DNA from: Opitutaceae bacterium
Lineage (GTDB): Bacteria; Verrucomicrobiota; Verrucomicrobiia; Opitutales; Opitutaceae
DNA length: 64,000 bases
Assembly: GCA_030648295.1 (NCBI GenBank)
Contig: JAUSID010000217.1
Span: 62,001 to 126,000, forward strand
Direction: 5' to 3'
This document shows positions 1 to 64,000 of the stretch, piece by piece. Numbering within the stretch: position 1 is the stretch's first letter; every line of letters begins with the position of its first letter. The notes beneath the pieces were generated by a model. It ran no database searches, was not told the origin of the DNA, and saw nothing but the letters and a program-made list of their open reading frames with translations. Made by a program: the position numbers and the translations under genes.

Positions 1-155
1 ACCGCGCGTTCGGCTACCGCGTCCAGCTCAACGTCCGCAATCTCCTGAACGAGTGGACACTGATGCCCGTGAAGGCTCTCACCACCGGCCAATACGCCCG
101 CTACAACCGCATCGCCCCCCGCACCTACGTCCTCAGCACCACGTTTGACTTCTGA
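1..155 (+). CDS. TonB-dependent receptor, C-terminal end (partial)
   Basis: Reading from base 3 to the TGA at 153-155 gives about 50 residues. They contain RVQLNVRNLLNEW and end in STTFDF. N-V-R-N-L-L-N is the usual penultimate-strand motif of TonB-dependent outer-membrane receptors, and a terminal F is the outer-membrane insertion signal. The rest of the gene lies outside the window. It is followed at once by a 5'-truncated isomerase gene, so the intergenic region has been removed. The complete receptor at 1020-3089 has the same kind of ending (LNVKNILDR ... NSFGF), so the two probably belong to one uptake locus. Confidence 0.85.
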   Translation, partial: RAFGYRVQLNVRNLLNEWTLMPVKALTTGQYARYNRIAPRTYVLSTTFDF

Positions 156-174
156 CCGCGACGCCCGGGCCGGG

Positions 175-852
175 ATGGTAGTGTCCATCGATCTCGTCGG
201 GCCCGAAGGCTGGCCCACGTTGAAAAAATACGGTCTCACCACCGCGATGGCGAACGGCGCCGACACCGGGATTGCCGACGGCTGGAACCGCCTTGAGAAC
301 CACGACAAGCTCGTCGAACGCTACACCCGCCTCATCCCGCAGGCCGCCGACGCCGGCCTCACCAACTTGATTTGCCTCTCCGGCAACTGCAAGGGCATGG
401 ACAAACAACAGGGCCTCGAAAACTGCGCCGTCGGCCTGAAGAAAATCATGGCCCTCGCCGAACAGAAGAAAGTCACCGTCGTGCTCGAGATGCTCAACAG
501 CAAGGTCAACCACAAGGACTACATGGCCGACACCACCGCGTGGGCCGTGGAGCTCGTGAAGCGCGTCGGCTCCGAGCGCTTCAAGCTGCTCTACGACATC
601 TATCACATGCAAATCATGGAGGGCGACGTGATCGCGACCATCAAGGCGAACCACCGGCACTTCGCGCACTACCACACCGGCGGCGTCCCAGGGCGCCACG
701 AGATCGACGAGACGCAGGAATTGAACTATCCCGCCATCATGCGGGCGATCGTCGCCACCGGTTTCAAGGGCCATGTGGCGCAGGAATTCATTCCGGCCCG
801 CCCCGATGTCCTGGGCTCGCTGCGCCAGGCCGTGCAGATTTGCGACGTGTAA
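175..852 (+). pseudogene. Hydroxypyruvate isomerase-like TIM barrel, 5'-truncated
   Basis: The 225-residue product matches the AP-endonuclease-2/hydroxypyruvate-isomerase-like TIM barrel family. It keeps GWNRLENHD, the strand-end acid in VVLEMLN, LYDIYHMQ and the last ligand region VAQEFIP, which carry metal and substrate ligands in this family. Family members usually run 260-300 residues and begin with a signal or leader plus the first beta-alpha units. Here the protein starts abruptly at SIDLVGPEGWPTLKKYGL, about 20 bases after the stop of the upstream receptor. The first 50-60 codons are therefore missing. ATG175 is the first in-frame ATG; a TTG at 145 overlaps the receptor. No ribosome-binding site is visible. 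Probably a remnant, with the fold lacking its first strand. Confidence 0.7.
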
Positions 853-1019
853 CGTGGCGCCCTGCCGCGGTTGCAAGAGCCCCAACCGTTGCACCGCTTG
901 ATCGATGACTTCACGCGTCCGAGGCAGCCACCACGGATTCCCGCAAGCTTCGCATGAGTTCACCGCCCTTCTGAAGCCACGCACTTACGGCCGGAAATGC
1001 CAAAATTAGAACACCCAAG

Positions 1020-3089
1020 ATGAAACCAGCCTACCTGATCACCCAATTATCCAGCGGATTCGCCCTGGCGTTGACTCCCGTCTGGGCTCAAAGCGTCGCG
1101 GCGCCCACTGACGCTGCACCGATCCAGCTGTCCGTCTTCGAAGTCACCGCCGACAAGGACCTCGGCTACGCCGCCTCCACGACGATGTCCGGCACGCGCA
1201 CGAACGAGAAACTCGAAAACCTGCCCAACGCCATCTCGGTGATGAGCGCCGATTTTCTCGCCGATCTTGGACTGCTGAATTTCCTCGACGCCGCCGATTT
1301 CGGCGTCGGCACCGAAAACATCTACAACGACAACGGCACGCGCGGCGCCGCCGTCGGCACGCGCTCCGGCAACCAGATCAGCTTTCGCGGACTCTCGTCC
1401 GCCCGCCAGCTCCGCGATGGGTTTCCGTGGTACATGCCGGAGGACGCCTTCAACATCGAGCGCATCGAATTCTCGCGCGGGCCGGGTGGTTTGTCGTACG
1501 GCGATGTCGATGCCGGCGGGACGGTCAACGTCTCGACCAAGCGCGCCACCTTCGGCCGCACGAGCACGACGCTGGCGACCCGCTGGGACAGCTTCGGCGG
1601 TCGCCGCGCCGCGCTCGACTACCAGCAGACGCTCCTGCCCCGGCGGTTCGCGTTCCGGGTCAACGGCGTCTACAACGATGGCGAGGGTGCACGGCAGCGC
1701 TCCGGCAGCGATCTCAAGGGCGGCGCCGCCGCGCTGCGCTGGCAGCTCGCGCCGCGCACCGTCATCGACGTGTCGTTCGAACGCGCCAACCAGCGCGACG
1801 GCCAGACGCACTCCATCCTCACCGACCAGACCGCCGCCTATGTGCGCGGCACCGGCACCAACGACCTCGATGCCATCCCGGCGCTGGCCGGCGTACAGAC
1901 CGACGGCGTCGGCCAGTTCCGTACCCAGGCCGCCGGCAACAAGCAGATTTGGACGCTCCTCGACGGCGGGATCTACAATCTCGAATCCACCGCGACCGCC
2001 GTCTTCCGCAACTCGCGCGTGCAGACCGGCGCCGCTGTCGCCAACCTCGTGACGAACCCCGCGCTTGTCCCCGGCGGCAGCATTCCCGAATCCATCGTGC
2101 CGCGTTACCAGGACTGGGCCGGGCCGGACAACTACGCCGACCAGCGCTGGCACGCCTACACGGTGGAGTTGCGGCACGATTTTACCGACCGGCTCCGCGT
2201 GCTCATCGCGCACAACGCCCAGCGCGACACGGTGCTCGTGAGGAAAAGCCTGAACGACAATCTGCAGACAACCTTCGGCGGCCGCGGGCTGTTCATCGAC
2301 GTCACGCCCAACCTCCCCGATCCGACCGATCCCGCCGGCCTGCGCGGGGAAGGCTACGATTTCGGCGTGCGGATCAACTTCCTCGCCGGCCGCGTGACCA
2401 CTTCTTACGTCCACTTCGAGACCACCAGCACCAATGACGGCTTCGGCATCGGCACCGTCCCCCGCACCGAACTCAATCCGCTCCTCGCGACTCCCTTCTT
2501 CAACAACACCGATTATCGCGACAACCGCTCGACCGGCGACGAGGTCGAGCTGTTCTTTTCGCCGACGCCAAACTGGACCGGCCGCCTGAGTTACTCGTCG
2601 TCCAGCGTCATCTTCACCAATTTCTACCCGCTGCTGAAGGTGAAGCTCGCCGAGGCCCAGGCAACGGCCACGGCGCGCGGCCTCGACCCGCTCGCCGCCA
2701 CGGCGCAGACGCTGCAGACGATGGCCGACACGATCGACGGCGTCACCGCCACGGGACGCCACACCGGCAACGCCACCGTGCGTTACCTGTTCACCGAGGG
2801 TGCGCTCAAGGGCCTCGCCCTCGGCGGCACCGGACGCTACGCCCAAGGGCGCGCGCGCTCCGCCGTCAATATCGGCGGTAACATCGCCCTCCCCGCCACG
2901 ACCACGAAGGACGACTGGGAGTTCGGCACCTTCGCCAGCTACCGCCACAAAATCGGCCGCGTCCAATGGACCTGCCAGCTTAACGTGAAGAACATCCTCG
3001 ACCGCGTCACCCTCCAGGGCAACCGGCTGTATGCGCGCTACACCCCGAATCCCCGCCAGTTCATCCTGAGCAATTCGTTCGGTTTCTGA
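1020..3089 (+). CDS. TonB-dependent receptor (possibly internally shortened)
   Basis: A 689-residue outer-membrane receptor. A signal peptide (residues 1-23, ending VWAQ) precedes a plug domain (about 35-175) with NLPNAISVMSADFLADLG, QISFRGLSSARQLRDG and IERIEFSRGPGGLSYG. A beta-barrel follows and ends in NSFGF. It would import a large oligomer or chelate using TonB energy. Sulfatase and sugar-hydrolase remnants beside it suggest a polysaccharide fragment, but this is inference. Related verrucomicrobial receptors are often near 900-1000 residues. Around residue 440 the text jumps from a periplasmic-turn-like stretch (FIDVTPNLPDPTDP) straight to GEGYDFGVRINFLAG, which usually comes much later. 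An in-frame internal deletion is therefore possible. Confidence 0.85.
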   Translation: MKPAYLITQLSSGFALALTPVWAQSVAAPTDAAPIQLSVFEVTADKDLGYAASTTMSGTRTNEKLENLPNAISVMSADFLADLGLLNFLDAADFGVGTENIYNDNGTRGAAVGTRSGNQISFRGLSSARQLRDGFPWYMPEDAFNIERIEFSRGPGGLSYGDVDAGGTVNVSTKRATFGRTSTTLATRWDSFGGRRAALDYQQTLLPRRFAFRVNGVYNDGEGARQRSGSDLKGGAAALRWQLAPRTVIDVSFERANQRDGQTHSILTDQTAAYVRGTGTNDLDAIPALAGVQTDGVGQFRTQAAGNKQIWTLLDGGIYNLESTATAVFRNSRVQTGAAVANLVTNPALVPGGSIPESIVPRYQDWAGPDNYADQRWHAYTVELRHDFTDRLRVLIAHNAQRDTVLVRKSLNDNLQTTFGGRGLFIDVTPNLPDPTDPAGLRGEGYDFGVRINFLAGRVTTSYVHFETTSTNDGFGIGTVPRTELNPLLATPFFNNTDYRDNRSTGDEVELFFSPTPNWTGRLSYSSSSVIFTNFYPLLKVKLAEAQATATARGLDPLAATAQTLQTMADTIDGVTATGRHTGNATVRYLFTEGALKGLALGGTGRYAQGRARSAVNIGGNIALPATTTKDDWEFGTFASYRHKIGRVQWTCQLNVKNILDRVTLQGNRLYARYTPNPRQFILSNSFGF

Positions 3090-3125
3090 GCGGGACGCTC
3101 GGCGCGATTGGCCGACTGCATTTTC

Positions 3126-3311
3126 ATGAAATCCTCGCTCCTCCTCTCCGCTGCGCTCGCCGCGGCCTGCGCCTGTGCCGCGCCGCTCGCCGTCGCCGGA
3201 GCCAAATCGCAGCCCAATATCGTCCTCGTTTTCATCGACGATACACCAAGCGGTGCGGCCAAACCGACCGTCTCGATCAACCTTGCTGCTTCCGCACTGA
3301 TTCGGATTTGA
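3126..3311 (+). pseudogene. Sulfatase N-terminal remnant
   Basis: The 61-residue ORF starts with a good signal peptide (MKSSLLLSAALAAACACAA) followed by KSQPNIVLVFIDD. This is the first strand and the metal-binding Asp-Asp of type I sulfatases. After about base 3243 similarity stops and the frame runs to a TGA in unrelated sequence. The formylglycine motif and all of the catalytic domain are missing. It is one of several stumps in this stretch that keep a start but not a body. Confidence 0.75.
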
Positions 3312-3369
3312 CCCCTCAAACCGGCCGACCTCCGCGCGCGACTCCGACCAACCCGATTGCCCGATCACG

Positions 3370-3752
3370 ATGTCCATGCTCAACCCACGTCTACTCGTTC
3401 TGCCGTTTCTAGCGCTCGCTCTCTCGCTGCACTCGGCCGAAAAAGCCCGGAAAACGCCAAAGGTCGTCGCGCCTGAATTGCCCGCTTACACCACCCCGGC
3501 CAGCGCCGGGGCCGACTTCACCCTGCAGGGCGAATACGAGGAACGCGGTCGCGACCATCCGCCAAAACGGCATCGTCATTCACGAACGTCTCGAACTCAA
3601 CCAGGTCACTCAGGGCGGTGGTTTCAAAACGGAGGTTCCCGCGCCCGGGCCGCTCTTTCTTCAGCAACATCGCAATCCCGTTTTCTACCGGAACGTCTGG
3701 GTGCTCGAAAAATAATCTGCACCGTGCGGCCCCGGCGGCGCGCGGAACGTAA
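3370..3752 (+). pseudogene. 3-keto-disaccharide hydrolase (DUF1080) remnant
   Basis: The frame from 3370 begins with a signal peptide (MSMLNPRLLVLPFLALALSLHS) and continues to GADFTLQGEYEE, which resembles the N-terminus of DUF1080/3-keto-disaccharide hydrolase proteins. The text then moves to a second frame (about 3560-3655, NGIVIHERLELNQ then PAPGPLFL). One extra T near 3661 shifts it to a third frame reading QHRNPVFYRNVWVLE. That is the characteristic end of this family (HGNPV.FRN.WV). So both ends survive, the core of about 150 residues is gone, and there are at least two frame breaks. The final TAA in the third frame is at 3750-3752. Confidence 0.65.
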
Positions 3753-3788
3753 CCTTTCACTTTTGCAGACCTCGCTCCGCGTCCCTCT

Positions 3789-4088
3789 TTGCTCGATCCC
3801 TTCGCCGTCGGAGGCGCGGCCCATGACTCCAACGCGCGAAAAAATTACCGACATCCCGTCGCGAAGACCGAGGATTTCACCGGCAGCGCGGCGTGGACCG
3901 ACAACCGCTACAAGCTCGTCGCCCCGGGCGGAAAACAGGCGGCCTGCGAACTCTACGACCTGCGCGCGGATCCGCAGGAGCAAACCGACATTGCGACGCA
4001 GAACCCTGAGATCGTGGAGCGCATGACCGCACAATTGCACGCGTGGCAGCGTTCGGTGGAGCGGAGCCTGAGCGGCGCGGATTATTGA
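3789..4088 (+). pseudogene. Sulfatase C-terminal remnant
   Basis: From about base 3888 the frame reads AAWTDNRYKLV, then CELYDLRADPQEQTDIA, NPEIVERMTAQLHAWQ and finally RSVERSLSGADY. This is the standard C-terminal subdomain of a type I sulfatase. The upstream catalytic domain is absent; bases 3753-3880 have no recognisable match. It could be the far end of the same gene whose start is at 3126, with a 3-keto-disaccharide hydrolase remnant now lying between them. Alternatively it is a third decayed gene. Confidence 0.75.
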
Positions 4089-4095
4089 GAGGGAT

Positions 4096-4278
4096 TCAGC
4101 CCGCGCCCCACGGTGGGAGCTTGATCGGGGCGGCGAATGCGGGGGCTCCGACCGTTTTCATGTGGCGGCGATAGAGCCGGCCACCACTCGTGACGAAGAG
4201 CGTGTCGAACTGCGTGCCGCCGAAGCAGACACTTGTCGCTTCGCCGGCGGGCAGCGGTAGGATGCCGAGGTTGCTTGC
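4096..4278 (-). pseudogene. SMP-30/gluconolactonase-like C-terminal remnant
   Basis: Read on the minus strand to the stop at 4096-4098, this gives SNLGILPLPAGEATSVCFGG, then DTLFVTSGGRLYRRHMK and a C-terminus ending LPPWGAG. The VCFGG...LFVT...LYR pattern is the last blade of SMP-30/gluconolactonase/LRE-type beta-propellers. The preceding five blades are absent: the region upstream on this strand runs directly into the sulfatase gene end at 4337. A 22-residue start-like stretch (MSLVHEFGVLSK...) lies in another frame just upstream and may be the matching N-terminus. Confidence 0.6.
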
Positions 4279-4336
4279 GGATGAGCGGTGAACGTTTCGA
4301 AGACTTTGCTGAGGACGCCGAATTCATGAACGAGGC

Positions 4337-5797
4337 TCACTCCTTCACGCCGCCGGGCTCGCGCACGCCGGCGCCCTTGCGGTTAAGCGTCGTGTCGCCG
4401 AGGTCCGCGCGGCACTGCTCGGCGAGGGCGAGCATCCGGCGCACGAGATCGGGATGTTGCGCGGCGACGTTGTGCCGCTCCTCGATGTCGCCCGTCATGC
4501 TGTAGAGCTCGGGTTCGGCCAGGGGCTGCTTCTGGTATTCCGCCGGCCAGCCGTCCATGCCCGGCTTGCGCCCGCCAAGCGTGCGATACGAGTGCGGCAC
4601 GATCAGCTTCCACTCGCGGGTGCGGACCGACTCCAGTTCCGCGCCCGTCCATCCGCCGAACGGCACGCCGTAGAAGAAATACGCCTCGCGCGGATTTTTC
4701 GCGTTTCGCTCCCCGGCGAACAACGGCCAGAGGTCGAGGCCGTCGATCTTGTGCGCAGGCAGCTTCGCGGCGACGCGGCCCGCCAGCGTCGGCAGCAGAT
4801 CGATCGCGCACGCCATCTCGCCGCACACGCTTCCGGCGGGAATGCGGCCCGGCCAGCGCGCGATGAACGGCACGCGCGTGCCGCCGTCCCACGTCGTCGT
4901 CTTGCCTTCGCGCAACGGCCGCGCGGAGCCGGCGTGGTTGCCGTAGATCAGCCACGGGCCGTTGTCGGACATGAACATCACGAGCGTGTCGTTTTCCAGG
5001 CCGTGTGTTTTCAGCGCCGCGAGGATTTCGCCCGTGCTCCAGTCCAACTCGGCGACGGCATCGCCGTAGAGGCCGCGCGGCGTGGTGCCACGGAACTTCT
5101 CGCTCACCGCGAGCGGCACGTGCGGCATCGTGTGCGCGACATAGAGGAAGAACGGCTTGGCGTGGTGGCGCGCGATGAAGCTCACCGCGCGCTCGGTGTA
5201 TTGCGCCGTGAGGCGCTCCATGTCGCGGTGGCTCAGGTCGGGATTGACGATCTTGTCGCCGTCGTAGAGCGGCAGCGGCGGAAACTTGCCGGGCTTTTCC
5301 GGGTGCAGCGGCCACTGGTCGTTCGAGTAGGGCAGCCCGAGCCACTCGTCGAAGCCGCGATGCGTCGGGAGAAACTCCGTCGGCGTGCCGAGGTGCCACT
5401 TGCCGACCATGCCGGTGGCATAGCCTTGCTGCTTGAACATCCGCGGCAGCGTCAGTTCGCGCTCGTGGAGGCCGAACTGATACCACGGCTCCATCGCGCC
5501 CTCGATGCCGATGCGGTTCGGGTAGCAGCCTGTGAGGATCGCGGCGCGCGACGCCGAGCAGACGGCCTGCGCGACGTGAAAGTCCGTGAACCGGAGGCCC
5601 TCGCGCGCGAGCCGGTCGAGATGCGGCGTGGAGAAACCCTGCGCGCCATAGACGCCCACATCCGCGTAGCCGAGATCGTCCGCGACGATGAGGATGACGT
5701 TCGGCGGGCGCTCGGCGGCAGTCCCGTTGGATAGGACGAGCAGCAGCGCGAGCGCAGCGGAGCACAAGGGGGCAGGCCCATGGTTTGGCGTCTTCAT
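4337..5797 (-). CDS. Type I sulfatase (arylsulfatase, CxAxR motif)
   Basis: A 486-residue exported sulfatase that hydrolyses sulfate esters. It has a signal peptide at residues 1-28. The metal site opens with NVILIVADDLGYAD (Asp40, Asp41). The formylglycine site is C80-S-A-S-R84, then GKWHLG and a later MSDNGPW metal loop. The C-terminal subdomain carries TREWKLI and ELYSM. The start at 5797 is chosen over the in-frame ATG at 5833 because AGGAAGGAG lies 5-7 bases upstream of it. The gene begins 32 bases after the stop of the other sulfatase, so they form an operon. Position 3 of the motif is Ala instead of Pro. No sulfatase-maturating enzyme is in the window. The substrate cannot be told from sequence. 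Confidence 0.93.
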   Translation of the reverse strand: MKTPNHGPAPLCSAALALLLVLSNGTAAERPPNVILIVADDLGYADVGVYGAQGFSTPHLDRLAREGLRFTDFHVAQAVCSASRAAILTGCYPNRIGIEGAMEPWYQFGLHERELTLPRMFKQQGYATGMVGKWHLGTPTEFLPTHRGFDEWLGLPYSNDQWPLHPEKPGKFPPLPLYDGDKIVNPDLSHRDMERLTAQYTERAVSFIARHHAKPFFLYVAHTMPHVPLAVSEKFRGTTPRGLYGDAVAELDWSTGEILAALKTHGLENDTLVMFMSDNGPWLIYGNHAGSARPLREGKTTTWDGGTRVPFIARWPGRIPAGSVCGEMACAIDLLPTLAGRVAAKLPAHKIDGLDLWPLFAGERNAKNPREAYFFYGVPFGGWTGAELESVRTREWKLIVPHSYRTLGGRKPGMDGWPAEYQKQPLAEPELYSMTGDIEERHNVAAQHPDLVRRMLALAEQCRADLGDTTLNRKGAGVREPGGVKE

Positions 5798-5829
5798 GAT
5801 TCTCCTTCCTGATGGATTTTCGTCGCAGT

Positions 5830-7392
5830 TCACTTCGTTTGCTCCGGGATCAGCCAGCGGGGCTGAATCTGGTCGGTCTCCGTGCTGTTGATCATCCAGT
5901 TGAGGAGGCGCGTGCGGAGATCGAATTCCACGTCGCGCAGGTCGGCGCGGCCGGCGAGGTTCGCGCGCTCGTGCGGGTCAGCCTGCACGTCGTAAAGCTC
6001 CGCGAAGCCGTCGGGATAGTAACAGTATTTCCAGCGCACGGTGCGGACCATCTTCGCATCGGGATGCCGGATGCCGGCGACGCCCCTGCCCTTCTCAAAC
6101 GGCAGGTCGAGCCGCCCGCCGGTGATCACTTCGGGGATGATGTTTTCGCTGAACACCGCGTCGTGCGGCTCGTAGGCGCGGCCGACGTCCGCGATGAGCG
6201 GCGCGAAGCTGCGGCCCTGCACTTCGCGTGGCTCGGGCAGGCCGAGAAACTCGAACAGCGTCGGCAGCAGGTCCACGGTCTCGATGAGTTCGTCGCGGCG
6301 CCCCGGCTTCACGCGGCCCGGCAGGCTGAACATGAACGGCACGCGCACGGACGGCTCGAAGAAGCAGTTCTTGTCCGTGATGCCGTGCTCGAAGAGCTGG
6401 TCGCCGTGATCGGAACTGAAAACGATGATCGTGTTCGCCGCCGCGCCGCTCGCCTCGAGCGCGTCGAGCAGCAGGCCGATCTCGTGGTCCACGTGCGTGA
6501 TGGTGCCGTAGTAGCTGCGGTAGGCCCACTGCAGGCGGGTGCGGTCGAGGTTCGGGCCGGCGGGGCCGTTGCGGAGCGCGAGTTTTTGCAGCGGGAGGGG
6601 AAGTTGGTCGACGGCCTCGCGGCTTACGGTGTCGGGAATCGGAATCTGCACGCCGTCATACATCGCGTCGTAGGGCGCGGCGACTTCGTAGGGGGAATGC
6701 GGTTTCCAAAACGAGACGTGCAGGAAAAACGGCTGCGGCTCACGGGCGAGTGCGGCGAGGTGATGCCGTGCGCGCAGGCCGGTCCACGCGGTTTCGGTGA
6801 ACGCGGCGTCGAGCGCCGCGCGGAACGGATTTTTTCCCGGCGCGATGTCCTTCGCGACGGCGTGGTAGCCGACGTTTTTTTTCGGATCGTTTTCCCGGCG
6901 CCACTTCACGTAGTCGGACCAGCGGTCGGTGAACGCCGCGCTGTCGTGCAGTTCGACGAGGTCGAAGCCCGTGCGCCGCGCCTCGTCGGGCGTCGGCGGC
7001 GTGTAGTGCAGCTTGCCGACCGACGCGGTGCGGTAGCCCGCCTCCTTGAGCCGCGCCTGCAGCAGGATCTCCGAGCGGTCGAGCGGCGTGTAGTTCACGC
7101 GGTTGCGATGCGAGTGCGGGTAGCGGCCCGTGAAGAAACTGATGCGCGACGGCACGCACACGGGCGACGCGACGAACGCGTGGGTGAAGTTCGCCCCGCG
7201 CGCGGCGAGGCGATCCATGTTCGGCGTCTGGATGATCGCGTTGCCGTTCGCGCCGACGCAGTCCCAGCGCTGCTGGTCGGTCATGATGAAGAGGACGTTT
7301 GGGCGGCGGGGATCGGCGGCGAGGGCGGCAGCGGCGCCGCCGAGGGCGGCGAGCACGAGGGCAAGGCGACGGGAAAACAGCGTCCGCTTCAT
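5830..7392 (-). CDS. Type I sulfatase (CxPxR motif)
   Basis: A 520-residue sulfatase. A signal peptide (residues 1-26, ending AALAA) is followed by NVLFIMTDQQRWD, a first metal loop of the kind seen in iduronate- or choline-sulfatase-like members. The formylglycine motif is C79-V-P-S-R83 (SPVCVPSRISFFTGRYP). Further on are KLHYTPP, FSSDHGDQ and the C-terminal RWKYCYYPDG...ELYDVQADP. It is first in a minus-strand pair with the sulfatase at 4337-5797. The two sequences differ enough (different metal loops and motif) to suggest different sulfated substrates. Length is normal for the family. Confidence 0.93.
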   Translation of the reverse strand: MKRTLFSRRLALVLAALGGAAAALAADPRRPNVLFIMTDQQRWDCVGANGNAIIQTPNMDRLAARGANFTHAFVASPVCVPSRISFFTGRYPHSHRNRVNYTPLDRSEILLQARLKEAGYRTASVGKLHYTPPTPDEARRTGFDLVELHDSAAFTDRWSDYVKWRRENDPKKNVGYHAVAKDIAPGKNPFRAALDAAFTETAWTGLRARHHLAALAREPQPFFLHVSFWKPHSPYEVAAPYDAMYDGVQIPIPDTVSREAVDQLPLPLQKLALRNGPAGPNLDRTRLQWAYRSYYGTITHVDHEIGLLLDALEASGAAANTIIVFSSDHGDQLFEHGITDKNCFFEPSVRVPFMFSLPGRVKPGRRDELIETVDLLPTLFEFLGLPEPREVQGRSFAPLIADVGRAYEPHDAVFSENIIPEVITGGRLDLPFEKGRGVAGIRHPDAKMVRTVRWKYCYYPDGFAELYDVQADPHERANLAGRADLRDVEFDLRTRLLNWMINSTETDQIQPRWLIPEQTK

Positions 7393-7396
7393 CGCG

Positions 7397-7495
7397 TCAA
7401 AGCTCCCGGATGAAGATGTTCCGCCAGCGGCAGACGGCGCCGGGGGCCCAGCGGTCGCTGCCTAGCGCGTCGGTGCCGCCGCTGCTCGGGAAGAT
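7397..7495 (-). pseudogene. 3-keto-disaccharide hydrolase (DUF1080) tail remnant
   Basis: A minus-strand frame ending at 7397-7399 reads ...CRWRNIFIREL and then a stop. The RNIFIREL ending is typical of DUF1080 proteins. Only about the last 10-15 residues are recognisable. The rest of such a gene is absent, because the TolB-like gene ends at 7501. The fragment lies directly upstream of the sulfatase start at 7392. Confidence 0.4.
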
Positions 7496-7500
7496 CGGAT

Positions 7501-9099
7501 TCACTTCGCCGCGTTTTCGCCCACGATCACGTACTCGACAAACGCGAAGTGCCGGCTGTCGGGCGACCAGCTGTTGACGTTGATCGTGCCCTGCCCGCCG
7601 TTGAACGCGATGATGTCCGCCTGCTCGCGTCCGTCGGGCCGCATGCGGCGGAGGATGACGTCCTTGTTGGGCGGGTGTTTCAGCGTGCCGGGCGGGAAGC
7701 TGATATAGACGATCCATTTTCCGTCGGGCGAGATGTGCGGGAACCAGTTTACGCGCCCGTCGTGCGTGAGTTGCTCGATGCCGGTGCCATCGGGCCTCAT
7801 GCGGTAGCACTGCGCGTGGCCGGGGATCTTCGCGTTGAGTTCGGAGTTGAAGTAAATCCACTTGCCGTCGGCTGAATACTCGGGGCCGTCGTCAGGCGCG
7901 GGCGTGTTGGTCAGGCGCGTGTCGGGGCCACCAGCGGCCGGAATCGTGTAGAGGTCAAGCCGCCCAAACGGATCGCCGCCCGCGACCTCGGCGCCGGTGT
8001 AGGCAAGCGTCTTCTCATCGGGCGAAACGCCGTGGAGGTAATACTTGAACTGCCGCGCGGCCGGCTGCTCGTTGGAAACGCGCCGCGGCTGGCCACCCGC
8101 AAACGGGACGGCGTAAAGGTGCGCGCCCGCGCTGAAGTAGATCGTCTTTCCGTCCGGCGAAAGCACGTGGTCGTTGTTCGCGTTTTTCACGTCGCCGGTG
8201 GAAATCTTCTCCGGCTGGCCGCTGCCGTCGGCGGCGATGCGCCACAGCGAACCGCCGCCGTTGCAGACGAGCCACTTGCCGTCGGGCGACCAGTTGGGCG
8301 CCTCCAGGCCGGCGGTCGTCACATAGATGACGCGCTTCTCCGAGCCGTCGATCGCCAAGGTCGTGAGTTTCGCGGTGCGCTTTTGTGCGGATTTCTTCGG
8401 GACGCCCACGGCGGCGGCCTGCTTCGTGAGCTTCACATTGTCGAAGACCGACGTGGTGAGCGTGTTTTTCGTGTGCGACGACGACGTGAGGCCGATGGAC
8501 GCCGCCGCCTTGAAATCGAGCTTGATTGTGGCGGTGAGCCACCAGGTTTCGCCGTCGAGCGATTCGTAGCCGGTGAATTCGTTGCCGCGCCGCACGAGCT
8601 TGAGCCAGCACGGGAATTTTCCCTTGGGCACGCTCGGCTTCGGCGCGGCGGCATCGGGGAAAACGCGCACCGTCTTGCCGTCCGTCTCCTCGCGGTAGGT
8701 GAACTGGGTGCCGTCGCCGGACGTGACGCACTGCGTGATGCAGCGCGAGCCGGCGTCGAGCGATTCGCGGAGGCACAGGCTCGCCTTGGCGTGGTTGACC
8801 TTGCCGGGGTTGTCCATGCTCACGACCCGCGCGACGAGCACGAAGTCGCCCTGCACGGATTGCCAGACGAAGTGCAGACCGTCCGCCGGCCCCCACAGGT
8901 CCATCGTGCCTTGCAGCGTGAACACGCCGGCGGCGTGCTTCGCCGTGCCGGCGATCTGCGCGCTTTGCCCGACCTGGGCGGTGCCAATGTCCTGCTGCTT
9001 CCACGGAGGCGGCAAAGTTTCCTGGGCGTGGAGCGAGAAGTTCGCCGATGCGCAGAGGAGGATGCTGGCGATGAGGTGCCGTGGAGTGCGGATTTTCAT
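7501..9099 (-). CDS. Exported TolB-type beta-propeller protein with N-terminal lectin-like domain
   Basis: The 532-residue product has a signal peptide (residues 1-25, ending NFSLHA). A DUF1349/concanavalin-like region follows at about 40-215, with GDFVLVARV, KASLCLRES and FDNVKLTK. Then come WD40-like/TolB repeats to the end (NWSPDGKWLV, LSPDGKTIYF, YSADGKWIYFN, ISPDGKWIVYIS, WSPDSRHFAF). Such proteins bind ligands and are not expected to be enzymes. The start at 9099 is the Met that gives a signal peptide; the frame extends further upstream without one. It is co-oriented with the sulfatases and probably has an accessory role in substrate binding or sensing. Confidence 0.85.
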   Translation of the reverse strand: MKIRTPRHLIASILLCASANFSLHAQETLPPPWKQQDIGTAQVGQSAQIAGTAKHAAGVFTLQGTMDLWGPADGLHFVWQSVQGDFVLVARVVSMDNPGKVNHAKASLCLRESLDAGSRCITQCVTSGDGTQFTYREETDGKTVRVFPDAAAPKPSVPKGKFPCWLKLVRRGNEFTGYESLDGETWWLTATIKLDFKAAASIGLTSSSHTKNTLTTSVFDNVKLTKQAAAVGVPKKSAQKRTAKLTTLAIDGSEKRVIYVTTAGLEAPNWSPDGKWLVCNGGGSLWRIAADGSGQPEKISTGDVKNANNDHVLSPDGKTIYFSAGAHLYAVPFAGGQPRRVSNEQPAARQFKYYLHGVSPDEKTLAYTGAEVAGGDPFGRLDLYTIPAAGGPDTRLTNTPAPDDGPEYSADGKWIYFNSELNAKIPGHAQCYRMRPDGTGIEQLTHDGRVNWFPHISPDGKWIVYISFPPGTLKHPPNKDVILRRMRPDGREQADIIAFNGGQGTINVNSWSPDSRHFAFVEYVIVGENAAK

Positions 9100-9187
9100 G
9101 GAGAGACGGATGATGGGCGGGCCTTGGGGGCGGCAGCCTTGAAAGCGGGATTCGGCTTCGGCAAGCTTCGCGTCGAAATGCGCAATG

Positions 9188-9799
9188 TCATCCGCCTTCG
9201 CCTCGATGGGTGCTCTGCAGACTCCTGGCGTGGAACGCATACACCTTCGTCCCCAGCTCACGGAAGTAGCGCGGCGGCTCGTGCGCCACACCGGGCACGA
9301 TCTCGAAGGCGTGCTCGAGGCCGAGCTCGGTCAGGAGCGTGTGCAGTTGCCGGTTGAGCGCGAGCAGTCCGTCTTCCGAACCGCAGCCGATCCGGATGTG
9401 AGTGGCGCGAAGCCGGGTCGCGTTCTTCCGCACCAGCGTGAACGGGTGTTCGGAGACGCGGCGCGCGGTGTCTGTGCCGAAGACGCCAAACATCGGGCCG
9501 TCCTTCGCCAGGTTCGTGGGGTTGGGATCGATGAGAGCGCCGGCGTTGATGACGACCGTGCCGAACAACTCGGGATACTTGAAACCGAGGTGCGCCGCGC
9601 CGTATCCGCCCATCGTGCGATACTCGGTGCCGTTCGGCGCGCCGCGATCGGGGTCGAGCCATTCGGCTTGGGGCATGGGCCGCTGTTTCTTTGGCTGCGC
9701 GGCGTTGGATTTCGCCGCTGGCGCGCCGGCTGGCTGGGCTGGGACGCCGACAGCAAGGAGCAGCAGCGCGGAAAGAATCGTCGCGGGTCGGAGGCGCAT
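9188..9799 (-). pseudogene. Esterase with internal deletion removing the nucleophile region
   Basis: The 203-residue frame has a signal peptide (MRLRPATILSALLLLAVGVPA) and a leader ending EWLDPDRGAPNGTEYRT. It then reads at once MGGYGAAHLGFKYPELFGTV, and continues with IGCGSEDGLLALNR and VPGVAHEPPRYFRELG. In intact esterase D-like enzymes about 130-160 residues separate these parts, and the nucleophile lies in GxSMGGYGA. Here the residue before MGG is Thr, at the junction. The deletion is in frame, so a shortened protein could be made, but it lacks the catalytic Ser and half the fold. The late Asp and His regions remain. Confidence 0.75.
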
Positions 9800-9993
9800 G
9801 AGGTGAGTGCTTCGGTACTGGGCGTTCGAGTTTGGCCACGCGTAGATTGGGCGGTGTTCGTTCAACGGCAATGTCTGAAGTTTTGCCGCCTCCTCGTCCG
9901 GCGAGTCGGCGCGCATTCCTCTCGCGCGAGGTTCGCACCGCCATCGCGGTGTGGCGTCGGTGGGCTCAGCGGGCCGCGCGTGGAGGTTGCACG

Positions 9994-11292
9994 GTGAAAC
10001 ATCGTTGGGTAAATATGCCGATGCTTTCCATGAAGACGATCGAATCGATGCCGGTGTTCCTCCTGTGTTGTCTGCTGCTTCAGCTTTCCCCGGCGCCGCT
10101 GCGTGGGGCGGCCAGCGAGCCGGTTGATTTCCAGCGGGCCCGCGCGCTATTCGAAAAACGACAGCGCGGCGAGCCGCTCTCCGCCGATGAGCAGGCGTAT
10201 GTCATCCGCGCCATGGCCGCGCAGAAGGCGGCCAAGGCGAAGCAAGCGAACAAGGGAGAGGCGGCCAAGACCGGGAGCACCCTTCCCGTTTCCGATCCGA
10301 AGATTGTCGCCGCGCTCGTGCCACTCGACGAACTCACCGGCGGCTACAAGGCCGAATCGGGCGGCCTTTACGGAGACGGCCGGAACACACCGCCACCCGC
10401 CCACCTGGCCGCCTATCTCGCCGAGTCGAAAAAAATCCAGCCGCTCGACGCCGAGGGCCGGCCCGCCAAGAACGGCAGGGTTGTCCTGCTCTCGATCGGC
10501 ATGTCGAACACCACGATGGAGTATTCGCGCTTCAAACAAGTCGCCGATGCCGATCCGGAAAAGTCGCCGCAGGTGGTGATTGTCGATGGAGCGAAGGGCG
10601 CGCGTACGGGCCTCGCCTGGTCGCTCGACGGCCTCGAGTTTCTGCCGGCGGGCGAGGAGCAACGCCTCGTCGCCGAACTGGCCAAGGCCGGTGTAGGCGC
10701 CCGCAAGGGTTTCGGCGACACGTGGACCGGCGCCGAGGCGAAGCTCGCGGCCAGCGGCGTCACCGCGCGCCAGGTGCAGGCGCTGTGGATCAAACAGGCT
10801 GAGGCGAGACCCAGCGCGCTCGGTGAATTTCCGGCGCACGCCAGAATATTGCAGGCGAGCCTCGTCAACATCCTCAACATCGCCCGGCACCATTATCCGA
10901 ATTTGCGTGTCGCCTATCTCTCCAGCCGGATTTTCGGCGGCTACGCCACGACACCCCTGAACCCCGAGCCGTATGCCTACGAGGAAGCCTTCTCGCAGCG
11001 CTGGGTGATCCGGGATCAGATCAAGGGCGAGCCGCGGCTCAACTACGATCCCGCGCGCGGCGAGGTGAAGGCGCCGATCGTCGTGTGGGGCCCGTACCTC
11101 TGGGCCAACGGCACCACGCCGCGCAAAAGCGACGGCTTCGCGTGGAGCCTCGACGATTTTGTCACCAGCGATCGCACGCACCCCGACACCACGGCGCGGC
11201 AGAAAGTGGCGGACCTGCTGCTGCGTTTTCTCAAGACCGACGCGGGCGCGAAAAGCTGGTTCATCAAATCCGAGGCGAACGCTGGACGCTGA
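9994..11292 (+). CDS. Exported SGNH-like hydrolase, paralogue A
   Basis: A 432-residue secreted protein of no named family. The GTG at 9994 is preferred because GGAGG lies 8 bases upstream; internal ATGs at 10015, 10021 and 10030 also precede the signal peptide. A charged helical stretch (DFQRARALFEKRQRGEPLSADEQAYV) follows the signal. The core has VLLSIGMSNTTMEYSRF (near residue 168), which resembles SGNH block I with Gly-x-Ser-Asn, and SDRTHPDTTARQKVADLLL (near 392), which resembles block V with the D..H pair. A serine esterase or deacetylase mechanism is therefore likely but inferred. A paralogue of nearly equal length is at 18867-20156. The next gene follows after 34 bases. Confidence 0.8.
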   Translation: MKHRWVNMPMLSMKTIESMPVFLLCCLLLQLSPAPLRGAASEPVDFQRARALFEKRQRGEPLSADEQAYVIRAMAAQKAAKAKQANKGEAAKTGSTLPVSDPKIVAALVPLDELTGGYKAESGGLYGDGRNTPPPAHLAAYLAESKKIQPLDAEGRPAKNGRVVLLSIGMSNTTMEYSRFKQVADADPEKSPQVVIVDGAKGARTGLAWSLDGLEFLPAGEEQRLVAELAKAGVGARKGFGDTWTGAEAKLAASGVTARQVQALWIKQAEARPSALGEFPAHARILQASLVNILNIARHHYPNLRVAYLSSRIFGGYATTPLNPEPYAYEEAFSQRWVIRDQIKGEPRLNYDPARGEVKAPIVVWGPYLWANGTTPRKSDGFAWSLDDFVTSDRTHPDTTARQKVADLLLRFLKTDAGAKSWFIKSEANAGR

Positions 11293-11326
11293 AAAAAACA
11301 TTTCCCGTCACGACGGGAGAAAAAAC

Positions 11327-12313
11327 ATGAACATCTCTTTTCGCGCATGCTCCCCTATCCTGCTCGCCATCGGCCTTGCGGTGACTGGCAGTCGAGCGGC
11401 TTCTACATCCGTAGAGGCTTGGGAATCGCTCCCCAACGGCGTGCAGGGCCGTCTCGCCAATTTCGAAGGAGACGGCGGCGTGAAGATCGCCGGCTATGTG
11501 CGCAAGCCCGCCGGCGACGGCCCGTTCCCCATCGTGATCGTCTTGCACGGCGGCGGCCCCACGGCCCGACCCGTGACCGCCGACACGGACGCCGCGCGCG
11601 CCGAGAAACTCGCCGCCGAATCGGTGCGCGCGGGGCGCGTCCTCGGTCGCGCCGCCAATCCGCTGCTGCCGGACTTCCTCGCCCAAGGCTGGGCCGTCTA
11701 CACGATCGATTTCCGGCCCAATCCGCGCTACACACTCGATCCGCTCGAGTGGGACGACACCTTGGTCGCGATCAACCAGGCCCGCGCGTTTCCGTTCGTT
11801 GATCCCAAACGGATGGCCATCTTTGGCGGCAGTCATGGAGCCCATGTCGCCGGCCGGATGGTCTCGCGGGCGAAACTTGCCTGCGCGGTGCTCTGCGCCC
11901 CGGCCGGGATCGATTTGATCGCACTCGCCCAACTCGCCGCGAAAGGAATACCGATCGGCGGCAATCAGCGACTCGTGCGCGAGGCGGAGCAGCGCGCCGG
12001 AGTAAAGCTGGCCGAGATCGAAAAAAACCCGGACGCCCATCACTACACCTCCCTGATCACCGAAGCCGCCGGGGCCCGCTGCCCTATCCTGCTGATCAGC
12101 GGTCGCAACGATCCCAGCGCCCCGCTGCCCGTGATGGAGGCCTACGCCGACAAACTGCGCGCTGCCGGCAAGGTCGTCGAAACCTACCATCCGGACAACG
12201 GGCCGCACGGTTTCTACGTCGGGCTGCCGAAACCCATTCCGGAAACCGAGGAATCAACCCGCCGGGCGGTGGCCTTCATTCGGCGGCACTTCGATCAGGC
12301 AGGGACAAAGTGA
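11327..12313 (+). CDS. Exported alpha/beta hydrolase (dienelactone hydrolase/prolyl oligopeptidase type)
   Basis: A 328-residue secreted hydrolase. The signal peptide ends near residue 25 (VTGSRAAS). VIVLHGGGPTA forms the oxyanion region. The nucleophile elbow is GGSHGAH (Ser near residue 168). LLISGRNDPSAP holds the acid and NGPHGFY the His, so the catalytic triad is complete. GAGAAAAAAC precedes the ATG at 11327. It lies 34 bases downstream of the SGNH-like gene on the same strand, so they are probably co-transcribed. The two may attack ester substituents of the same substrate, which is inference. Confidence 0.87.
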   Translation: MNISFRACSPILLAIGLAVTGSRAASTSVEAWESLPNGVQGRLANFEGDGGVKIAGYVRKPAGDGPFPIVIVLHGGGPTARPVTADTDAARAEKLAAESVRAGRVLGRAANPLLPDFLAQGWAVYTIDFRPNPRYTLDPLEWDDTLVAINQARAFPFVDPKRMAIFGGSHGAHVAGRMVSRAKLACAVLCAPAGIDLIALAQLAAKGIPIGGNQRLVREAEQRAGVKLAEIEKNPDAHHYTSLITEAAGARCPILLISGRNDPSAPLPVMEAYADKLRAAGKVVETYHPDNGPHGFYVGLPKPIPETEESTRRAVAFIRRHFDQAGTK

Positions 12314-12504
12314 GGATCGCGCAATGCGCTGACGGCGGATGTTTGAGGTAGGGCGGGTCACAGGGCCGCCCTCGAATACCCAAGATAATTAGGGGCGGGT
12401 CACAGCCCCGTAGGCGTTAACCGCTTGTAAAGGCAAAGCGGCTCGCATCAATGTGCGCAACCCGGGTCCCGCACGCCGGTACGGGCAGTCCGTCCCACCC
12501 TTTT

Positions 12505-15120
12505 ATGATCCGATTCGTTGCCCTCCTCCTTGCGCTCAGCGCCGCAGCGTTGGCGCAGGACCTGACCCCAAAACCGATCGTCCTCCGCGAAGAAGGGGTA
12601 CAGTCGGATTTTCCCGCTCTGGCCCTCGATGCAGCCGGCACGCCCTGGGTGGCCTATGTCGGCTGGGATGCGAAGCAGGACACCCTGCGGCTCGCGAAAG
12701 CATCCGGGGCCACGTTGTCCCAAGCACTGACAATCGGACAACCAGGAATCATTCATCAACCGGCACTCGCGACCGACGGCAGTGGCGCCCTCGTTGTCGT
12801 CTGGTCACAGGTCAACGAGCGCGATCTGATGGACCTCAAGGCTCAACGCGTGCGCAACGGCAAGCCGGAAGGAGGCGTCACCACGCTCGCGGCCTCGGTG
12901 AAAGGCGGCAACGCCTTCGCCCGGGCCGCGACTGATCGCGCGGGCCGCGTCTGGGTCGCCTGGCAGGGCATGCGCGGCGGGTTGAGCGATGTGTTTTGCC
13001 GGTATTTCGATCCGGCGAAAAACGAGTGGTCGAAGGAGGTGCAGGTGACGGGCGATCCCGGCGGCGATTGGGAGCCCTGCATCGCCTTTGACGACAAGGC
13101 CGGCGCCTGGATTTGCTATGACAGTTCGCGCGGCAACGAGTTCAACGTCTACGCCACGCGCATCGCGCTCGATGGCACGGTGGGCGCGACCAAGCCACTC
13201 ATCCGCACCCCGCGCTATGAAGGTCGCGTCAGCGCCATCGGCACCGCCGACGGAAAAGGCGTCTGGATCGCCTGCGAGCGCGGCCGGATGAAGTGGGGCC
13301 TCGACATTCGCGCCCACGGACATCTCGACGGCCTGAACGCGCAGAAAAACATGGTGCTCGCCTATTGGGACATCGCGTCCGGCAAAGTGGACGAAGCGCC
13401 CGACATAGAGATGCTGCTCGAGGAATTGCCCGGGCCGCCTCCGCTCGCACGGCGTTCGAACGTGACTCCGGCTTCGAAGTCCGCGGCGAAAAAAGCAACC
13501 GCGGCGAGAAACGCGAAGGTCGGCCCAGCCGCGAAGGTGGCGCAGAAGGCCAAGGCCGCCGTGCTGGCGATGGATCGCGCGACCAACCTGCCGCAGATTA
13601 CCCTCGACGCCGAAGGCCGCCCGTGGATCGCGGTGCGTTATTACCGGGATTATACGTGGCGCATCGCGCTCACGCGCTACGACCGCGCGACCCGGCAATG
13701 GACCAAGCCGTGGGCCCTTCCCGACAGCCTCTACACCGAGGATCGGCAGAGCCGATGGGCGTTGGGCAAGGACGGCGCCATCTGGCTGGCGTGGTCCACC
13801 GATCGGCGCATCAGCAAGGAACACCTGACGAGCGAAGTCCACCTGGCCAAGCTTGAGCCGAAGGCCATCCCGGCCCTGGTGAAGGCGCCCGCTCCGCGGG
13901 ACTTCCGGCAGCCGCCCGCCTACATCAATCCCGAAACCCCCGAGCGCGATCGTGCGGAGCGTTACACGATGACGAACAACGGCGTCACCTATCAGCTCTA
14001 TTGGGGCGACTACCATCGCCACACTGACATCTCGAATTGCGTCACCGCCAACGACGGCTGCGTGCTCGAGCAATTCCGCTACGCCCTCGACATGGGTAAA
14101 CTCGACACGCTCGGCACGAGCGACCACACCGACATCGCCAAGATCTACGATCCCTACGAGTGGTGGCTGAACCAGAAGATGGTCGATGTGTTCCACGCCC
14201 CCGGGTTCTTCGTCAGCATGTACGCCTACGAGCGCGAACAGGTGTGGCCGTACGGACATCGCAACATGATCTTCGCCCAGCGTGGCGGCCCCATCGTCTA
14301 CATCCAGCGCGCCAACTATGCCGCCTCGCCGTGGCAGAAAATCTTTCCGCTTCCGACGGAAGGTGAGGCGCAAATCGCACCCGAGGAGTTGTGGGACGTG
14401 CTCCATCGCTACGGCCAGAGTGTTTCCGTCATCAGCCACACCGGCGCCACCAACATGGGCACCGACTGGAACGTTTTCAAACGCGTCGACAACCGCGTCG
14501 AGAACCTGATCGAGATCTTTCAGGGGGCGCGCGTCAGCTATGAAGGCCGCAACGCGCCCCAACCCACCGTCGGCCTGCGCGTGGGGGAGGGCTACAACCA
14601 CGCTTCGGTCGTGGACGGCACTCCCGTCGTCGGACAGCCGATCAGCAGCTTCACGGTGAAGAACAACGGCCTGTATCAAAACGCGCTTTCCCTCGGCCAC
14701 AAACTCGGCGTCTGGGCGGACAGCGATCACATCTCCACCCACACCAGCTACGGCGGCGTGTACGTGAAGGAGTTCACCCGCGAAGGCATCATCGAAGGGC
14801 TCAACGCCCGGCGCACCATCGCCGCCACGGACAAGATCTTTGTCGAGTTCCAGTGCAACGGTCAGCTCCTCGGCAGCCAGATCGAGGTCAGCGGCAAGCC
14901 CGTGATGTCAATCAAGGTGAACGGCACCGCCGCGATCACCCGCGTGACGCTCGTGCGCAATGAGCAAAATTACCGGCAATGGGAACCCGGGACGAAGACC
15001 TTCGCGCAATCGTTCACCGATGACACCCCGGCGAACGGCGAAAACCGCTACTACCTCCGCATCGAGCAAGGTGACGGCAACATGGCGTGGAGTTCGCCGG
15101 TTTGGGCGCGCGTGAAATGA
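12505..15120 (+). CDS. DUF3604 domain protein, exported
   Basis: The 871-residue product has a signal peptide (MIRFVALLLALSAAALA). An N-terminal beta-propeller-like half (about 30-450) carries recurrent DxxGxxWVAW/WIA units (LDAAGTPWVAYVG, TDRAGRVWVAWQG, LDAEGRPWIAVRY). An Ala/Lys-rich linker near residues 325-355 interrupts it. The C-terminal DUF3604 domain (from about 490) is PHP-like, with WGDYHRHTDISNC, GTSDHTDIA, ISHTGATNMG and WADSDHI supplying His/Asp metal ligands. DUF3604 proteins are uncharacterised hydrolases often beside sulfatases. ATG12505 directly precedes the signal peptide; longer in-frame starts do not. Confidence 0.85.
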   Translation: MIRFVALLLALSAAALAQDLTPKPIVLREEGVQSDFPALALDAAGTPWVAYVGWDAKQDTLRLAKASGATLSQALTIGQPGIIHQPALATDGSGALVVVWSQVNERDLMDLKAQRVRNGKPEGGVTTLAASVKGGNAFARAATDRAGRVWVAWQGMRGGLSDVFCRYFDPAKNEWSKEVQVTGDPGGDWEPCIAFDDKAGAWICYDSSRGNEFNVYATRIALDGTVGATKPLIRTPRYEGRVSAIGTADGKGVWIACERGRMKWGLDIRAHGHLDGLNAQKNMVLAYWDIASGKVDEAPDIEMLLEELPGPPPLARRSNVTPASKSAAKKATAARNAKVGPAAKVAQKAKAAVLAMDRATNLPQITLDAEGRPWIAVRYYRDYTWRIALTRYDRATRQWTKPWALPDSLYTEDRQSRWALGKDGAIWLAWSTDRRISKEHLTSEVHLAKLEPKAIPALVKAPAPRDFRQPPAYINPETPERDRAERYTMTNNGVTYQLYWGDYHRHTDISNCVTANDGCVLEQFRYALDMGKLDTLGTSDHTDIAKIYDPYEWWLNQKMVDVFHAPGFFVSMYAYEREQVWPYGHRNMIFAQRGGPIVYIQRANYAASPWQKIFPLPTEGEAQIAPEELWDVLHRYGQSVSVISHTGATNMGTDWNVFKRVDNRVENLIEIFQGARVSYEGRNAPQPTVGLRVGEGYNHASVVDGTPVVGQPISSFTVKNNGLYQNALSLGHKLGVWADSDHISTHTSYGGVYVKEFTREGIIEGLNARRTIAATDKIFVEFQCNGQLLGSQIEVSGKPVMSIKVNGTAAITRVTLVRNEQNYRQWEPGTKTFAQSFTDDTPANGENRYYLRIEQGDGNMAWSSPVWARVK

Positions 15121-15316
15121 AGGCGGCCGATCCAGCCGGGTCACGCTGCGAGGGAAGCGGGGCCTGGGTACCCTCGTGGACAAATTAGGTTCCTATTTGA
15201 AACACGTGAAATTAGTCACCGGTCGGAATCTGGATTTTCATGGGGTCGGGTCCGGGAGGTTTTTTTTGGTTACGTGCTTCGTGGCGCGACGGTGGAAAGG
15301 GATTTCAAAGGGAAAA

Positions 15317-17047
15317 TCATTTGGAGCGAGCCGCGGTTGCGTCGGGTTGGTTCTCTGCGTCCCCCGCGAGCGCGAGCAGGCCGTTCGCCAGCAGACCGCG
15401 CCAGTTGATCTCCTCGTGTCCGCCGATGAACTCTTCGTAATGAACTTCGTAATCTTTCGCGCGCAGCACGTCGCGCAGGTGGCGGTTAGCGTTGAGTTGA
15501 GAGTTCTGCCGGCCGACGGTATCGGCCTCGTCGGAGCCGACGTTCATATAGAAGCGGACGGGGAGTTTGGGGCGCGCGAGAAAAAGCGCGGCGACGTAAT
15601 TGGCCTCGGCCAGTGGATCAAACACGTCGGGTTTTTTCGGGTCGGGCGGCGGAGTCCATCGATACGCGCCCGATTGGGAAAGGACATTGCCGAACGTCTC
15701 GGGATGCAGGAGAGCCGCGTAGGTTCCGGCGAGTCCACCGTAACTGTAGCCGCCGATGATGGTGCGGCGTGGATCAGTTGTCACCCGATATGAGCGCCGA
15801 ACCCACGGGATGAGCTCCGCGTTGAGAAACTCGGTAAACGTCGGGTTGCACGGAAGCTCCCAATCGCGGTTGCGATTAGAAGCGACCAGAATCGCAACCA
15901 GTGGCGGAATCCGTCCTTCCGCCAGCAGATTGTCTAGGGTCGAGGGCGCCGGGACGAAGGTTTGATGTGGGTAGCCGTCGAACAAAACGACCATGCCATA
16001 AGGCGACGCGGCCTCGGAGTAGCCGGGAGGTGTGTAAACCCAAACATTCCGGCTGTTTTTCAGCACGGCACTTTCGAAGGAGTGTTTCTCAACTTTCCCT
16101 TTGGGCACATGCGGGCGTTCGTCAGCCCACGGCTGGGCCGGCGCATCGGGCAGAGCCGCGATTGAAGACACGTCGTATTTGCTCTTGTAGCCTGCATAGT
16201 CTGGAAGCGATTGCCGCGGGTTGAGCGGGTCCGCCTGAAGCGCAGCGGCGAAGTAATCGCGGTGTTCGGCGTCGGTCCCCGCGTCAGGAAAGCTGCGCGC
16301 GAAGACGGGCGCGTTCACCGCCAGTTTATAGTAGAATCTATTTTTGGCCCGCATGCGCAACGAGAGGAACCACAGATCGGTTTCCTCAAGACGAGTCATC
16401 GCGAAATCCATTCCCGGATCCTGGTTGTTGGTGCCGGGATAAGGATACACCACGACGTTTCGGGTGTGACTATCCCCCTGCCAGAGAAAGGTGCAGAGAG
16501 CATAGCGGGGGTCGTCGGCGATCGGCTCGACCAACGGCGTCCCGGACTTTCTGACTTCCTCCCAAAAGGCGGCCAGCGCCTGCTGTTGCCCGGCATGAAT
16601 ATCGTGGCGGAGTTGAACCAAGCGCGCACTCTCTGGCGTCCGACGCGGCACGGTTTTTATGCGCTCGTCCAAGGAAACGATTTTTTCGAGCCGGACTTTG
16701 TAGGTTCGATCAGCGGCCTTGTCTGAAGAACGAACTTCAAGCCGAAAAACACCTGCTTGCTCGGCGGTGAACCGGAGTTGCGCCGCATCACCTCCGGGTG
16801 AAAAACGGCGAATCTCATTTCCGTTCGGTCCAAACAGCACAGCGGTGATCGCACGGTTTGATCGTTCGAGCGTGCCGGAGACCAAATCATCTGCGTTCAG
16901 GGAGACGGAATAGGCATGAGTCTCGCCGGGGTGCAGCGTGCGCTCATCGGCCGGCGCGCCGACCTTCAATGGGGTTGGCGATGCCGGCTGCGCTAACAAA
17001 CCTGTAACAAAGACGAGACATGCACCGGTTCGAGAAAATGAAATCAT
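15317..17047 (-). CDS. Enterochelin-esterase-like exported esterase
   Basis: From the Met at 17047 the protein is 576 residues with a clean signal peptide (MISFSRTGACLVFVTGLLA). An alternative Met at 17104 adds 19 basic residues; neither has a clear ribosome-binding site. The N-terminal part is a beta-rich PPC/jelly-roll-like region (HPGETHAYSVSL, EQAGVFRLEV). The C-terminal esterase D/Fes-like catalytic domain has VWVYTPPGY, the nucleophile elbow IIGGYSYGGLAGTYAAL, VGSDEAD and GGHEEINW as Ser, Asp and His sites. It releases acyl or siderophore-type esters in characterised relatives; the substrate here is unknown. Confidence 0.87.
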   Translation of the reverse strand: MISFSRTGACLVFVTGLLAQPASPTPLKVGAPADERTLHPGETHAYSVSLNADDLVSGTLERSNRAITAVLFGPNGNEIRRFSPGGDAAQLRFTAEQAGVFRLEVRSSDKAADRTYKVRLEKIVSLDERIKTVPRRTPESARLVQLRHDIHAGQQQALAAFWEEVRKSGTPLVEPIADDPRYALCTFLWQGDSHTRNVVVYPYPGTNNQDPGMDFAMTRLEETDLWFLSLRMRAKNRFYYKLAVNAPVFARSFPDAGTDAEHRDYFAAALQADPLNPRQSLPDYAGYKSKYDVSSIAALPDAPAQPWADERPHVPKGKVEKHSFESAVLKNSRNVWVYTPPGYSEAASPYGMVVLFDGYPHQTFVPAPSTLDNLLAEGRIPPLVAILVASNRNRDWELPCNPTFTEFLNAELIPWVRRSYRVTTDPRRTIIGGYSYGGLAGTYAALLHPETFGNVLSQSGAYRWTPPPDPKKPDVFDPLAEANYVAALFLARPKLPVRFYMNVGSDEADTVGRQNSQLNANRHLRDVLRAKDYEVHYEEFIGGHEEINWRGLLANGLLALAGDAENQPDATAARSK

Positions 17048-17143
17048 CAAACTGCGGCGTGAACGTCGCGACAAATCTGCGGGTTGTGAAGCATGGATGG
17101 TCATGGAGTGGTGGCGTTTGGTTTGGGGGAAACGGGTCTTATT

Positions 17144-17230
17144 TTATCCCGCGCGCAGCGCGACGATGGGATCGACGCGCGTAGCGCGGCGCGCGGGGAG
17201 CCACGACGGGTTCAGGTCGCGAATCGCCGC
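17144..17230 (-). pseudogene. FtsX/MacB-type ABC permease C-terminal remnant
   Basis: On the minus strand, up to the TAA at 17144-17146, the frame reads RDLNPSWLPARRATRVDP and then IVALRAG. The motif PA.RA...DP..ALR is the invariant tail of FtsX-family permeases of MacB or duplicated-orphan type. Upstream on the same strand the frame soon loses any transmembrane pattern, so about 97 percent of the gene is missing. Confidence 0.7.
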
Positions 17231-17880
17231 GCACGCCGTTTGGCTGTTAATGAGCAAAGTCGCGCACGCGGCCATTTTCTTCAGTGTTTCCATCGTGATT
17301 ACTGCTAGAAAACTGGGTTTTGCCGGGGTTGGGTGAGGTGGGATTTAGTGGGAGCGGCGGGCTTGAGGCGGGTAATTCCAAGGGTGATCCCCGCGAGGAC
17401 CAGCGGCGTCGTACAGGATCCGTTTCTTGCGTTTGGCTTTGGCGAGGTCGGGGCGAGCGATGTCTATTGGGTGTGCGTTTCCTTACGCAGTGCCCGTGCC
17501 CGGCAGCGACGATCGTCGCTAACCGAATGGGACGGTGTGCCTGTCCTTCCCTGCGTTCAACAAGGTTTAAGGGGAGGGGCGGAGGCAAAACCAAGGCAGC
17601 CCCCAAAGCCCCCACGACGAAGAAAGGCCCTCTCCATCGGGTTGGGAGTAGTGGTCGCTGAACAGTTCGCCCTGCCGGAGTCCACCGGCGCGTGACCAAC
17701 CTGCGCCATTTCGGCGCGTTCCCAAAGGCACCGTTTTTAGTCCAAAATCACGGTCAACGCGTTACGTGATGGCTGCGGCTCCATAATCCGTTGATTGAGT
17801 TCCCGGAGTTGGGTGTTGTGCCAGAAACGTACGGCGTGTGAAACATGCCTGTTTGCAGGGCAAGGATTTGACTTGCGGCG
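17231..17880. other. Gene-free stretch with a possible efflux adaptor stump
   Basis: No convincing complete gene is seen. On the minus strand near 17350-17450 one frame reads AKAKRKKRIL and the next frame reads PLVLAGITLGITRLKPAAPT. Together these resemble the cytoplasmic start and membrane anchor of an HlyD-type periplasmic adaptor, a frequent partner of the permease whose tail lies at 17144-17230. This is a weak call. The rest (17450-17880) has short ORFs without recognisable content. Confidence 0.3.
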
Positions 17881-17906
17881 TTTGATACCATAATTACGTT
17901 ATCAAA
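17881..17906. promoter_or_regulatory. Inverted repeat upstream of brnT (possible operator)
   Basis: TTTGATA at 17881-17887 is mirrored by TATCAAA at 17900-17906, with a 12-base AT-rich centre. It ends one base before the GTG of the toxin gene. BrnT/BrnA systems are autoregulated in characterised cases, so an operator here is plausible. There is no room for a ribosome-binding site between repeat and start, so translation may be leaderless. Confidence 0.45.
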
Positions 17907-17907
17907 C

Positions 17908-18174
17908 GTGAAGTTCGACTGGGATCCGGTTAAGAATGCAAGCAATCAGACTAAGCACGGCATCAGCTTGGCCGAGGCGTGTGCTCTTTGGCAGGGTCCT
18001 GTCGTCACGCTCCCGTCAAAGAACCCGGACGAGTTACGGCATCTCGCCATCGGGCTAATTGAGGGGAAACACTGGACAGTGGTTTACGCCCCACGCGGCG
18101 ACCACCTCCGACTCATCTCTGCGCGCCGCTCCCGCACCAATGAAAATACTCTCTTCCAAAAACTCATCAGCTAA
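17908..18174 (+). CDS. brnT: BrnT-family toxin (ribonuclease)
   Basis: An 88-residue protein typical of BrnT, a RelE-like ribonuclease toxin. It begins MKFDWDPVKNASNQTKHGIS, which is the family signature (F.WD..K...N..KHG), and ends with LRLISARRSRTNENTLFQ, which carries the basic catalytic and recognition residues (SARR...E). It starts with GTG directly after an inverted repeat. The downstream gene overlaps it by 35 bases, which gives translational coupling with the antitoxin. Confidence 0.9.
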   Translation: MKFDWDPVKNASNQTKHGISLAEACALWQGPVVTLPSKNPDELRHLAIGLIEGKHWTVVYAPRGDHLRLISARRSRTNENTLFQKLIS

Positions 18175-18421
18175 GACCACGGCAGCCAACCTTGAATCGC
18201 GTTTCGCCAGCGGTCGCGACGTTCTGGACTATTTTGATGTCGCACGCGCGGTAGTCACCCACGGTGGAGCACGACCGGGGGCAGGCCGTAAGCCGACCGG
18301 GAAGTTGCAGAAGACCGTGAAACTCTCTCCCCAGGCTATACGCCGTTTTCAGGCTTATGCCCGCCGCGAACGCCTGCCAGATTTCTCAGCGGCCCTTGAG
18401 GCAGCCTCGCGCGTCGTCTAG
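18140..18421 (+). CDS. Antitoxin of the BrnT system (BrnA/CopG-like)
   Basis: The 93-residue frame starts at ATG18140 inside the end of brnT. It contains a short acidic/aromatic segment (DVLDYFDVARAV), then a basic GARPGAGRKPTGK stretch, then LSPQAIRRFQAYARRERLPDF, which looks like a ribbon-helix-helix core. A BrnT gene is normally followed by such a DNA-binding antitoxin that neutralises the toxin and represses the operon. Its order (toxin first) and overlap fit. The exact antitoxin subfamily is uncertain. Confidence 0.75.
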   Translation: MKILSSKNSSAKTTAANLESRFASGRDVLDYFDVARAVVTHGGARPGAGRKPTGKLQKTVKLSPQAIRRFQAYARRERLPDFSAALEAASRVV

Positions 18422-18866
18422 GACCATGATGCATCCGCTCGAACTGCTGGGTGGTTCGAGCTCCCGGCCGCGGCAACTTTCCCGTGCCGAATACGACCGA
18501 TTGTGAAACACCGATGCCGACTGACCGTCCTCGAAGTAGGGGTTCATCCCGTTTAGGGGACGTTTTTGAAACAGTGCTTTCAGGAGTCTGCCCTCAACTT
18601 CCAATCTCTTCTTCTGCCATCTTGGCGGGGCTTTCATTCGTGCAACCCGAATTATCAGTGCGGTTCGCCGGCAGCGCAGAAATCGAAGATTCGGGTGGGA
18701 TAGCAACTATGGCCCGGGTTGAGGTTGTCCATGTTGCCCTTCCTGATGACTTCCATCTTTATATTGGACGCGGGATGCCCGTGATGGAGCAGTTTGGTTT
18801 TCGTTTCCTGCCAGTTCTCCGAATACTTTTGGTAACCAGGATCCTCTTCACCGACTATATATTTGA
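18422..18866. other. Stretch without a recognisable gene
   Basis: No ORF here has a convincing product. At 18424-18506 a plus-strand frame reads MMHPLELLGG and then RQLSRAEYDRL before a TGA. This faintly resembles the start of a Uma2-type endonuclease, but it is too short to call. Both longer ORFs across this stretch have atypical composition. Confidence 0.4.
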
Positions 18867-20156
18867 TCAGGATTTCGGCAAGGGCGCGACTTGTGCCTTC
18901 GCGCCCGACTTGAGGAACCAGCGGCCGGCTCCCTCATCCGTTTTGAAGAAGTTCAACAACAGCGCGGTCGTCTTCTTGCAACCGGCGGCGCTCGGGTGCA
19001 GCTGATCTTCGCGCACGTCGTTCTGCGTCCATGTGAGTCCGTCGAATTTTCGCGGTGTGTTGCCCTGGGCCCAGAGATACGGGCCCCAGAGCACGAGCGG
19101 CGCCTTCACCGCGCCGCGCGCGGGATCGAAGTTGAGCGCGGCGTCGCCGGCGATCTGGCGTTGCACAATCCAGCGCGTGCCGAAGCCCGACTCGTAGGCA
19201 TAAGGCTCGGGGCTGCCGCTCTCGCGGCCTGACCAGCCGCCGAAGGTGCGGCTCGAGAGATAGACGACGCGCAGATTCGGATAACGCTGCTTCGCGATTT
19301 GCAGGACGGCCGTGATGTCGGCCTGCAACGCGCGCGCGTGCGCGGGAAATTCGCCGAGCGGCTTCGGGTTGGCCTCGACGTGCTTGAGCCAGCACGCCTG
19401 CACCTGCAGCGGCGACAGGCCTGCCGTGGCGATGCGTTGGGCGAGCGTCGGCCAGGTGTCCTTCGGGTTGTTCACGACGCTCTTCCGATTCGCTTTCGGC
19501 ATGCGCAGCAAATCCATCTGCTGATCGAGCCGCTCCTGCTCGGACTTCGGCAAACCCTCCGCGCCATCCCACGCCCACATCACCGCCGAGCGGCCGCCGA
19601 TGCAGCCGTTGACGATGACGACCTGCGGCGACTTTTGCGGATCGGCGTCGGCTGTGCGCTTGAAATCCTCCGATTCGATCGACGGATTCGAGAAACCGAT
19701 CGTGATGAGGCCGATTTTGCCGTCCGCGGCTGGGTTGCCCTGTGCGTCGAGCGGGCGGATTTTTTCCGTCTCGCGCAGGTGCGCGGCGCGGTGCGCCGCC
19801 GGCGGCTCGTTGCGCCCGCCGCCGTAGAGGCCGCCGTCCTCGCCCTTGTAGGGTGCCGTGAGATCGGTAATCGCGACGAGGCCGCTCCAGTCGGCCGGGT
19901 TCGCGGGGGCGCGCGCGGCCTTCGTTTGGGCCGGGCCTTTTTTCTTGCCCGCGTTGCGCTCGCGGATCGCCTGCTTCACGCGCTCGAGATACGCCTGCTC
20001 CTCGGCGGTGAGTGTGGCACCCGAGCTGGATTTCTCCATCAACTGCCGCCCGCGCTGCGGGTCAATCGGCGGCTCGGCCCCGGCGGCGGTGAGCTGAGCG
20101 GCGGCCAGCAATCCGGCGGCCAGCGCCGTCATGGAAATGACAGTTTTGAACTTCAT
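18867..20156 (-). CDS. Exported SGNH-like hydrolase, paralogue B
   Basis: A 429-residue paralogue of the protein at 9994-11292. The signal peptide ends near residue 25. An analogous pre-domain follows (PQRGRQLMEKSSSGATLTAEEQAYLERV). The conserved core has GLYGGGRNEPP, LITIGFSNPSIES (Ser156), DADPQKSPQVVIVNG, LGEFPAHARALQ, RVVYLSSRTFGGW, VLWGPYLWAQGNTPRK and the terminal EDQLHPS carrying the D..H pair. Ser, Asp and His are thus all conserved between the two copies, which supports an SGNH-type catalytic triad. It lies 8.9 kb away in opposite orientation. Flanking genes are esterase remnants, as for the first copy. Confidence 0.8.
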   Translation of the reverse strand: MKFKTVISMTALAAGLLAAAQLTAAGAEPPIDPQRGRQLMEKSSSGATLTAEEQAYLERVKQAIRERNAGKKKGPAQTKAARAPANPADWSGLVAITDLTAPYKGEDGGLYGGGRNEPPAAHRAAHLRETEKIRPLDAQGNPAADGKIGLITIGFSNPSIESEDFKRTADADPQKSPQVVIVNGCIGGRSAVMWAWDGAEGLPKSEQERLDQQMDLLRMPKANRKSVVNNPKDTWPTLAQRIATAGLSPLQVQACWLKHVEANPKPLGEFPAHARALQADITAVLQIAKQRYPNLRVVYLSSRTFGGWSGRESGSPEPYAYESGFGTRWIVQRQIAGDAALNFDPARGAVKAPLVLWGPYLWAQGNTPRKFDGLTWTQNDVREDQLHPSAAGCKKTTALLLNFFKTDEGAGRWFLKSGAKAQVAPLPKS

Positions 20157-20186
20157 CAGGGGTTGGAATTTCGAGCGGTTGCCGGC

Positions 20187-20678
20187 CTAGCGTCCCCGCG
20201 AACGGGCCAGGGATGAACTGAAAAACGAAAAGGCCGCGTCGCCCAGGCTGTCCATGCAAGCATTGGGACTGTGCCCCTTGACGTTCGTGAAGACGCAGAA
20301 CTCGTGGGGCACTTGGTTTCGCATCAGGATTTGGTGCAGCTTCCCGCACTGCGGCACGAGCCAGTGCTCGTCCTCGGAGTGCGCCACGATGCGGATGTAG
20401 GTCCGGTCGCGCAGTGCGTCGGCGTTTTTTTCCGCGAGCGTGAAAGGATCGTTGGCGCGGAAGTAGTCCAGGTCGTTGAGCATGGCGGTCGTGAACAGGT
20501 TGCCCCAAGCGCGCGTCGGCAGCGGCTGCTTGAGTTCCGGTCCCAGCAAAGGCGGCGCCATGATCGAAATACGCCGAAGACTTCGGGAAACGCCGGTCTT
20601 CGCGTGCAGCGGCGCAAGCCAGCCGAACTTCAGTGCGGCGAGGCCGAACAGTATGGGGCAGCTGATGCTCAATTGCAT
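20187..20678 (-). pseudogene. Esterase remnant: signal peptide joined to C-terminal third
   Basis: From the Met at 20678 the frame reads a signal-like segment (MQLSISCPILFGLAALKFGW) and then LHAKTG. It passes into IMAPPLLGPELKQPLP, NDPFTLAEKNADALRDRTYI, RIVAHSEDEHW and NVKGHSPNACMDSLGDAAF. The second part is the acid-and-His end of an esterase D-like enzyme. The nucleophile elbow and the first two thirds of the fold are missing. The join is in frame, as in the esterase remnant at 9188-9799. Probably inactive. Confidence 0.65.
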
Positions 20679-20957
20679 AACTGGTGGACATTGCGTCCGA
20701 AGCGGCCGCTGGCGAAACGAATTTCTGTGGCGAAGAGAAATCGGATATCTGGCCGCCAGGAGGATGCCTGGCAAGGGGTGGCGCGCTCCGAGCGTCGTGA
20801 TGCGGAAGACGGGCGGCACGGCGTTGCCTCAACTGCCGTCCTGCTGGATGCGCCTGCCGACCCAACGCGAAGACTTGCCGGGTCACGAAGCGGAATTGGT
20901 CGCCGACAAAAATCACGGATGGACGTCAGGCGCCAATTGCCCGAGGTGTATTCGCGA

Positions 20958-21554
20958 ATGAGCGCGATTGAGATACCGGACACGACGTGCCGCGCCCTGC
21001 CCGTCGACCCGCCAACCGAAACGGCCCCGCGTTGCATCATCGTCACCGGTCCACGGCACGCCGACAAAACCAGCTGGTTGAACGACACCATCCGAGCGCT
21101 GCGCGTGAACGACCCGGCCGCGCGCTGCGCCGTACTGACCGCCGAGGACGGCACGGCGACCGTCGAACGCCTCGCGAAAATCGCGCCACCGATCACAACA
21201 CGCCGGGTTTATCTTCCCTGCCCGTGCTGCCCGGCCGCGGCGGATCTTCCCGGACACATTCGCGCGCTGGTCGACGTCAGTCAGCCCGACTGGCTCTTCA
21301 TCGAGTTGCCGGTGCTGCCGGCGAGCGGACTGGTGGGCGAGTTTGATGCTGTGCTGGGCTGGGAGCGCGTGCTCGTGGTGTGTCTCGACGACCGCTGGGC
21401 CGAGGCCCGTCGACTGCACCGCTTCTCGCCGTTTCAGGCCAGCTTCATCGAGTCCGCCAATCAAGTGATCGAACCGCGACCGGTGGTTCGTGACTCTACC
21501 GCTCCATCATCGCAGGCCGGCGAAACGCCACCGACGATCGTCACGCTCGAGTGA
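20958..21554 (+). CDS. Short CobW/COG0523-like P-loop protein
   Basis: The 198-residue product resembles the first half of CobW/COG0523 GTPases, which deliver metals. IIVTGPRHADKTSWLN occupies the Walker A position, but with His-Ala-Asp in place of the usual Gly-containing loop before Lys-Thr. YLPCPCCPAAADLPGHIRAL matches the family CxCC metal site followed by DL...L. PDWLFIELPVLPASG sits where the family has the VIETSGLADP loop. The C-terminal CobW domain is absent. GAGGTG lies 9 bases before ATG20958. Either a divergent stand-alone form or a decaying copy; the altered P-loop favours weak or no GTP hydrolysis. Confidence 0.55.
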   Translation: MSAIEIPDTTCRALPVDPPTETAPRCIIVTGPRHADKTSWLNDTIRALRVNDPAARCAVLTAEDGTATVERLAKIAPPITTRRVYLPCPCCPAAADLPGHIRALVDVSQPDWLFIELPVLPASGLVGEFDAVLGWERVLVVCLDDRWAEARRLHRFSPFQASFIESANQVIEPRPVVRDSTAPSSQAGETPPTIVTLE

Positions 21555-21785
21555 CGTTCCCGATGCTCTCATGGCGCCGAGTGGCGCGGCGCGCCGACGC
21601 ATCCACCCGGCCAAGAACCAACGCACTTCTTCACGTATTACGTTACAATCGATCTGGTATGCGCTCCCGATCGCTAACATTGCGGGCGGGACGCCCGCAC
21701 TCCCAGGAAGCATCGCGAAGGTTTTCGCAGCAGCGAAAACCTCAGCCTCGTCCCCCCCGGCTGCCACACGCCAGCCCGGCGCAGC
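21555..21785. repeat. Intergenic palindromes, families A and J
   Basis: A GC palindrome of the GCGGGCGGGACGCCCGC type lies at 21682-21705. A perfect 10-bp-stem hairpin AGGTTTTCGC-AGCA-GCGAAAACCT lies at 21719-21742. Both families recur elsewhere (family A at five further loci, the hairpin at 39003-39025). The 13-mer ACGTATTACGTTA at 21633-21645 also recurs inside the palindrome at 46091-46115. No gene is seen here. The hairpin could also end transcripts of the CobW-like gene. Confidence 0.7.
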
Positions 21786-23063
21786 CTACCGCGCCGGACC
21801 CCAGTGGCTGGTGAACGGGTAATAGACGAACAACGGCCGGCCGACCACGTCCTTGGCCGGCACGAAGCCCCAATAGCGTCCGTCCTGGCTGTTGCCGGAA
21901 TTGTCACCGAGGGCGAAATAACGGCTCTTCGGCACCGTCATCGTCTCGCCGGCCTTCAAGTATCCACCAACATATGACGGCGGATTGAAATAGCCGCCGT
22001 ATTTCCCGGCCCGCTTGGCGTTTTCGGAAAAGGCCAGCGCGCCGGTTATCGGACTCCCGTTGCGATACAGGACGGGCTCGCGAATCTCCAGCTTGTCGCC
22101 GGGCACGCCGACGAGCCGCTTGATGTAATACTGCTCCAGCTGTCCGCCCGTCCGGCCATCACGCATGAAATCGCTCTGAATGTGATCGGTGCGGAACACG
22201 AACCCCTGCCCGACCTTGGGCGGCATGAAGTGGTAGCTCACGCGGTCGACGAACAACTGGTCGCCGGTGATGATGTCGAATGAGAGGAACGGCTTTCCCT
22301 TTTCGGCGCGCCGTTCGAGCGTGATTGCGGCCAGACCGTTGGAAAATCCGCGCGGCGCCTGCTCCGCCAGCTTCGTGCGCTCCTCCAGGTTGATCCCGGT
22401 CGCTTCCGTGAACGCCCAATCGAAATCGAACTCCTCCGGCACCTGGATGCGCACCGGCTTGTCGTTCACGAACAGCGTGTATTCCCGGTTCGTGCTGGGG
22501 AAAATAAACCAGCTGCGCGCCGGCTTGAGTTCGTAATAAAGCCGGCCGCTGCCGCGCGCCACCGGTGCCGTGATCGTGCCCGATTCCGGCGCAACGAACT
22601 CCTTGTGCCGCGCACCAAAAAGCGCGAACCGGACTGCCGCCATTACGGGACCCGGCGCGTCGGCCGGATTCTTCCACACCTGCGGGGTCATGCCGTTATA
22701 CGTCGGCCACATCGAGTTCGTCGGAATCTTGAACGGCTGCACGAAGTACGTGCGGATGCCGAGAATCACGATCGCGGCGACGAGGAAGAACTCGACGTTC
22801 TCCACCAGCGCCGATTTCGGATAAATCGCGCCGCCGGTCCGCCGCAGGACCTCTTCCAGCCGCTCGATGCCGATTTTCAGTTTTTCCGCTCCCGCGCGCT
22901 CCTTCATCAGCGCCTGCAATTCACCGATCCGCGACTGGAGTTCCCCCACCTGCGCAGGCACGAGGACGTCCCGCCGGTAATGGTAAACCTTTTCCGCGAG
23001 CTCGAGCCAGTTGCCCGCGTTCTCACGCATCTTTTTTTCCTGCGAAGCGAAAAAGCCGAACAT
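21786..23063 (-). CDS. lepB: Signal peptidase I, long variant
   Basis: A 425-residue membrane protease that removes signal peptides. A cytoplasmic coiled-coil-like N-terminus (residues 10-75) precedes one transmembrane helix (about 88-108). The catalytic Ser117 lies in IPTNSMWPTY and the Lys in YYIKRLVGVPGDKLEI. The conserved box GDNSGNSQDGRYWGFVP is near the end. The roughly 180 residues between the Ser and Lys boxes are an unusually long insertion, with a beta-rich PESGTITAPVARG segment; most bacterial homologues total 200-330 residues. ATG23063 is chosen because longer in-frame starts add only low-complexity residues. It lies downstream of lepA on the same strand, as in many bacteria. Confidence 0.93.
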   Translation of the reverse strand: MFGFFASQEKKMRENAGNWLELAEKVYHYRRDVLVPAQVGELQSRIGELQALMKERAGAEKLKIGIERLEEVLRRTGGAIYPKSALVENVEFFLVAAIVILGIRTYFVQPFKIPTNSMWPTYNGMTPQVWKNPADAPGPVMAAVRFALFGARHKEFVAPESGTITAPVARGSGRLYYELKPARSWFIFPSTNREYTLFVNDKPVRIQVPEEFDFDWAFTEATGINLEERTKLAEQAPRGFSNGLAAITLERRAEKGKPFLSFDIITGDQLFVDRVSYHFMPPKVGQGFVFRTDHIQSDFMRDGRTGGQLEQYYIKRLVGVPGDKLEIREPVLYRNGSPITGALAFSENAKRAGKYGGYFNPPSYVGGYLKAGETMTVPKSRYFALGDNSGNSQDGRYWGFVPAKDVVGRPLFVYYPFTSHWGPAR

Positions 23064-23378
23064 GGGGTGATGGGTTAAGAATGTTGTCCGGCTCGATGCA
23101 ATACCGGGCGACGTAGAAGTCGGAGTAACAGACGGTGTGAATAGTCGGTCATTCTGAGACAAGGAACCAGCGCCGAGTCGCGGGGTGGTCGCGCCAATGA
23201 ACTTTCGCCAGCCGACTGTAGGAGCCCGCTTGCGGGCGATTTCACCGCGCGCCGACGGCTAATGGTTCGAATCGCCTGCAAGCAGGCTCCTACATCAGGC
23301 GCGTTCATCAGCAGCCGCGAAGAATGACAGGCCGGGGAAAGTTGCATGGGCGATCGGCGAAAGGAATGAACCGTCCGC
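23064..23378. repeat. lepB-lepA intergenic region with an inverted repeat
   Basis: The two arms at 23218-23241 (GTAGGAGCCCGCTTGCGGGC...) and 23270-23293 (...CTGCAAGCAGGCTCCTAC) are inverted copies of one repeat, and each arm contains its own small palindrome. A GTCATTCTGAG stretch near 23147 resembles the repeat type seen at 41740. No gene is seen here. Confidence 0.75.
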
Positions 23379-25175
23379 TCAGTTCGTCTTCAGCACCCTG
23401 ATGAACGCGTCCGACGGGATCGAGACCCGGCCGAACTGCTTCATCTTCTTTTTGCCCTCTTTCTGCTTGTCGAGGAGCTTCCGCTTCCGGCTGATGTCGC
23501 CGCCATAGCATTTTGCGGTCACGTCCTTCCGCATTTCCTTCACATTGTCGCGGGCGATGATCTTGCCGCCGATGGCAGCCTGGATCGCGACCTTGAACAT
23601 CTGGGGCGGGATGATCTCGGCCAGCTTCTCGCAAAGCTCGCGTCCCTTCCCCTCGGCCTTTTCGCGGTGGACGATGCTCGCAAACGCGTCCACCGGGTCG
23701 CCGTTGACGAGGATTTCCATCTTCACGAGATCCGAGGTGCGGTATTCGCCGAGCTCGTAATCCATCGAGCCGTAGCCGTGCGTGACGCTCTTCAGCCGGT
23801 CATTGAAATCGACGAGGATTTCATTGAGCGGCAGGATGCACGTGAGCATCACGCGGGTGGCGTCGAGCGTGTCGGTGTGATCGAGCACGCCACGTTTTTC
23901 CATCACGAGCGCGAGGATGTCGCCCATTGAGTCGTTAGGGATGTGAATCGCGGCCTTGATCGTCGGTTCGCGGATTTCGAGGATCGTGCCGGGGTCCGGC
24001 AGGTTCACGGGGTTGTCGACCTCGATCATCTCGCCCCCGTGCTTCACCACGTGGTACACGACGCTTGGATACGTTGAAATGATGTCGACGTCGTGCTCGC
24101 GCCGGATCCGCTCCTGAATGATTTCCATGTGCAGCAGCCCGAGGAATCCGCAGCGGAAACCGAAGCCGAGCGCGACCGAGCTCTCCGAGGAGTAGACGAA
24201 GGCCGAATCGTTTAGCCGCAGCCGGCCGACCGCCGCCTTGAGCTTTTCGTAGTCCGAGGTGTCGACCGGATAGAGCCCGCAAAACACCATCGGCCGGACT
24301 TCCTTGTAACCCGGGAGCATTTGCGTTGCGGGCTTCGCTGACAGCGTGATCGTATCGCCGGTCTTGATTTCGGAGGGATCCTTGATGTTCGAGACGATGT
24401 AGCCGACATCGCCCGCGCCGAGCGCGCCGATTTTCGTCATCTTCGGCATGAACACGCCGACCTCCTTCACCTCCGATTTCACGCCGTTGCTCAGCAGCAG
24501 CATGAACTCGCCCGCCTTGATCACGCCGGAAAACACCCGCACATAGGAAATCACGCCGCGGTAGGCGTCATAGAGCGAATCGAACACCAGGGCGCGGGTT
24601 TGCGGATACTCCGTCCACCGGGGCGGCGGTACGCGCTGCACCACGGCTTCGAGAATTTCGACGATGCCGATGCCGGCCTTGCCGCTGGCGAGAATCGCCT
24701 CCTCGGCCGAGATGGCGAGGATGTCCTCGAGTTGCTTCAGGCACAGCTCGAGATTCGCGCTCGGCAGGTCGATCTTGTTGATCACCGGGATCACCTTGAG
24801 CTTCTGGGCGAAGGCGAGGTGCGCGTTCGCCACCGTCTGCGCCTCGACGCCCTGCGCCGCGTCAATCAGCAGCACCGCCCCTTCACAGGCCGCGAGGCTG
24901 CGCGAGACTTCGTAGGAGAAGTCCACGTGGCCCGGCGTATCCATGAGGTTGAGCTTGTAGTTGTGCCCATCCTTCGCCGGATACGTCATCGTGACCGGGT
25001 GCGACTTGATGGTGATGCCGCGCTCCTTCTCGAGGTCCATCGAGTCGAGGTGCTGTTCGGTCATCACGCGATGCGCGACGGTGTTGGTGTATTCGAGCAG
25101 CCGGTCTGAAAGCGTCGTTTTACCGTGGTCGACGTGCGCGATGATGCAGAAATTTCGGGTGTATTGGGCGGGCAT
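23379..25175 (-). CDS. lepA: Elongation factor 4 (LepA)
   Basis: A full-length 598-residue translation GTPase that back-translocates stalled ribosomes. It begins RNFCIIAHVDHGKTTLSDRL (P-loop GHVDHGKT type). The switch regions are EKERGITIKS and DTPGHVDFSYEV, with NKIDLPSAN as the specificity loop. The characteristic LepA C-terminal domain has CYGGDISRKRKLLDKQKEGK and KKMKQFGRVSIPSDAF. Length and domain order match the family. The start at 25175 lies 3 bases downstream of the fabD stop, so fabD and lepA are one transcriptional unit. Confidence 0.97.
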   Translation of the reverse strand: MPAQYTRNFCIIAHVDHGKTTLSDRLLEYTNTVAHRVMTEQHLDSMDLEKERGITIKSHPVTMTYPAKDGHNYKLNLMDTPGHVDFSYEVSRSLAACEGAVLLIDAAQGVEAQTVANAHLAFAQKLKVIPVINKIDLPSANLELCLKQLEDILAISAEEAILASGKAGIGIVEILEAVVQRVPPPRWTEYPQTRALVFDSLYDAYRGVISYVRVFSGVIKAGEFMLLLSNGVKSEVKEVGVFMPKMTKIGALGAGDVGYIVSNIKDPSEIKTGDTITLSAKPATQMLPGYKEVRPMVFCGLYPVDTSDYEKLKAAVGRLRLNDSAFVYSSESSVALGFGFRCGFLGLLHMEIIQERIRREHDVDIISTYPSVVYHVVKHGGEMIEVDNPVNLPDPGTILEIREPTIKAAIHIPNDSMGDILALVMEKRGVLDHTDTLDATRVMLTCILPLNEILVDFNDRLKSVTHGYGSMDYELGEYRTSDLVKMEILVNGDPVDAFASIVHREKAEGKGRELCEKLAEIIPPQMFKVAIQAAIGGKIIARDNVKEMRKDVTAKCYGGDISRKRKLLDKQKEGKKKMKQFGRVSIPSDAFIRVLKTN

Positions 25176-25178
25176 CGT

Positions 25179-26093
25179 TCAGGCAGCGGCTACGTCGGCA
25201 TACTCGGCAAAACTCTTCACCGCCCAGTTCTTGTCTGTGCGGCGGACCAATCCACTGAGCACTCCCCCCGGACCGAGTTCCCAGAATTCGCTGGCGCCGG
25301 CGGCGGCGGCGTTGCGCATGCAGTCTTCCCACAACACCGCGGACACCACCTGTTTGACCAGCGCCGCCTTGATCGCCGCGGGGTCGCTGAGCGCGTGGCC
25401 GGTGGTGTTGGTGAACACGGTGAATTTCGGCGCCGCGAATGGAATTTCCGCGAGCCAGGCGGCGAAGGCCACACGCGCCGGCTCCATCAGCCGCGAGTGG
25501 TACGCACCGGCAACTTTCAGCGGCATGATCTTTTTAATCCCGCGATCCTTGGCCGCCGCGAGTGCTGCATCCACTCTGGCCTTTTCGCCTGACACGATGA
25601 TCTGTCCGGGAGCGTTGAAGTTCGCCGCCTCGATATCGAACTCGCGGCAAAGCTCATACACCTTCGCGCGCTCCTCGCCGATGATGGCGGCCATGCCCCC
25701 CGTGGTTTGCTCGCATGCCTGCTGCATCAGCCGGCCACGTTCCGCGACCACCCGCAACCCCGTCGAAAAATCGAACACGCCCGCGGCGCAACAAGCCGTG
25801 ACTTCGCCCAGGCTCAGCCCGAGGGCGAACCGCGGTTCCCCGGCTGGCAACCGGCCGGCCTCACGCAACACCGTCAGCAGCGCGATCCCATGCACAAACA
25901 GCGCCGGCTGGCAGACTTTGGTCTGCGTCAGCTCGGACTCGGGTCCCTCGAAACTCACTTTGGCCAGGTCCCAGCCGAGGATTCGCCCGGCCTCCTCATA
26001 GAGCGAGCGCGCAGCCACGGAATGCTCGCTCAAGGAACGGCCCATGCCGACCTTTTGGGCACCCTGTCCTGCAAATAAAAGCGCCAATGCCAT
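25179..26093 (-). CDS. fabD: Malonyl-CoA:ACP transacylase
   Basis: A 304-residue enzyme that transfers malonyl groups from CoA to acyl carrier protein for fatty acid synthesis. The N-terminus is ALLFAGQGAQKVGMG, the family signature. The nucleophile Ser94 lies in GLSLGE, and the catalytic His is in VAGAYHSRLM. The GMAAIIGEE and NFNAPGQIIVSG substrate loops are also present. The Met at 26093 is used since it aligns with the family start; the frame runs 11 codons further upstream. It is followed by lepA after 3 bases. Confidence 0.95.
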   Translation of the reverse strand: MALALLFAGQGAQKVGMGRSLSEHSVAARSLYEEAGRILGWDLAKVSFEGPESELTQTKVCQPALFVHGIALLTVLREAGRLPAGEPRFALGLSLGEVTACCAAGVFDFSTGLRVVAERGRLMQQACEQTTGGMAAIIGEERAKVYELCREFDIEAANFNAPGQIIVSGEKARVDAALAAAKDRGIKKIMPLKVAGAYHSRLMEPARVAFAAWLAEIPFAAPKFTVFTNTTGHALSDPAAIKAALVKQVVSAVLWEDCMRNAAAAGASEFWELGPGGVLSGLVRRTDKNWAVKSFAEYADVAAA

Positions 26094-26139
26094 GGTGAAA
26101 ACCGACAACAAAATCCCCCCCGGCAACGGAATCCAAGCC

Positions 26140-27069
26140 CTAAAAACGTTTCAGCGGCTTGAAATACTTTTCGTCGGTCTGCGGCTTCACGAAATCGGGC
26201 AGTTTTGATTTCGCGGGCGCAATGGGCGCGGACGCGGGCGGGGCGCTCATAATCGGTGCGGGGGCGGGCGGCGGCAGCTGCATGGCGGCACCCGCCGGCG
26301 AAGGCAGCGGCGCGGGTGGCGGTGAATTTAAGGCCTCGAGAAAAGGATTCTCCCGTGATGGCGGCGCCATGCCGGTCTTGTTGGGCGCAATTCCGGCCGC
26401 TGAAGCGGGATTGATTGAAGTTGCCGGGCCTTCGAGCCCGGTCGTGGTCAAGGCGCCGGCCACCGAGTGCGCCGTATCCGCCGGTCCGGCATTTTTCTGC
26501 AACGACGCGCCGAGCAGGGCATAGTCTTGCGGCGTCATCCAGCCGGCAAGATACGGGGTCAGCGGATTGAAGACGGTGCCGTCCTCCGGCCTGCGCTTCT
26601 CATCGTCCGGTGATCGTTGCGGTCCCCCATCGCGCGACTGCTCGCCGCCGCGTTCGATGTCGCCGTCGTTCCGTGCTTCACGTCCAAACCCATCCGGCTC
26701 GTCGTCTTCCTTTGATCCTTCGCTGGCATTGCCGCGGTCGCGGCCAATTTCCGTTTTGCCGCGGTTTTTTTCCATCGCTTCGACAAGCCAGTTTGCCGAC
26801 TTGCCCGGCAGTTCGGGTTTTTTGGTCAGTATTTTCAGAGAGATGTCAGGGGTGCCGGAGTGCAGCTCCGGCATGGATACGCGTGGCATGGCCGCTCCGG
26901 GCTGCAGCGCAGCGTCGCGCGATGCCTTGATCAACTCGAGCTCGCGCTTGGCCGCCGTGATCGAGTCCTCCGCTGGCGCCGGGCGTGCCGGCGGCGGAGC
27001 TTTCTCCTCCGCCATTCCCATGGCAGCGCCAAGGAAGAACGCGATCGATGCACTGTGCCGGCACCACAT
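26140..27069 (-). CDS. Exported proline-rich protein of unknown function
   Basis: The 309-residue product is not recognised. A short signal-like segment (residues 1-18) precedes an Ala/Pro region and a helical stretch (SITAAKRELELIKASRDAAL). A central charged low-complexity block (about 120-165, rich in D/E/G/R) separates two ordered-looking pieces. One of these is NPLTPYLAGWMTPQDYALL. A long Pro/Ala tail follows and ends LPDFVKPQTDEKYFKPLKRF. It lies between pilT and fabD on the same strand. Its location after pilT and its disordered nature would fit an envelope or pilus-associated role, but that is only context. Confidence 0.6.
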   Translation of the reverse strand: MWCRHSASIAFFLGAAMGMAEEKAPPPARPAPAEDSITAAKRELELIKASRDAALQPGAAMPRVSMPELHSGTPDISLKILTKKPELPGKSANWLVEAMEKNRGKTEIGRDRGNASEGSKEDDEPDGFGREARNDGDIERGGEQSRDGGPQRSPDDEKRRPEDGTVFNPLTPYLAGWMTPQDYALLGASLQKNAGPADTAHSVAGALTTTGLEGPATSINPASAAGIAPNKTGMAPPSRENPFLEALNSPPPAPLPSPAGAAMQLPPPAPAPIMSAPPASAPIAPAKSKLPDFVKPQTDEKYFKPLKRF

Positions 27070-27125
27070 CACGCGTTGGTAAGGATGAGCGGGAAAGATG
27101 CGACCGCGGAATTCACGCACGCGCA

Positions 27126-28229
27126 CTACGTCTTGATGAAGATGCCCTTCAGGTTCATCTCGAGCTGCTGCGGGTTCGGCGAGTACTTGAGCCCGTCCTG
27201 CTTGCTGACCTTGCCCGCCTTGATCAGCCGGTAGATGTCCTTGTTGAACGAGAACGTGGCGGAGTCACCGCTGCTTTCCAGGAGGCCCTGGATCTTCTCG
27301 TTCTGGCCCTCGAGGATCAGGTTCCGCACCGTCGCATCGGCATTGAGGATTTCGTTCGCGGGTACACGCCCGCTGCCTTCCATGGTCGGGATCAGTTTCT
27401 GACAAATGAATCCGCGCAGCGTTCCCGCGATTGCGCGCCGCGCCTGCACGACCTCTTCCGCGGGGAAGAACTCGAAGAGCCGCGTCAGCGACTGCGCCAC
27501 CGTGGCGGCGTGCATGGTGGAGAACACCAGGTGACCGGTTTCCGCGGCCGAGATCGCGGTCTCGAACGTCTCGCGGTCGCGCATTTCGCCGATGAGGATG
27601 ATGTCCGGGTTTTGCCGCAACACCGCCTTGATCGCCAGGCCGAAGCTCGGCACGTCGAGCCCGATTTCGCGCTGCTGGAAAAGCGACTTGTCGTCCTGGA
27701 ACGTGTACTCGATCGGGTCCTCGATCGTGACGATGTGCTTGTCGAGGTTCTGGTTAATCCAGTTCAACATCGCCGCCATCGTCGAGCTCTTGCCCGAACC
27801 CGTCGCGCCGCACACGAGCAGGATACCGTCCTTCGCTCCACACAGCTTGATCAGTCCCTCCTCCGTCGTGCCGAGTCCGAGCTGCCCGAAGTTCGGCACC
27901 GTGCTCTTGATGTGCCGCATCACGATGCTGACCAGCCCGCGTTGGTGGAACGCGTTCACGCGGAACCGGCCGACGCCGTCCGCCGAATAGGCGAAGTCCA
28001 CCTGGCCCTCGTCATCCCACTTCTGTTTGAAAACCCGCGGCACGTGCTCGACCACGAACGCCTCGGCCTCGGGACACGTGATGGGGTCCATGTCCACCGG
28101 CTTCAATTTCCCCGCCAGCCGTACGTAGCCGGGCTTGTTCGACTTGATGATTACGTCGCTCACGCCGCTCTCCACGGCGAGCTTGAGCAGGTCGTTAATC
28201 ATTTCGGTATGCGGTGTGATCGTGGTCAT
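27126..28229 (-). CDS. pilT: Type IV pilus retraction ATPase PilT
   Basis: A 367-residue hexameric ATPase that retracts type IV pili or drives gliding. An N-terminal PAS-like domain has SGVSDVIIKSNKPGYVRLAG. The Walker A motif is GATGSGKSSTMAAML. The Asp box follows as THIVTIEDPIEYTF-like text, with the Walker B region IILIGEMRDRETF and the His box TGHLVFSTMHA. GTLRGFICQKLIP is the usual C-terminal domain. Met28229 fits the family length; upstream in-frame codons add non-homologous residues. No other pilus genes are in the window. It is divergent from dapA, with 62 bases between starts. Confidence 0.95.
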   Translation of the reverse strand: MTTITPHTEMINDLLKLAVESGVSDVIIKSNKPGYVRLAGKLKPVDMDPITCPEAEAFVVEHVPRVFKQKWDDEGQVDFAYSADGVGRFRVNAFHQRGLVSIVMRHIKSTVPNFGQLGLGTTEEGLIKLCGAKDGILLVCGATGSGKSSTMAAMLNWINQNLDKHIVTIEDPIEYTFQDDKSLFQQREIGLDVPSFGLAIKAVLRQNPDIILIGEMRDRETFETAISAAETGHLVFSTMHAATVAQSLTRLFEFFPAEEVVQARRAIAGTLRGFICQKLIPTMEGSGRVPANEILNADATVRNLILEGQNEKIQGLLESSGDSATFSFNKDIYRLIKAGKVSKQDGLKYSPNPQQLEMNLKGIFIKT

Positions 28230-28291
28230 GGGAAAAAAGCGTTGCGGATTCCGTAATTCGCCCTGCTCTGTGCAGCAAGGCTTCATTGCTC

Positions 28292-29176
28292 ATGAAACTA
28301 CGTCCGTTGACCGGTACCATCACTGCGATCGCCACGCCGTTCCGCAACGGCGCGGTGGCTTATGACGACTTGAAGAGGCTCGTGGCGTTTCAGATCAAAG
28401 GCGGGATCAACGGACTTGTACCTGTGGGAACGACCGGTGAGTCGCCCACCCTGAGCTATGACGAGCACATGGAGGTGGTCCGTTTCGTGATTCGCGAGGC
28501 CCGCGGTCGCGTTCCGGTCATTGCCGGCACCGGCTCGAACTCGACCCACGAGGCAATCGAATTAACAAGGCTTTCACACGGTGCCGGCGCCGATGCGATG
28601 CTCGTGGTCGCGCCGTATTACAACAAGCCCAGCCAGGAGGGATTGTTTCGGCATTTTGCGGCGCTGGCCGAGGAGACCGACAAACCGATCATCCTCTACT
28701 CCATTCCCGGCCGGTGCGGCATCGAGATCAGCGTCGGCGTCGTCGAACGGCTGCGCTCGAAATACAATCATGTCCGGTGGATCAAGGAGGCGGGCGGCAG
28801 CGTCGATCGTGTCGATCAACTCAAGCAGGCGCTCGGCAGCGACATCACGGTCCTGAGCGGCGACGACTCACTCACGCTCCCGTTCATGGCCGTGGGCGCC
28901 GAAGGCGTCATCAGTGTGGCCTCGAACGTCTATGTGCGCGAAATCGTCCGGATGGTGAAGCTGGCACTCGCGAACAATTTTGCGCAGGCGGCGAAAATCC
29001 ACCGCCGGTTGTATCCAGCTTTCAAGACGCTCTTCATCGAGCCGAACCCCGTCCCGATCAAGGTGGCGCTCCAACGCGCCGGGATCATCGCATCGGCGGA
29101 AGTGCGCTCGCCCTTGTGCGAGATGAGCGACGCGAATGCGAAGCTGCTCGAGAAGGTTCTCGCGAATCTGGATTGA
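28292..29176 (+). CDS. dapA: 4-hydroxy-tetrahydrodipicolinate synthase
   Basis: A 294-residue aldolase that condenses pyruvate with aspartate semialdehyde in lysine and diaminopimelate synthesis. The TIM barrel shows GTTGESPTL (pyruvate binding), YSIPGRCG (Tyr136 of the proton relay) and WIKEAGGS, with the Schiff-base Lys165. VLSGDDSLTLPFMAVGAEG follows. Length is typical. ATG28292 is preferred to the TTG two codons earlier. dapB follows 72 bases downstream, so lysine genes are paired here. Confidence 0.97.
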   Translation: MKLRPLTGTITAIATPFRNGAVAYDDLKRLVAFQIKGGINGLVPVGTTGESPTLSYDEHMEVVRFVIREARGRVPVIAGTGSNSTHEAIELTRLSHGAGADAMLVVAPYYNKPSQEGLFRHFAALAEETDKPIILYSIPGRCGIEISVGVVERLRSKYNHVRWIKEAGGSVDRVDQLKQALGSDITVLSGDDSLTLPFMAVGAEGVISVASNVYVREIVRMVKLALANNFAQAAKIHRRLYPAFKTLFIEPNPVPIKVALQRAGIIASAEVRSPLCEMSDANAKLLEKVLANLD

Positions 29177-29193
29177 GGCAGCTCCATGCGGTG

Positions 29194-29225
29194 GAACCGC
29201 GAGTGGACGCGAATAAATGCGAATC
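29194..29225 (+). repeat. Interspersed repeat, family B
   Basis: AACCGCGAGTGGACGCGAAT followed by AAATGCGAAT lies just before the dapB ribosome-binding site. It is a degenerate copy of the AACCGCGAATGGACGCGAAT element seen at 41617-41694, 41963-41995, 58141-58286 and 59666-59775. Confidence 0.7.
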
Positions 29226-29248
29226 CCGGATCGAGCAAACAAGGACCT

Positions 29249-29980
29249 ATGCCTCTCACAATCCTGATTAATGGCGCCAAGGGACGGATGGGAAATGCGG
29301 TCGCCGCTGCGGCGAAGGACATGGCCATCACCGTCGGGGGCGCCGTCGATGTCGGCGACGATCTCGCGGCCGCGGCTCGCGGCTGCGATGTGATCGTCGA
29401 TTTCAGTTCGCATGCGGCAACGCGCAGCATGCTCGAAGCGGCGGTCGCGCAGCGAAAACCCGTCGTCCTCGGCACCACCGGCCACAGCGCCGCGGAAAAG
29501 AAGGAACTGCTCGCGCTGGCGGCAAAGATTCCATGCGTCTGGGCCGGAAACTTCTCCGTCGGCGTGAATATGCTCTTTGCGCTGACGCGCCGGGCCACGG
29601 CCGTGCTGGGCGCGGACTACGACACCGAAGTCGTGGAGATGCATCACCGGTTCAAGAAGGACGCGCCCAGCGGCACGGCCGCCCGGTTGCTCGAAATTAT
29701 TCTCGAGGAGAGAAAGCTCACCGCGGACGCGTTGCGCCACGGCCGCGAAGGCATCACGGGTGAACGCAAGCCATCCGAGGTAGGCGTGCATGCGCTGCGC
29801 GGCGGCGACGTCGTCGGCGATCACACGGTGATTTTCGCCGCGCTCGGCGAGCGCGTTGAGCTCACACACAAGGCAAACGATCGCGGCATCTTTGCGCGCG
29901 GCGCCCTCCGCGCCGCCCAATGGGTCGTCAGCCAAGAGCCCGGCCTCTACGACATGCAGGATGTGCTGGCGCTAAAGTGA
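29249..29980 (+). CDS. dapB: 4-hydroxy-tetrahydrodipicolinate reductase
   Basis: A 243-residue NAD(P)H-dependent reductase, the step after DapA. The N-terminal Rossmann motif is INGAKGRMGNAV. VIVDFSSHAATRS and VLGTTGHS bind the nucleotide. The catalytic and substrate signature is EVVEMHHRFKKDAPSGTA, followed by GEHTVIF-like GDHTVIFAALGERVEL. AAGGA lies 4 bases upstream of ATG29249; an in-frame ATG at 29186 lies within a repeat and is not used. Confidence 0.96.
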   Translation: MPLTILINGAKGRMGNAVAAAAKDMAITVGGAVDVGDDLAAAARGCDVIVDFSSHAATRSMLEAAVAQRKPVVLGTTGHSAAEKKELLALAAKIPCVWAGNFSVGVNMLFALTRRATAVLGADYDTEVVEMHHRFKKDAPSGTAARLLEIILEERKLTADALRHGREGITGERKPSEVGVHALRGGDVVGDHTVIFAALGERVELTHKANDRGIFARGALRAAQWVVSQEPGLYDMQDVLALK

Positions 29981-29986
29981 GCCCAA

Positions 29987-30145
29987 AGTGACGAGCGACA
30001 ACGATCAGTGACGAGTGACAAGTGATGAGTGACGAGCTCAGGCATCCAAACCACCGGATGACTCGACCCGTCACTCGTCACTCTTCACTCATCACTGTCC
30101 GCGCATGGTCTCGTCTCGTCACTGGTCACTCGTCACTTATCACTC
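29987..30145. repeat. Inverted array of GTGACGAGTGA units, family D
   Basis: AGTGACGAG/AGTGACAAG/AGTGATGAG units at 29987-30036 are mirrored by CACTCGTCACT, CTTCACTCATCACT and TCACTCGTCACTTATCAC at 30069-30145. The two arms flank a 30-base centre and could form a long hairpin between dapB and ruvA. The repeat ends about 8 bases before the ruvA start, so it makes up most of its leader. Confidence 0.8.
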
Positions 30146-30152
30146 TCCGCAC

Positions 30153-30749
30153 ATGATCACCTCCATCCAGGGCCTTCTCACCGCCGCGACTCCGCTGCAC
30201 GCGATTGTCGAGCTGAATGGCTTCGGCTACGAGGTGAACATTCCCGTCACCACGGCCGAGAAGCTGCCCTCGCCCGGTGCGACCGTGAAGCTGCACACGC
30301 ACGTGATTTACCGCGAGGATGCGCAGACGCTTTACGGATTCGCCACCGCGGCGGAGCGCGATTTTTTCCGGCTGATGATCGAAAACGTCACCGGCGTCGG
30401 CCCGAAGCTGGCGCTGACGATCATGAGCCGGCTGGCGCTACCCTCGCTCGAGAGCGCGATTCGATTGGGCGACATCAACACGCTCGCGAAATGTCCGGGC
30501 ATCGGGAAAAAAACCGCCGAACGGCTGGTCGTGGAATTGAAGGCGAAGGTCGGTGGCACCGATTCGGCGAGCACCAGTTTCGGTGACGCCGCCGCCGCGA
30601 CCGGTCCAAGCACGCATCGCGACGCGGTCGCTGCGCTGATGGCGCTCGGCTACAAGGGCGCGGATGCGGATCAAGCCGTACGTCGGGCCGCGCTCGCGCT
30701 CGGTGCCGGCGCCACCACCGAGCAGCTGATCAAGAAGGCTCTCAGTTAG
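30153..30749 (+). CDS. ruvA: Holliday junction branch migration protein RuvA
   Basis: A 198-residue DNA-binding subunit of the RuvAB helicase. The N-terminal OB fold has MITSIQGLLTAATPLHAIVE and VIYREDAQTLYGFA. Paired helix-hairpin-helix motifs follow: MIENVTGVGPKLALTIMS and INTLAKCPGIGKKTAERLVVE. The C-terminal RuvB-binding domain ends AVRRAALALGAGATTEQLIKKAL. Length and order are typical. ruvC and ruvB are not adjacent. Confidence 0.96.
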   Translation: MITSIQGLLTAATPLHAIVELNGFGYEVNIPVTTAEKLPSPGATVKLHTHVIYREDAQTLYGFATAAERDFFRLMIENVTGVGPKLALTIMSRLALPSLESAIRLGDINTLAKCPGIGKKTAERLVVELKAKVGGTDSASTSFGDAAAATGPSTHRDAVAALMALGYKGADADQAVRRAALALGAGATTEQLIKKALS

Positions 30750-30880
30750 CAGCCCGCATTATCATCCGTCGGCGGCATTCCCCGCCGCGGATTGGGCAAC
30801 AGCTGGTTTTGCTGTTTCAGCTGCGCGTTCATGCGGGCTGAAGGCAAAATGCGCCGGAGGCGCACAAGCCGCCACGGTTT

Positions 30881-30900
30881 ACCCGCCTTCGGCGGGTTTT
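30881..30900 (+). terminator. Hairpin terminator after ruvA
   Basis: ACCCGCC-TTC-GGCGGGT followed by TTTT, 130 bases after the ruvA stop. It could also serve the minus-strand anti-sigma gene ending at 30998 only poorly, since it lacks a T run on that strand. Confidence 0.6.
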
Positions 30901-30997
30901 GCCCTAAGCCGGGAAATCACGAACGGCTGCCCCTGCATTGCCGGCACGTCCGCACATCTTCTGCTTCGCCGCCGGCGAGGGACGCAAAATTTCCCGG

Positions 30998-31732
30998 CTA
31001 TCTTTGAAATTGGAACGCCGTCATCTCGACGTTCGCGTCGACCCGTTGCTGGCCGTTGTTGTACGTGCGGGGCTCGGTCCGCAGCGACGTCGAATGGGCG
31101 TCGAGCCGAAGCTGATTCGGATTCGTCAGCCGCGTCTGGATCGGCGCGAGTTGCACCTGTTCCATCCAGGCAAACTGGGCGGCGGCCTGTTCTGCCGCCA
31201 CGCGCTGCAGGGCGTCCATTTGCGCGTTGCCGGTCAGGAATAGTTGATTGCTGACCAGCCCGCGTGAAACCGGCTGCTCGGTCGCGGGCGTGACCCTCAC
31301 GGTATGAGCGATCGTGCGTGTCGCTGGCGTCGGTGTGGCGACGGCCGGATGCACCGCCCCGGGCTGCGCCACCTGCGGGGCCACTTCATTGTGGTTCGCC
31401 ATGCTGGCGGCTTCGTGGCTGCGGCCTACGAATATGATGGCAACGCATGCCGCGGCGGCGACAACGGCACCGGCGGTATAAAAGTTCCCGGCCCGCGCGC
31501 GACGCTTCGCTCCCTCGAGATCGATCACCTTCGGATCGGGAATCGAAACCGGCTCGCTTTGGAATTCCTCCGCGAGCACTTTGCACGCCTTCTGCATGCG
31601 GCAGTAATCCTGGTAAATCCGGCGGCGCGCCGGATTGTTCTGCACCTCGGCCTCGAGCCGCGCCGCATCAGCCGCGGAAATCTCGTGGTCCAGATAGAGG
31701 TTGAGCAGCTCGATGAACTCGGAATCTTTCAT
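30998..31732 (-). CDS. Membrane-anchored anti-sigma-factor-like protein
   Basis: A 244-residue protein. Its N-terminal cytoplasmic part (1-80) resembles the sigma-binding zinc-less anti-sigma fold: MKDSEFIELLNLYLDHEIS, then AARLEAEVQNNPARRRIYQDYCRMQKAC. One transmembrane helix lies at about 85-102 (AVVAAAACVAIIFVG). The rest is a Pro/Thr/Gln-rich periplasmic tail. It overlaps the stop of the sigma factor gene by 4 bases (ATGA), so the two are co-translated. This is the usual arrangement for an anti-sigma that holds its ECF factor at the membrane. The signal sensed is unknown. Confidence 0.8.
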   Translation of the reverse strand: MKDSEFIELLNLYLDHEISAADAARLEAEVQNNPARRRIYQDYCRMQKACKVLAEEFQSEPVSIPDPKVIDLEGAKRRARAGNFYTAGAVVAAAACVAIIFVGRSHEAASMANHNEVAPQVAQPGAVHPAVATPTPATRTIAHTVRVTPATEQPVSRGLVSNQLFLTGNAQMDALQRVAAEQAAAQFAWMEQVQLAPIQTRLTNPNQLRLDAHSTSLRTEPRTYNNGQQRVDANVEMTAFQFQR

Positions 31733-32331
31733 TTGAAGTCCTCGCCGAGTTTGGAGCGCAGGCTTTCGCGTGCGCGCGCAATTCGGCTTTTCACGGTCCC
31801 GACGGAGATGCCGAGGATCTCGGCGATTTCTTCGTAGGACATGTTTTTTACGTTTCGCAAGATAAGAATCTCGCGGTGCTTGGTTGAAAGTCGCTCCATG
31901 CCGCGCCCGATCCGATCGATGAATTCCTGCGTGACCGTGATATCGTCGGGCGATTCGACTTCGGCGGGAATCATTTCGGCAAGAGTCATGTTATTCTCCG
32001 AGCTCACCGGTGCATCGATCGAAACCGACTGGTCGCGCTTTCGGCGCCACCAGTACCAGTACCGGTTGCGGGCCAGGTTGGTCGCGATCTGGTAGAGCCA
32101 GGTCGAAAAAGCCGAGTCCCCGCGGAAGTTCACCAACCCGCGGTGCGCACGGATAAACGCATCCTGCGTGACCTCTTCCGCGTCCTGCTGGTTGCGCAGA
32201 AGCTGGTGCACCATCGAATAGATGCGGTCCCAGTAGCGTGTAACCATTTCGTCAAACGCCGACTGGTCACCGCTTTTGAAACGGTCAACCAGCACTCGAT
32301 CGAAGGCTACTTCCTGGGCTTTGGCAGACAT
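31729..32331 (-). CDS. ECF (RpoE-like) RNA polymerase sigma factor
   Basis: A 200-residue sigma-70 factor. Region 2 has FDEMVTRYWDRIYSMVHQLL, then QDAEEVTQDAFIRAHRGL and FSTWLYQIATNLARNRYW. Region 4 has MERLSTKHREILILRNVKN and MSYEEIAEILGISVGTVKSR. It lacks regions 1 and 3, as expected for ECF. The start at 32331 has GAGG 8 bases upstream; the frame continues 15 codons further without one. It forms an ATGA-overlapping pair with the anti-sigma gene downstream. Confidence 0.95.
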   Translation of the reverse strand: MSAKAQEVAFDRVLVDRFKSGDQSAFDEMVTRYWDRIYSMVHQLLRNQQDAEEVTQDAFIRAHRGLVNFRGDSAFSTWLYQIATNLARNRYWYWWRRKRDQSVSIDAPVSSENNMTLAEMIPAEVESPDDITVTQEFIDRIGRGMERLSTKHREILILRNVKNMSYEEIAEILGISVGTVKSRIARARESLRSKLGEDFK

Positions 32332-32504
32332 GCGCTCTGCCTCGGTGTGATGGGTGTATTTTTGAATTGTTCCCACGATCTTAGGGAAGAGTCTGCATTA
32401 CGCACCACGACAACGGCGGTCAATGGCGCCGCACCGTTCCCCAGGGAGAAATTTCTTGCAAACCGGTGTCGCGGAAACCCATTTTCGGCCCTCCCTCAGG
32501 AAGG

Positions 32505-32579
32505 GGGTCGATAGCTCAATGGTAGAGCAGCGTCCTTTTAAGTCGTTGGTTCTGGGTTCGAATCCCAGTCGACCCACCA
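32505..32579 (+). tRNA. tRNA-Lys (TTT anticodon)
   Basis: The acceptor arm GGGTCGA pairs with TCGACCC and the 3' CCA is encoded (32577-32579). The D arm is GCTC/GAGC, the T arm CTGGG-TTCGAAT-CCCAG, and the anticodon loop CTTTTAA gives TTT for lysine. The anticodon stem as I fold it (GCGTC/GTCGT) has one T-T mismatch and one G-T pair. Confidence 0.9.
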
Positions 32580-32612
32580 CCCCGCACCGTCTGCGTCTGC
32601 TCAACCGAATAA

Positions 32613-33260
32613 ATGAAGCGCCTCGTCATCATCGAAGACCAAACCGCCATCCGCGAAATGTTGGTCGAAATCCTGCGGCTGGACGCAAATTACCAGCTCG
32701 TGGGCGAGGCGGGCGACGGCCAGTCCGCCGTGGCCATGTGCATGGAGGCGAGTCCGGACGTGTGCGTGCTGGACGCGAAGCTGCCCGGGCTGAACGGCGT
32801 CGATATTCTGCGACGGATCAGCAAGAAACTGCCGCAGATGCGGGTACTGGTGTTTTCCGGCCACGAAAATCCCGTACTCGTCCGCGAGATGCTGGAGGCG
32901 GGCGCGCACGGGTTCGTCGAAAAGACGGCGGGATTGTTCGAGTTCAAGAAAGGGCTCGAGACGGTGGCCAACGGCGGCACCTACTTCGGGCCCGCGGTCG
33001 CGGCGCTGTTACGCAACGTGGTGGCGAACCCCGCCACGAGCAGCGCGCCTGATTTCCTGACCGATCGCGAGCGCGAGATTCTGCAGCTGGTGGCGGAGAG
33101 CCACAGCACGAAGGAAATCGCGGCAAAACTCGGGATCAGCGTGAAGACGGTCGACAATCACCGCACGAACCTGATGCGAAAACTCAACCTTCACGACGTG
33201 GCGAGCCTGACGCGCTATGCGCTCGAGGTCGGGTTGATCGAGCCGAAGAAAACGGTCTGA
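32613..33260 (+). CDS. NarL/FixJ-family response regulator
   Basis: A 215-residue two-component regulator. The receiver domain (1-120) has the acidic pair E8-D9 in [12 protein letters not shown], the phosphoryl acceptor Asp54 in [13 protein letters not shown], the Ser/Thr site in LVFSGHENP and the Lys in GFVEKTAG. A LuxR-type helix-turn-helix follows (about 150-205): [28 protein letters not shown] in two pieces, with [15 protein letters not shown] as recognition helix. No histidine kinase is adjacent. It starts 34 bases after tRNA-Lys. Confidence 0.94.
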
Positions 33261-33476
33261 GCAGGTGCCCGCATCCGCGCCGTTGAACTTTGATCATTGG
33301 ATCTTCTCTGGAGCTTTCGAACTTGGAGCCTGGATCTTCCGACCTGCAGGCGGTCGTGAGCCCGAATTTCGCGCCGCGGCGCACGTGCGCAACTTTCAGT
33401 TGGTCGGCTAAAAGCCTTGCGACGGGGGCCCGGTTTGCGCAATAGGTCTTTCCCAGCGTCCCGCCACTTTCCTCTC

Positions 33477-34088
33477 ATGAAACTTGCCTCGCACAAACTT
33501 TCTCTCGTCGTCGCCAGCGCTGCCCTTGTCTTCGCCGGCTGCACCAAGAAGCCGACCCGTCCGGATCCGGCGTCCACGGTGCTGGGACCCTCCATGGGTG
33601 TTGGAACGGGCACGGACTCGTCGATGCCGGTGGGCGTGATCGTCAATCCCGACGCGCCGGGACTGACGCAGCGGACCGGCGACTGGAACGATCTCGGCCA
33701 GAACCGTACCGCGCTGAAGGACCAGGCGGTCTATTTCGACTTCGATCAATCGGCGATCAAGCCGGCTGAGCGGGCGAAGCTCAAAGTCGCCAAGGAGTAC
33801 CTCGACAAGAATCCGGGCTATCGCGTCGTGCTCGAGGGCCACTGCGACTGGCGCGGTACGGCCGAATACAATCTTGGCCTGGGTGATCGCCGCGCCAACT
33901 CGGTGAAAAAATACCTGCAGTCGCTCGGCGTCCCGGCGGACCGGGTCGAGACGATCTCGAAGGGCAGCCTCGAGGCGAACAAGGACGGCGGCGATGCGGT
34001 GTGGGCGAAAGACCGCCGCGTCGATCTCGTCGTGGTCAATCCTACCGCGACCACCCCCGCGGCCGGTCGGATGCCGGGCGCGCTCTGA
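33477..34088 (+). CDS. pal: Peptidoglycan-associated lipoprotein (OmpA-type)
   Basis: A 203-residue lipoprotein with lipobox LVFAGC (Cys22). A flexible 60-residue Gly/Pro linker precedes an OmpA-like peptidoglycan-binding domain: AVYFDFDQSAIKPAERAKL, VVLEGHCDWRGTAEYNLGLG, DRRANSVKKYLQSLGV and KDRRVDLVV. The pattern GHCD.RGT.EYN..LG.RRA.....L is the Pal signature. It tethers the outer membrane to peptidoglycan. The usual tol genes are not adjacent, so this may be Pal or a relative. ATG33477 directly precedes the signal peptide. Confidence 0.9.
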   Translation: MKLASHKLSLVVASAALVFAGCTKKPTRPDPASTVLGPSMGVGTGTDSSMPVGVIVNPDAPGLTQRTGDWNDLGQNRTALKDQAVYFDFDQSAIKPAERAKLKVAKEYLDKNPGYRVVLEGHCDWRGTAEYNLGLGDRRANSVKKYLQSLGVPADRVETISKGSLEANKDGGDAVWAKDRRVDLVVVNPTATTPAAGRMPGAL

Positions 34089-34113
34089 GGCGCAACAACA
34101 TTCTGAATACGCA

Positions 34114-34144
34114 AACGCCGCGGATGCCCCGCGGCGTTTTTTTT
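34114..34144. terminator. Terminator between convergent pal and M20 peptidase genes
   Basis: AACGCCGCGG-ATGC-CCCGCGGCGTT followed by eight T in total. It ends the plus-strand pal transcript. The hairpin abuts the stop codon (34144-34146) of the minus-strand peptidase gene. Confidence 0.85.
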
Positions 34145-35535
34145 CAGGTTCCGCGCGGACGCGGAACCTTCGCCACCGCGGCGAGAATCCTTCGCGTCGT
34201 CTCGATGCCTTTTTTCATCACCTCGAGGCTGAACCCCTCGTTCGGCGCGTGCAGGTTGTCCTCGGGCAGGAACAACCCGAACATCACCGAGTCGAGCCCG
34301 GTGACACGCTTGATTTCGGCGATGATCGGCACGCTGCCGCCCTCGCGCAAATAGACCGGCGGGCGTCCCCAGATTTCGGCTACAGCCTGGTCGGTGGCGC
34401 GGAACGCGCGCGCCAGTACCGGCGATTGATCCTTCGGCGTGTTGGAGCGATCCGGCGGCACGACGATGTAGGGATCGCCCTTGTGCTGGTCGACAAACGC
34501 GACCTTCACGGCCTTCGGGGTCCGGGCTCGAATCGTGTCCATCACCAGCTTCTTGATCCGGTCCGGCTGCTGGTTCGGGACGAGCCGGCAGCTCAGCTTG
34601 GCGAAAGCCTTGCTCGGAATCACCGTCTTCGTCCCCTCCCCCTGGTAACCCCCGCCAATGCCGTTGATCTCGAGCGTCGGCTGGAAACGCACGGATTCGA
34701 AGGGTGAGAAACCCGACGTGGTGTAGAAGTGATCGATGCCGAGGAATTCCGCGTAGGCCTTCTCATCGCCGCCGAGTTTTTTCAGTTCCTCGCGCTCCCA
34801 CGGATGGACGTCGAGCACGTCGTCGTAGAATCCCGGCACGTTCACCCGTCCATCCGGCGTGTGCAGCGAAGCGAGGATTTCGGCGAGCGCCTGAATCGGA
34901 TTTAGCAATACGCCGCCGTGGAGGCCGGAGTGGAGATCGCTCTTCGCGCCCGTGATGTGGACATCGAACAGTGCCAGGCCCCGCAGCCCGCAGGTGATCA
35001 CGACCTGCTCCGCATTTGGCAGCGCCGTGTCCGAGAGGTAAACGAAATCCGCCTCGCGCAGCTTGTCCGCGTAGCGTTCGAGAAATTTCGGGAAACTCGG
35101 GCTGCCCATCTCCTCCTCGCCTTCGATCAGGAAGGTGATCCGCAGCGGGATTTTCGGGTTGGCCTCGAGCAGCTGCGCGACCGCGGTGATGTTGGTCATC
35201 AGCGGCCCCTTGTTGTCCGCCGTGCCGCGCCCGTAGATTCGGCTGCCGATGATCGTGGGCTCAAACGCCGGCGTTTTCCAGAGTTCGAGCGGGTCGGCGG
35301 GCTGCACGTCGTAGTGTCCGTAGATCACGACGTGCGGCCACGACGGGTCGCCCTCACGCTGCGCAAAGATAATCGGGTGCAGCTCCGTCTTCACCACCTC
35401 CACCTTGAAACCAAGCGAGCCGAGCAGCCCGGCGACAAACTCCTGCGCGCCCTTCATCCCGTCGCGAAATTGCGAATCCGTGGAGATGCTCGGGAAGCGA
35501 ACGAACTCCTTTAGTTTCTCAACCGGATCAAACAT
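34144..35535 (-). CDS. M20/M25/M40-family metallopeptidase (dipeptidase)
   Basis: A 463-residue di-zinc peptidase. Metal ligands are visible in VIYGHYDVQPADP (His, Asp), GRGTADNKGP (bridging Asp), LIEGEEEMGSPSF (catalytic Glu and ligand Glu), YLSDTALPN and, near the end, the GGSVPII region and NEGFSLEVMKKGI with the final ligand. The lid domain in between has DLHSGLHGG and SCRLVPNQQPDRI. This subgroup cleaves small peptides and X-His dipeptides. The Met at 35535 (MFDPVEKLKEF) aligns with the family; Mets at 35553 and 35571 are also possible. Confidence 0.92.
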   Translation of the reverse strand: MFDPVEKLKEFVRFPSISTDSQFRDGMKGAQEFVAGLLGSLGFKVEVVKTELHPIIFAQREGDPSWPHVVIYGHYDVQPADPLELWKTPAFEPTIIGSRIYGRGTADNKGPLMTNITAVAQLLEANPKIPLRITFLIEGEEEMGSPSFPKFLERYADKLREADFVYLSDTALPNAEQVVITCGLRGLALFDVHITGAKSDLHSGLHGGVLLNPIQALAEILASLHTPDGRVNVPGFYDDVLDVHPWEREELKKLGGDEKAYAEFLGIDHFYTTSGFSPFESVRFQPTLEINGIGGGYQGEGTKTVIPSKAFAKLSCRLVPNQQPDRIKKLVMDTIRARTPKAVKVAFVDQHKGDPYIVVPPDRSNTPKDQSPVLARAFRATDQAVAEIWGRPPVYLREGGSVPIIAEIKRVTGLDSVMFGLFLPEDNLHAPNEGFSLEVMKKGIETTRRILAAVAKVPRPRGT

Positions 35536-35663
35536 CCGGAAACCGTGGCGCATAACTGTGCCGCGCGCCAATCGGAAAAGGACTCCGCGCTGCGCGCGCG
35601 ACCGGCCGCCTCATCCGCAAGGGGTTTGCCGCATCGCGCGGGTGCCTGCCGCCTGGTTCGACC

Positions 35664-35756
35664 TGGGAGCGCGGGCGTCTCGCCCGCAATTCATATCCGG
35701 ATACCGACTCGGTTTTCGACGGTTGCGGTTGCGGGCGGGACGCCCGCGCTCCCGGG
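35664..35756. repeat. Inverted pair of family A palindromes
   Basis: CTGGGAGCGCGGGCGTCTCG with CCCGCAAT at 35664-35690 is mirrored by GCGGGCGGGACGCCCGCGCT with CCCGGG at 35730-35756. Each arm is itself palindromic and the two can pair across a 39-base centre. It separates the M20 and M48 peptidase genes. Confidence 0.8.
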
Positions 35757-35764
35757 AAGACAAC

Positions 35765-36592
35765 CTACTGATTCTTCCCGCGGTTCTGCTCGTAGATGGG
35801 CAGCACCTGCGGCATCAGCGCCTGGAGGTCGGCGATCCGCTTCTGATCCGGCGGATGAGTCGAGAGCAGTGCGGCCATCGACCCGCCGCCGCCGCTGTTT
35901 TTCTGCGCGACCATTTTCTGCCAGAATGAAATAGAGGCCCGTGGATCGTAACCCGCCCGTGCCGCATACATCGCACCCATCCGATCGGCTTCGCTCTCGT
36001 TGCCGCGCGAATGCGGCAGCACGCGGCCGAGCGTCGCGGCTCCGCCATAGGCGAGATCGAACAGCTGTCGTTTCTCCGCGTCCGTCTTCGCCTCCACCAC
36101 CGCGCCGCCGAGTTCCCCCAACCCCGCAAGCACCATCGCCTCGGACATCCGCTCGGCGCCATGCCGCGCCGTCACATGACCAATCTCGTGCCCAATGACG
36201 GTCGCGAGTTCGTCGTCGCTCGAGACCAGTTGCAGCAGCCCCGCATAAACGCCGACCTTTCCGCCGGGCAGCGCGAATGCGTTCACGTCTTTCGACTCGA
36301 ACACGACAAATTCCCACTTCGCGTCCGGTATCTCACTGCCGACGGCGCGCGCGATGCGCTGGCCGACGCGGCGGACACGTTCGTTGGCGGCCGGGTCGGC
36401 CGAGACTTTTTCCTTCTGTCGAATCTCCGTGAACGACTGCTCGCCGAGCGTCGTCTCCTGGCCCGCCGAAAGCAGCACGAGCGATTTCCGACCCGTGACC
36501 GGGTTCGTGTAACATGCCGCCAATGCGAGCAGCGCCGCGGCAAGTCCGGCGAGCTGAAGTCGCCGGCGCAATCGTAGAAGATGGGGGTGCAT
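35765..36592 (-). CDS. M48-family zinc metalloprotease lipoprotein
   Basis: A 275-residue periplasmic lipoprotein protease. The signal peptide ends in lipobox LALAAC (Cys27), followed by YTNPVTGRKSLVLLS, a leader typical of the BepA/LoiP-like M48C group. The zinc motif HEIGH is at 135-139 with the third ligand in NESEADRMGAMY. ALPGGKVGVYAGLL and LSTHPPDQKRI are conserved blocks. Homologues degrade or chaperone misassembled outer-membrane proteins. The Met at 36592 is followed by the charged signal N-region; upstream codons are not conserved. Confidence 0.92.
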   Translation of the reverse strand: MHPHLLRLRRRLQLAGLAAALLALAACYTNPVTGRKSLVLLSAGQETTLGEQSFTEIRQKEKVSADPAANERVRRVGQRIARAVGSEIPDAKWEFVVFESKDVNAFALPGGKVGVYAGLLQLVSSDDELATVIGHEIGHVTARHGAERMSEAMVLAGLGELGGAVVEAKTDAEKRQLFDLAYGGAATLGRVLPHSRGNESEADRMGAMYAARAGYDPRASISFWQKMVAQKNSGGGGSMAALLSTHPPDQKRIADLQALMPQVLPIYEQNRGKNQ

Positions 36593-36811
36593 GCTCGTTC
36601 GCTCCACCTGCGGACCGTTTTTGGAGCCGGAGGTTCGACAGATTTCCCCGGATGCCGGCAGAGTCAAACGCCACCGGGGCCGTTCCCGTCAACGTGCGAC
36701 GCCACAGCGCACCGCAGGCGACGGTTGCCCGCGCAGCGGATCCTGGCGAGGCGCCCTGGTGCAGCTGCTTTCCCACTGCTTCCACCGGAGAGCCCGTCAA
36801 CGGCGCATCGC

Positions 36812-38395
36812 TCAGTGCTTAAAGTGCCGGCTGCCGGTGAATACCATCGTCATGCCGCGCTCGTTCGCCGCCGCAATCACCTCGGCATCGCGTATTGCAC
36901 CACCGGGCTGAATCGCCGCGGTCGCGCCCGCATCGGCGGCCGCAATAAGTCCATCGGCAAAAGGAAACAGCGCCTCGCTCGCGACGACCGAACCGTGCAG
37001 GTCGAGCCCCGCCTCGCCGGCCTTCCAAACCGCGATGCGCGAGCTGTCGACCCGCGCCATCTGGCCGGCGCCGATCCCCAGCGTTTGCTCGCCGCGGCAG
37101 TAGACGATCGAGTTCGACTTCACGTGCTTCCCGATCTTCCAGCCGAACATCATCGCCGCCCATTCCTCCTTCGTCGGTTCGCGTTTCGTGACCACCTTGA
37201 ACTCGGCGACATTCCCGAGCGTGCGGTCGCGGTCCTGCACCAGCACGCCGCCGATCACCGACCGGATTTCCTGCAGGGCGCCGCTGCCCTCCAACCCTGA
37301 GCCCGTCGAAGGGCTGCCAGACGTCGCCACCATCAGCCGGAGGTTTTTCTTTTTCCCGAAAATCGCGAGCGCCTCATCGCTGAACCGCGGCGCGATGATC
37401 ACCTCGGTGAAAATCTCCGCGATCGCCGCCGCGAGCCGGCCATCGAGCGTCTGGTTGACAATGATGATGCCGCCAAACGGAGCCTGCCGGTCCGTCGCGT
37501 ACGCCTTTTCCCACGCCTCGAGCAGCGAGTCGGCGCTCGCGGCGCCACACGGATTGGTGTGCTTGAGAATCGCGACCGTCGGACGTTCGAATTCGCCGAT
37601 GAGGTACGTCGCGGCCGTGATATCCAGAATGTTGTTATACGACAGCTCCTTTCCCTGGAGCTGCCGGAAATGCTCGTGAAACGTGCCGTAAAGCGCCGCC
37701 TTCTGGTGCGGGTTTTCGCCGTAGCGCAGCGACTGCGCTTTTTTCCAGGACAGCGTCAGCGTGGCGGGAAACCCGCTCATCGCCTCGATGTCCGGCTCGG
37801 CCGCCTGTGCCTCGAGATAACGCGCAATCGCGGCATCGTAGCTTGCCGTCCGCTGGAAAACTTTCCGCGCCAGCCGGCGGCGCAACTCGGCCAGCTTTGC
37901 CGGTTCCCCTGCCTCCGCCGCGAACGCGGCCAGAACGGGTTGGTAGTCCGCCGGGTCGCAGACGACGGTGACGCTCTCGTGATTCTTCGCCGCACTCCGC
38001 AGCATGGAGGGGCCGCCGATGTCGATATTCTCGAGCGCCTCCTCGAAATGCGCGCCGGGTTTCGCCACGGTTTGCTCGAACGGATACAGGTTCACCACCA
38101 CCAGATCGATGAGCGCGATGCCGTTCTGCCGCGCCTGCGCCAGATGCTCCGGCTTGTCGCGGCGGCAAAGTAATCCGCCGTGGATTTTCGGATGCAGGGT
38201 CTTCACACGACCCTCCATGATTTCGGGGAAGCCGGTGTGCTGGCTCACCTCCGTGACCGGCAGGCCCTTTTCGGCAAGCATCCTCGCCGTGCCGCCGGTG
38301 GAGAGCAGCGTGTACCCGTGTACGCGGACCAGCGCGGTGGCGAATTCGAGAAGACCAGTTTTGTCCGAGACGGAAAGAAGCGCGAGTTTGCCCAT
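36812..38395 (-). CDS. purH: Bifunctional AICAR transformylase/IMP cyclohydrolase (with palindromic insert)
   Basis: A 527-residue enzyme for the last two steps of IMP synthesis. The N-terminal IMP cyclohydrolase has [24 protein letters not shown] and [15 protein letters not shown]. The C-terminal transformylase has [45 protein letters not shown] and [10 protein letters not shown]. All expected boxes are present. Between LRLM and IRSVIGG (residues about 357-372; bases about 37286-37320) is an extra Gly/Ser segment reading [16 protein letters not shown]. Its DNA is a palindrome (AGCCC-GTCGAA-GGGCT core). The insert keeps frame and falls at a surface-loop position in the domain. Confidence 0.96.
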
Positions 38396-38407
38396 GTGGT
38401 GAAGAAG

Positions 38408-38538
38408 AGACCAGGGACTAGGGACCAGAGACTAGAGACCACAGGTCCACCGCACGCGATGACAAGAACCGAATCGTGGGAAGTATTCTTCGCCGCCCGG
38501 CAGTCGTGTGGCCCTTTGTCCCTAGTCCCTGGTCCCTC
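38408..38538. repeat. Inverted repeat GGGACTAGGGACCAGAGACT, family E
   Basis: ACCAGGGACTAGGGACCAGA and AGACTAGAGACC at 38408-38441 are mirrored by GTCCCTAGTCCCTGGTCCCT at 38517-38538, with a 75-base centre. It lies between the divergent purH and apaG genes. Confidence 0.8.
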
Positions 38539-38589
38539 ATCCCCCATCATCCCGCTTGCTGTGCGGACAAACCCGGGTCTCTTTCCGCC

Positions 38590-38973
38590 GTGTCTAGCTC
38601 GTCCGAACTCCCCGGTCTGACGGCCAGCCTCGACAAACTCTGCTATCACCACGGCGGAGCGAGCCTGCCGCCGGACAAACCGCATGCGTTCGTCTACTTC
38701 ATCACCATCCGGAACGGCTCGGATCGCGCCGTGACGCTGCTCGGGCGGAAATGGGTCGTCGTGCACAACGACGGCACGCGGCTGGTGATCGAAGGCGACA
38801 AAATCGTGGGCGAAACGCCGCACCTGGCTCCGGGCGAGCAATTCTCCTACAACAGCTATCACGTGACGGGGGTCGACGCCTCCGCGCACGGCAGCTTCCA
38901 TGGCGTCGACGAACTTGGGAACAAGGTCCACGTCATGCTCGCGCCCTTCGAGATGAACATTCCCCGCGGCTGA
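38590..38973 (+). CDS. apaG: ApaG domain protein
   Basis: A 127-residue ApaG (immunoglobulin-like fold) protein. It shows FVYFITIRNGSDRAVTLLGRKWVV, in two blocks: YFITIRNGS and LLGRKWVVVHNDG. It also has IVGETPHLAPGEQFSYNSY and GSFHGVDELGNKVHVMLAPF, ending PFEMNIPRG. The GTG at 38590 gives the usual family length; no ATG precedes it in a plausible position. Function is unknown in most bacteria. It may bind pyrophosphate or proteins. Confidence 0.9.
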   Translation: MSSSSELPGLTASLDKLCYHHGGASLPPDKPHAFVYFITIRNGSDRAVTLLGRKWVVVHNDGTRLVIEGDKIVGETPHLAPGEQFSYNSYHVTGVDASAHGSFHGVDELGNKVHVMLAPFEMNIPRG

Positions 38974-39025
38974 GCTTTTTGCTTCGCAAAAAGCTAGTCT
39001 TTAGGTTTTCGCCAAGCGAAAACCT
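38973..39025. repeat. Two adjacent perfect hairpins before the metallo-beta-lactamase gene, family J
   Basis: AGCTTTTTGC-TTC-GCAAAAAGCT occupies 38973-38995 and AGGTTTTCGC-CAA-GCGAAAACCT occupies 39003-39025. The second is the same as the hairpin at 21719-21742 except for its loop. They could end apaG transcription (the first overlaps the last base of its stop codon). The second stops five bases before the next start codon, so it occupies the ribosome-binding position. Confidence 0.8.
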
Positions 39026-39030
39026 TGTTC

Positions 39031-40389
39031 ATGAAGCTCACTGACTTGAACCGCGATGGTGGCATTGGTGCCAACTCGCTGTTCATCCAACTCGGCGACC
39101 TCAATATTCTCGTGGATTGCGGACTTAACCCGAAGCGGGTTGGTCGCGTCGCCGCGCCCGACACGACCCGGCTGCGCGGCGTAACGCTGGATTTGATTAT
39201 CATCACGCACTGCCACCTCGATCACATCGGGAGCCTGCCGGTGATCATGCGGGAGCAGCCGAATACGCCGGTGATCATGAGCACTTCCAGCCGGATGCTG
39301 ATCGAGCGGATGCTGCACAATTCGGCGAACGTCATGATGCGGCAGCGCGAGGAGGAGAACATCCCGGATTACCCGCTGTTCACCCACGAGGAGATCGATC
39401 GCTGTGCGCGCCGCCTGACCGGGCTGCCGTTCGGCCATGCGAAACATTTCCGGGGCGCAAAGGACGACATCGAGATCACCCTTCATGGCGCGGGGCATGT
39501 CGCCGGCGCCGTCGGGGTGGAAATCCGCCACAAGCACCGCCATATCTTTTTCACCGGTGACGTGCTGTTCGAGCCGCAGCGCACGCTCGCGCCCGCCAAG
39601 TTTCCCGCCGGGCATTTCGACACGCTGGTGATGGAAACCACCCGCGGCACCACCGAGCGGCCGCTGGGCAAGGAACGGGTGAACGAAGTCGGCCGGCTGA
39701 TCGCCAGCATCAACGACACCATCCAGCGAGGCGGCTCCGCGCTGATTCCGGTGTTCGCCCTTGGCCGGATGCAGGAGGTGTTCGCCATCCTGCACGATGC
39801 GCGGAAGTTCGGCCGGCTGGTCGACTGCCCAATCTATGCCTCGGGGCTCGGCGTCGATCTGGCGGATTACTACGACGAGATCACGCGAAAGACGCAGCAC
39901 GCGCAGTTCAATCGCTCGATCCTGAAGGACCTGCGGGTCAAGCCGACGCCGCGAAAAATCGCCCCCGGCGAAGATCGGCAGGAGAACGCGCTCTACGTCG
40001 TGAGCTCGGGCATGATGGTCGCGAACACGCCGAGTTACGCGCTGGCATCGGGCCTTGTCGGCCACGCGCGCAACACGATCGCGTTCGTCGGTTATTGCGA
40101 CCCGGAAACGCCCGGCGGACAGTTGCTCGCCACGAAACCCGGTGACGATTTCCTCTTCGCCGCCGCCAATGTGAAGGTGAAAATCAAGGCGCGCATCGAG
40201 CGCTTCGAGATGAGCGGCCACGCCGATCGCGAGGAACTGGTGGAATTCGCCGTGCAAACCGGCGCGCGCAGCATCGTCCTGACGCACGGTGATCCGCCGG
40301 CGCGCGCGTGGTTCCTGGAGCAGCTCACGCAAAAGCTGCCATCCGCGCAGGTACTCGATCCGGTCCCTTTGCAGACGTATCAGGTGTAG
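39031..40389 (+). CDS. Beta-CASP metallo-beta-lactamase-fold nuclease (CPSF/KH-less type)
   Basis: A 452-residue protein. The metallo-beta-lactamase motifs are IIITHCHLDHIGSLP (motif 2), HGAGHVAGAVG (motif 3) and FFTGDV (motif 4). The beta-CASP part has ALIPVFALGRMQEVF, YVVSSGMMVA and FEMSGHADREELVEF, which give the C-terminal His ligands, then IVLTHGDPPAR. This composition matches RNA or DNA processing exonucleases of the YSH1/CPSF73 group. ATG39031 follows a perfect hairpin by five bases and has no ribosome-binding site. The second related enzyme in the window is the N-terminal part of the ligase fusion. Confidence 0.92.
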   Translation: MKLTDLNRDGGIGANSLFIQLGDLNILVDCGLNPKRVGRVAAPDTTRLRGVTLDLIIITHCHLDHIGSLPVIMREQPNTPVIMSTSSRMLIERMLHNSANVMMRQREEENIPDYPLFTHEEIDRCARRLTGLPFGHAKHFRGAKDDIEITLHGAGHVAGAVGVEIRHKHRHIFFTGDVLFEPQRTLAPAKFPAGHFDTLVMETTRGTTERPLGKERVNEVGRLIASINDTIQRGGSALIPVFALGRMQEVFAILHDARKFGRLVDCPIYASGLGVDLADYYDEITRKTQHAQFNRSILKDLRVKPTPRKIAPGEDRQENALYVVSSGMMVANTPSYALASGLVGHARNTIAFVGYCDPETPGGQLLATKPGDDFLFAAANVKVKIKARIERFEMSGHADREELVEFAVQTGARSIVLTHGDPPARAWFLEQLTQKLPSAQVLDPVPLQTYQV

Positions 40390-40797
40390 CACCCTGGGAG
40401 CGCGGGCGTCTCGCCCGCACCGCGTCGAAGCTGCCACCGCTGAGATTCGCCGCCGGAAATGGCGATTGGGCAGCAGCGCTCCACCGTGGCGGCTCTTATC
40501 GTTCTCGTTCTCTTTCTCTTAATCTTTCTCTTCGTCCTCGCCTGCCGCCGGCGCCGCGGCGGGAGAACGAGAACGATTACGAGAACGATTCAGGCGCAGT
40601 CGGCCGAGTTCACCTCCGCTGCTTGCGAGTGGCTGCGGCATCCTTGCCGCAGATCCTGTGGATGTACGGTCGCCGCTCACCAACTGCGGCTGGAAGCCGC
40701 AGCCACCTCCGATCCGATCGAAACGACGAGCTCCGTTCTCGTTCCTCATTCGAGAACGAACTGAATCGTATTTCCGCCCGATACGCTGCAGTTCCGG
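40390..40797. repeat. Gene-free stretch made of several palindromic repeats
   Basis: A family A palindrome lies at 40394-40419. TCGTTCTCGTTCTCTTTCTC-type text at 40500-40540 is mirrored by AGAACGAGAACGATTACGAG and AGAACGATTC at 40562-40590 and again by GTTCTCGTTCCTCATTCG and AGAACGAAC near 40734-40762. A family H arm GTGGCTGCGGC...GCCGCAG at 40628-40652 is mirrored at 40682-40708. No gene is seen here. Confidence 0.75.
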
Positions 40798-41610
40798 CTA
40801 CCGCGCCGCCGGCAACTTCATCAGCTCGCCCAGCCGTTCACACATCGCCGGACTCCCAGCCACGTAGATGATCGGACCCATTCTCAAATTGAACACCCGC
40901 AGTGGCAGCTGCTCGCCATTCAGGAAACGTACTTCGCCGCCCGCCGCGCGCACCAGCGGAATCGCCGCCGCGAGATCCCATATCTTCACGTTGTAGTCGA
41001 CGCAGCCGTCCAGGATTCCAGCCGCGACATACGCGAGGTGCAGGGTCGCACTGCCGAGCCCGCGGATCTTGAAATTCGAAACCACCCCCGTCGCCAGCGG
41101 CATCAGCGACTTGTCGAACGGGCTGTGGAATCCAATAAGCGTTTCGCGCGTGACCGCCGCGGTGCTGACGCGCGTCGCCCGCTCGCCGTCATGCACGCCG
41201 AATCCGGGCCCGCCATGCATGAGCGTGCGGCGGCTGTGGTCATAAATGACGCCATACACCGGCTCGCCATTTTCGCAGAGCGCCAGGCTGATCGCGCAGT
41301 GGGGAATCCCGAGCGCGAAGTTATTCGTGCCATCGATCGGATCGAGCACCCAGGAGTACCCGGCCCGCACGGGAATGGGCGCCGAGGTGTCGATGAGTTC
41401 CTCGCTGAAAAACTGGTCGGCGCCGAACTGCCTCTCGAGGTCGCGAAAAATTCCCTCGGAGATCGCGACATCAACCGCCGTCACCCGCGTGCCGTCGTGT
41501 TTCCACTTGCTCTCCGCACGGCCAAATTCCCTGTGCAACAAATCCGCCTGCGCCAGCACGGACCGCTTGGCAGCTTCAATCCGGCTCTGGAGGTCAGGCG
41601 ACAACGACAT
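40798..41610 (-). CDS. Inositol monophosphatase-family phosphatase
   Basis: A 270-residue Mg-dependent, Li-sensitive phosphatase-fold enzyme. It has the metal site residues in VTAVDVAISE, FFSEELID, VLDPIDGTNNFALGIP and NVKIWDLAAAIPLVRAAGGE. The order and spacing fit the family (D..D loop DPIDGTNNF and WD...G). Members hydrolyse inositol phosphate, histidinol phosphate, PAP or fructose bisphosphate; the sequence does not say which. It stands alone, between repeat-rich gaps. Confidence 0.92.
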   Translation of the reverse strand: MSLSPDLQSRIEAAKRSVLAQADLLHREFGRAESKWKHDGTRVTAVDVAISEGIFRDLERQFGADQFFSEELIDTSAPIPVRAGYSWVLDPIDGTNNFALGIPHCAISLALCENGEPVYGVIYDHSRRTLMHGGPGFGVHDGERATRVSTAAVTRETLIGFHSPFDKSLMPLATGVVSNFKIRGLGSATLHLAYVAAGILDGCVDYNVKIWDLAAAIPLVRAAGGEVRFLNGEQLPLRVFNLRMGPIIYVAGSPAMCERLGELMKLPAAR

Positions 41611-42029
41611 GATCGCCCGCGAATGGACGCGAATCGCCGCGAATGACCAATCAAAAACCGCTTAACCGCGAATGGACGCGAATGAACGCGAATCAAAACC
41701 AATCACGAGCGGCTGGAACACACAGATGAACTTTCCCCTTTGTCATGCTGAGCGTAGCGAAGCATCCAGTGGCGCGGCCGGTTGCGGGCGTGGTGCTGGA
41801 TTTTTCCCATGTGCTCGACTCAGGGTCAGAATGACAAACAACGACGTTCATTGGCAGCGAAGCGAAGGATCAGCAGCGCGTCCGCAGTCGTCCATCCGGT
41901 TGGATCCTTCACTTCGCTCAGGATGATACGCACCAACCTGAAAACGAATCGTGCCCTTCCTCCATTCGCGTTCATTCGCGTCCATTCGCGGTTAACCTCC
42001 GCGTCTTTTTCGCATCCCTTCGCGATTGC
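41611..42029. repeat. Gene-free stretch with repeat families B and G
   Basis: Family B copies lie at 41617-41645 and 41663-41694 (AACCGCGAATGGACGCGAAT type), with an inverted copy at 41963-41995 (ATTCGCGTCCATTCGCGGTT). Inside them, family G has TTGTCATGCTGAGCGTAGCG at 41740-41769 and the inverse TGGATCCTTCACTTCGCTCA with GGATGAT at 41901-41929. The nested order B-G-G'-B' makes the whole gap one large inverted structure. No gene is seen. Confidence 0.75.
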
Positions 42030-42599
42030 TTACTCGTAGTCGTACAGATTCGGGTCCCGACGTGGCGCGGTTCGCCTCACCTTGAACCGGTGCTTGGGCT
42101 CCTTCGGGTCGGCCGGTGGCGCGCCCTCGCCACCCATGCCTTCGCCATACGGGTCGTCCATTCCGCCCGCGCCCTCCTCGCCGCCGCCAAGTTGTTCCTC
42201 GAGCGAATCGGGATCGGCGCCCTCCTCCAGCTTGCGCACGACCTCCTCCATCTCACCGTCGATTCTCTCGCCCGTGAGTTCGGACATCCGCCGCATCATC
42301 CGCGCCATCGCCTTCGGATCGTTTTCGTCGATGCTCGAGAACTCCTTTTCCATCGCGCCCATCGCCGCCTCCATCCGCGCGTCCTCCGTGGGATCCGCGC
42401 CCGCGCCGGCATCCGGTTTCTTTTCGGCTGATTCATCCTTCGCGCCTCCGCTGGTGATGGCGAAGGCCGACACCACCTTCCGCATGCGAAACGACGCGTG
42501 GGCGGGACATTTCGGGACCGACTGACCCTGCGCCAGCGTCTTCGCGTAGAACTGGTAGATCGTGTGATTGTCCGGGCAGTAATACTCGTAGATAGGCAT
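42030..42599 (-). CDS. FmdB-type zinc-ribbon protein with acidic tail
   Basis: A 189-residue protein that starts MPIYEYYCPDNHTIYQFYAK, like FmdB regulators. The ribbon is Cys8-x3-His12 and Cys-x2-His (PKCPAH), so His replaces the second Cys of each knuckle. The rest is an acidic, low-complexity region (KKPDAGAGADPTEDARMEAA; EEQLGGGEEGAGGMDDPYGE) with a helical MARMMRRMSELTGERIDGEM in the middle, and a basic C-terminus. Function is unknown. The close upstream neighbour on the same strand is dinB, which ends 12 bases away, so they may be co-transcribed. Confidence 0.75.
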   Translation of the reverse strand: MPIYEYYCPDNHTIYQFYAKTLAQGQSVPKCPAHASFRMRKVVSAFAITSGGAKDESAEKKPDAGAGADPTEDARMEAAMGAMEKEFSSIDENDPKAMARMMRRMSELTGERIDGEMEEVVRKLEEGADPDSLEEQLGGGEEGAGGMDDPYGEGMGGEGAPPADPKEPKHRFKVRRTAPRRDPNLYDYE

Positions 42600-42610
42600 C
42601 GCGACCGGAA

Positions 42611-43795
42611 TTAGGAAGGTCTTGGCCGTTTGGCAAGCTGGTGCCCGTGCCGGACGACGGCGGAGCGACCACCCTCGTTCAACTTGTCCAGGACGCTGGC
42701 CAGGCGCCGGCGCTTTTCCTCTTCTTCGGCAAACATCTCCAGCTGAACCCCGCCCTCCTCCACCCCCGAGAATCGCACACTGATCAGCCGCAGCGGCCGG
42801 CGTTTAGTCCATGCGGCCCGAAGCAGCGGCGCCACCAGCGGGTAAAACGGCGCCTCCAGATCCGTGGCTGTATCCAAAGTTCGCGCATGCGATTCCTGGC
42901 TGAAATCCGGATACCGAATCTTGACGGTCATGGTGCGCACGCGTTTGCCATCGCCGCGGATGGCCGGAAGCAGTTCGTCAATCATCCGCTTGGCCACCCG
43001 CTCAATCTCGCCAAAGTCGCTGATGTCGCGACCGAACGTCTCCTGCTGCGAATAACTCTTCGCGTCGTCGTGCTCCGTCTCGACCGGACGGTCGTCCTCG
43101 CCGCGCGCGATCGCGGTCATGTCGCGCCAGCCATCGCCGAAGATTGCCTGCAACTCGCGTTCGTTCCGCTCGAGCACGTCGCGCACCAGCCGGATGCCGT
43201 GACGCTGCACCAGCGTTTCCTCGGTCTTCGGCCCCACTCCGGGCAGCTTGCCGACCGGCAGCGGTGCCAGGAATTCCGCCTCCGTGCCGGGCGGCACGAC
43301 GACGAACCCCCGCGGCTTGCGCAGTTTCGACGCGATTTGCGCCACGAGTTTGTTGATCGCCAGGCCGAACGAAACCGGGATCTGCAGTTCGTCCCAAATC
43401 CGCTGCTGGAGCGCGTGCACCTTGCGCTCGAGTTCGGCGACGTCTTTGAACCCGCAGGGCCCGAGGTCCAAATAACCCTCGTCGATCGAGTTGCGCTGCA
43501 CGATGGGCGTCAGTGTCTCGCACACGTCGAACATCTGCCGCGAGACCTTGCTATAGAGGCCGGAGGTATGCGGCAGCATGATGAGGTCGGGGCAGACCTT
43601 CAGGGCACGCTGCGTCGGCATCGGCGTATACACGCCGCACGCTCGTGCTTCGTAGCTGGCCGACGAAATGATGCCGCGCTCTCGGCCGCCGACGGCGCAT
43701 TTCGTGCCACGCAACTCGGGCTTGAGCGCGAGCTCGCACGACACGAAAAATGCGTCGGCGTCGAGATGTGCGATATGGGGAAGAACTTGCGGCAC
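42611..43795 (-). CDS. dinB: DNA polymerase IV (Y-family)
   Basis: A 394-residue translesion polymerase. The catalytic motifs are HIAHLDADAFFVSCE (first Asp), SIDEGYLDLG (Asp-Glu pair, with the usual S.DE) and ASYEARACGVYTPMPTQRA. A helix-hairpin-helix follows at LPGVGPKTEETLVQ. The little-finger domain has TFGRDISDFGEIERVAKR. Its C-terminus ends without an obvious beta-clamp motif; LEMFAEEEEK (near residue 355) may be one. No ATG is placed well; GTG43795 (or TTG43801) gives the family N-terminus. Low-fidelity lesion bypass under DNA damage is expected. Confidence 0.93.
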   Translation of the reverse strand: MPQVLPHIAHLDADAFFVSCELALKPELRGTKCAVGGRERGIISSASYEARACGVYTPMPTQRALKVCPDLIMLPHTSGLYSKVSRQMFDVCETLTPIVQRNSIDEGYLDLGPCGFKDVAELERKVHALQQRIWDELQIPVSFGLAINKLVAQIASKLRKPRGFVVVPPGTEAEFLAPLPVGKLPGVGPKTEETLVQRHGIRLVRDVLERNERELQAIFGDGWRDMTAIARGEDDRPVETEHDDAKSYSQQETFGRDISDFGEIERVAKRMIDELLPAIRGDGKRVRTMTVKIRYPDFSQESHARTLDTATDLEAPFYPLVAPLLRAAWTKRRPLRLISVRFSGVEEGGVQLEMFAEEEEKRRRLASVLDKLNEGGRSAVVRHGHQLAKRPRPS

Positions 43796-43995
43796 GTTCA
43801 AAGCACGGGGCAGTGCATGCTCAACGCGGTGTGGCCCTTGTCCGCAACGGGCCGGCGGTTTCGTTGCCCGGTGGCTCGCCCAGCGAGACGCTCTCCGGCG
43901 CAAACGTATTTGAAATTTACACTCGTATTCATCCGAGATGGTGCTTCGCTTGCGTTCGCGAGTACCGCTTTCATGTCTGTCCCCAGTCTTCCCTG

Positions 43996-44073
43996 ATGCT
44001 CCTGATTGCGATTTTTTGCGTCATCATCCTGCTGATGTGCTTTGTGTGCTATAGCGGCGAGGGCAAAAGCTGA
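43996..44073 (+). CDS. Small hydrophobic ORF upstream of yebC
   Basis: A 25-codon frame reading MLLIAIFCVIILLMCFVCYS and then GEGKS. It would be a single transmembrane peptide with a short hydrophilic tail. It sits 51 bases before yebC on the same strand. Its composition differs from neighbouring out-of-frame text, which supports coding, but there is no clear ribosome-binding site. Confidence 0.35.
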   Translation: MLLIAIFCVIILLMCFVCYSGEGKS

Positions 44074-44124
44074 CGGGCTGAATTCGACATTGCCCGGCCA
44101 CGGTGTGGTCGCAATCTCGCGCGC

Positions 44125-44856
44125 ATGGGACGTCAATGGCTCCACGCGAAACGTGCGATCGTCAACCTGAAGAAAGGCCAGGTTGTCCAGAAGCTCGTCA
44201 AGGAAATCACCGTCGCCGCCAAGCTTGGCGGGGCGGATATCGATGCGAATGCGCGGCTTTACGCCGCGGTGGAAAAAGCGAAAAAGGCGAGCGTCACGCG
44301 TGACGTCATCCAGCGCGCGATCAACAAGGGCGGCGGGGTCGGCGGCGACAGCTCCGCGCTCGAGCACGTGGTGTATGAAGGTTACGCGCCGCACAAGGTC
44401 CCGGTAATCGTCGAGGTGATGACAGACAACCACAACCGCACGGCGGGCGACCTGCGCGTGCTGTTCAAGAAGGGCCAGCTCGCCGGAGCGGGCAGCAACA
44501 AGTTTCTCTTCGACCACCCCGGGATCGTCGAGGCGCATCATCCCGATCCGGCATCAGACTTGGAGGCGGCCGCGATCGAGGCGGGAGCGAACGAGTTCGA
44601 GCCGCTGAGCTCGGAACAAAACGATGACATCCCCGCCGGGCATGCGGCCGCGCGATTCCTCACCGACCGCACGGGCGTGCACGCCGCAGTCACGTGGTTG
44701 AAGAACAACGGCTGGAGCGTGATCACCGCGGAACTCGGGTACGTCGCCAAAATGTATCCGACGCTGGATGAGACACAGCGCGCCGAGGTCGGCGAATTTC
44801 TCCAGGCGATCGACGAACACGAGGACGTCCAGCGCGTTTGGGCCGCGGTGAAGTAG
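44125..44856 (+). CDS. yebC: YebC/PmpR-family protein
   Basis: A 243-residue three-domain protein that starts MGRQWLHAKRAIVNLKKGQV. It contains KLVKEITVAAKLGGADIDAN, VTRDVIQRAINKG, HVVYEGYAPHKVPVIVE, MTDNHNRTAGDLRVLFKKG and the acidic C-terminal EVGEFLQAIDEHEDVQRVWA. All are diagnostic of YebC/TACO1. It was long named a transcriptional regulator; homologues help ribosomes translate proline stretches. Complete and of usual length. Confidence 0.95.
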   Translation: MGRQWLHAKRAIVNLKKGQVVQKLVKEITVAAKLGGADIDANARLYAAVEKAKKASVTRDVIQRAINKGGGVGGDSSALEHVVYEGYAPHKVPVIVEVMTDNHNRTAGDLRVLFKKGQLAGAGSNKFLFDHPGIVEAHHPDPASDLEAAAIEAGANEFEPLSSEQNDDIPAGHAAARFLTDRTGVHAAVTWLKNNGWSVITAELGYVAKMYPTLDETQRAEVGEFLQAIDEHEDVQRVWAAVK

Positions 44857-44970
44857 CGGCGCCAGGCGGCGCACATATCGGTTTCATCGAACCGATCGCG
44901 TGTTCGTTGCGCCGCGCAAAGGGCAAGGGGCGAAGAGCGAGGAGCAAATACCGGTCGTGCAGGTCCGCAA

Positions 44971-44994
44971 AGTGGCTGCGGCTTCCAGCCGCAG
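44971..44994. repeat. Interspersed palindrome, family H
   Basis: GTGGCTGCGGCTTCCAGCCG and CAG form a hairpin between the convergent yebC and phosphoesterase genes. The same element occurs at 40628-40708. Confidence 0.65.
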
Positions 44995-45040
44995 ATTCGT
45001 ACGGTTGCTCATTCTGCAACTCGCACCGTCCCCTTTCCGT

Positions 45041-45961
45041 TCACGCCTTCCGAAACAGCATTTCCCTCGACGGTTCGCGGCCGTGGCCGGTCAGCACGAT
45101 TCGGTCCGGGAGAATCTTCGCGGTGGCAAACCCGGTCGTGTTCGCCGTCTCGACCATGCCGCGCATCGTCAGGCAGGGAACGCCCTTGTGCTCGGCAAAC
45201 GCGCCGGCGTGATTGTGACCGTTCAACCAGGCGACGACATTTGGGTTCCGATCGAGCGCCGCGAGCAGCGCGTCCGCGTTCCAGATGTTGTGGGCGCCGG
45301 CCGGTGCGATCGGATGATGCGCCAGCACGATAACCCTCTTCCGCCCGGCGCGCGCCGCGGCACACGTGCGTTCGAACCACGAGAGTTGCGCCGGCCCAAT
45401 CGCGCCATTCCACGTCTGCGCCTGCCGGCGCTTCGCCGCTTTTTGCAGCTTCAATTCCGCCTCCGCCGCGGCGCGCTCAGCCGTTCCAGCCCGGTGCGCA
45501 TACGTGCTGACGTCATTCGTATCGAGCACCACGAATTGAATTTCGCCCTGCACAAACGTGCCGTATCGCGCCCGCATGCCCAGCCGGCCCGGAACCTTCG
45601 GCTTCATCTCGTCGAGCACCTCAAAGTCATGGTTTCCCAGGAGCTGATGCCACGCGTGCCGGCTGCGACCGAGCGGTTTCATCATGGCGTCGAAACTTTT
45701 CCACTCGCGGTCGATCAGGTCGCCGAGGTGCGCGCAGAACGCCAGGTCGCGTCCGTTGAAATGCTCGACCGCGTCCTCCAGCCGCGTCAGTCCGGCGCGA
45801 TAATACCGCGTCCCGTGCGGTTCGATGTCGGCATATTGCGCATCGGCCACCAGTCCGATTTCGAAGCCGTTGGTCATTGCCGCGCGGGCTACGTGCGGCG
45901 CAGATACCGCCATCGCGGCCGCCGTGCCCAAGAATTTCCGGCGCGTGAGGACGGTTTTCAT
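45041..45961 (-). CDS. TAT-exported metallophosphoesterase
   Basis: A 306-residue calcineurin-like phosphoesterase. A twin-arginine signal is present (TRRKFLGTAAAMAVS, ending HVARA). The metal motifs are IGLVADAQYAD (D-x-Q in place of D-x-H), HLGDLIDRE, LGNHDFEVLD, VLAHHPIAP and NGHNHAGAF, in the correct order. The first motif variant is seen in the ADPRibase-Mn group and in purple-phosphatase-like members. Start at 45961 is set by the TAT signal. Downstream it ends at 45041; substrate unknown. Confidence 0.9.
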   Translation of the reverse strand: MKTVLTRRKFLGTAAAMAVSAPHVARAAMTNGFEIGLVADAQYADIEPHGTRYYRAGLTRLEDAVEHFNGRDLAFCAHLGDLIDREWKSFDAMMKPLGRSRHAWHQLLGNHDFEVLDEMKPKVPGRLGMRARYGTFVQGEIQFVVLDTNDVSTYAHRAGTAERAAAEAELKLQKAAKRRQAQTWNGAIGPAQLSWFERTCAAARAGRKRVIVLAHHPIAPAGAHNIWNADALLAALDRNPNVVAWLNGHNHAGAFAEHKGVPCLTMRGMVETANTTGFATAKILPDRIVLTGHGREPSREMLFRKA

Positions 45962-46008
45962 CAGCGGACGATTACTCGCACGATCTCTTCTCGTCCAGAT
46001 CGGTTCTG

Positions 46009-46084
46009 CCGGCGTGCCGGCGGCCGTCGCGAAGTGCCTTCGCACTGTTCGTCCGGCCGGCTGCAGGCGCCGGCACGCCGGCTC
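46009..46084. repeat. GC-rich inverted repeat, family I
   Basis: GGTTCTGCCGGCGTGCCGGC at the left is mirrored by GCCGGCACGCCGGCTCCGC at the right, with an inner GCGAAGTGCCTTCGC hairpin. It lies in the leader of the phosphoesterase gene. Confidence 0.7.
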
Positions 46085-46090
46085 CGCTTT

Positions 46091-46115
46091 GGTTTTAACG
46101 TATTACGTTAAAACC
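46091..46115. promoter_or_regulatory. Perfect AT-rich palindrome
   Basis: GGTTTTAACG-TATTA-CGTTAAAACC has 10-bp perfect arms with a 5-base centre. It lies between the stop at 46140 and the phosphoesterase start at 45961 on the minus strand. It could be a terminator for the upstream gene or a regulator site. The core 13-mer ACGTATTACGTTA also occurs at 21633-21645. Confidence 0.5.
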
Positions 46116-46139
46116 CAGCCCGCGTTTCGCGTGAAGTTG

Positions 46140-47951
46140 CTACCGGCCATCCCACGGAAATGACAGCGTCGGTGCAGCCGCGAAGCGTTTCATGGCGAGC
46201 GTAAGCGTGGCGCCGGCGCCGGGCGCGAGACGCACCGAGAACGCGCGGCCGGCGACGCGCTCCGTATGACCATTCCACGCGACCGACTCGAATCGATGCT
46301 CACCATACGCTCCCGCCTGCACCATGACAGTCCGCGATTCCGTGGCATTCAGGTTCACCAGCGTCACCGTCGTGCTGCGATCGTCGAGTTTGGACACGAG
46401 GGCGCCGACATCCTCCGGCAAACCCGCGCGGCGGCGAACTGGATCGAAATAACGCAGCCGCGAGAACAACAGGCCGCCGTCACGTCCCGGCACCAATCCG
46501 CCGAGCATCAGTTGCGTGAGCGCACTGATGGTCGCGGGATTGTAGCCCATCATATTATCCGCGAGCCGCTTTTCCGGCGGCGTGTCGTCCCGGCGCATGG
46601 CGTCGATGCGGCGTGCCACGGTCGCGAGATCGCGGCGAAGCGCCGTCTCCGGAAAATTGCCGTCACGTCCCTCGAGGAACGAAATCCAGGCGTCGTTACC
46701 CACCCGCGCCCGATCGTCGTCGCGCATCGTGGCATACCAGAGGTCCAGTGCGCCCACATTCCAACGCTGGCGCTGCCATCCATACCATCCGTCGGGTCCG
46801 CACATGCTCGGATACTCCCGGCCCGCGGCCGATTCACGGCCGTGCGAGTTGACGGCGTCCATCATCGTGCGCCAGGCGTCGTGATACTTGCGGTCGCCGC
46901 TGACGAGCAGCGCGTTGTTGAACCCGACCATCGCCCGCGGAATCCGGTTGCGATTTTCCCGCCGGCCGTGAACGGGATTCATCGGACTGAATCCCCAGCC
47001 GTACGCATTGCCCCACCATTTGTTCTCGGGTCCGCCGATTTTTTCATCGAGGTCGACAAAACTCGGGATGATTCCGCGGTTCGCTCTCATCCGGTCGAGC
47101 CAGGCATCCATGTAGCCCACGACCCACTGCCAGTATTTGACGTCACCGGTTGCCAGATACGCGGTGGTCGGCAGCGTCGTGGCAACAAGGTTGAGGAAAT
47201 GATCGCCGACCACGTCGGTATACTCCGCGTAATGGGCGAGAAACTGCGCGAACGTGGTCTCCCCGTGCAGCGCGACAAATCCGCCGACATCGAAGGGATC
47301 GCCAACCCAGTCGAGCGCGGTCGCCGGCCGGAGCAGCGGGCCGCGGCTGCCGTTGATCATGCTGCGGATCAATTTGTGCCGCGGATCGTAGTTCGTGATG
47401 GCCGGATCCTCCGCCATGTAGAAACCGGCGAAACGGCGCGCCCGGTTCAGGAACGCGGGGTCGCCGGGAATCGACAGGCCCATGCGGTTGAACAACTGCA
47501 AGCCTTCACCGTGGTGCATCCAGTCCGACTGGGCGGAAAACTCCAGGTAGTACATTCCCTCGCGGCCGGCGGGCACGTCAGCCGTCCGTGCCTCCGTGTA
47601 CTGCCGCAGCAAGCCCTCGTGGCCGCGGACAAACATCTCGCGAATGGCATCATTGCCGCCGAGGGCGTGGAGTTCGGGCCAGCCGTTGAAGTTTTCGAAC
47701 GCGTCGTCCGGCCCGTCGTTCGCGCCCCAGCGGATGAAGCACTGGAGATAACCGCGCGCGTCGAAGTATTTCTGGAAAAACTCGCGGCACGCCGGTGCCT
47801 GCGCCGCGAGTAATTCGCGCTCGAGCCTGGCCCAGGCTGGCGGTGCCATCGGGGTGTCGATCGTGAGCGGCGGAGTCGACTCGGCCGCGAGTGCCAGGCC
47901 GACTGAAGCGGCGGCCGCCGTGAGGGCGATGATACGAGAGCGCGCAAACAT
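46140..47951 (-). CDS. Exported protein, (alpha/alpha)-barrel glycosidase-like, unknown function
   Basis: The 603-residue product is not assigned to a family. It has a signal peptide (ending LALAAES) and an aromatic-rich helical body with repeated features of six-hairpin glycosidases: GYLQCFIRWGANDGPDDAFE-like text (in two parts), WPELHALGG, EFSAQSDWMHHGEGLQLFN, YDPRHKLIRSMINGSRGP and NKWWGNAYGWGFSP. From about 500 to the end is a beta-sandwich-like domain (VTLVNLNATESRTVMVQAG). The fold guess fits an uronyl hydrolase- or lyase-type enzyme, but no catalytic residue is recognised with certainty. Stands upstream of the phosphoesterase on the same strand, 178 bases apart. Confidence 0.65.
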   Translation of the reverse strand: MFARSRIIALTAAAASVGLALAAESTPPLTIDTPMAPPAWARLERELLAAQAPACREFFQKYFDARGYLQCFIRWGANDGPDDAFENFNGWPELHALGGNDAIREMFVRGHEGLLRQYTEARTADVPAGREGMYYLEFSAQSDWMHHGEGLQLFNRMGLSIPGDPAFLNRARRFAGFYMAEDPAITNYDPRHKLIRSMINGSRGPLLRPATALDWVGDPFDVGGFVALHGETTFAQFLAHYAEYTDVVGDHFLNLVATTLPTTAYLATGDVKYWQWVVGYMDAWLDRMRANRGIIPSFVDLDEKIGGPENKWWGNAYGWGFSPMNPVHGRRENRNRIPRAMVGFNNALLVSGDRKYHDAWRTMMDAVNSHGRESAAGREYPSMCGPDGWYGWQRQRWNVGALDLWYATMRDDDRARVGNDAWISFLEGRDGNFPETALRRDLATVARRIDAMRRDDTPPEKRLADNMMGYNPATISALTQLMLGGLVPGRDGGLLFSRLRYFDPVRRRAGLPEDVGALVSKLDDRSTTVTLVNLNATESRTVMVQAGAYGEHRFESVAWNGHTERVAGRAFSVRLAPGAGATLTLAMKRFAAAPTLSFPWDGR

Positions 47952-48086
47952 GGGGCGCGAAGATCTTCGATGGTGGGAGCCCGAACGCGAGTCGGAAGAG
48001 AAGCGCGAAGAGCGCCGAAAGGGACTCTTCCCATGGTCGCTTCCTCGACTCGCTGGCGCCCGTCGCCACGAAAGCTGACTCCTTCC

Positions 48087-48155
48087 ACTCGCTCACACTC
48101 GCAGCCACGAACTCGATCTCACACGGCGCACGGTAGCTACGAGCGTGAGCGAGCG
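48087..48155. repeat. Inverted repeat between uvrA and the unknown exported gene
   Basis: ACTCGCTCACACTCGCAGC at 48087-48104 is mirrored by GTAGCTACGAGCGTGAGCGA with GCGG at 48133-48155. It ends 2 bases before the uvrA stop on the minus strand and may serve as its terminator. Confidence 0.6.
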
Positions 48156-48157
48156 GC

Positions 48158-51115
48158 CTACTTCGGGCCCGCTTGCCGCCAGCGTTTCAATGCCTGGCCG
48201 GTCAGCGACGAGGCGCAGGCTTCGAGGTCCTTCCTCGTTCCCGCGAATATCAAATCGCCACCTTCTCGGCCGCCGCCGGGCCCGAGATCCACCACCCAGT
48301 CCGCCAGGTTGATGACGTCGAGGTTGTGCTCGATGATGATGACCGAGTTGCCGGCATCGCGCAGCTTGAACAGCAAATCCATCAGCTTCTGGATGTCCGT
48401 CCAGTGCAGCCCCGTCGTGGGCTCGTCGAGGATGTAGAGCGTTGAGCCTTGCTGCCGTTTGCTGAGCTCGAGTGACAGCTTGATCCGCTGCGCCTCGCCG
48501 CCCGAAAGCGTCGTGGCCGACTGGCCGAGCGTCAGGTAGCCGAGTCCGACGGCATCGAGCGTCTCGAGTTTGTCGATCACGCGGGGGATATTTCGAAAGA
48601 GCCGGATCGCCTCGCGCACCGTCATGTCGAGCACGTCGGCGATCGAGTGGCCGTGAAATTTGATCTCGAGTGTTTCGCGGTTGAACCGCCGTCCGGCGCA
48701 GCTCGGACACGGCGCGTACGCATCGGGCATGAACTGCATGTCGAGCTTGATCACGCCATCGCCCTGGCATCGCTCGCACCGGCCGCCGCGCACGTTGAAG
48801 GAGAACCGGCTCGCCTTGTAGCCGCGGACTTTCGCGAGCGGCACCTGGGCATACAAGTCGCGCAGCATCGGCAGCAGGTCGACGTAGCTCGCCGGATTCG
48901 AGCGCGGGCTGCGGCCGATCGGCTCCTGGTCCACCTGCACCAGCTTCTCGAAGAAATCCAGATTCTCGATCTGCCGGTGCGCAGCCGGAATCGACTTCGC
49001 GCCATTGAGCTTGCGCGCGGCCTGCGCCGCCAGGATGTCGAGCACGAGCGTGCTCTTGCCCGAGCCGCTGACACCGGTGACGCATGTGAGCAGCCCGAGC
49101 GGAAACCGCACATCGATCCCGCGCAGGTTGTTCGCCCGGGCTTCGCGCACCGTCAGCCAGGCGCCGTCCGTCTCCTTCAGTTTCGCATCGCGAATCACGC
49201 CGAGCTTGCGCGCGAGGTACGGTCCCGTGCGCGAGACTTTCGCCGGCAGCTGCATGCAGGCCGCGGGCGGACCTTGAAACAACAGCTGCCCGCCCTCGAT
49301 CCCCGCTTCGGGGCCCAGTTCGATCAATTCGTCCGCGACGCGCATCGTGTCCTCGTCGTGCTCGACCACGATGACGGTGTTGCCGCGATCGCGCAGCGCG
49401 AGGACGGTGTCGAGCAGCTTCTGGTTGTCGTGCGGATGCAGTCCGATGCTCGGCTCATCGAGAACGTAAATCACGCCGACGAGCCCCATCCCGAGCTGGG
49501 TCGCCAGCCGAACGCGCTGCGACTCACCGCCGGACAGCGTGCCGTAATCACGCTCGAGCGTCAGGTAACCAAGACCCGTCTCAAGCAGGAAGTGCAGTCG
49601 TTGCTCAATCCCCGTCACGACATCGCACACCGCGTCGGTCGCGCCGTGCACGGCGACGAGTTCACGCGCGAACGAGTGCGCCTCGCCAATGTCGAATGCC
49701 ATGAATTGGGGAAAGGTGATCGACTGCGGATTTCGGATTTCGGATTTCGGATTCTCGGCAACCGACCCAGCCGGCGACAGCGATGGCTCGTCCAATCCGC
49801 AATCCGAAATCCGCAATCCGCAATTTACCCGGACGGCGCCGCTGCGCGCGTTGAGCCGCGTGCCGTGGCATTCCGGGCACTCGCCGCTGATCATGAACGT
49901 CGTGAGCCGCGCCCGGAATCCCTCGCTGTCGGTGTGACGAAAACTCTCCTCGAGATCGCCGATAATCCCGGCAAACGACATCGCCTTGGGTTCGCGCATG
50001 CGTCGCAACTTAAACGCGAATTGCCGCTCCCCGGCGCCGCGCAACAGAATCTCGCGCGTTTCCGCCGGAAGCTTTTTCCACGGCGTGTCCGGATCGAACG
50101 GCAGCTGCTCCGCCAGCTGCTTCAGCATCGCATTATGTTTGATGATCAGATTTTTTCCGCCGATCCGCCACGGTTTGATGGCGCCCTCGCGCACCGATTT
50201 GTCCGGATCCGCCACGATCAGTTCGGGCACGAAGCGCAGCTTGCGGCCGAGCCCGTCGCACGTGGGACACGCGCCCTCGCGGTGATTGAACGAGAAATGC
50301 CGCGGCGTGAGTTTCTCGAACACGTCACCACAAACTTCACACGCCAGCGACTGGCTCAGCGCGATCTCGCGCCACGGGGCCTCGGCGGATTTCTGCGTCA
50401 GCACCATGGCGCGGTCGCGGCCTTCGCGAAACGCCAGTTCGAGCGAGTCGGCGATTCGGCTTCGCTGGTCCAGTGTCGCCACCAGCCGGTCCACGACCAG
50501 GTCAACCGCCACCTCCTTCGTGCCGGTGGGCAGGTCTCGCGTATCGTCGAGCGATTTGATCTCCCCATCGAGCCGCACGCGCTGGAAGCCGCGTTGCCGC
50601 AGCCGCGGCAGCTCCTCGCGCAGCACGCTCGGCTTCGCCGCCAGCAGGGGCGCAAGCAGCATGATCCGCTCGCCCACGCATTCGGCGAGGACACGTTGCA
50701 CATTGTCGTCGAGCGAGCGCTGCACCACGCGGCCTCCGTCCTTCGGGCAATGCGGCTGGCCGATCAATGCCCAGAGCAGCTGCGCGTAGTCGGCAATCTC
50801 GGTCGCGGTGGCAATCGTGCTGCGCGGTCCGCCCCCGCCGGTGCGCTGCTCGATCGCGAGGACGGGTGAAAGCCCGTGGATGAAATCGACGTCGGGCCGC
50901 TTGAGTTGGTCGAGCACCTGGCGCGCCTGCGTGCTGAGCGACTCGATGTACTTCCGGTAGCCCTCGGCGTAGATGGTGTCGAACGCGAGCGACGATTTGC
51001 CCGAACCGCTCGGACCGGTGATCACGACGAGCTTCCCGCGCGGAATCCGGAGCTCGAGGTTCTTCAGGTTATGCTCCCGCGCACCTTTGATGTGAATATG
51101 GGTGGCGGGATGCAT
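48158..51115 (-). CDS. uvrA: Excinuclease ABC subunit A (with in-frame palindromic insert)
   Basis: A 985-residue damage-recognition ATPase of nucleotide excision repair. The first ABC unit has [17 protein letters not shown] (residues 31-47), with zinc knuckle CEVC...CPTC and signature [15 protein letters not shown]. The second has [24 protein letters not shown]...CPSC and [15 protein letters not shown]. Residues 431-465 (bases 49721-49825) are an insert starting [11 protein letters not shown] and ending SEIRNPQS. It sits between [13 protein letters not shown] and [14 protein letters not shown], where homologues have no such text. That brings the protein to 985 residues against a usual 940-950. 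Start ATG51115 matches the family; the frame runs 70 codons further upstream. Confidence 0.97.
49721..49825. repeat. Palindromic element, family C, inside uvrA
   Basis: The left arm has GCGGATTTCGGATTTCGGAT repeats (49724-49753) and the right arm AATCCGCAATCCGAAATCCG with further copies (49794-49824). A 40-base centre lies between them. It is translated in frame as part of UvrA. A second copy lies at 63022-63090 inside the exonuclease-ligase gene and is read in the same frame. Confidence 0.9.
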
Positions 51116-51330
51116 TGGTCGAACACGCAACTTTGCGCAAAAGCACTGCACGTCAAAGCCGGATACACGCACGAACGCGGAGCGTGTCGTCCAATTCGCT
51201 CTTGCGCCGGAAGGTTCCGCGTCGTTTCTGTTGCGGCCAGTTTCAACCTGCCACGTCGAAACCCTGAACCTGACTCGAGTTTCCCGCCGCGGGAGAAATC
51301 CGCCGGGGCACCCCTCATCGCGCAATCTTC

Positions 51331-53319
51331 ATGAAAGTTCAAACGCCCTCCCCTGTCGTTGTCCTGCTGATTCGCGCGGTTGCCGTTGCCGGCGTGATCG
51401 CCGTCCTCGCCCCGGCTCCCGTGCGCGCGCTCCAGTTTTCGCACGGCGAACTGAAGGGGAGCTTCGACAGCACGCTTTCATTTGGCGGGCTGTACCGGCT
51501 GAAGGATCCGAACCCGATGTTCTACGGCACGAGCAACACGTTCGGCGGTGTGCCCGGCCAGCAGAACTCGGTGAACACGGACGACGGCAACCTCAACTAC
51601 GACAAGGGCTGGGTTTCCCACCTGCTCAAGGGCACGCATGAACTCGAGGTGCGTTACGGCGACTTCGGCGCGCTCGCCCGCGGTTACTGGTTCAAGGATT
51701 TCGAAATGGATGACACCCTGCGCACGCCGCTGTCGGAGCAGGCGCGGGACAAGGCGGTGCGCGGCGCCGCCCTGCTGGATCTCTATGCCCGGGGAAAATT
51801 CATGGTGGGCGCGAGCATGCCGCTGGAGCTGCGGGTCGGCCGGCAGGTGCTGAGCCTGGGGGAAAGCACGTTCATCCCGAACGGTATCAACATCGTGAAT
51901 TCGGTCGATATCTCGAAGCTGCGCGTCCCCGGCTCCGAGCTGAAGGAGGCGCTGCTGCCCGTGAACATGGTGAAGGCCTCGCTCGGGTTGAACCAATACG
52001 TGACGGTCGAACCGTTCTGGCTGCTCGAATTCCGGCGCAACGAGCTCGAGCCGGCCGGGACCTATTTCTCGACCAATGATTTTGCCACGCGGGGCGGCAA
52101 CGCCGTCTGGCTCGGTTTCGGCAGCATACCGGACCGCGGCAGCCCGTACGGCGACATCCCGCGCGATCTCGATCGCGAAGGCGGCAACTTCAACCAGTAC
52201 GGCCTCGCCACGCGCGTACTCGCGCCCGGCCTGAACAACACCGAGCTCGGATTCTACTACGCGCGTTATCACAGCCGGTCGCCCGTGATCAGCGCCCGCA
52301 CACCGGCCGTGGCGATTAGCCCGGCGTTGGTGCAGGCGACGGCGAGCACGCTGGCGCAGCTGTCGCTCGCCCCCGCGATGATCGCCGCCGGATTCCCGCC
52401 CGCCAATGTGCCGGCGGCGCTCACGACGCTCCTCGGCGCGGCGCTCACGGGCGTGCCGGCGAGTGCGCTGCCCGCCAACCTTCAGCCGTTCTACCCCGCC
52501 GCCGCCCAGATCGCGCGCGGCGCCGGCCAGATCGGGCTGCTCACCGCCGCGAAGACCGGCCGCTATTTCACCGAGTACCCCGAGGGGTTGAACATGTTCG
52601 GGACCAGCTTCAACACGGCGCTGGGCAAGTCCGGCATCTCCTGGCAGGGCGAGGTCTCACTGAAAAACGACGTGCCGCTCCAGGTCGATGACGTCGAGCT
52701 GCTCTTCGCCGCGTTGTCGACGCTGGCGCCGCAGTTTGGGGCCAACAACCAGATCGGCAATTTTCTCGGCCAGTACGGCCGTGAGATCCCGGGATACCGG
52801 CGGCACAAGGTGTGGACCGCGCAGACGACGCTGACGAAAGTGTTCGGCCCAATGCTGGGCTCGCAGCAGTTCACCCTGCTGGGCGAGGTGGGCGGCGTGT
52901 GGGCGAACCTGCCCTCGAAGGATGTCCTGCGCTACGACGGCGCCGGGACATTCACCGCCGGCAGCCAGGCGACGATGAATGGCGCCGGCTTTCCGCAATT
53001 AGTCGCGACGCCCTATGACGCATTCGCCGACCGCTTTTCGTGGGGCTACCAGGTGCTCGGCCGGCTGGAATACAACAACATCTTTCCGAACGTGACCCTC
53101 TTCCCGACGGTGGCGTTTACCCACGACGTGCGCGGCAACACGCCGCTGCCGCTCGGCAATTACGTGCGCGGCCGCAAGAGCATCAACGTCGCGCTGGAGT
53201 TCAGCTATCGGAACGCGTGGTCGTTCGAGCTGCGGTATGTGAACTACAACGGCGCCGGCCGCTTCAACCTCCTCGGCGACCGCGATTATTTCGCGAGCAC
53301 GATCAAATACTCCTTCTGA
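51331..53319 (+). CDS. DUF1302-family outer-membrane protein
   Basis: A 662-residue predicted beta-barrel. The signal peptide (1-33, ending VRALQ) is followed by short alternating strands from FSHGELKGSFDSTLSFGGLY to the last strand YFASTIKYSF, ending in aromatic F. The stretch RVGRQVLSLGESTFIPNGIN is typical of DUF1302 proteins. A hydrophobic Ala-rich segment (about 330-395) is a long loop insertion. It is the first of four genes (DUF1302, DUF1329, Ycf48-like, RND) with gaps of 44 bases or an overlap between the first three. Function is unknown; partners suggest it is the outer-membrane channel. It is divergent from uvrA. Confidence 0.88.
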   Translation: MKVQTPSPVVVLLIRAVAVAGVIAVLAPAPVRALQFSHGELKGSFDSTLSFGGLYRLKDPNPMFYGTSNTFGGVPGQQNSVNTDDGNLNYDKGWVSHLLKGTHELEVRYGDFGALARGYWFKDFEMDDTLRTPLSEQARDKAVRGAALLDLYARGKFMVGASMPLELRVGRQVLSLGESTFIPNGINIVNSVDISKLRVPGSELKEALLPVNMVKASLGLNQYVTVEPFWLLEFRRNELEPAGTYFSTNDFATRGGNAVWLGFGSIPDRGSPYGDIPRDLDREGGNFNQYGLATRVLAPGLNNTELGFYYARYHSRSPVISARTPAVAISPALVQATASTLAQLSLAPAMIAAGFPPANVPAALTTLLGAALTGVPASALPANLQPFYPAAAQIARGAGQIGLLTAAKTGRYFTEYPEGLNMFGTSFNTALGKSGISWQGEVSLKNDVPLQVDDVELLFAALSTLAPQFGANNQIGNFLGQYGREIPGYRRHKVWTAQTTLTKVFGPMLGSQQFTLLGEVGGVWANLPSKDVLRYDGAGTFTAGSQATMNGAGFPQLVATPYDAFADRFSWGYQVLGRLEYNNIFPNVTLFPTVAFTHDVRGNTPLPLGNYVRGRKSINVALEFSYRNAWSFELRYVNYNGAGRFNLLGDRDYFASTIKYSF

Positions 53320-53363
53320 GCCCCTCTGGCGGACCCCATCCGCCCCCCGCGATCTTCGTCACC

Positions 53364-54710
53364 ATGAAAAAACTTTCATTCCTCCTCGTGCTCTCCTCGC
53401 TGCCGGTGTACGCCGCCGTGAGTGAGGCTGACGCCGGCAAGCTCGGCCGGGAGCTGACCCCGCTCGGCGCCCAGGCCGCCGGAAACGCCGACGGCTCGAT
53501 CCCCGCGTGGTCCGGCGGCATCACGACTCCACCGGCCGGATACAAACCCGGCATGCACCACCCGGACCCGTTTTCCGCCGACCAGCCGGCCGCGACCATC
53601 ACGGCGGCAAACGCGGCGCAATACGAGGGCCGGCTCACCGCCGGTCACCTCGCGGTGCTCAAGGCGTATCCAACCTACAAGCTCATGCTCTATCCGACGC
53701 GCCGCAGCGCCTCGAATCCGTCGCGGGTGTACGAGGCGACGCGCAAGAACGCGACGACCGCCCAGCTGGTCGCCGGCGGCAACGGTGTGACTGGCGCGAT
53801 CGTCGGCGTGCCTTTTCCACTCCCGCAAAACGGGCTGGAGGTAGTCTGGAATTTCCTGACCCGCTATCGCGGTGTCGCCGCCGTCCGGCGGATCGACCAG
53901 GCGGCGGTGGAGCGCGGCGGCGGCTACCAGCTCGTGAAATTCGAGGACGAGTTTCTCTTCAACTACGCGCGGCCGGACATCAGCCCGAAGGAGCTCGAGG
54001 ACAGCAACACCCTCGTGTTCTTCAAGCAGGCGACGCTCGCGCCGGCGCGGCTGGCCGGCACCATCCTCCTCGCCCAGGAGACGCTCAACCAGGTGAGGGA
54101 GCCGCGGCGGGCCTGGGTCTACAACACCGGCCGCCGCCGCGTGACGCGCGCGCCCAATGTCGCCTACGACAACCCGGGCACCAACGCCGACGGCCAGCGC
54201 ACGAGCGACCAGTTCGACATGTACAATGGCGCTCCCGATCGCTACGAGTGGACGCTGGTGGGCAAGAAGGAAATCATCGTCCCGTACAATTCGTATCGGC
54301 TGCACAGCGACAAGCTGAAGTACACCGACATCCTGAAGCCCCACCACATCAACCCGGACCTCGCGCGCTACGAATTGCACCGCGTCTGGGTGGTGGAGGG
54401 CCGGATCAAGCCCGGCACGAGCCACCTCTACGCCCGCCGCACCTTCTACTTCGACGAGGACAGCTGGCAGATGCTCGCCGCCGATCAATACGATCGCCGC
54501 GGCGAGATGTGGCGCGTGTCCGAGGCGCACTGTATCAACTATTACGATGCACAGACTTTCTGGAGCACCCTCGAAGTCCATATCGACCTGCAAAATGGCC
54601 GCTACCTGGCCCTCGGGCTGGATAACGAGAACAAGATGTATGATTTTACCGTCAAGCGGACGCCGGCCGATTACACCCCGGAATCGCTTCGCCGCGAAGG
54701 TCTCCGCTAG
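53364..54710 (+). CDS. DUF1329-family periplasmic protein (LolA/LolB-like fold)
   Basis: The 448-residue product has a signal peptide (MKKLSFLLVLSSLPVYA). It then carries the DUF1329 signature LGRELTPLGAQAAGNADGSIP with AWSGGITTPPAGYKPG. Later blocks are AWVYNTGRRRVTRAPNVAYD, DQFDMYNGAPDRYEWTLVGK, YNSYRLHSDKLKY, RRTFYFDEDSWQMLAADQYD and RRGEMWRVSEAH. The family is related to LolA/LolB-like half-barrels that bind lipids. In other bacteria it is found next to DUF1302 and MMPL pumps, as here. A periplasmic shuttle for a hydrophobic compound is a reasonable inference; direct evidence is lacking. Confidence 0.9.
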   Translation: MKKLSFLLVLSSLPVYAAVSEADAGKLGRELTPLGAQAAGNADGSIPAWSGGITTPPAGYKPGMHHPDPFSADQPAATITAANAAQYEGRLTAGHLAVLKAYPTYKLMLYPTRRSASNPSRVYEATRKNATTAQLVAGGNGVTGAIVGVPFPLPQNGLEVVWNFLTRYRGVAAVRRIDQAAVERGGGYQLVKFEDEFLFNYARPDISPKELEDSNTLVFFKQATLAPARLAGTILLAQETLNQVREPRRAWVYNTGRRRVTRAPNVAYDNPGTNADGQRTSDQFDMYNGAPDRYEWTLVGKKEIIVPYNSYRLHSDKLKYTDILKPHHINPDLARYELHRVWVVEGRIKPGTSHLYARRTFYFDEDSWQMLAADQYDRRGEMWRVSEAHCINYYDAQTFWSTLEVHIDLQNGRYLALGLDNENKMYDFTVKRTPADYTPESLRREGLR

Positions 54711-55617
54711 AACCGCCCTGCGCGCGGCGTGGCTGGGGCTGATCTTGAGTGCCGGGGCCTGCGGCGCCAGCGAGCGCCCGGGACTGCTGCTGGACGGTGC
54801 AGTGGCCGGCCGGGACATCATTGTGGTCGGCGAACGCGGTGCGATTTTCCGCTCCGCCGACAACGGCCGCACGTGGGAGCGGGCCGCTTCACTGATGGCG
54901 TCTACACTCACGGGCATCAGCTTTGCCGGGGACGCGAAGCATGGCTGGGTGGTCGGCCATGAGGCCTTGATCGTGGCGAGCGCCGATGGCGGCCGCAGCT
55001 GGCAGCAGCAATACAAGGGGGCCAATCCGGAGGAATCGTTCCTGGATGTGCTCGCGCTCGATGCGCACCGCGCGATCGCGGTGGGCGCGTACGGATTGCT
55101 CGCTGATACCAGCGACGGCGGAGCTACCTGGCACAAGCGCAAGGTCATCGACGATGATTATCACTTGAACCGCATCACCCGCGGTCCGGGCGGCACCCTC
55201 TACATTGCGGGCGAGCACGGGACGCTGCTGCGTTCCACGGACGAAGGCGCGCAATGGACGCGAATCGCGGCGCCGTACGAGGGCTCCTTCTACGGTATCC
55301 TGCCGCTCGATCCGCACCGGTTGCTTGCCCACGGGCTGCGCGGCCACGTGTATCGATCAACCGATGACGGGCAATCATGGGAACGCGTGGCCACCCCGCA
55401 GCCGGTGTTGCTCGCGGCCGCGCTCCGGCTCAAGAGCAATGACATCGTGCTCGCCGGCCAGGCCCGCGGTCTCCTCGTGAGCCGCGATTTCGGCCGTTCG
55501 TTCGCCGCCTGCACCGAACTCACCACTGCCGTCGCCGAATTGCTGGAACTGCCCGATGGCACCGTGCTCGCGCTGGGCGAATCCGGCGCGGCCATCCTTT
55601 CCCTCACCCCGCGATGA
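54640..55617 (+). CDS. Ycf48-like (BNR-repeat) beta-propeller protein
   Basis: The frame continues to 55617 with repeated propeller blades: IIVVGERGAIFRSADNGRTW, WVVGHEALIVASADGGRSWQ, AVGAYGLLADTSDGGATW, YIAGEHGTLLRSTDEGAQWT and VYRSTDDGQSWERV. A hydrophobic signal (ALRAAWLGLILSAGACGAS) precedes them. The start is unsure: ATG54640 overlaps the DUF1329 gene by 71 bases and gives 325 residues; alternatives are non-ATG codons after its stop. Ycf48 is a photosystem assembly factor in cyanobacteria; here the family name denotes only the fold. It comes third in the envelope cluster and may scaffold the pump. Confidence 0.82.
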   Translation: MILPSSGRRPITPRNRFAAKVSARTALRAAWLGLILSAGACGASERPGLLLDGAVAGRDIIVVGERGAIFRSADNGRTWERAASLMASTLTGISFAGDAKHGWVVGHEALIVASADGGRSWQQQYKGANPEESFLDVLALDAHRAIAVGAYGLLADTSDGGATWHKRKVIDDDYHLNRITRGPGGTLYIAGEHGTLLRSTDEGAQWTRIAAPYEGSFYGILPLDPHRLLAHGLRGHVYRSTDDGQSWERVATPQPVLLAAALRLKSNDIVLAGQARGLLVSRDFGRSFAACTELTTAVAELLELPDGTVLALGESGAAILSLTPR

Positions 55618-55629
55618 GCGCCTGCCACC

Positions 55630-55693
55630 GGGGAGCGCGGGCGTCCCGCCCGCAACCGCTCGGAGCGGGCCGGAGGCCTGCGCTCCCGGGAAA
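55630..55693. repeat. Family A palindromes inside the envelope cluster
   Basis: GGGAGCGCGGGCGTCCCGCC with CGCAA at 55630-55655 is followed by an inverted partial copy (GGCCTGCGCTCCCGGGAA) ending near 55693. The pair separates the Ycf48-like and RND genes. Confidence 0.7.
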
Positions 55694-55768
55694 ACGCCGT
55701 TTCTTCCGGTCCGGGGTAAACGCGTTTGCGCATGGGGCGGCGTGGAAACGGCCAGGTCGCGCCCGTCG

Positions 55769-58123
55769 ATGAACCGCACGCTCGAACGCTTCACCACCTG
55801 GATGTTCCGGTTCCGCACGCCGCTGGTGTGCGGCTTCGCGCTGCTCACCGCCGGCATGGCGTGGTTCGCGTATCACCTTCGGATGGACGCCAGCTTCGAA
55901 AAGTCGCTGCCAACCGATCACCCGTTCATCCAGACCTTCAGCCGCCACCAAAGCCAGTTCGGCGGCGCGAATCGCGTGCTGGTCGCGCTCGTCGCCCGCC
56001 GCGGCGATATGTTCACGCCGGAATTTTTCGCCGAACTCAAGCGTGTCACCGACGAGGTCATGTTCCTGCCCGCGGTCGATCGCCCGCAGGTGCAGTCGCT
56101 GTTTACCCCGAACGTGCGGTACATCGAAGTGGTCGAGGACGGCTTCGCCGGCGGCAACGTCGTCCCGGCCGATTTCACCCCGACGCCAGAAAATTTCGTC
56201 CGCGTCCGCGAAAACATCATCAAGTCCGGCACGCTCGGGCTGCTCGTCGCCAACGATTTCACCGGCGCGATTGTCAGCGCGCATCTGCTCGGAAGCGATC
56301 CGCGCAGCGGTGAACAAATCGATTACACCCGCGTTGCGGAGGGACTCGAGGCCATCCGGCAGCGCGTGGAGCGCGACACCCACGGCGCCATCGGTGTTCA
56401 CATCATCGGCTTCGCGAAAATCATCGGTGACGTGAGTGACGCCGCCCGCGGCGTCCTGATGCTGTTCGCCCTGTCGGTCGTGGTGACCGCGCTGCTGGTG
56501 TGGAACTATGCGGGGCGCTGGAAACTCGCGGCGGCTCCGATCGTATGTTCGCTCGTCGCCGTGGTCTGGCAGCTCGGCGGACTGACCGCGCTCGGCTACG
56601 GCATCGATCCGTTTTCGATTCTCGTGCCGTTTCTCGTGTTCGCCATCGGCGTCAGCCATGGCGTGCAGAAGATCTGCACGTTTCGCAACGAGATGTTCAA
56701 GGGCCACGACGGTCCCACCGCTGCTCGATTCGCGTTCATGCAGTTGATCGTTCCCGGCATCGTGGCGCTCGCGACCGACACGGTGGGATTCCTGACCATG
56801 CTCGTGATCAAGATTCCGGTGATTCAGGAGCTCGCGATCACGGCCAGCCTCGGCGTCAGCGTGATCACGATCACCAACTTCTTCCTGCTGCCGATCATCC
56901 TTTCGTATCTTCATCTGCCCCCTTCGTACGCCCAATGGGTCGTCGCGAAACGCGCCCGGGGCGATGCGTTCTGGGAGCGGCTCGCGCGGGGCATGCAGCC
57001 CAAGCCGTCGCTCGTGATCATGATTGCGGCCGGCCTCCTCGGTGCGTGGGCGTATTGGAAGAGTGGACAGGTGCGGATCGGCGACGCGCACGCGGGCGTG
57101 CCGGAGCTCCGGCCGCATTCACGCTACAACGAGGATTCGCGCGTCATCACCTCGAAGTTCAGCATCGGCATCGACATTCTCACCGTGGTCGTCGAGGCGA
57201 TCCCGAATGGCTGTGTCGATTACGACGTCCTCACCTTGATGGATCAGTTCGAGGGCGATCTTCGCTCCGTGCCGGGCGTCCAGTCCGTCATGTCGCTCGT
57301 GGACGTCGCCAAGATCGTCAATGCCGGATACAGCGAGGGTTCACTGAAGTGGCGGATTATTCCGCGGAACCCGCAGGCGCTCGCCCAGGCTGTGGCGCCG
57401 ATCGAGACCTCGACGGGGTTGCTCAATGCCGAGGGCACCGTGATGCCAATCCAGATTTTTCTGGCCGACCACAAAGCGGAGACGCTGCGCGCCGTCACCG
57501 ACGCGACGAAGGTCTTTGCGGCCGCGCACCCGTCGCCCAAGGCAACTTTCCGGCTCGCGAGCGGCAACGCGGGAGTCATGGCCGCCACCAACGAAGTCGT
57601 GGCCGCGGCGGAGCGGCCGATTCTGCTGTGGGTGTTCGGCACCATCATCGCGCTGTGCCTGATCACGTTCCGCTCCGTGCGCGCCGCCCTCTGCATCGTG
57701 CTGCCGCTGGCATTGGTGAGCTTCCTCGCCTATGCGCTGATGGTGTATCTCGGCATTGGATTGAAGACGTCGACCCTGCCGGTGGTCGCGCTCGGCGTCG
57801 GCATCGGCGTGGATTACGGGATCTACATTTTTGCCCGGCTGCATGGGGCGCTCGAGGCCGGCGAGTATTTCGAGGACGCGATGTTTTCGGCCCTGAAGGA
57901 CACGGGCGCCGCCGTCGTGCTCACGGGGCTGACCCTCGCCATCGGCGTCAGCACCTGGATTTTCTCGGATCTCAAATTCCAGGCTGACATGGGCCTCCTC
58001 CTCACGTTCATGTTCCTCGTGAACATGCTCGGCGCGATTATTCTGCTCCCCGCCATGGCGCGCTGGTTCTGGCGGCATCACACCGGCCGCACCGCCGTGC
58101 CGTTCCCGATGCGGCGGAAATAG
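55769..58123 (+). CDS. MMPL/RND-superfamily transporter
   Basis: A 784-residue inner-membrane pump. A helix near residues 18-35 is followed by a periplasmic domain (40-215), and then a helix bundle with IVCSLVAVVWQLGGLTALGY, FSILVPFLVFAIGVSHGVQK and LATDTVGFLTMLVIKIP. A second periplasmic domain follows, and a second bundle with VVALGVGIGVDYGIYIFARL and TGAAVVLTGLTLAIGVSTW. The GVGIGVDYGIYIF motif carries the proton-relay Asp typical of MMPL/HpnN-type RND proteins. Such pumps export lipids and other hydrophobic molecules. It is last in the envelope cluster, 152 bases after the Ycf48-like gene. Confidence 0.9.
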   Translation: MNRTLERFTTWMFRFRTPLVCGFALLTAGMAWFAYHLRMDASFEKSLPTDHPFIQTFSRHQSQFGGANRVLVALVARRGDMFTPEFFAELKRVTDEVMFLPAVDRPQVQSLFTPNVRYIEVVEDGFAGGNVVPADFTPTPENFVRVRENIIKSGTLGLLVANDFTGAIVSAHLLGSDPRSGEQIDYTRVAEGLEAIRQRVERDTHGAIGVHIIGFAKIIGDVSDAARGVLMLFALSVVVTALLVWNYAGRWKLAAAPIVCSLVAVVWQLGGLTALGYGIDPFSILVPFLVFAIGVSHGVQKICTFRNEMFKGHDGPTAARFAFMQLIVPGIVALATDTVGFLTMLVIKIPVIQELAITASLGVSVITITNFFLLPIILSYLHLPPSYAQWVVAKRARGDAFWERLARGMQPKPSLVIMIAAGLLGAWAYWKSGQVRIGDAHAGVPELRPHSRYNEDSRVITSKFSIGIDILTVVVEAIPNGCVDYDVLTLMDQFEGDLRSVPGVQSVMSLVDVAKIVNAGYSEGSLKWRIIPRNPQALAQAVAPIETSTGLLNAEGTVMPIQIFLADHKAETLRAVTDATKVFAAAHPSPKATFRLASGNAGVMAATNEVVAAAERPILLWVFGTIIALCLITFRSVRAALCIVLPLALVSFLAYALMVYLGIGLKTSTLPVVALGVGIGVDYGIYIFARLHGALEAGEYFEDAMFSALKDTGAAVVLTGLTLAIGVSTWIFSDLKFQADMGLLLTFMFLVNMLGAIILLPAMARWFWRHHTGRTAVPFPMRRK

Positions 58124-58504
58124 CTGTACTCATCCAATTCAACCGCGAATGGACACGAATCGACACGAATGAATACCAAGCCAGGCCGAGGATTTTAGAC
58201 CACGCACTGCATGGTGGGCTGCAATCGCAACTGCGGATTTCCTCCCTTCCCCTGAAATTGGCGTTCATTCGCGTCCATTCGCGGTTCCTCTTCTGGTCGG
58301 CTGCCTCCGTGGCACCCGCGCTTTGCCGGTGAGGCAAAGCCGCCCCACTGCCTCCCTCCCTTTGATTTCCGAAAGATAAGCGAAGATTAGCGGCTAAAAA
58401 AAACTCCTTTGCTCCGGCCCCGCCGGCCGGATGCCGCCGCGCAAAAACACTGGCGTCCGCCCCCTGGCCGCGTTTTTGTCGGGGCGACTGTCCTTCATTT
58501 CATC
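58124..58504. repeat. Intergenic region with an inverted pair of family B repeats
   Basis: AACCGCGAATGGACACGAAT with CGACACGAATGAA at 58141-58173 is mirrored by GCGTTCATTCGCGTCCATTC with GCGGTT at 58260-58286, with an 86-base centre. No gene is seen in the remaining bases to the AI-2E-family start. Confidence 0.75.
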
Positions 58505-59653
58505 GTGCCCGACGCCCCCCCCACCCCGATTTTAACTGACAGCCAGCGCCGCATGGTGGGTTCCGCGCTGACGCTGCTCGCGTTCCTCGGCTCCGTCGCG
58601 CTGCTCATCCTTGCCGTCATCGTGCTCGGCCGGCTGCTCGTGTTTTTTTCCAACGTGCTCTGGCCGCTGGCAGTGGCGGGCGTGATCGCGCTGATCATGC
58701 GGCCAATCGTGGAGTGGCTCCAGCGGCGGATGAAGTGGCGCCGGCTCGCCGCCGTCATCGCGCTCTACGTCGTGTTCGTCCTGCTTGTTACCGGCGCGCT
58801 CATCCTGCTGCTCCCGCCGCTGATCGATCAGCTGATTAATTTCGTTGGCTACGTGCCCACGCTGTGGACGAGCTCAGTGACCTGGGTTGAGGCGCACTAC
58901 CCGCAATGGGTCGAACTGATACAACGGCACCTCGAGAACCCCAGCATCCGGAAAGCCGTCGATGCCGTGGCGATCGAGAGCAAGACGCTGTTCAGCCACG
59001 CCGTTCCATCCTTGCGCGCGGCTTTCGGCGGCGTGCTCGATGTTTTCGCGTTCCTCACCCACCTCGCGATCATCCCCGTCTATTTGTTTTTCTTCCTGCT
59101 CATGCGCGGCGAGCCGACGCGAAATCTTGGCACCCATTTCCCCTTCCTGCGGCCGAGCGTGCGTGACGATGTCGTGTTTCTCGCCAGCGAGTTTGTGTCG
59201 ATTATCGAGGCGTTCTTCCGCGGCCAGTTGTTGATTGGACTCTGCATGGGTGTCCTGTTCGCGATCGGCTTCAGCGTGATCGGGCTGAAGTTCGGGCTCT
59301 TCATCGGCATCGCGCTGGGAATCCTCAACATCGTGCCCTATCTCGGCACCATCCTCGGCCTCGCGGTCTCCCTTCCGCTCGCGTTCTTCCAGCCCGGCGG
59401 CGGCTGGCAGCTCGTTGGCCTTGTTCTCCTGGTCAAGGCGATCGTGCAGTGCATCGAGAGCTGGGTTCTCACCCCGAAGATCATGGGGCATCACACCGGA
59501 CTGCATCCGGTCGTCATCATCGTCGCGATATTTTTCTGGGGCACCGCGTTTGGCGGCATCCTCGGGATGCTGCTCGCCGTGCCGCTGACGGCGTTTTTCG
59601 TCACCGCCTGGCGGCTGGTGAAGTGGAAGTATTTCCGCGCCGCGAATGTCTGA
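58505..59653 (+). CDS. AI-2E family transporter
   Basis: A 382-residue multi-spanning membrane protein of the AI-2 exporter-like (UPF0118/TqsA) family. About seven or eight helices are visible. Diagnostic segments are PVYLFFFLLMRGEP, GQLLIGLCMGVLFAIGFSVI, GLFIGIALGILNIVPYLGTI, VQCIESWVLTPKIMGHHTGL and HPVVIIVAIFFWGTAFG. Substrates of this family include AI-2, and sodium/proton antiport has been reported. The GTG at 58505 gives VPDAPPTPILTDSQRRM before the first helix; the ATG at 58553 is the alternative. It stands alone between repeat pairs. Confidence 0.92.
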   Translation: MPDAPPTPILTDSQRRMVGSALTLLAFLGSVALLILAVIVLGRLLVFFSNVLWPLAVAGVIALIMRPIVEWLQRRMKWRRLAAVIALYVVFVLLVTGALILLLPPLIDQLINFVGYVPTLWTSSVTWVEAHYPQWVELIQRHLENPSIRKAVDAVAIESKTLFSHAVPSLRAAFGGVLDVFAFLTHLAIIPVYLFFFLLMRGEPTRNLGTHFPFLRPSVRDDVVFLASEFVSIIEAFFRGQLLIGLCMGVLFAIGFSVIGLKFGLFIGIALGILNIVPYLGTILGLAVSLPLAFFQPGGGWQLVGLVLLVKAIVQCIESWVLTPKIMGHHTGLHPVVIIVAIFFWGTAFGGILGMLLAVPLTAFFVTAWRLVKWKYFRAANV

Positions 59654-59665
59654 GCCAATCAGCTG

Positions 59666-59775
59666 TTAACCGCGAATAGACGCGAATCGACGCGAATGAA
59701 GAGATCCTATCGGGAACGCGGGATCCCTTCGCCTGCCTTTCAAATTCGCGTCTATTCGCGTTCATTCGCGGTTCT
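59666..59775. repeat. Inverted pair of family B repeats
   Basis: AACCGCGAATAGACGCGAAT with CGACGCGAATGAA at 59666-59701 is mirrored by AATTCGCGTCTATTCGCGTT with CATTCGCGGTT at 59742-59775. The centre is 40 bases. It directly precedes the zinc-ribbon gene at 59790. Confidence 0.8.
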
Positions 59776-59789
59776 TCTTTGGCTTGGAT

Positions 59790-60064
59790 ATGCCTGAATT
59801 CCGCCGACCGCCTGAGGAATGCGCCAACTGCGGCGCGGAGATACCGCGCGGCGCGAAGGCGTGCCCGGAGTGCGGCGCGGATGAACGTACGGGCTGGCGC
59901 GAAACGACGTTTACGATGGCGTTGAATTGCCAGAGGAAACCCCGGGTGGGCGGCTTTCCGACCATCGGACGGCACGAAACGTGAACGGCATTTCGTGGTA
60001 CTGGTGGGCGGTTGGCATCGCGATCCTCGTTCTCTTCGGCCTCGCCACACTGGCGCTGCGTTGA
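59790..60064 (+). pseudogene. Zinc-ribbon plus transmembrane small protein, frameshifted
   Basis: The frame from ATG59790 reads MPEFRRPPEECANCGAEIPR and GAKACPECGADERTGWRE, a clean two-knuckle zinc ribbon. It then changes to unrelated residues and stops at 59984. From about 59905 another frame reads NDVYDGVELPEETPGG, then VNGISWYWWAVGIAILVLFG and a terminal LATLALR with TGA at 60062-60064. Total length is 275, which is 3n-1, so one base has been lost, most likely one A in the AAA run near 59901. Restoring it gives a 91-residue protein with an N-terminal ribbon and a C-terminal membrane helix. It may be a real mutation or a sequencing error. Confidence 0.75.
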
Positions 60065-60173
60065 CGCACCTGGTTGCGACGCGCTCCCCGCCAGCTGCCA
60101 GCGCGACGGCGGCCCGCTCCGGCCCGACCGGGCGGGTCGTTGACATTTCAACCAGTTCAACCAGTTTCTGCCC

Positions 60174-60413
60174 ATGAGTGAATCGGTTGAGGAGATTGGT
60201 GCCTTCGAGGCGAAGACGAAGCTGTCTTCGCTCCTGGCGCAGGTGGAAAAAGGCAGAAGCTTCTATATCACCAAGCACGGACGCCGCGTCGCCGAGGTGC
60301 GGCCCGTGATGAAGAAACGTCCGCGCCGCGTTTTTGGCTGCGGCAAGGGCACGGTCCGTTACGTCGCGCCAAATTTCGATGCGCCGCTGGACGAGTTCAA
60401 CGAATACAAGTGA
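60174..60413 (+). CDS. Phd/YefM-type antitoxin
   Basis: A 79-residue antitoxin. The N-terminal Phd/YefM domain shows EEIGAFEAKTKLSSLLAQVE and GRSFYITKHGRRVAEVRPV. This is the DNA-binding part that also represses the operon. The C-terminal extension (PNFDAPLDEFNEYK) is the toxin-binding tail. The toxin gene start GTG overlaps the stop by four bases (GTGA). Together they form a type II toxin-antitoxin operon. Confidence 0.92.
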   Translation: MSESVEEIGAFEAKTKLSSLLAQVEKGRSFYITKHGRRVAEVRPVMKKRPRRVFGCGKGTVRYVAPNFDAPLDEFNEYK

Positions 60414-60799
60414 GCCGGCTGTTGATCGACACCCACGCCCTCCTTTGGTTTGCCGCCGGGGATCGACAGCTTTCCACGTCTGCCCGCGAGGGCATTGCCG
60501 ATCCCGCCAACAATGTATTCGTCAGCCATGCCAGCGTGTGGGAGATGGCGATCAAAATGAGCCTCGGCAAACTGAGGCTCGATCGCGAGCTCGCCCGCTG
60601 GCTGAACCGCTACGCCGCCGGCAATGGATTTGATTTTCTACCGATTTCGCTCTCGCACCTGACGGAAGTTGCCGGCTTGCCGCACCATCACGGCGATCCC
60701 TTCGACCGACTGTTGGTGACCCAGTGCGTCCTCGAAAACATGCCACTTGTAAGCCGCGACCCGGTATTCGACGCGTATGGGATCAAGCGAGTCTGGTAG
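60410..60799 (+). CDS. VapC-family PIN-domain toxin
   Basis: A 129-residue PIN ribonuclease. It starts MSRLLIDTHALLWFAAGD with Asp7, then VSHASVWEMAIKMSLGKL (Glu45), HHHGDPFDRLLVTQ (Asp96, Asp99) and LVSRDPVFDAYGI. All four acidic metal ligands of the PIN fold are present, so the toxin is probably active. GTG start, coupled by overlap with the upstream antitoxin gene. Confidence 0.93.
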   Translation: MSRLLIDTHALLWFAAGDRQLSTSAREGIADPANNVFVSHASVWEMAIKMSLGKLRLDRELARWLNRYAAGNGFDFLPISLSHLTEVAGLPHHHGDPFDRLLVTQCVLENMPLVSRDPVFDAYGIKRVW

Positions 60800-60817
60800 A
60801 TTGAGGCGGCAAAAGAA

Positions 60818-60847
60818 TTGCGGGCGAGGACGACCGCGCTCCCGGGA
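60818..60847. repeat. Degenerate family A palindrome
   Basis: TGCGGGCGAGGACGACCGCG with CTCCCGGGAA resembles the family A element with a few changes. It lies between vapC and the exonuclease-ligase gene. Confidence 0.55.
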
Positions 60848-60901
60848 ATTTCTCCTGCCCGCTTGAGCTTCGGGCACATCGTCCAATGCTTCTCGTTTCC
60901 C

Positions 60902-63283
60902 ATGGCCTGGCAGGTCGAATTTCGCGCGGGGGTCTGGCTGCCTCAAATCGAGTGGTGGCTCGACGCGCATTTTCCCGTGGCGCGGTCGTTTGTGTCGCAC
61001 GCCCATTCCGATCACATCGCGCCGCATGGCGAAATCCTCTGCTCGGCCGGAACTTCGCGGCTGATGCGCGCCCGGATGGGCGGCGAGCGGATCGAGCACG
61101 TGCTGCCATTCGGTCAAACCGAGCGGCTCACGGTCGATAGCGCGATCACGCTTCACCCGGCGGGACACATCTTCGGTTCGGCCCAGAGCCTCCTCGCGCA
61201 CGAGGCGCACGGCACGCTGCTGTACACCGGTGATTTCAAGCTGCGGCCGGGCCGTTCGTCCGAAGTCTGTGCCACCCCGCGCGCTGATGTGCTCATCATG
61301 GAGACGACGTTCGGCCGGCCCCATTATGTGTTCCCGCCGACCGAGCAGGTGCTCCGTGACATCGCGGGTTTCTGCCACTCGGCGCTCGACGACGGCGAAA
61401 CGCCCGTACTTTTCGGATACAGCCTGGGCAAGAGCCAGGAACTGCTGTGCGGGCTGGCGGACGCGAAGCTGCCGGTGATGCTGCATCCGCAGACGTTTCG
61501 ATTGACGAGAATCTACGAGACGCTCGGCATCGGGTTTCCCGATTACCGCGACTTCTCCGCCGCCGAGGTCGCCGGCCACGTGGTGATTTGTCCGCCGCAG
61601 GCGAACAACTCCAGCTTCCTGCGCCAGATCACGAAGCGGCGCACGGCCGTCGTTACCGGCTGGGCGATGGATCCCGGGGTGATCTACCGGTATCAATGCG
61701 ATGCCGCGTTTCCACTTTCCGACCACGCCGACTTCCCCGACCTGCTGCGGTTCGTCGAAGCGGTGCAACCGACGCGCGTGCTCACGCTGCATGGGTTCGC
61801 GCAGGAGTTCGCGCAAACCCTTCGCGCGCGCGGGCTGGAGGCGTGGGCGATCGGCGAGGACAACCAGCTCGAGCTGGGCATCGCGAGTCGCGGCGGTGTT
61901 GTGCCTGTCGCCGTCGCGGAGGGCGCGCGAAATGCCTGCGCCACTCCCAACGCACCGTCGAATTGCTTCTCGCGGTTTGCGGACGTCGCCGAACAGGTCA
62001 AAGCGACACCGAAGAAGCTCGGGAAAATCGAACTGCTCCGCACCTACCTCGCCGAACTCTCGGCCGACGACGCCGCACTCGCGGCGCTGTACTTCACCGC
62101 GCGTCCGTTTCCGCAATCGGCGAATCTCGTCCTCACCATGGGCTGGGCCGTGATCAAGCGCGCGGTGCTCGACGTCGCCGGGATGACCGAAGCGGATTAT
62201 CGCGCCGCGTATCACCGTTTCGAGGACGCGGGTGATGCGGCCGAGGCACTCCTGGGCGGCCGCACGCCATCGGCCGGGACGACGCTCGCGGCAATCGCGT
62301 CGTTTTTTGCCCGCATCGCGGCTGCACGCGGTCCCGTGGCCAAGCTTGATCTCCTCCAGGCCCAGCTGGCGCAGCTCTCCGCGCCGGAGGCGAAGTACCT
62401 GGTGAAAATCGTCACCGGCGATCTGCGGATCGGTCTGAAGGAGGGCCTGGTCGAGGAAGCGATCGCCGCGGCCTCGGGCCAGCCGCTCGAGCGGGTCCGC
62501 GAAGCCAATATGCTTTCCGGCGACATCGCGGACGTCACGCGGGCCGCACGCAACAACAGCCTGGATGCGATCCAGCTGCACGTGTTCAACCCGCTCCAGT
62601 TCATGCTCGCCAGTCCCGAGCCCAGCGCGGAGTCGATCCTCGAGCGGCTGACGCCGCCCGTGTGGCTGGAGGAGAAATACGATGGGATTCGCTGCCAGCT
62701 GCACAAACAGGGCGAACGAATCGAGCTCTACTCGCGCGACCTGAAGCGAATCACCGGACAGTTTCCGGACCTCGTTCGCGCCGCCGCTTCGCTTCCCGGC
62801 GATTTGATCGGCGATGGCGAACTGCTCGCCTGGCGCGAAGGCCGGGCGCTGCCGTTCTCTGAATTGCAGAAACGGCTCGGTCGGAAGGGCGACGACTTCT
62901 TTCTCGGCGCCGAGATTCCGGTTTCGATTTCGTTCTACGACCTGCTCTGGCTCAACGGCCGTCCGCTGCTGAAGGAACCGCTCACGACTCGCCGCGCGCT
63001 CCTCGCCAGGCTCCTCGGGGCAGATTTCGGATTGCGAATTGCAGATCGCGGATTGCCCAATCGCCAATCCGAAATCCGAAATCCGAAATTCCTCCTCGCC
63101 CCCGTGCAGCACGCTGAAACCGCCGCCGACATTGAAGCCGCCTTCATGGCGGCGCGTAACCGGGGAAACGAGGGGCTGATGGCCAAGGATCCGAACAGCA
63201 TTTACACGCCGGGCCGGCGCGGGCTGGCGTGGTTGAAACTGAAGAAAGCCTACGCCACCGTCCCGCGGGCGGCAGCGTCGTGA
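60902..63283 (+). CDS. Fused DNA exonuclease and ATP-dependent DNA ligase lacking the OB domain
   Basis: The 793-residue product combines two usually separate proteins. The N-terminal 340 residues are a ligase-associated beta-CASP exonuclease: SFVSHAHSDHIAPHGEI, PAGHIFGSAQSLL, YTGDFKLRPG and PLSDHADFPDLLRFV. Residues about 385-780 are a LigB-type ligase. It has an N-terminal DNA-binding region (ELLRTYLAELSADDAALAAL) and a nucleotidyltransferase domain with motif I EEKYDGIRCQLH, motif III DGELLAW, motif IV EGLMAKDP and motif V WLKLKKAY. The protein then ends 8 residues later (ATVPRAAAS). The C-terminal OB domain of about 130 residues, with motif VI, is missing. Residues 708-730 are a palindromic insert. 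The start at 60902 matches the family. Confidence 0.9.
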   Translation: MAWQVEFRAGVWLPQIEWWLDAHFPVARSFVSHAHSDHIAPHGEILCSAGTSRLMRARMGGERIEHVLPFGQTERLTVDSAITLHPAGHIFGSAQSLLAHEAHGTLLYTGDFKLRPGRSSEVCATPRADVLIMETTFGRPHYVFPPTEQVLRDIAGFCHSALDDGETPVLFGYSLGKSQELLCGLADAKLPVMLHPQTFRLTRIYETLGIGFPDYRDFSAAEVAGHVVICPPQANNSSFLRQITKRRTAVVTGWAMDPGVIYRYQCDAAFPLSDHADFPDLLRFVEAVQPTRVLTLHGFAQEFAQTLRARGLEAWAIGEDNQLELGIASRGGVVPVAVAEGARNACATPNAPSNCFSRFADVAEQVKATPKKLGKIELLRTYLAELSADDAALAALYFTARPFPQSANLVLTMGWAVIKRAVLDVAGMTEADYRAAYHRFEDAGDAAEALLGGRTPSAGTTLAAIASFFARIAAARGPVAKLDLLQAQLAQLSAPEAKYLVKIVTGDLRIGLKEGLVEEAIAAASGQPLERVREANMLSGDIADVTRAARNNSLDAIQLHVFNPLQFMLASPEPSAESILERLTPPVWLEEKYDGIRCQLHKQGERIELYSRDLKRITGQFPDLVRAAASLPGDLIGDGELLAWREGRALPFSELQKRLGRKGDDFFLGAEIPVSISFYDLLWLNGRPLLKEPLTTRRALLARLLGADFGLRIADRGLPNRQSEIRNPKFLLAPVQHAETAADIEAAFMAARNRGNEGLMAKDPNSIYTPGRRGLAWLKLKKAYATVPRAAAS
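63022..63090. repeat. Palindromic element, family C, inside the exonuclease-ligase gene
   Basis: AGATTTCGGATTGCGAATTG with CAGATCGCGGATTG pairs imperfectly with CAATCGCCAATCCGAAATCC with GAAATCCGAAATT. It is read in frame as DFGLRIADRGL, PNRQ, SEIRNPKF. The UvrA copy reads the same way. Confidence 0.9.
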
Positions 63284-63684
63284 TGTCGGCCCGTCGCTCG
63301 CTCTCGATGCGCTTTCGAACCCAGTGGGTGGGGATTCTACTCGTGGCCGGTCTCGCGATCCTGATCGCCTTTCTCGCGCTTCGTCCGTCGCCGTACTTGC
63401 GGCATATCCCCTGGATGCCGCGCGATCTCGGCTACTGGGTCGACCGCAATGGCGTCCTGCGCAACGCCGTCGCTTTCTTCGTCCTCGCGTTGCCGGTGTA
63501 TCTCTTCGTCGGTTCACGCTGGTGGCATGCAGCCGGTCTTGCGGTTTTCGCCACTCTGCTCGAGGTCGCGCAACTCGGAATCCGCAGCCGCGTGTTCGAC
63601 TGGCGCGACATTGTCGCCAGCGTGGCCGGCATCGCGGTGGCCTGGCCGCTCGCGTGGATTGCGCGCCGGGTCATGCGGAGGTGA
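63283..63684 (+). CDS. VanZ-like small membrane protein
   Basis: A 133-residue protein with four predicted transmembrane helices: VGILLVAGLAILIAFLAL, VLRNAVAFFVLALPVYLFVG, WHAAGLAVFATLLEVAQLG and IVASVAGIAVAWPLAWIARR. FDWRDIVASVAGIAVAWPL is the conserved VanZ-type end (RDI..N..G). Its ATG overlaps the ligase stop (TGATG), so the two are translationally coupled. VanZ-family roles include low-level glycopeptide resistance, but most members are uncharacterised. Confidence 0.8.
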   Translation: MSARRSLSMRFRTQWVGILLVAGLAILIAFLALRPSPYLRHIPWMPRDLGYWVDRNGVLRNAVAFFVLALPVYLFVGSRWWHAAGLAVFATLLEVAQLGIRSRVFDWRDIVASVAGIAVAWPLAWIARRVMRR

Positions 63685-63688
63685 CCCG

Positions 63689-63886
63689 ATGCTGACGCGG
63701 ATCACCCAGGCATCACGCGGTGACGCGGACATTCTGAAGCGGCTTCACCCGGAGCTCGGCCGCTGGTTTCACCGCCGGTTCGGCCGGCAGACGCTGCTGA
63801 GAAATCACGCTTCCCCCGTCGCCAACCACAACCACTCCGCCCGTGCCACTCACCGGCGGACAAAAAAAACCCAAACTTGGGTTTGA
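63689..63886 (+). pseudogene. Probable truncated Lhr-type helicase start
   Basis: GGAGGTGACCCGATG gives a strong ribosome-binding site for a 65-residue frame. Residues 15-32 read ILKRLHPELGRWFHRRFG, which resembles the opening of ligase-associated Lhr-type DEAD/DEAH helicases (FHP....WF...FG..T). After about residue 35 similarity is lost and the frame ends in His/Arg-rich text. The Lhr helicase is normally encoded next to the ligase and exonuclease, which supports the identification. About 800 residues are missing. Confidence 0.45.
63867..63884 (-). terminator. Hairpin with T run on the minus strand
   Basis: AAACCCAA-AC-TTGGGTTT is preceded on the plus strand by a run of A, which reads as a T run on the minus strand. 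It therefore looks like a terminator for a gene entering from the right on the minus strand. Confidence 0.5.
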
Positions 63887-63923
63887 AGCTGGACGCGGGT
63901 TTGCCACGTTGACCCTCTTCGAC

Positions 63924-64000
63924 ATGAGCGTGCAGGCCAATCCTACTTCATCGCGCACCGAGATCCGGCCACAGCGGTGGCTGGACTCGCGGCTCGCGCT
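63924..64000 (+). CDS. Possible start of an ORF running out of the window
   Basis: ATG63924 opens a frame reading MSVQANPTSSRTEIRPQRWL and DSRLA to the window edge, with no stop. No function can be assigned from 25 residues, and no clear ribosome-binding site precedes it. Confidence 0.35.
   Translation, partial: MSVQANPTSSRTEIRPQRWLDSRLA

Follow-up and report, generated by a model that had tools for sequence, protein, structure and literature searches.

How does a palindromic DNA element come to lie inside two unrelated genes without breaking the reading frame of either? The question arises in a 64,000-nt stretch of DNA from an uncultured Opitutaceae bacterium (here, the window), in which an initial annotation had described a palindromic family inserted in frame both in uvrA and in a gene encoding an exonuclease-ligase. 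We found that both elements consist of inverted arms of one 7-nt repeat, and that both host frames run through them without a stop codon (Table 1). The uvrA arms are 93% complementary with 39-40 nt between them, and their centre had no match to another centre in the best 60 pairs listed from the 90 centres compared. This element occupies a loop between RSGAVRV and TFPQFM, where in-frame inserts vary in relatives. The arms in the ligase gene are separated by 1 nt, and translation across them gives LLGA-DFGLRIADRGL-PNRQ-SEIRNPKF-LLAP. For the uvrA element, RNA folding z-scores on the two strands were -4.9 and -6.6; the ligase element scored -1.9 and -3.7, and the weakest fold of the four, that of the ligase coding strand, was equalled by 11 of 200 shuffles. 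An Rfam scan of window positions 49400-50100 matched nothing, and an AlphaFold model of UvrA was set aside because its mean pLDDT was 41.

Table 1. Repeat elements and host genes in the window, by position in the 64,000-nt stretch
Feature	Position	Strand	Remarks
uvrA host gene	48158..51118	-	start codon picked by the analyst
uvrA element, left arm	49725..49753	+	TGCGGATT(TCGGATT)3; coding strand (minus) reads SEIRNPQ
uvrA element, centre	49754..49792	.	39 nt
uvrA element, right arm	49793..49824	-	RATT(KCGGATT)4G on minus strand
Ligase-associated exonuclease fused to ATP-dependent DNA ligase	60818..63283	+	host of the second element
Ligase element, left arm	63023..63056	+	reads ADFGLRIADRGL
Ligase element, right arm	63058..63089	-	reads SEIRNPKF on coding strand
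7-mer paired-arm element, AGTGACG units	30003..30141	.	
7-mer paired-arm element, AGRGACY units	38409..38534	.	
10-mer (CGCGAATGRA) element	41662..41995	.	32-nt arms with 100% complementarity, gap 270 nt
10-mer (CGCGAATGRA) element	58141..58286	.	centre 83 nt
10-mer (CGCGAATGRA) element	59668..59773	.	arms 30 nt
Third palindromic family, GGGAGCGCGGGCGTC	35662-35756		
Third palindromic family, GGGAGCGCGGGCGTC	40393-40431		
Third palindromic family, GGGAGCGCGGGCGTC	55628-55693		

The window belongs to an Opitutaceae genome of 9.12 Mb in 294 contigs. A genome-wide search for the arm sequence, which the initial annotation had called for, revealed a dispersed family: the 14-mer arm pattern GCGGATTKCGGATT had 169 exact matches and TTCGGATTTCGGATT had 81, with 0 for the control in each case. 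Together with the arms and the stop-free frames, these counts bear out the proposal of a palindromic family present in both genes. From the listed places we took 74 stretches (452,822 nt); for the 14-mer these places were the first 100 of the 169, so some copies lie outside the set. The stretches contain 179 arms in 109 clusters, and the reversed sequence contains 0 arms. A typical arm is ~33 nt, RATT(KCGGATT)4G, or ~4.5 heptamers. Among the 127 arms with a score of at least 18, the modal length is 32 nt (30 arms), and 71 measure 29-34 nt. In 60 stretches from six relatives (75 clusters), the mode is likewise 32 nt (24 of 101 arms), with 79 of 101 at 29-34 nt. The outer ends are anchored on ATT, preceded by a purine at 120 of 131 ends in the genome's own stretches and 85 of 95 in relatives; these 131 and 95 ends have no GTAG or CGTC consensus. 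The 14-mer is patchy, being present in 17 of 56 relatives (the window's genome not counted), and in a sample of 287 others from the phylum a 22-mer was present in 9 genomes.

Opposed neighbouring arms face one way. The genome's own stretches contain 36 '+-' pairs and 0 '-+' pairs (window elements counted once), and the relatives contain 34 and 1. Many single and same-direction arms exist besides these inverted dimers, and same-direction neighbours are frequent in the genome's own stretches ('--' 18, '++' 16; 2 and 3 in relatives). The KCGGATT centres gave few matches to one another among the best 60 pairs listed, some of them between orthologues, and the MITE arrangement, in which terminal inverted repeats carry a conserved centre, was not found in KCGGATT elements. 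Copy number within arrays varies, as in a 106-nt heptamer array at locus L068. The four GG of each 4.5 units had suggested G-quadruplexes; we dropped this reading because two families built on the same plan, AGTGACG and CGCGAATGRA, have no GG ladder.

We determined where the copies lie. A strong arm is present in 85 clusters; 12 of them sit in frame within coding sequence, in 11 genes, and 73 are not read through in any coding frame, a distribution that does not support the suggestion of mobility targeting genes. Using gene calls from a codon model trained on the very sequence analysed, we found coding signal on neither side of 41 clusters and on one side of 26; two have genes on opposite strands to either side and one lies at an edge. 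With hosts excluded, the flanking gene ends were 3′ on 72 and 5′ on 28 of 146 sides in the genome's own stretches, and 3′ on 53 and 5′ on 30 of 100 sides in relatives, the remainder being undecided. A stop codon lies no more than 10 nt from the edge of the element at 29 of the 72 and 30 of the 53 flanking 3′ ends, respectively. The copies outside coding frames thus seem to be mostly intergenic, often next to a stop codon. Copies in random frames that disrupt genes would have spoken against the annotation. Six same-strand elements were indeed scored as such, four out of phase and two containing stops, and all six start 1-7 nt past the upstream stop codon.

The initial annotation had taken the frame shared by uvrA and the ligase gene as a sign of selection for stop-free reading. 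However, each strand of (KCGGATT)n encodes a single residue cycle in all three frames, either ADCGLRI or NPQSAIR, since a 7-nt unit moves the phase by one base per repeat. None of 384 tested frames contains a stop, and of the 16384 possible heptamers, 8264 (half) likewise yield no stop in six frames on repetition. The shared reading is therefore expected, being forced by the 7-nt period, and does not support the proposed selection; what selection must preserve is the total length.

The in-frame hosts are PolX, UvrA, the exonuclease-ligase, MutL, HrpA, MnmA, GlnRS, a U32/TrhP-like protein, SucB, an exosortase (twice), and one protein with no Pfam match. Four of the 11 genes (UvrA, ligase, MutL, and PolX) function in DNA repair, giving P between 5e-5 and 1.6e-3 if repair genes are assumed to make up 2-5% of genes. 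The repair bias, which the initial annotation had put down as perhaps chance, may thus exceed chance, with the caveat that the background fraction is an assumption. Among the hosts in relatives, MutL alone is plainly a repair gene. In the relatives, 14 of 23 candidate in-gene rows were retained after inspection by eye. Rejected rows were L244 (two rows), which contains HEIRNPL, presumably the native motif of a histidine kinase; L247, a 14-nt match; L200 (two rows), low-complexity sequence; L201:+ and L231:-, antisense readings; and L211 and L229:7521, which have no Pfam support. L234, outside these 23 rows, was set aside on the same grounds as L244. Where arms of a single direction lie in genes, all 11 cases judged real read NPQSAIR; two of these 11 cases lack both a Pfam family and an ortholog with a known function, and in one the Pfam match falls below threshold.

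Next to these hosts, the UvrA loop could be followed across loci from Opitutaceae and related Verrucomicrobiota bins, 25 of 29 being readable over the loop. It measures 6 residues in 12 of the 25 orthologues and 13-46 in the other 13, always in frame, and a solved UvrA structure has 8 residues where the window UvrA has 41. These lengths agree with the annotation's statement that UvrA homologues lack the insert; the two host proteins are indeed unrelated, as it had said. Across the window gene and four of the 25 orthologues, the loop contains at least four types of palindrome, all in frame. L031 and L043 carry GTAG-type units and L042 carries a perfect 25-bp GTAG-type hairpin (all judged by eye), while L057 carries CCGGAAA-type heptamer arms, which are also present in G006. 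The other nine long loops contain no clear palindrome.

A different arrangement occurs in the U32/TrhP-like and RlmD-like genes (L093, L213, and L214), where the two inverted arms occupy separate loops that bracket a conserved block of native protein. For each gene, a motif search read these loops in 6 of the 27 loci. As the arms flank native protein, one insertion does not account for them, and we rejected a single palindrome with a variable centre for both genes. We also rejected clean insertion of the left arms, as the loops are no longer than in arm-free relatives (20 residues versus 21 in U32, 15 versus 15 in RlmD). Six pairs of orthologous genes have arms in matching loops; their third positions of the four-fold type are no more than 46-55% identical, and the arms are still recognisable heptamers, near-perfect in most pairs and partly degraded in U32. 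Either the same loops were hit repeatedly or the arms were renewed.

We compared slots between the sister genomes G006 and G008 on ten pairs of orthologous stretches that total 379,420 nt and were picked because one side carried a heptamer element; most are 84-93% identical. A search for inverted repeats (score at least 16, span at most 320 nt) found 35, of which 29 could be mapped and 6 could not. Merging reciprocal rows by eye left 19 slots, one of them in a plain coding repeat. When the remaining 18 were classified by eye, 11 contained the same family in both genomes, five were swapped, two were ambiguous (one within a called gene), and none was empty. At a swapped slot an unrelated paired-arm element occupies the same place, with partner arms scoring 12-24, flanks 90-97% identical, and overlap with a called gene never above 35%. 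The heptamer family was exchanged against ACAGAG, CCGGARA, and AAGGGACC units; the swaps not involving it were GTAGCGA against GCGAAG and GAAGACGCG against GGTAAGC. One G006 heptamer element lies directly past an upstream stop codon, where G008 has a AACCACAGAGACACAGAG pair; a AAGGGACC pair occupies another G006 heptamer place in G008, and a heptamer place of G008 contains a GGGAAAGC pair in G006.

Below the score cut-off, weaker repeats included one additional (sixth) swap and two near-empty sites. Strong inverted repeats occur in 15 of 98 G006 spacers, and 4 of 55 element-free mapped spacers are longer in G008 by at least 40 nt. These spacers and the near-empty sites indicate that one-sided gains do occur. 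Were empty spacers filled independently, however, one-sided cases should outnumber shared ones. Between G006 and G008 we found no clean empty site for the KCGGATT family and could demonstrate no target-site duplication. Copy number also differs between the two genomes: within an otherwise shared CCGGAAA element (L386 14908-15067, L387 15096-15191), a GGAGTTC array is expanded to 86 nt in G006, where G008 has a gap of 17 nt.

Several unrelated families follow one plan, consisting of two inverted ~30-nt arms built of 7-, 8-, or 10-nt units with a gap of usually 25-200 nt. An arbitrary sample of 464,000 nt, made up of the window and 20 stretches of 20 kb each, contained 54 inverted repeats, compared to 1 in one window-wise shuffle; the arms of 11 have a period of 7, 8, or 10, and those of 40 have no clear period. 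Opposed arms of the CGCGAATGRA 10-mer family number 23:0 in the analysed stretches, and 11 of its 22 copies have a common centre of ~85 nt, part of which recurs in a twelfth. The 8-mer family AAGGGACY has a topology of 7:0, and CCGGAWA is looser, at 6:3 here and 10:0 in relatives. As families, AGRGACY was no more frequent than its control (16 arms versus 16 in reversed sequence) and AGRKCAG was not clearly above chance (18 arms versus 10 in the control, topology 2:1). Elsewhere in the genome there are 12 composite places, and in many of them the third palindromic family of the window adjoins heptamer arms. In the composite repeat beside GGGAGCGCGGGCG, there is no empty site: a heptamer arm is present in 12 of 14 places, and the other two are chance matches.

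The family's kind had been thought undescribed in such organisms, which was too strong. Palindromes in Opitutus uvrA and ligase genes have been known since 2013: double GTAG REPs, members of other families, were reported in both Opitutus terrae uvrA genes and a REP inside an O. terrae DNA ligase gene, with repair genes noted among the hosts (Di Nocera et al., 2013; PMC3733652). The apparent novelty lies in the ladder architecture, with units of 7, 8, or 10 nt, and in its turnover. As a precedent for replacement, the P6b stem of the Nostoc trnL intron comes nearest: its complementary arms are built of 7-nt repeats (TDNGATT and NNTGAGT), and one class repeatedly replaced another at one site (PMC4476775). 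The heptamer elements likewise have complementary 7-nt-repeat arms replaced as a class, a likeness in how they work. In contrast to that single cyanobacterial RNA locus, they involve many sites, protein genes, and several unit lengths. Dispersed 7-nt tandem repeats are also found in Beggiatoaceae (TAACTGA, described as direct repeats; PMC4679880) and in Xanthomonas and Nostoc (a heptameric G-rich repeat described as quadruplex-forming; PMC4692102); inverted pairs or in-frame inserts are not part of these descriptions in the available text of the two papers. Among the matches listed from the open-licence literature, none describes the heptamer sequence, and none reports ladder-armed palindromes for Verrucomicrobiota.

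A model that accommodates the observed anatomy, dispersal, one opposed-arm topology, stop-codon adjacency, in-frame reading, and slots differing in occupant family is that the inserts are a REP-like palindromic repeat with heptamer-ladder arms, whose slots persist while their occupants turn over (probability roughly 0.6). Elements would sit where hairpins do little harm: mostly between genes, often past stop codons, and sometimes in loops or linkers within genes. A slot would persist while its occupant is replaced as one unit. Within genes, the survivors would be copies whose net length preserves the frame, a condition that would be easy to satisfy with a 7-nt unit that contains no stop in any frame. 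In the most conjectural step, elements may spread as single-stranded hairpins during replication with the help of a nuclease acting in trans, a route that has been proposed for REPs. Against this model stand the failure to find a transposase or a target-site duplication, the native centres of U32 and RlmD with left loops of ordinary length, the partly degraded U32 arms, the common same-direction neighbours, the looser CCGGAWA family, the one-sided gains, the 6 of 35 unmapped repeats, and the assignment of slot classes by eye. A bolder version is that Opitutaceae genomes keep stable hairpin slots, past stop codons and in protein loops, at which several unrelated ladder-armed families are exchanged whole, arms and centre together, leaving the flanks undisturbed; we put this forward tentatively, as possible but somewhat less than an even bet.

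An ordinary REP family mobilised by a resident RAYT, a Y1 HUH transposase, would share many of these habits. GTAG/CGTC REPs are also dispersed, with paired inverted units near gene 3′ ends and stop codons, in-gene copies that encode residues, and repair genes among the hosts, including Opitutus uvrA and DNA ligase (PMC3733652). The genome contains eleven Y1_Tnp matches, and the UvrA loops of L031, L042, and L043 hold the palindromes judged to be of GTAG type. However, the heptamer elements differ from REPs as described there: their arm ends lack the unpaired GTAG or CGTC tag, the stem is a ladder of ~33-nt arms rather than a stem of 5-13 bp, and unrelated families swap at one slot. Nor was a linked RAYT found, as none of the 11 Y1_Tnp loci is flanked by paired heptamer arms (genome matches; flanks of ~1.5 kb or less). 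L144 has one lone 14-nt match, upstream of and outside the gene, and the Y1_Tnp genes of L143 and L144 are flanked instead by TAAGGGACAGGTCAA-type inverted repeats, to which the 8-mer family AAGGGACY may be related. No mobilising enzyme could be tied to the heptamer family. We regard the RAYT explanation as unlikely. The whole-unit swaps in place, with intact flanks, would also fit a hairpin nuclease that opens an extruded element, followed by end joining that inserts a hairpin fragment freed elsewhere. A Ku gene (L392) is present in the window's genome (G000), but Ku had no match in G006, G008, or G017 (85, 97, and 85% complete). Classical end joining is thus an unlikely cause of the swaps there and seems unneeded where they occur, making this route quite improbable.

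Two further explanations invoke the repeat unit itself. If the arms were Rickettsia RPE-like coding elements, with selection keeping the peptide, the recurrence of the NPQSAIR/ADCGLRI cycle and the uniform NPQSAIR reading of single-direction in-gene arms would be natural, and Rickettsia palindromic elements do lie in frame within unrelated genes (PMC10969869). Yet the cycle follows from a 7-nt unit in any frame, 73 of the 85 clusters lie outside coding-frame reading, and the UvrA loop accepts unrelated peptides in relatives. RPEs, as that source describes them, are ~150 bp long with a conserved peptide, whereas the residue cycle of the heptamer arms is explained by their 7-nt period and the majority of copies seem to lie between genes. 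We consider selection for the peptide very improbable. Slippage in place, with the inverted arrangement secondary, could explain changes in copy number such as the L068 array and the GGAGTTC array that differs between G006 and G008. It does not explain one heptamer at ~100 places, a 32-nt mode, and 70 of 71 opposed arm pairs facing one way, which together make independent slippage impossible as the source; we give this explanation hardly any credence.

On these findings, in-frame palindromes in repair genes are not peculiar to Rickettsia or to tagged REPs, and the 7-nt period offers a simple reason why in-gene palindromes built of heptamers are tolerated. If elements really are exchanged at slots, repeats would be turning over in a way not predicted by ordinary transposition. 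In the bolder version, a general process of hairpin exchange, rather than transposons specific to each family, would then drive both the turnover of intergenic DNA and the growth of protein loops.
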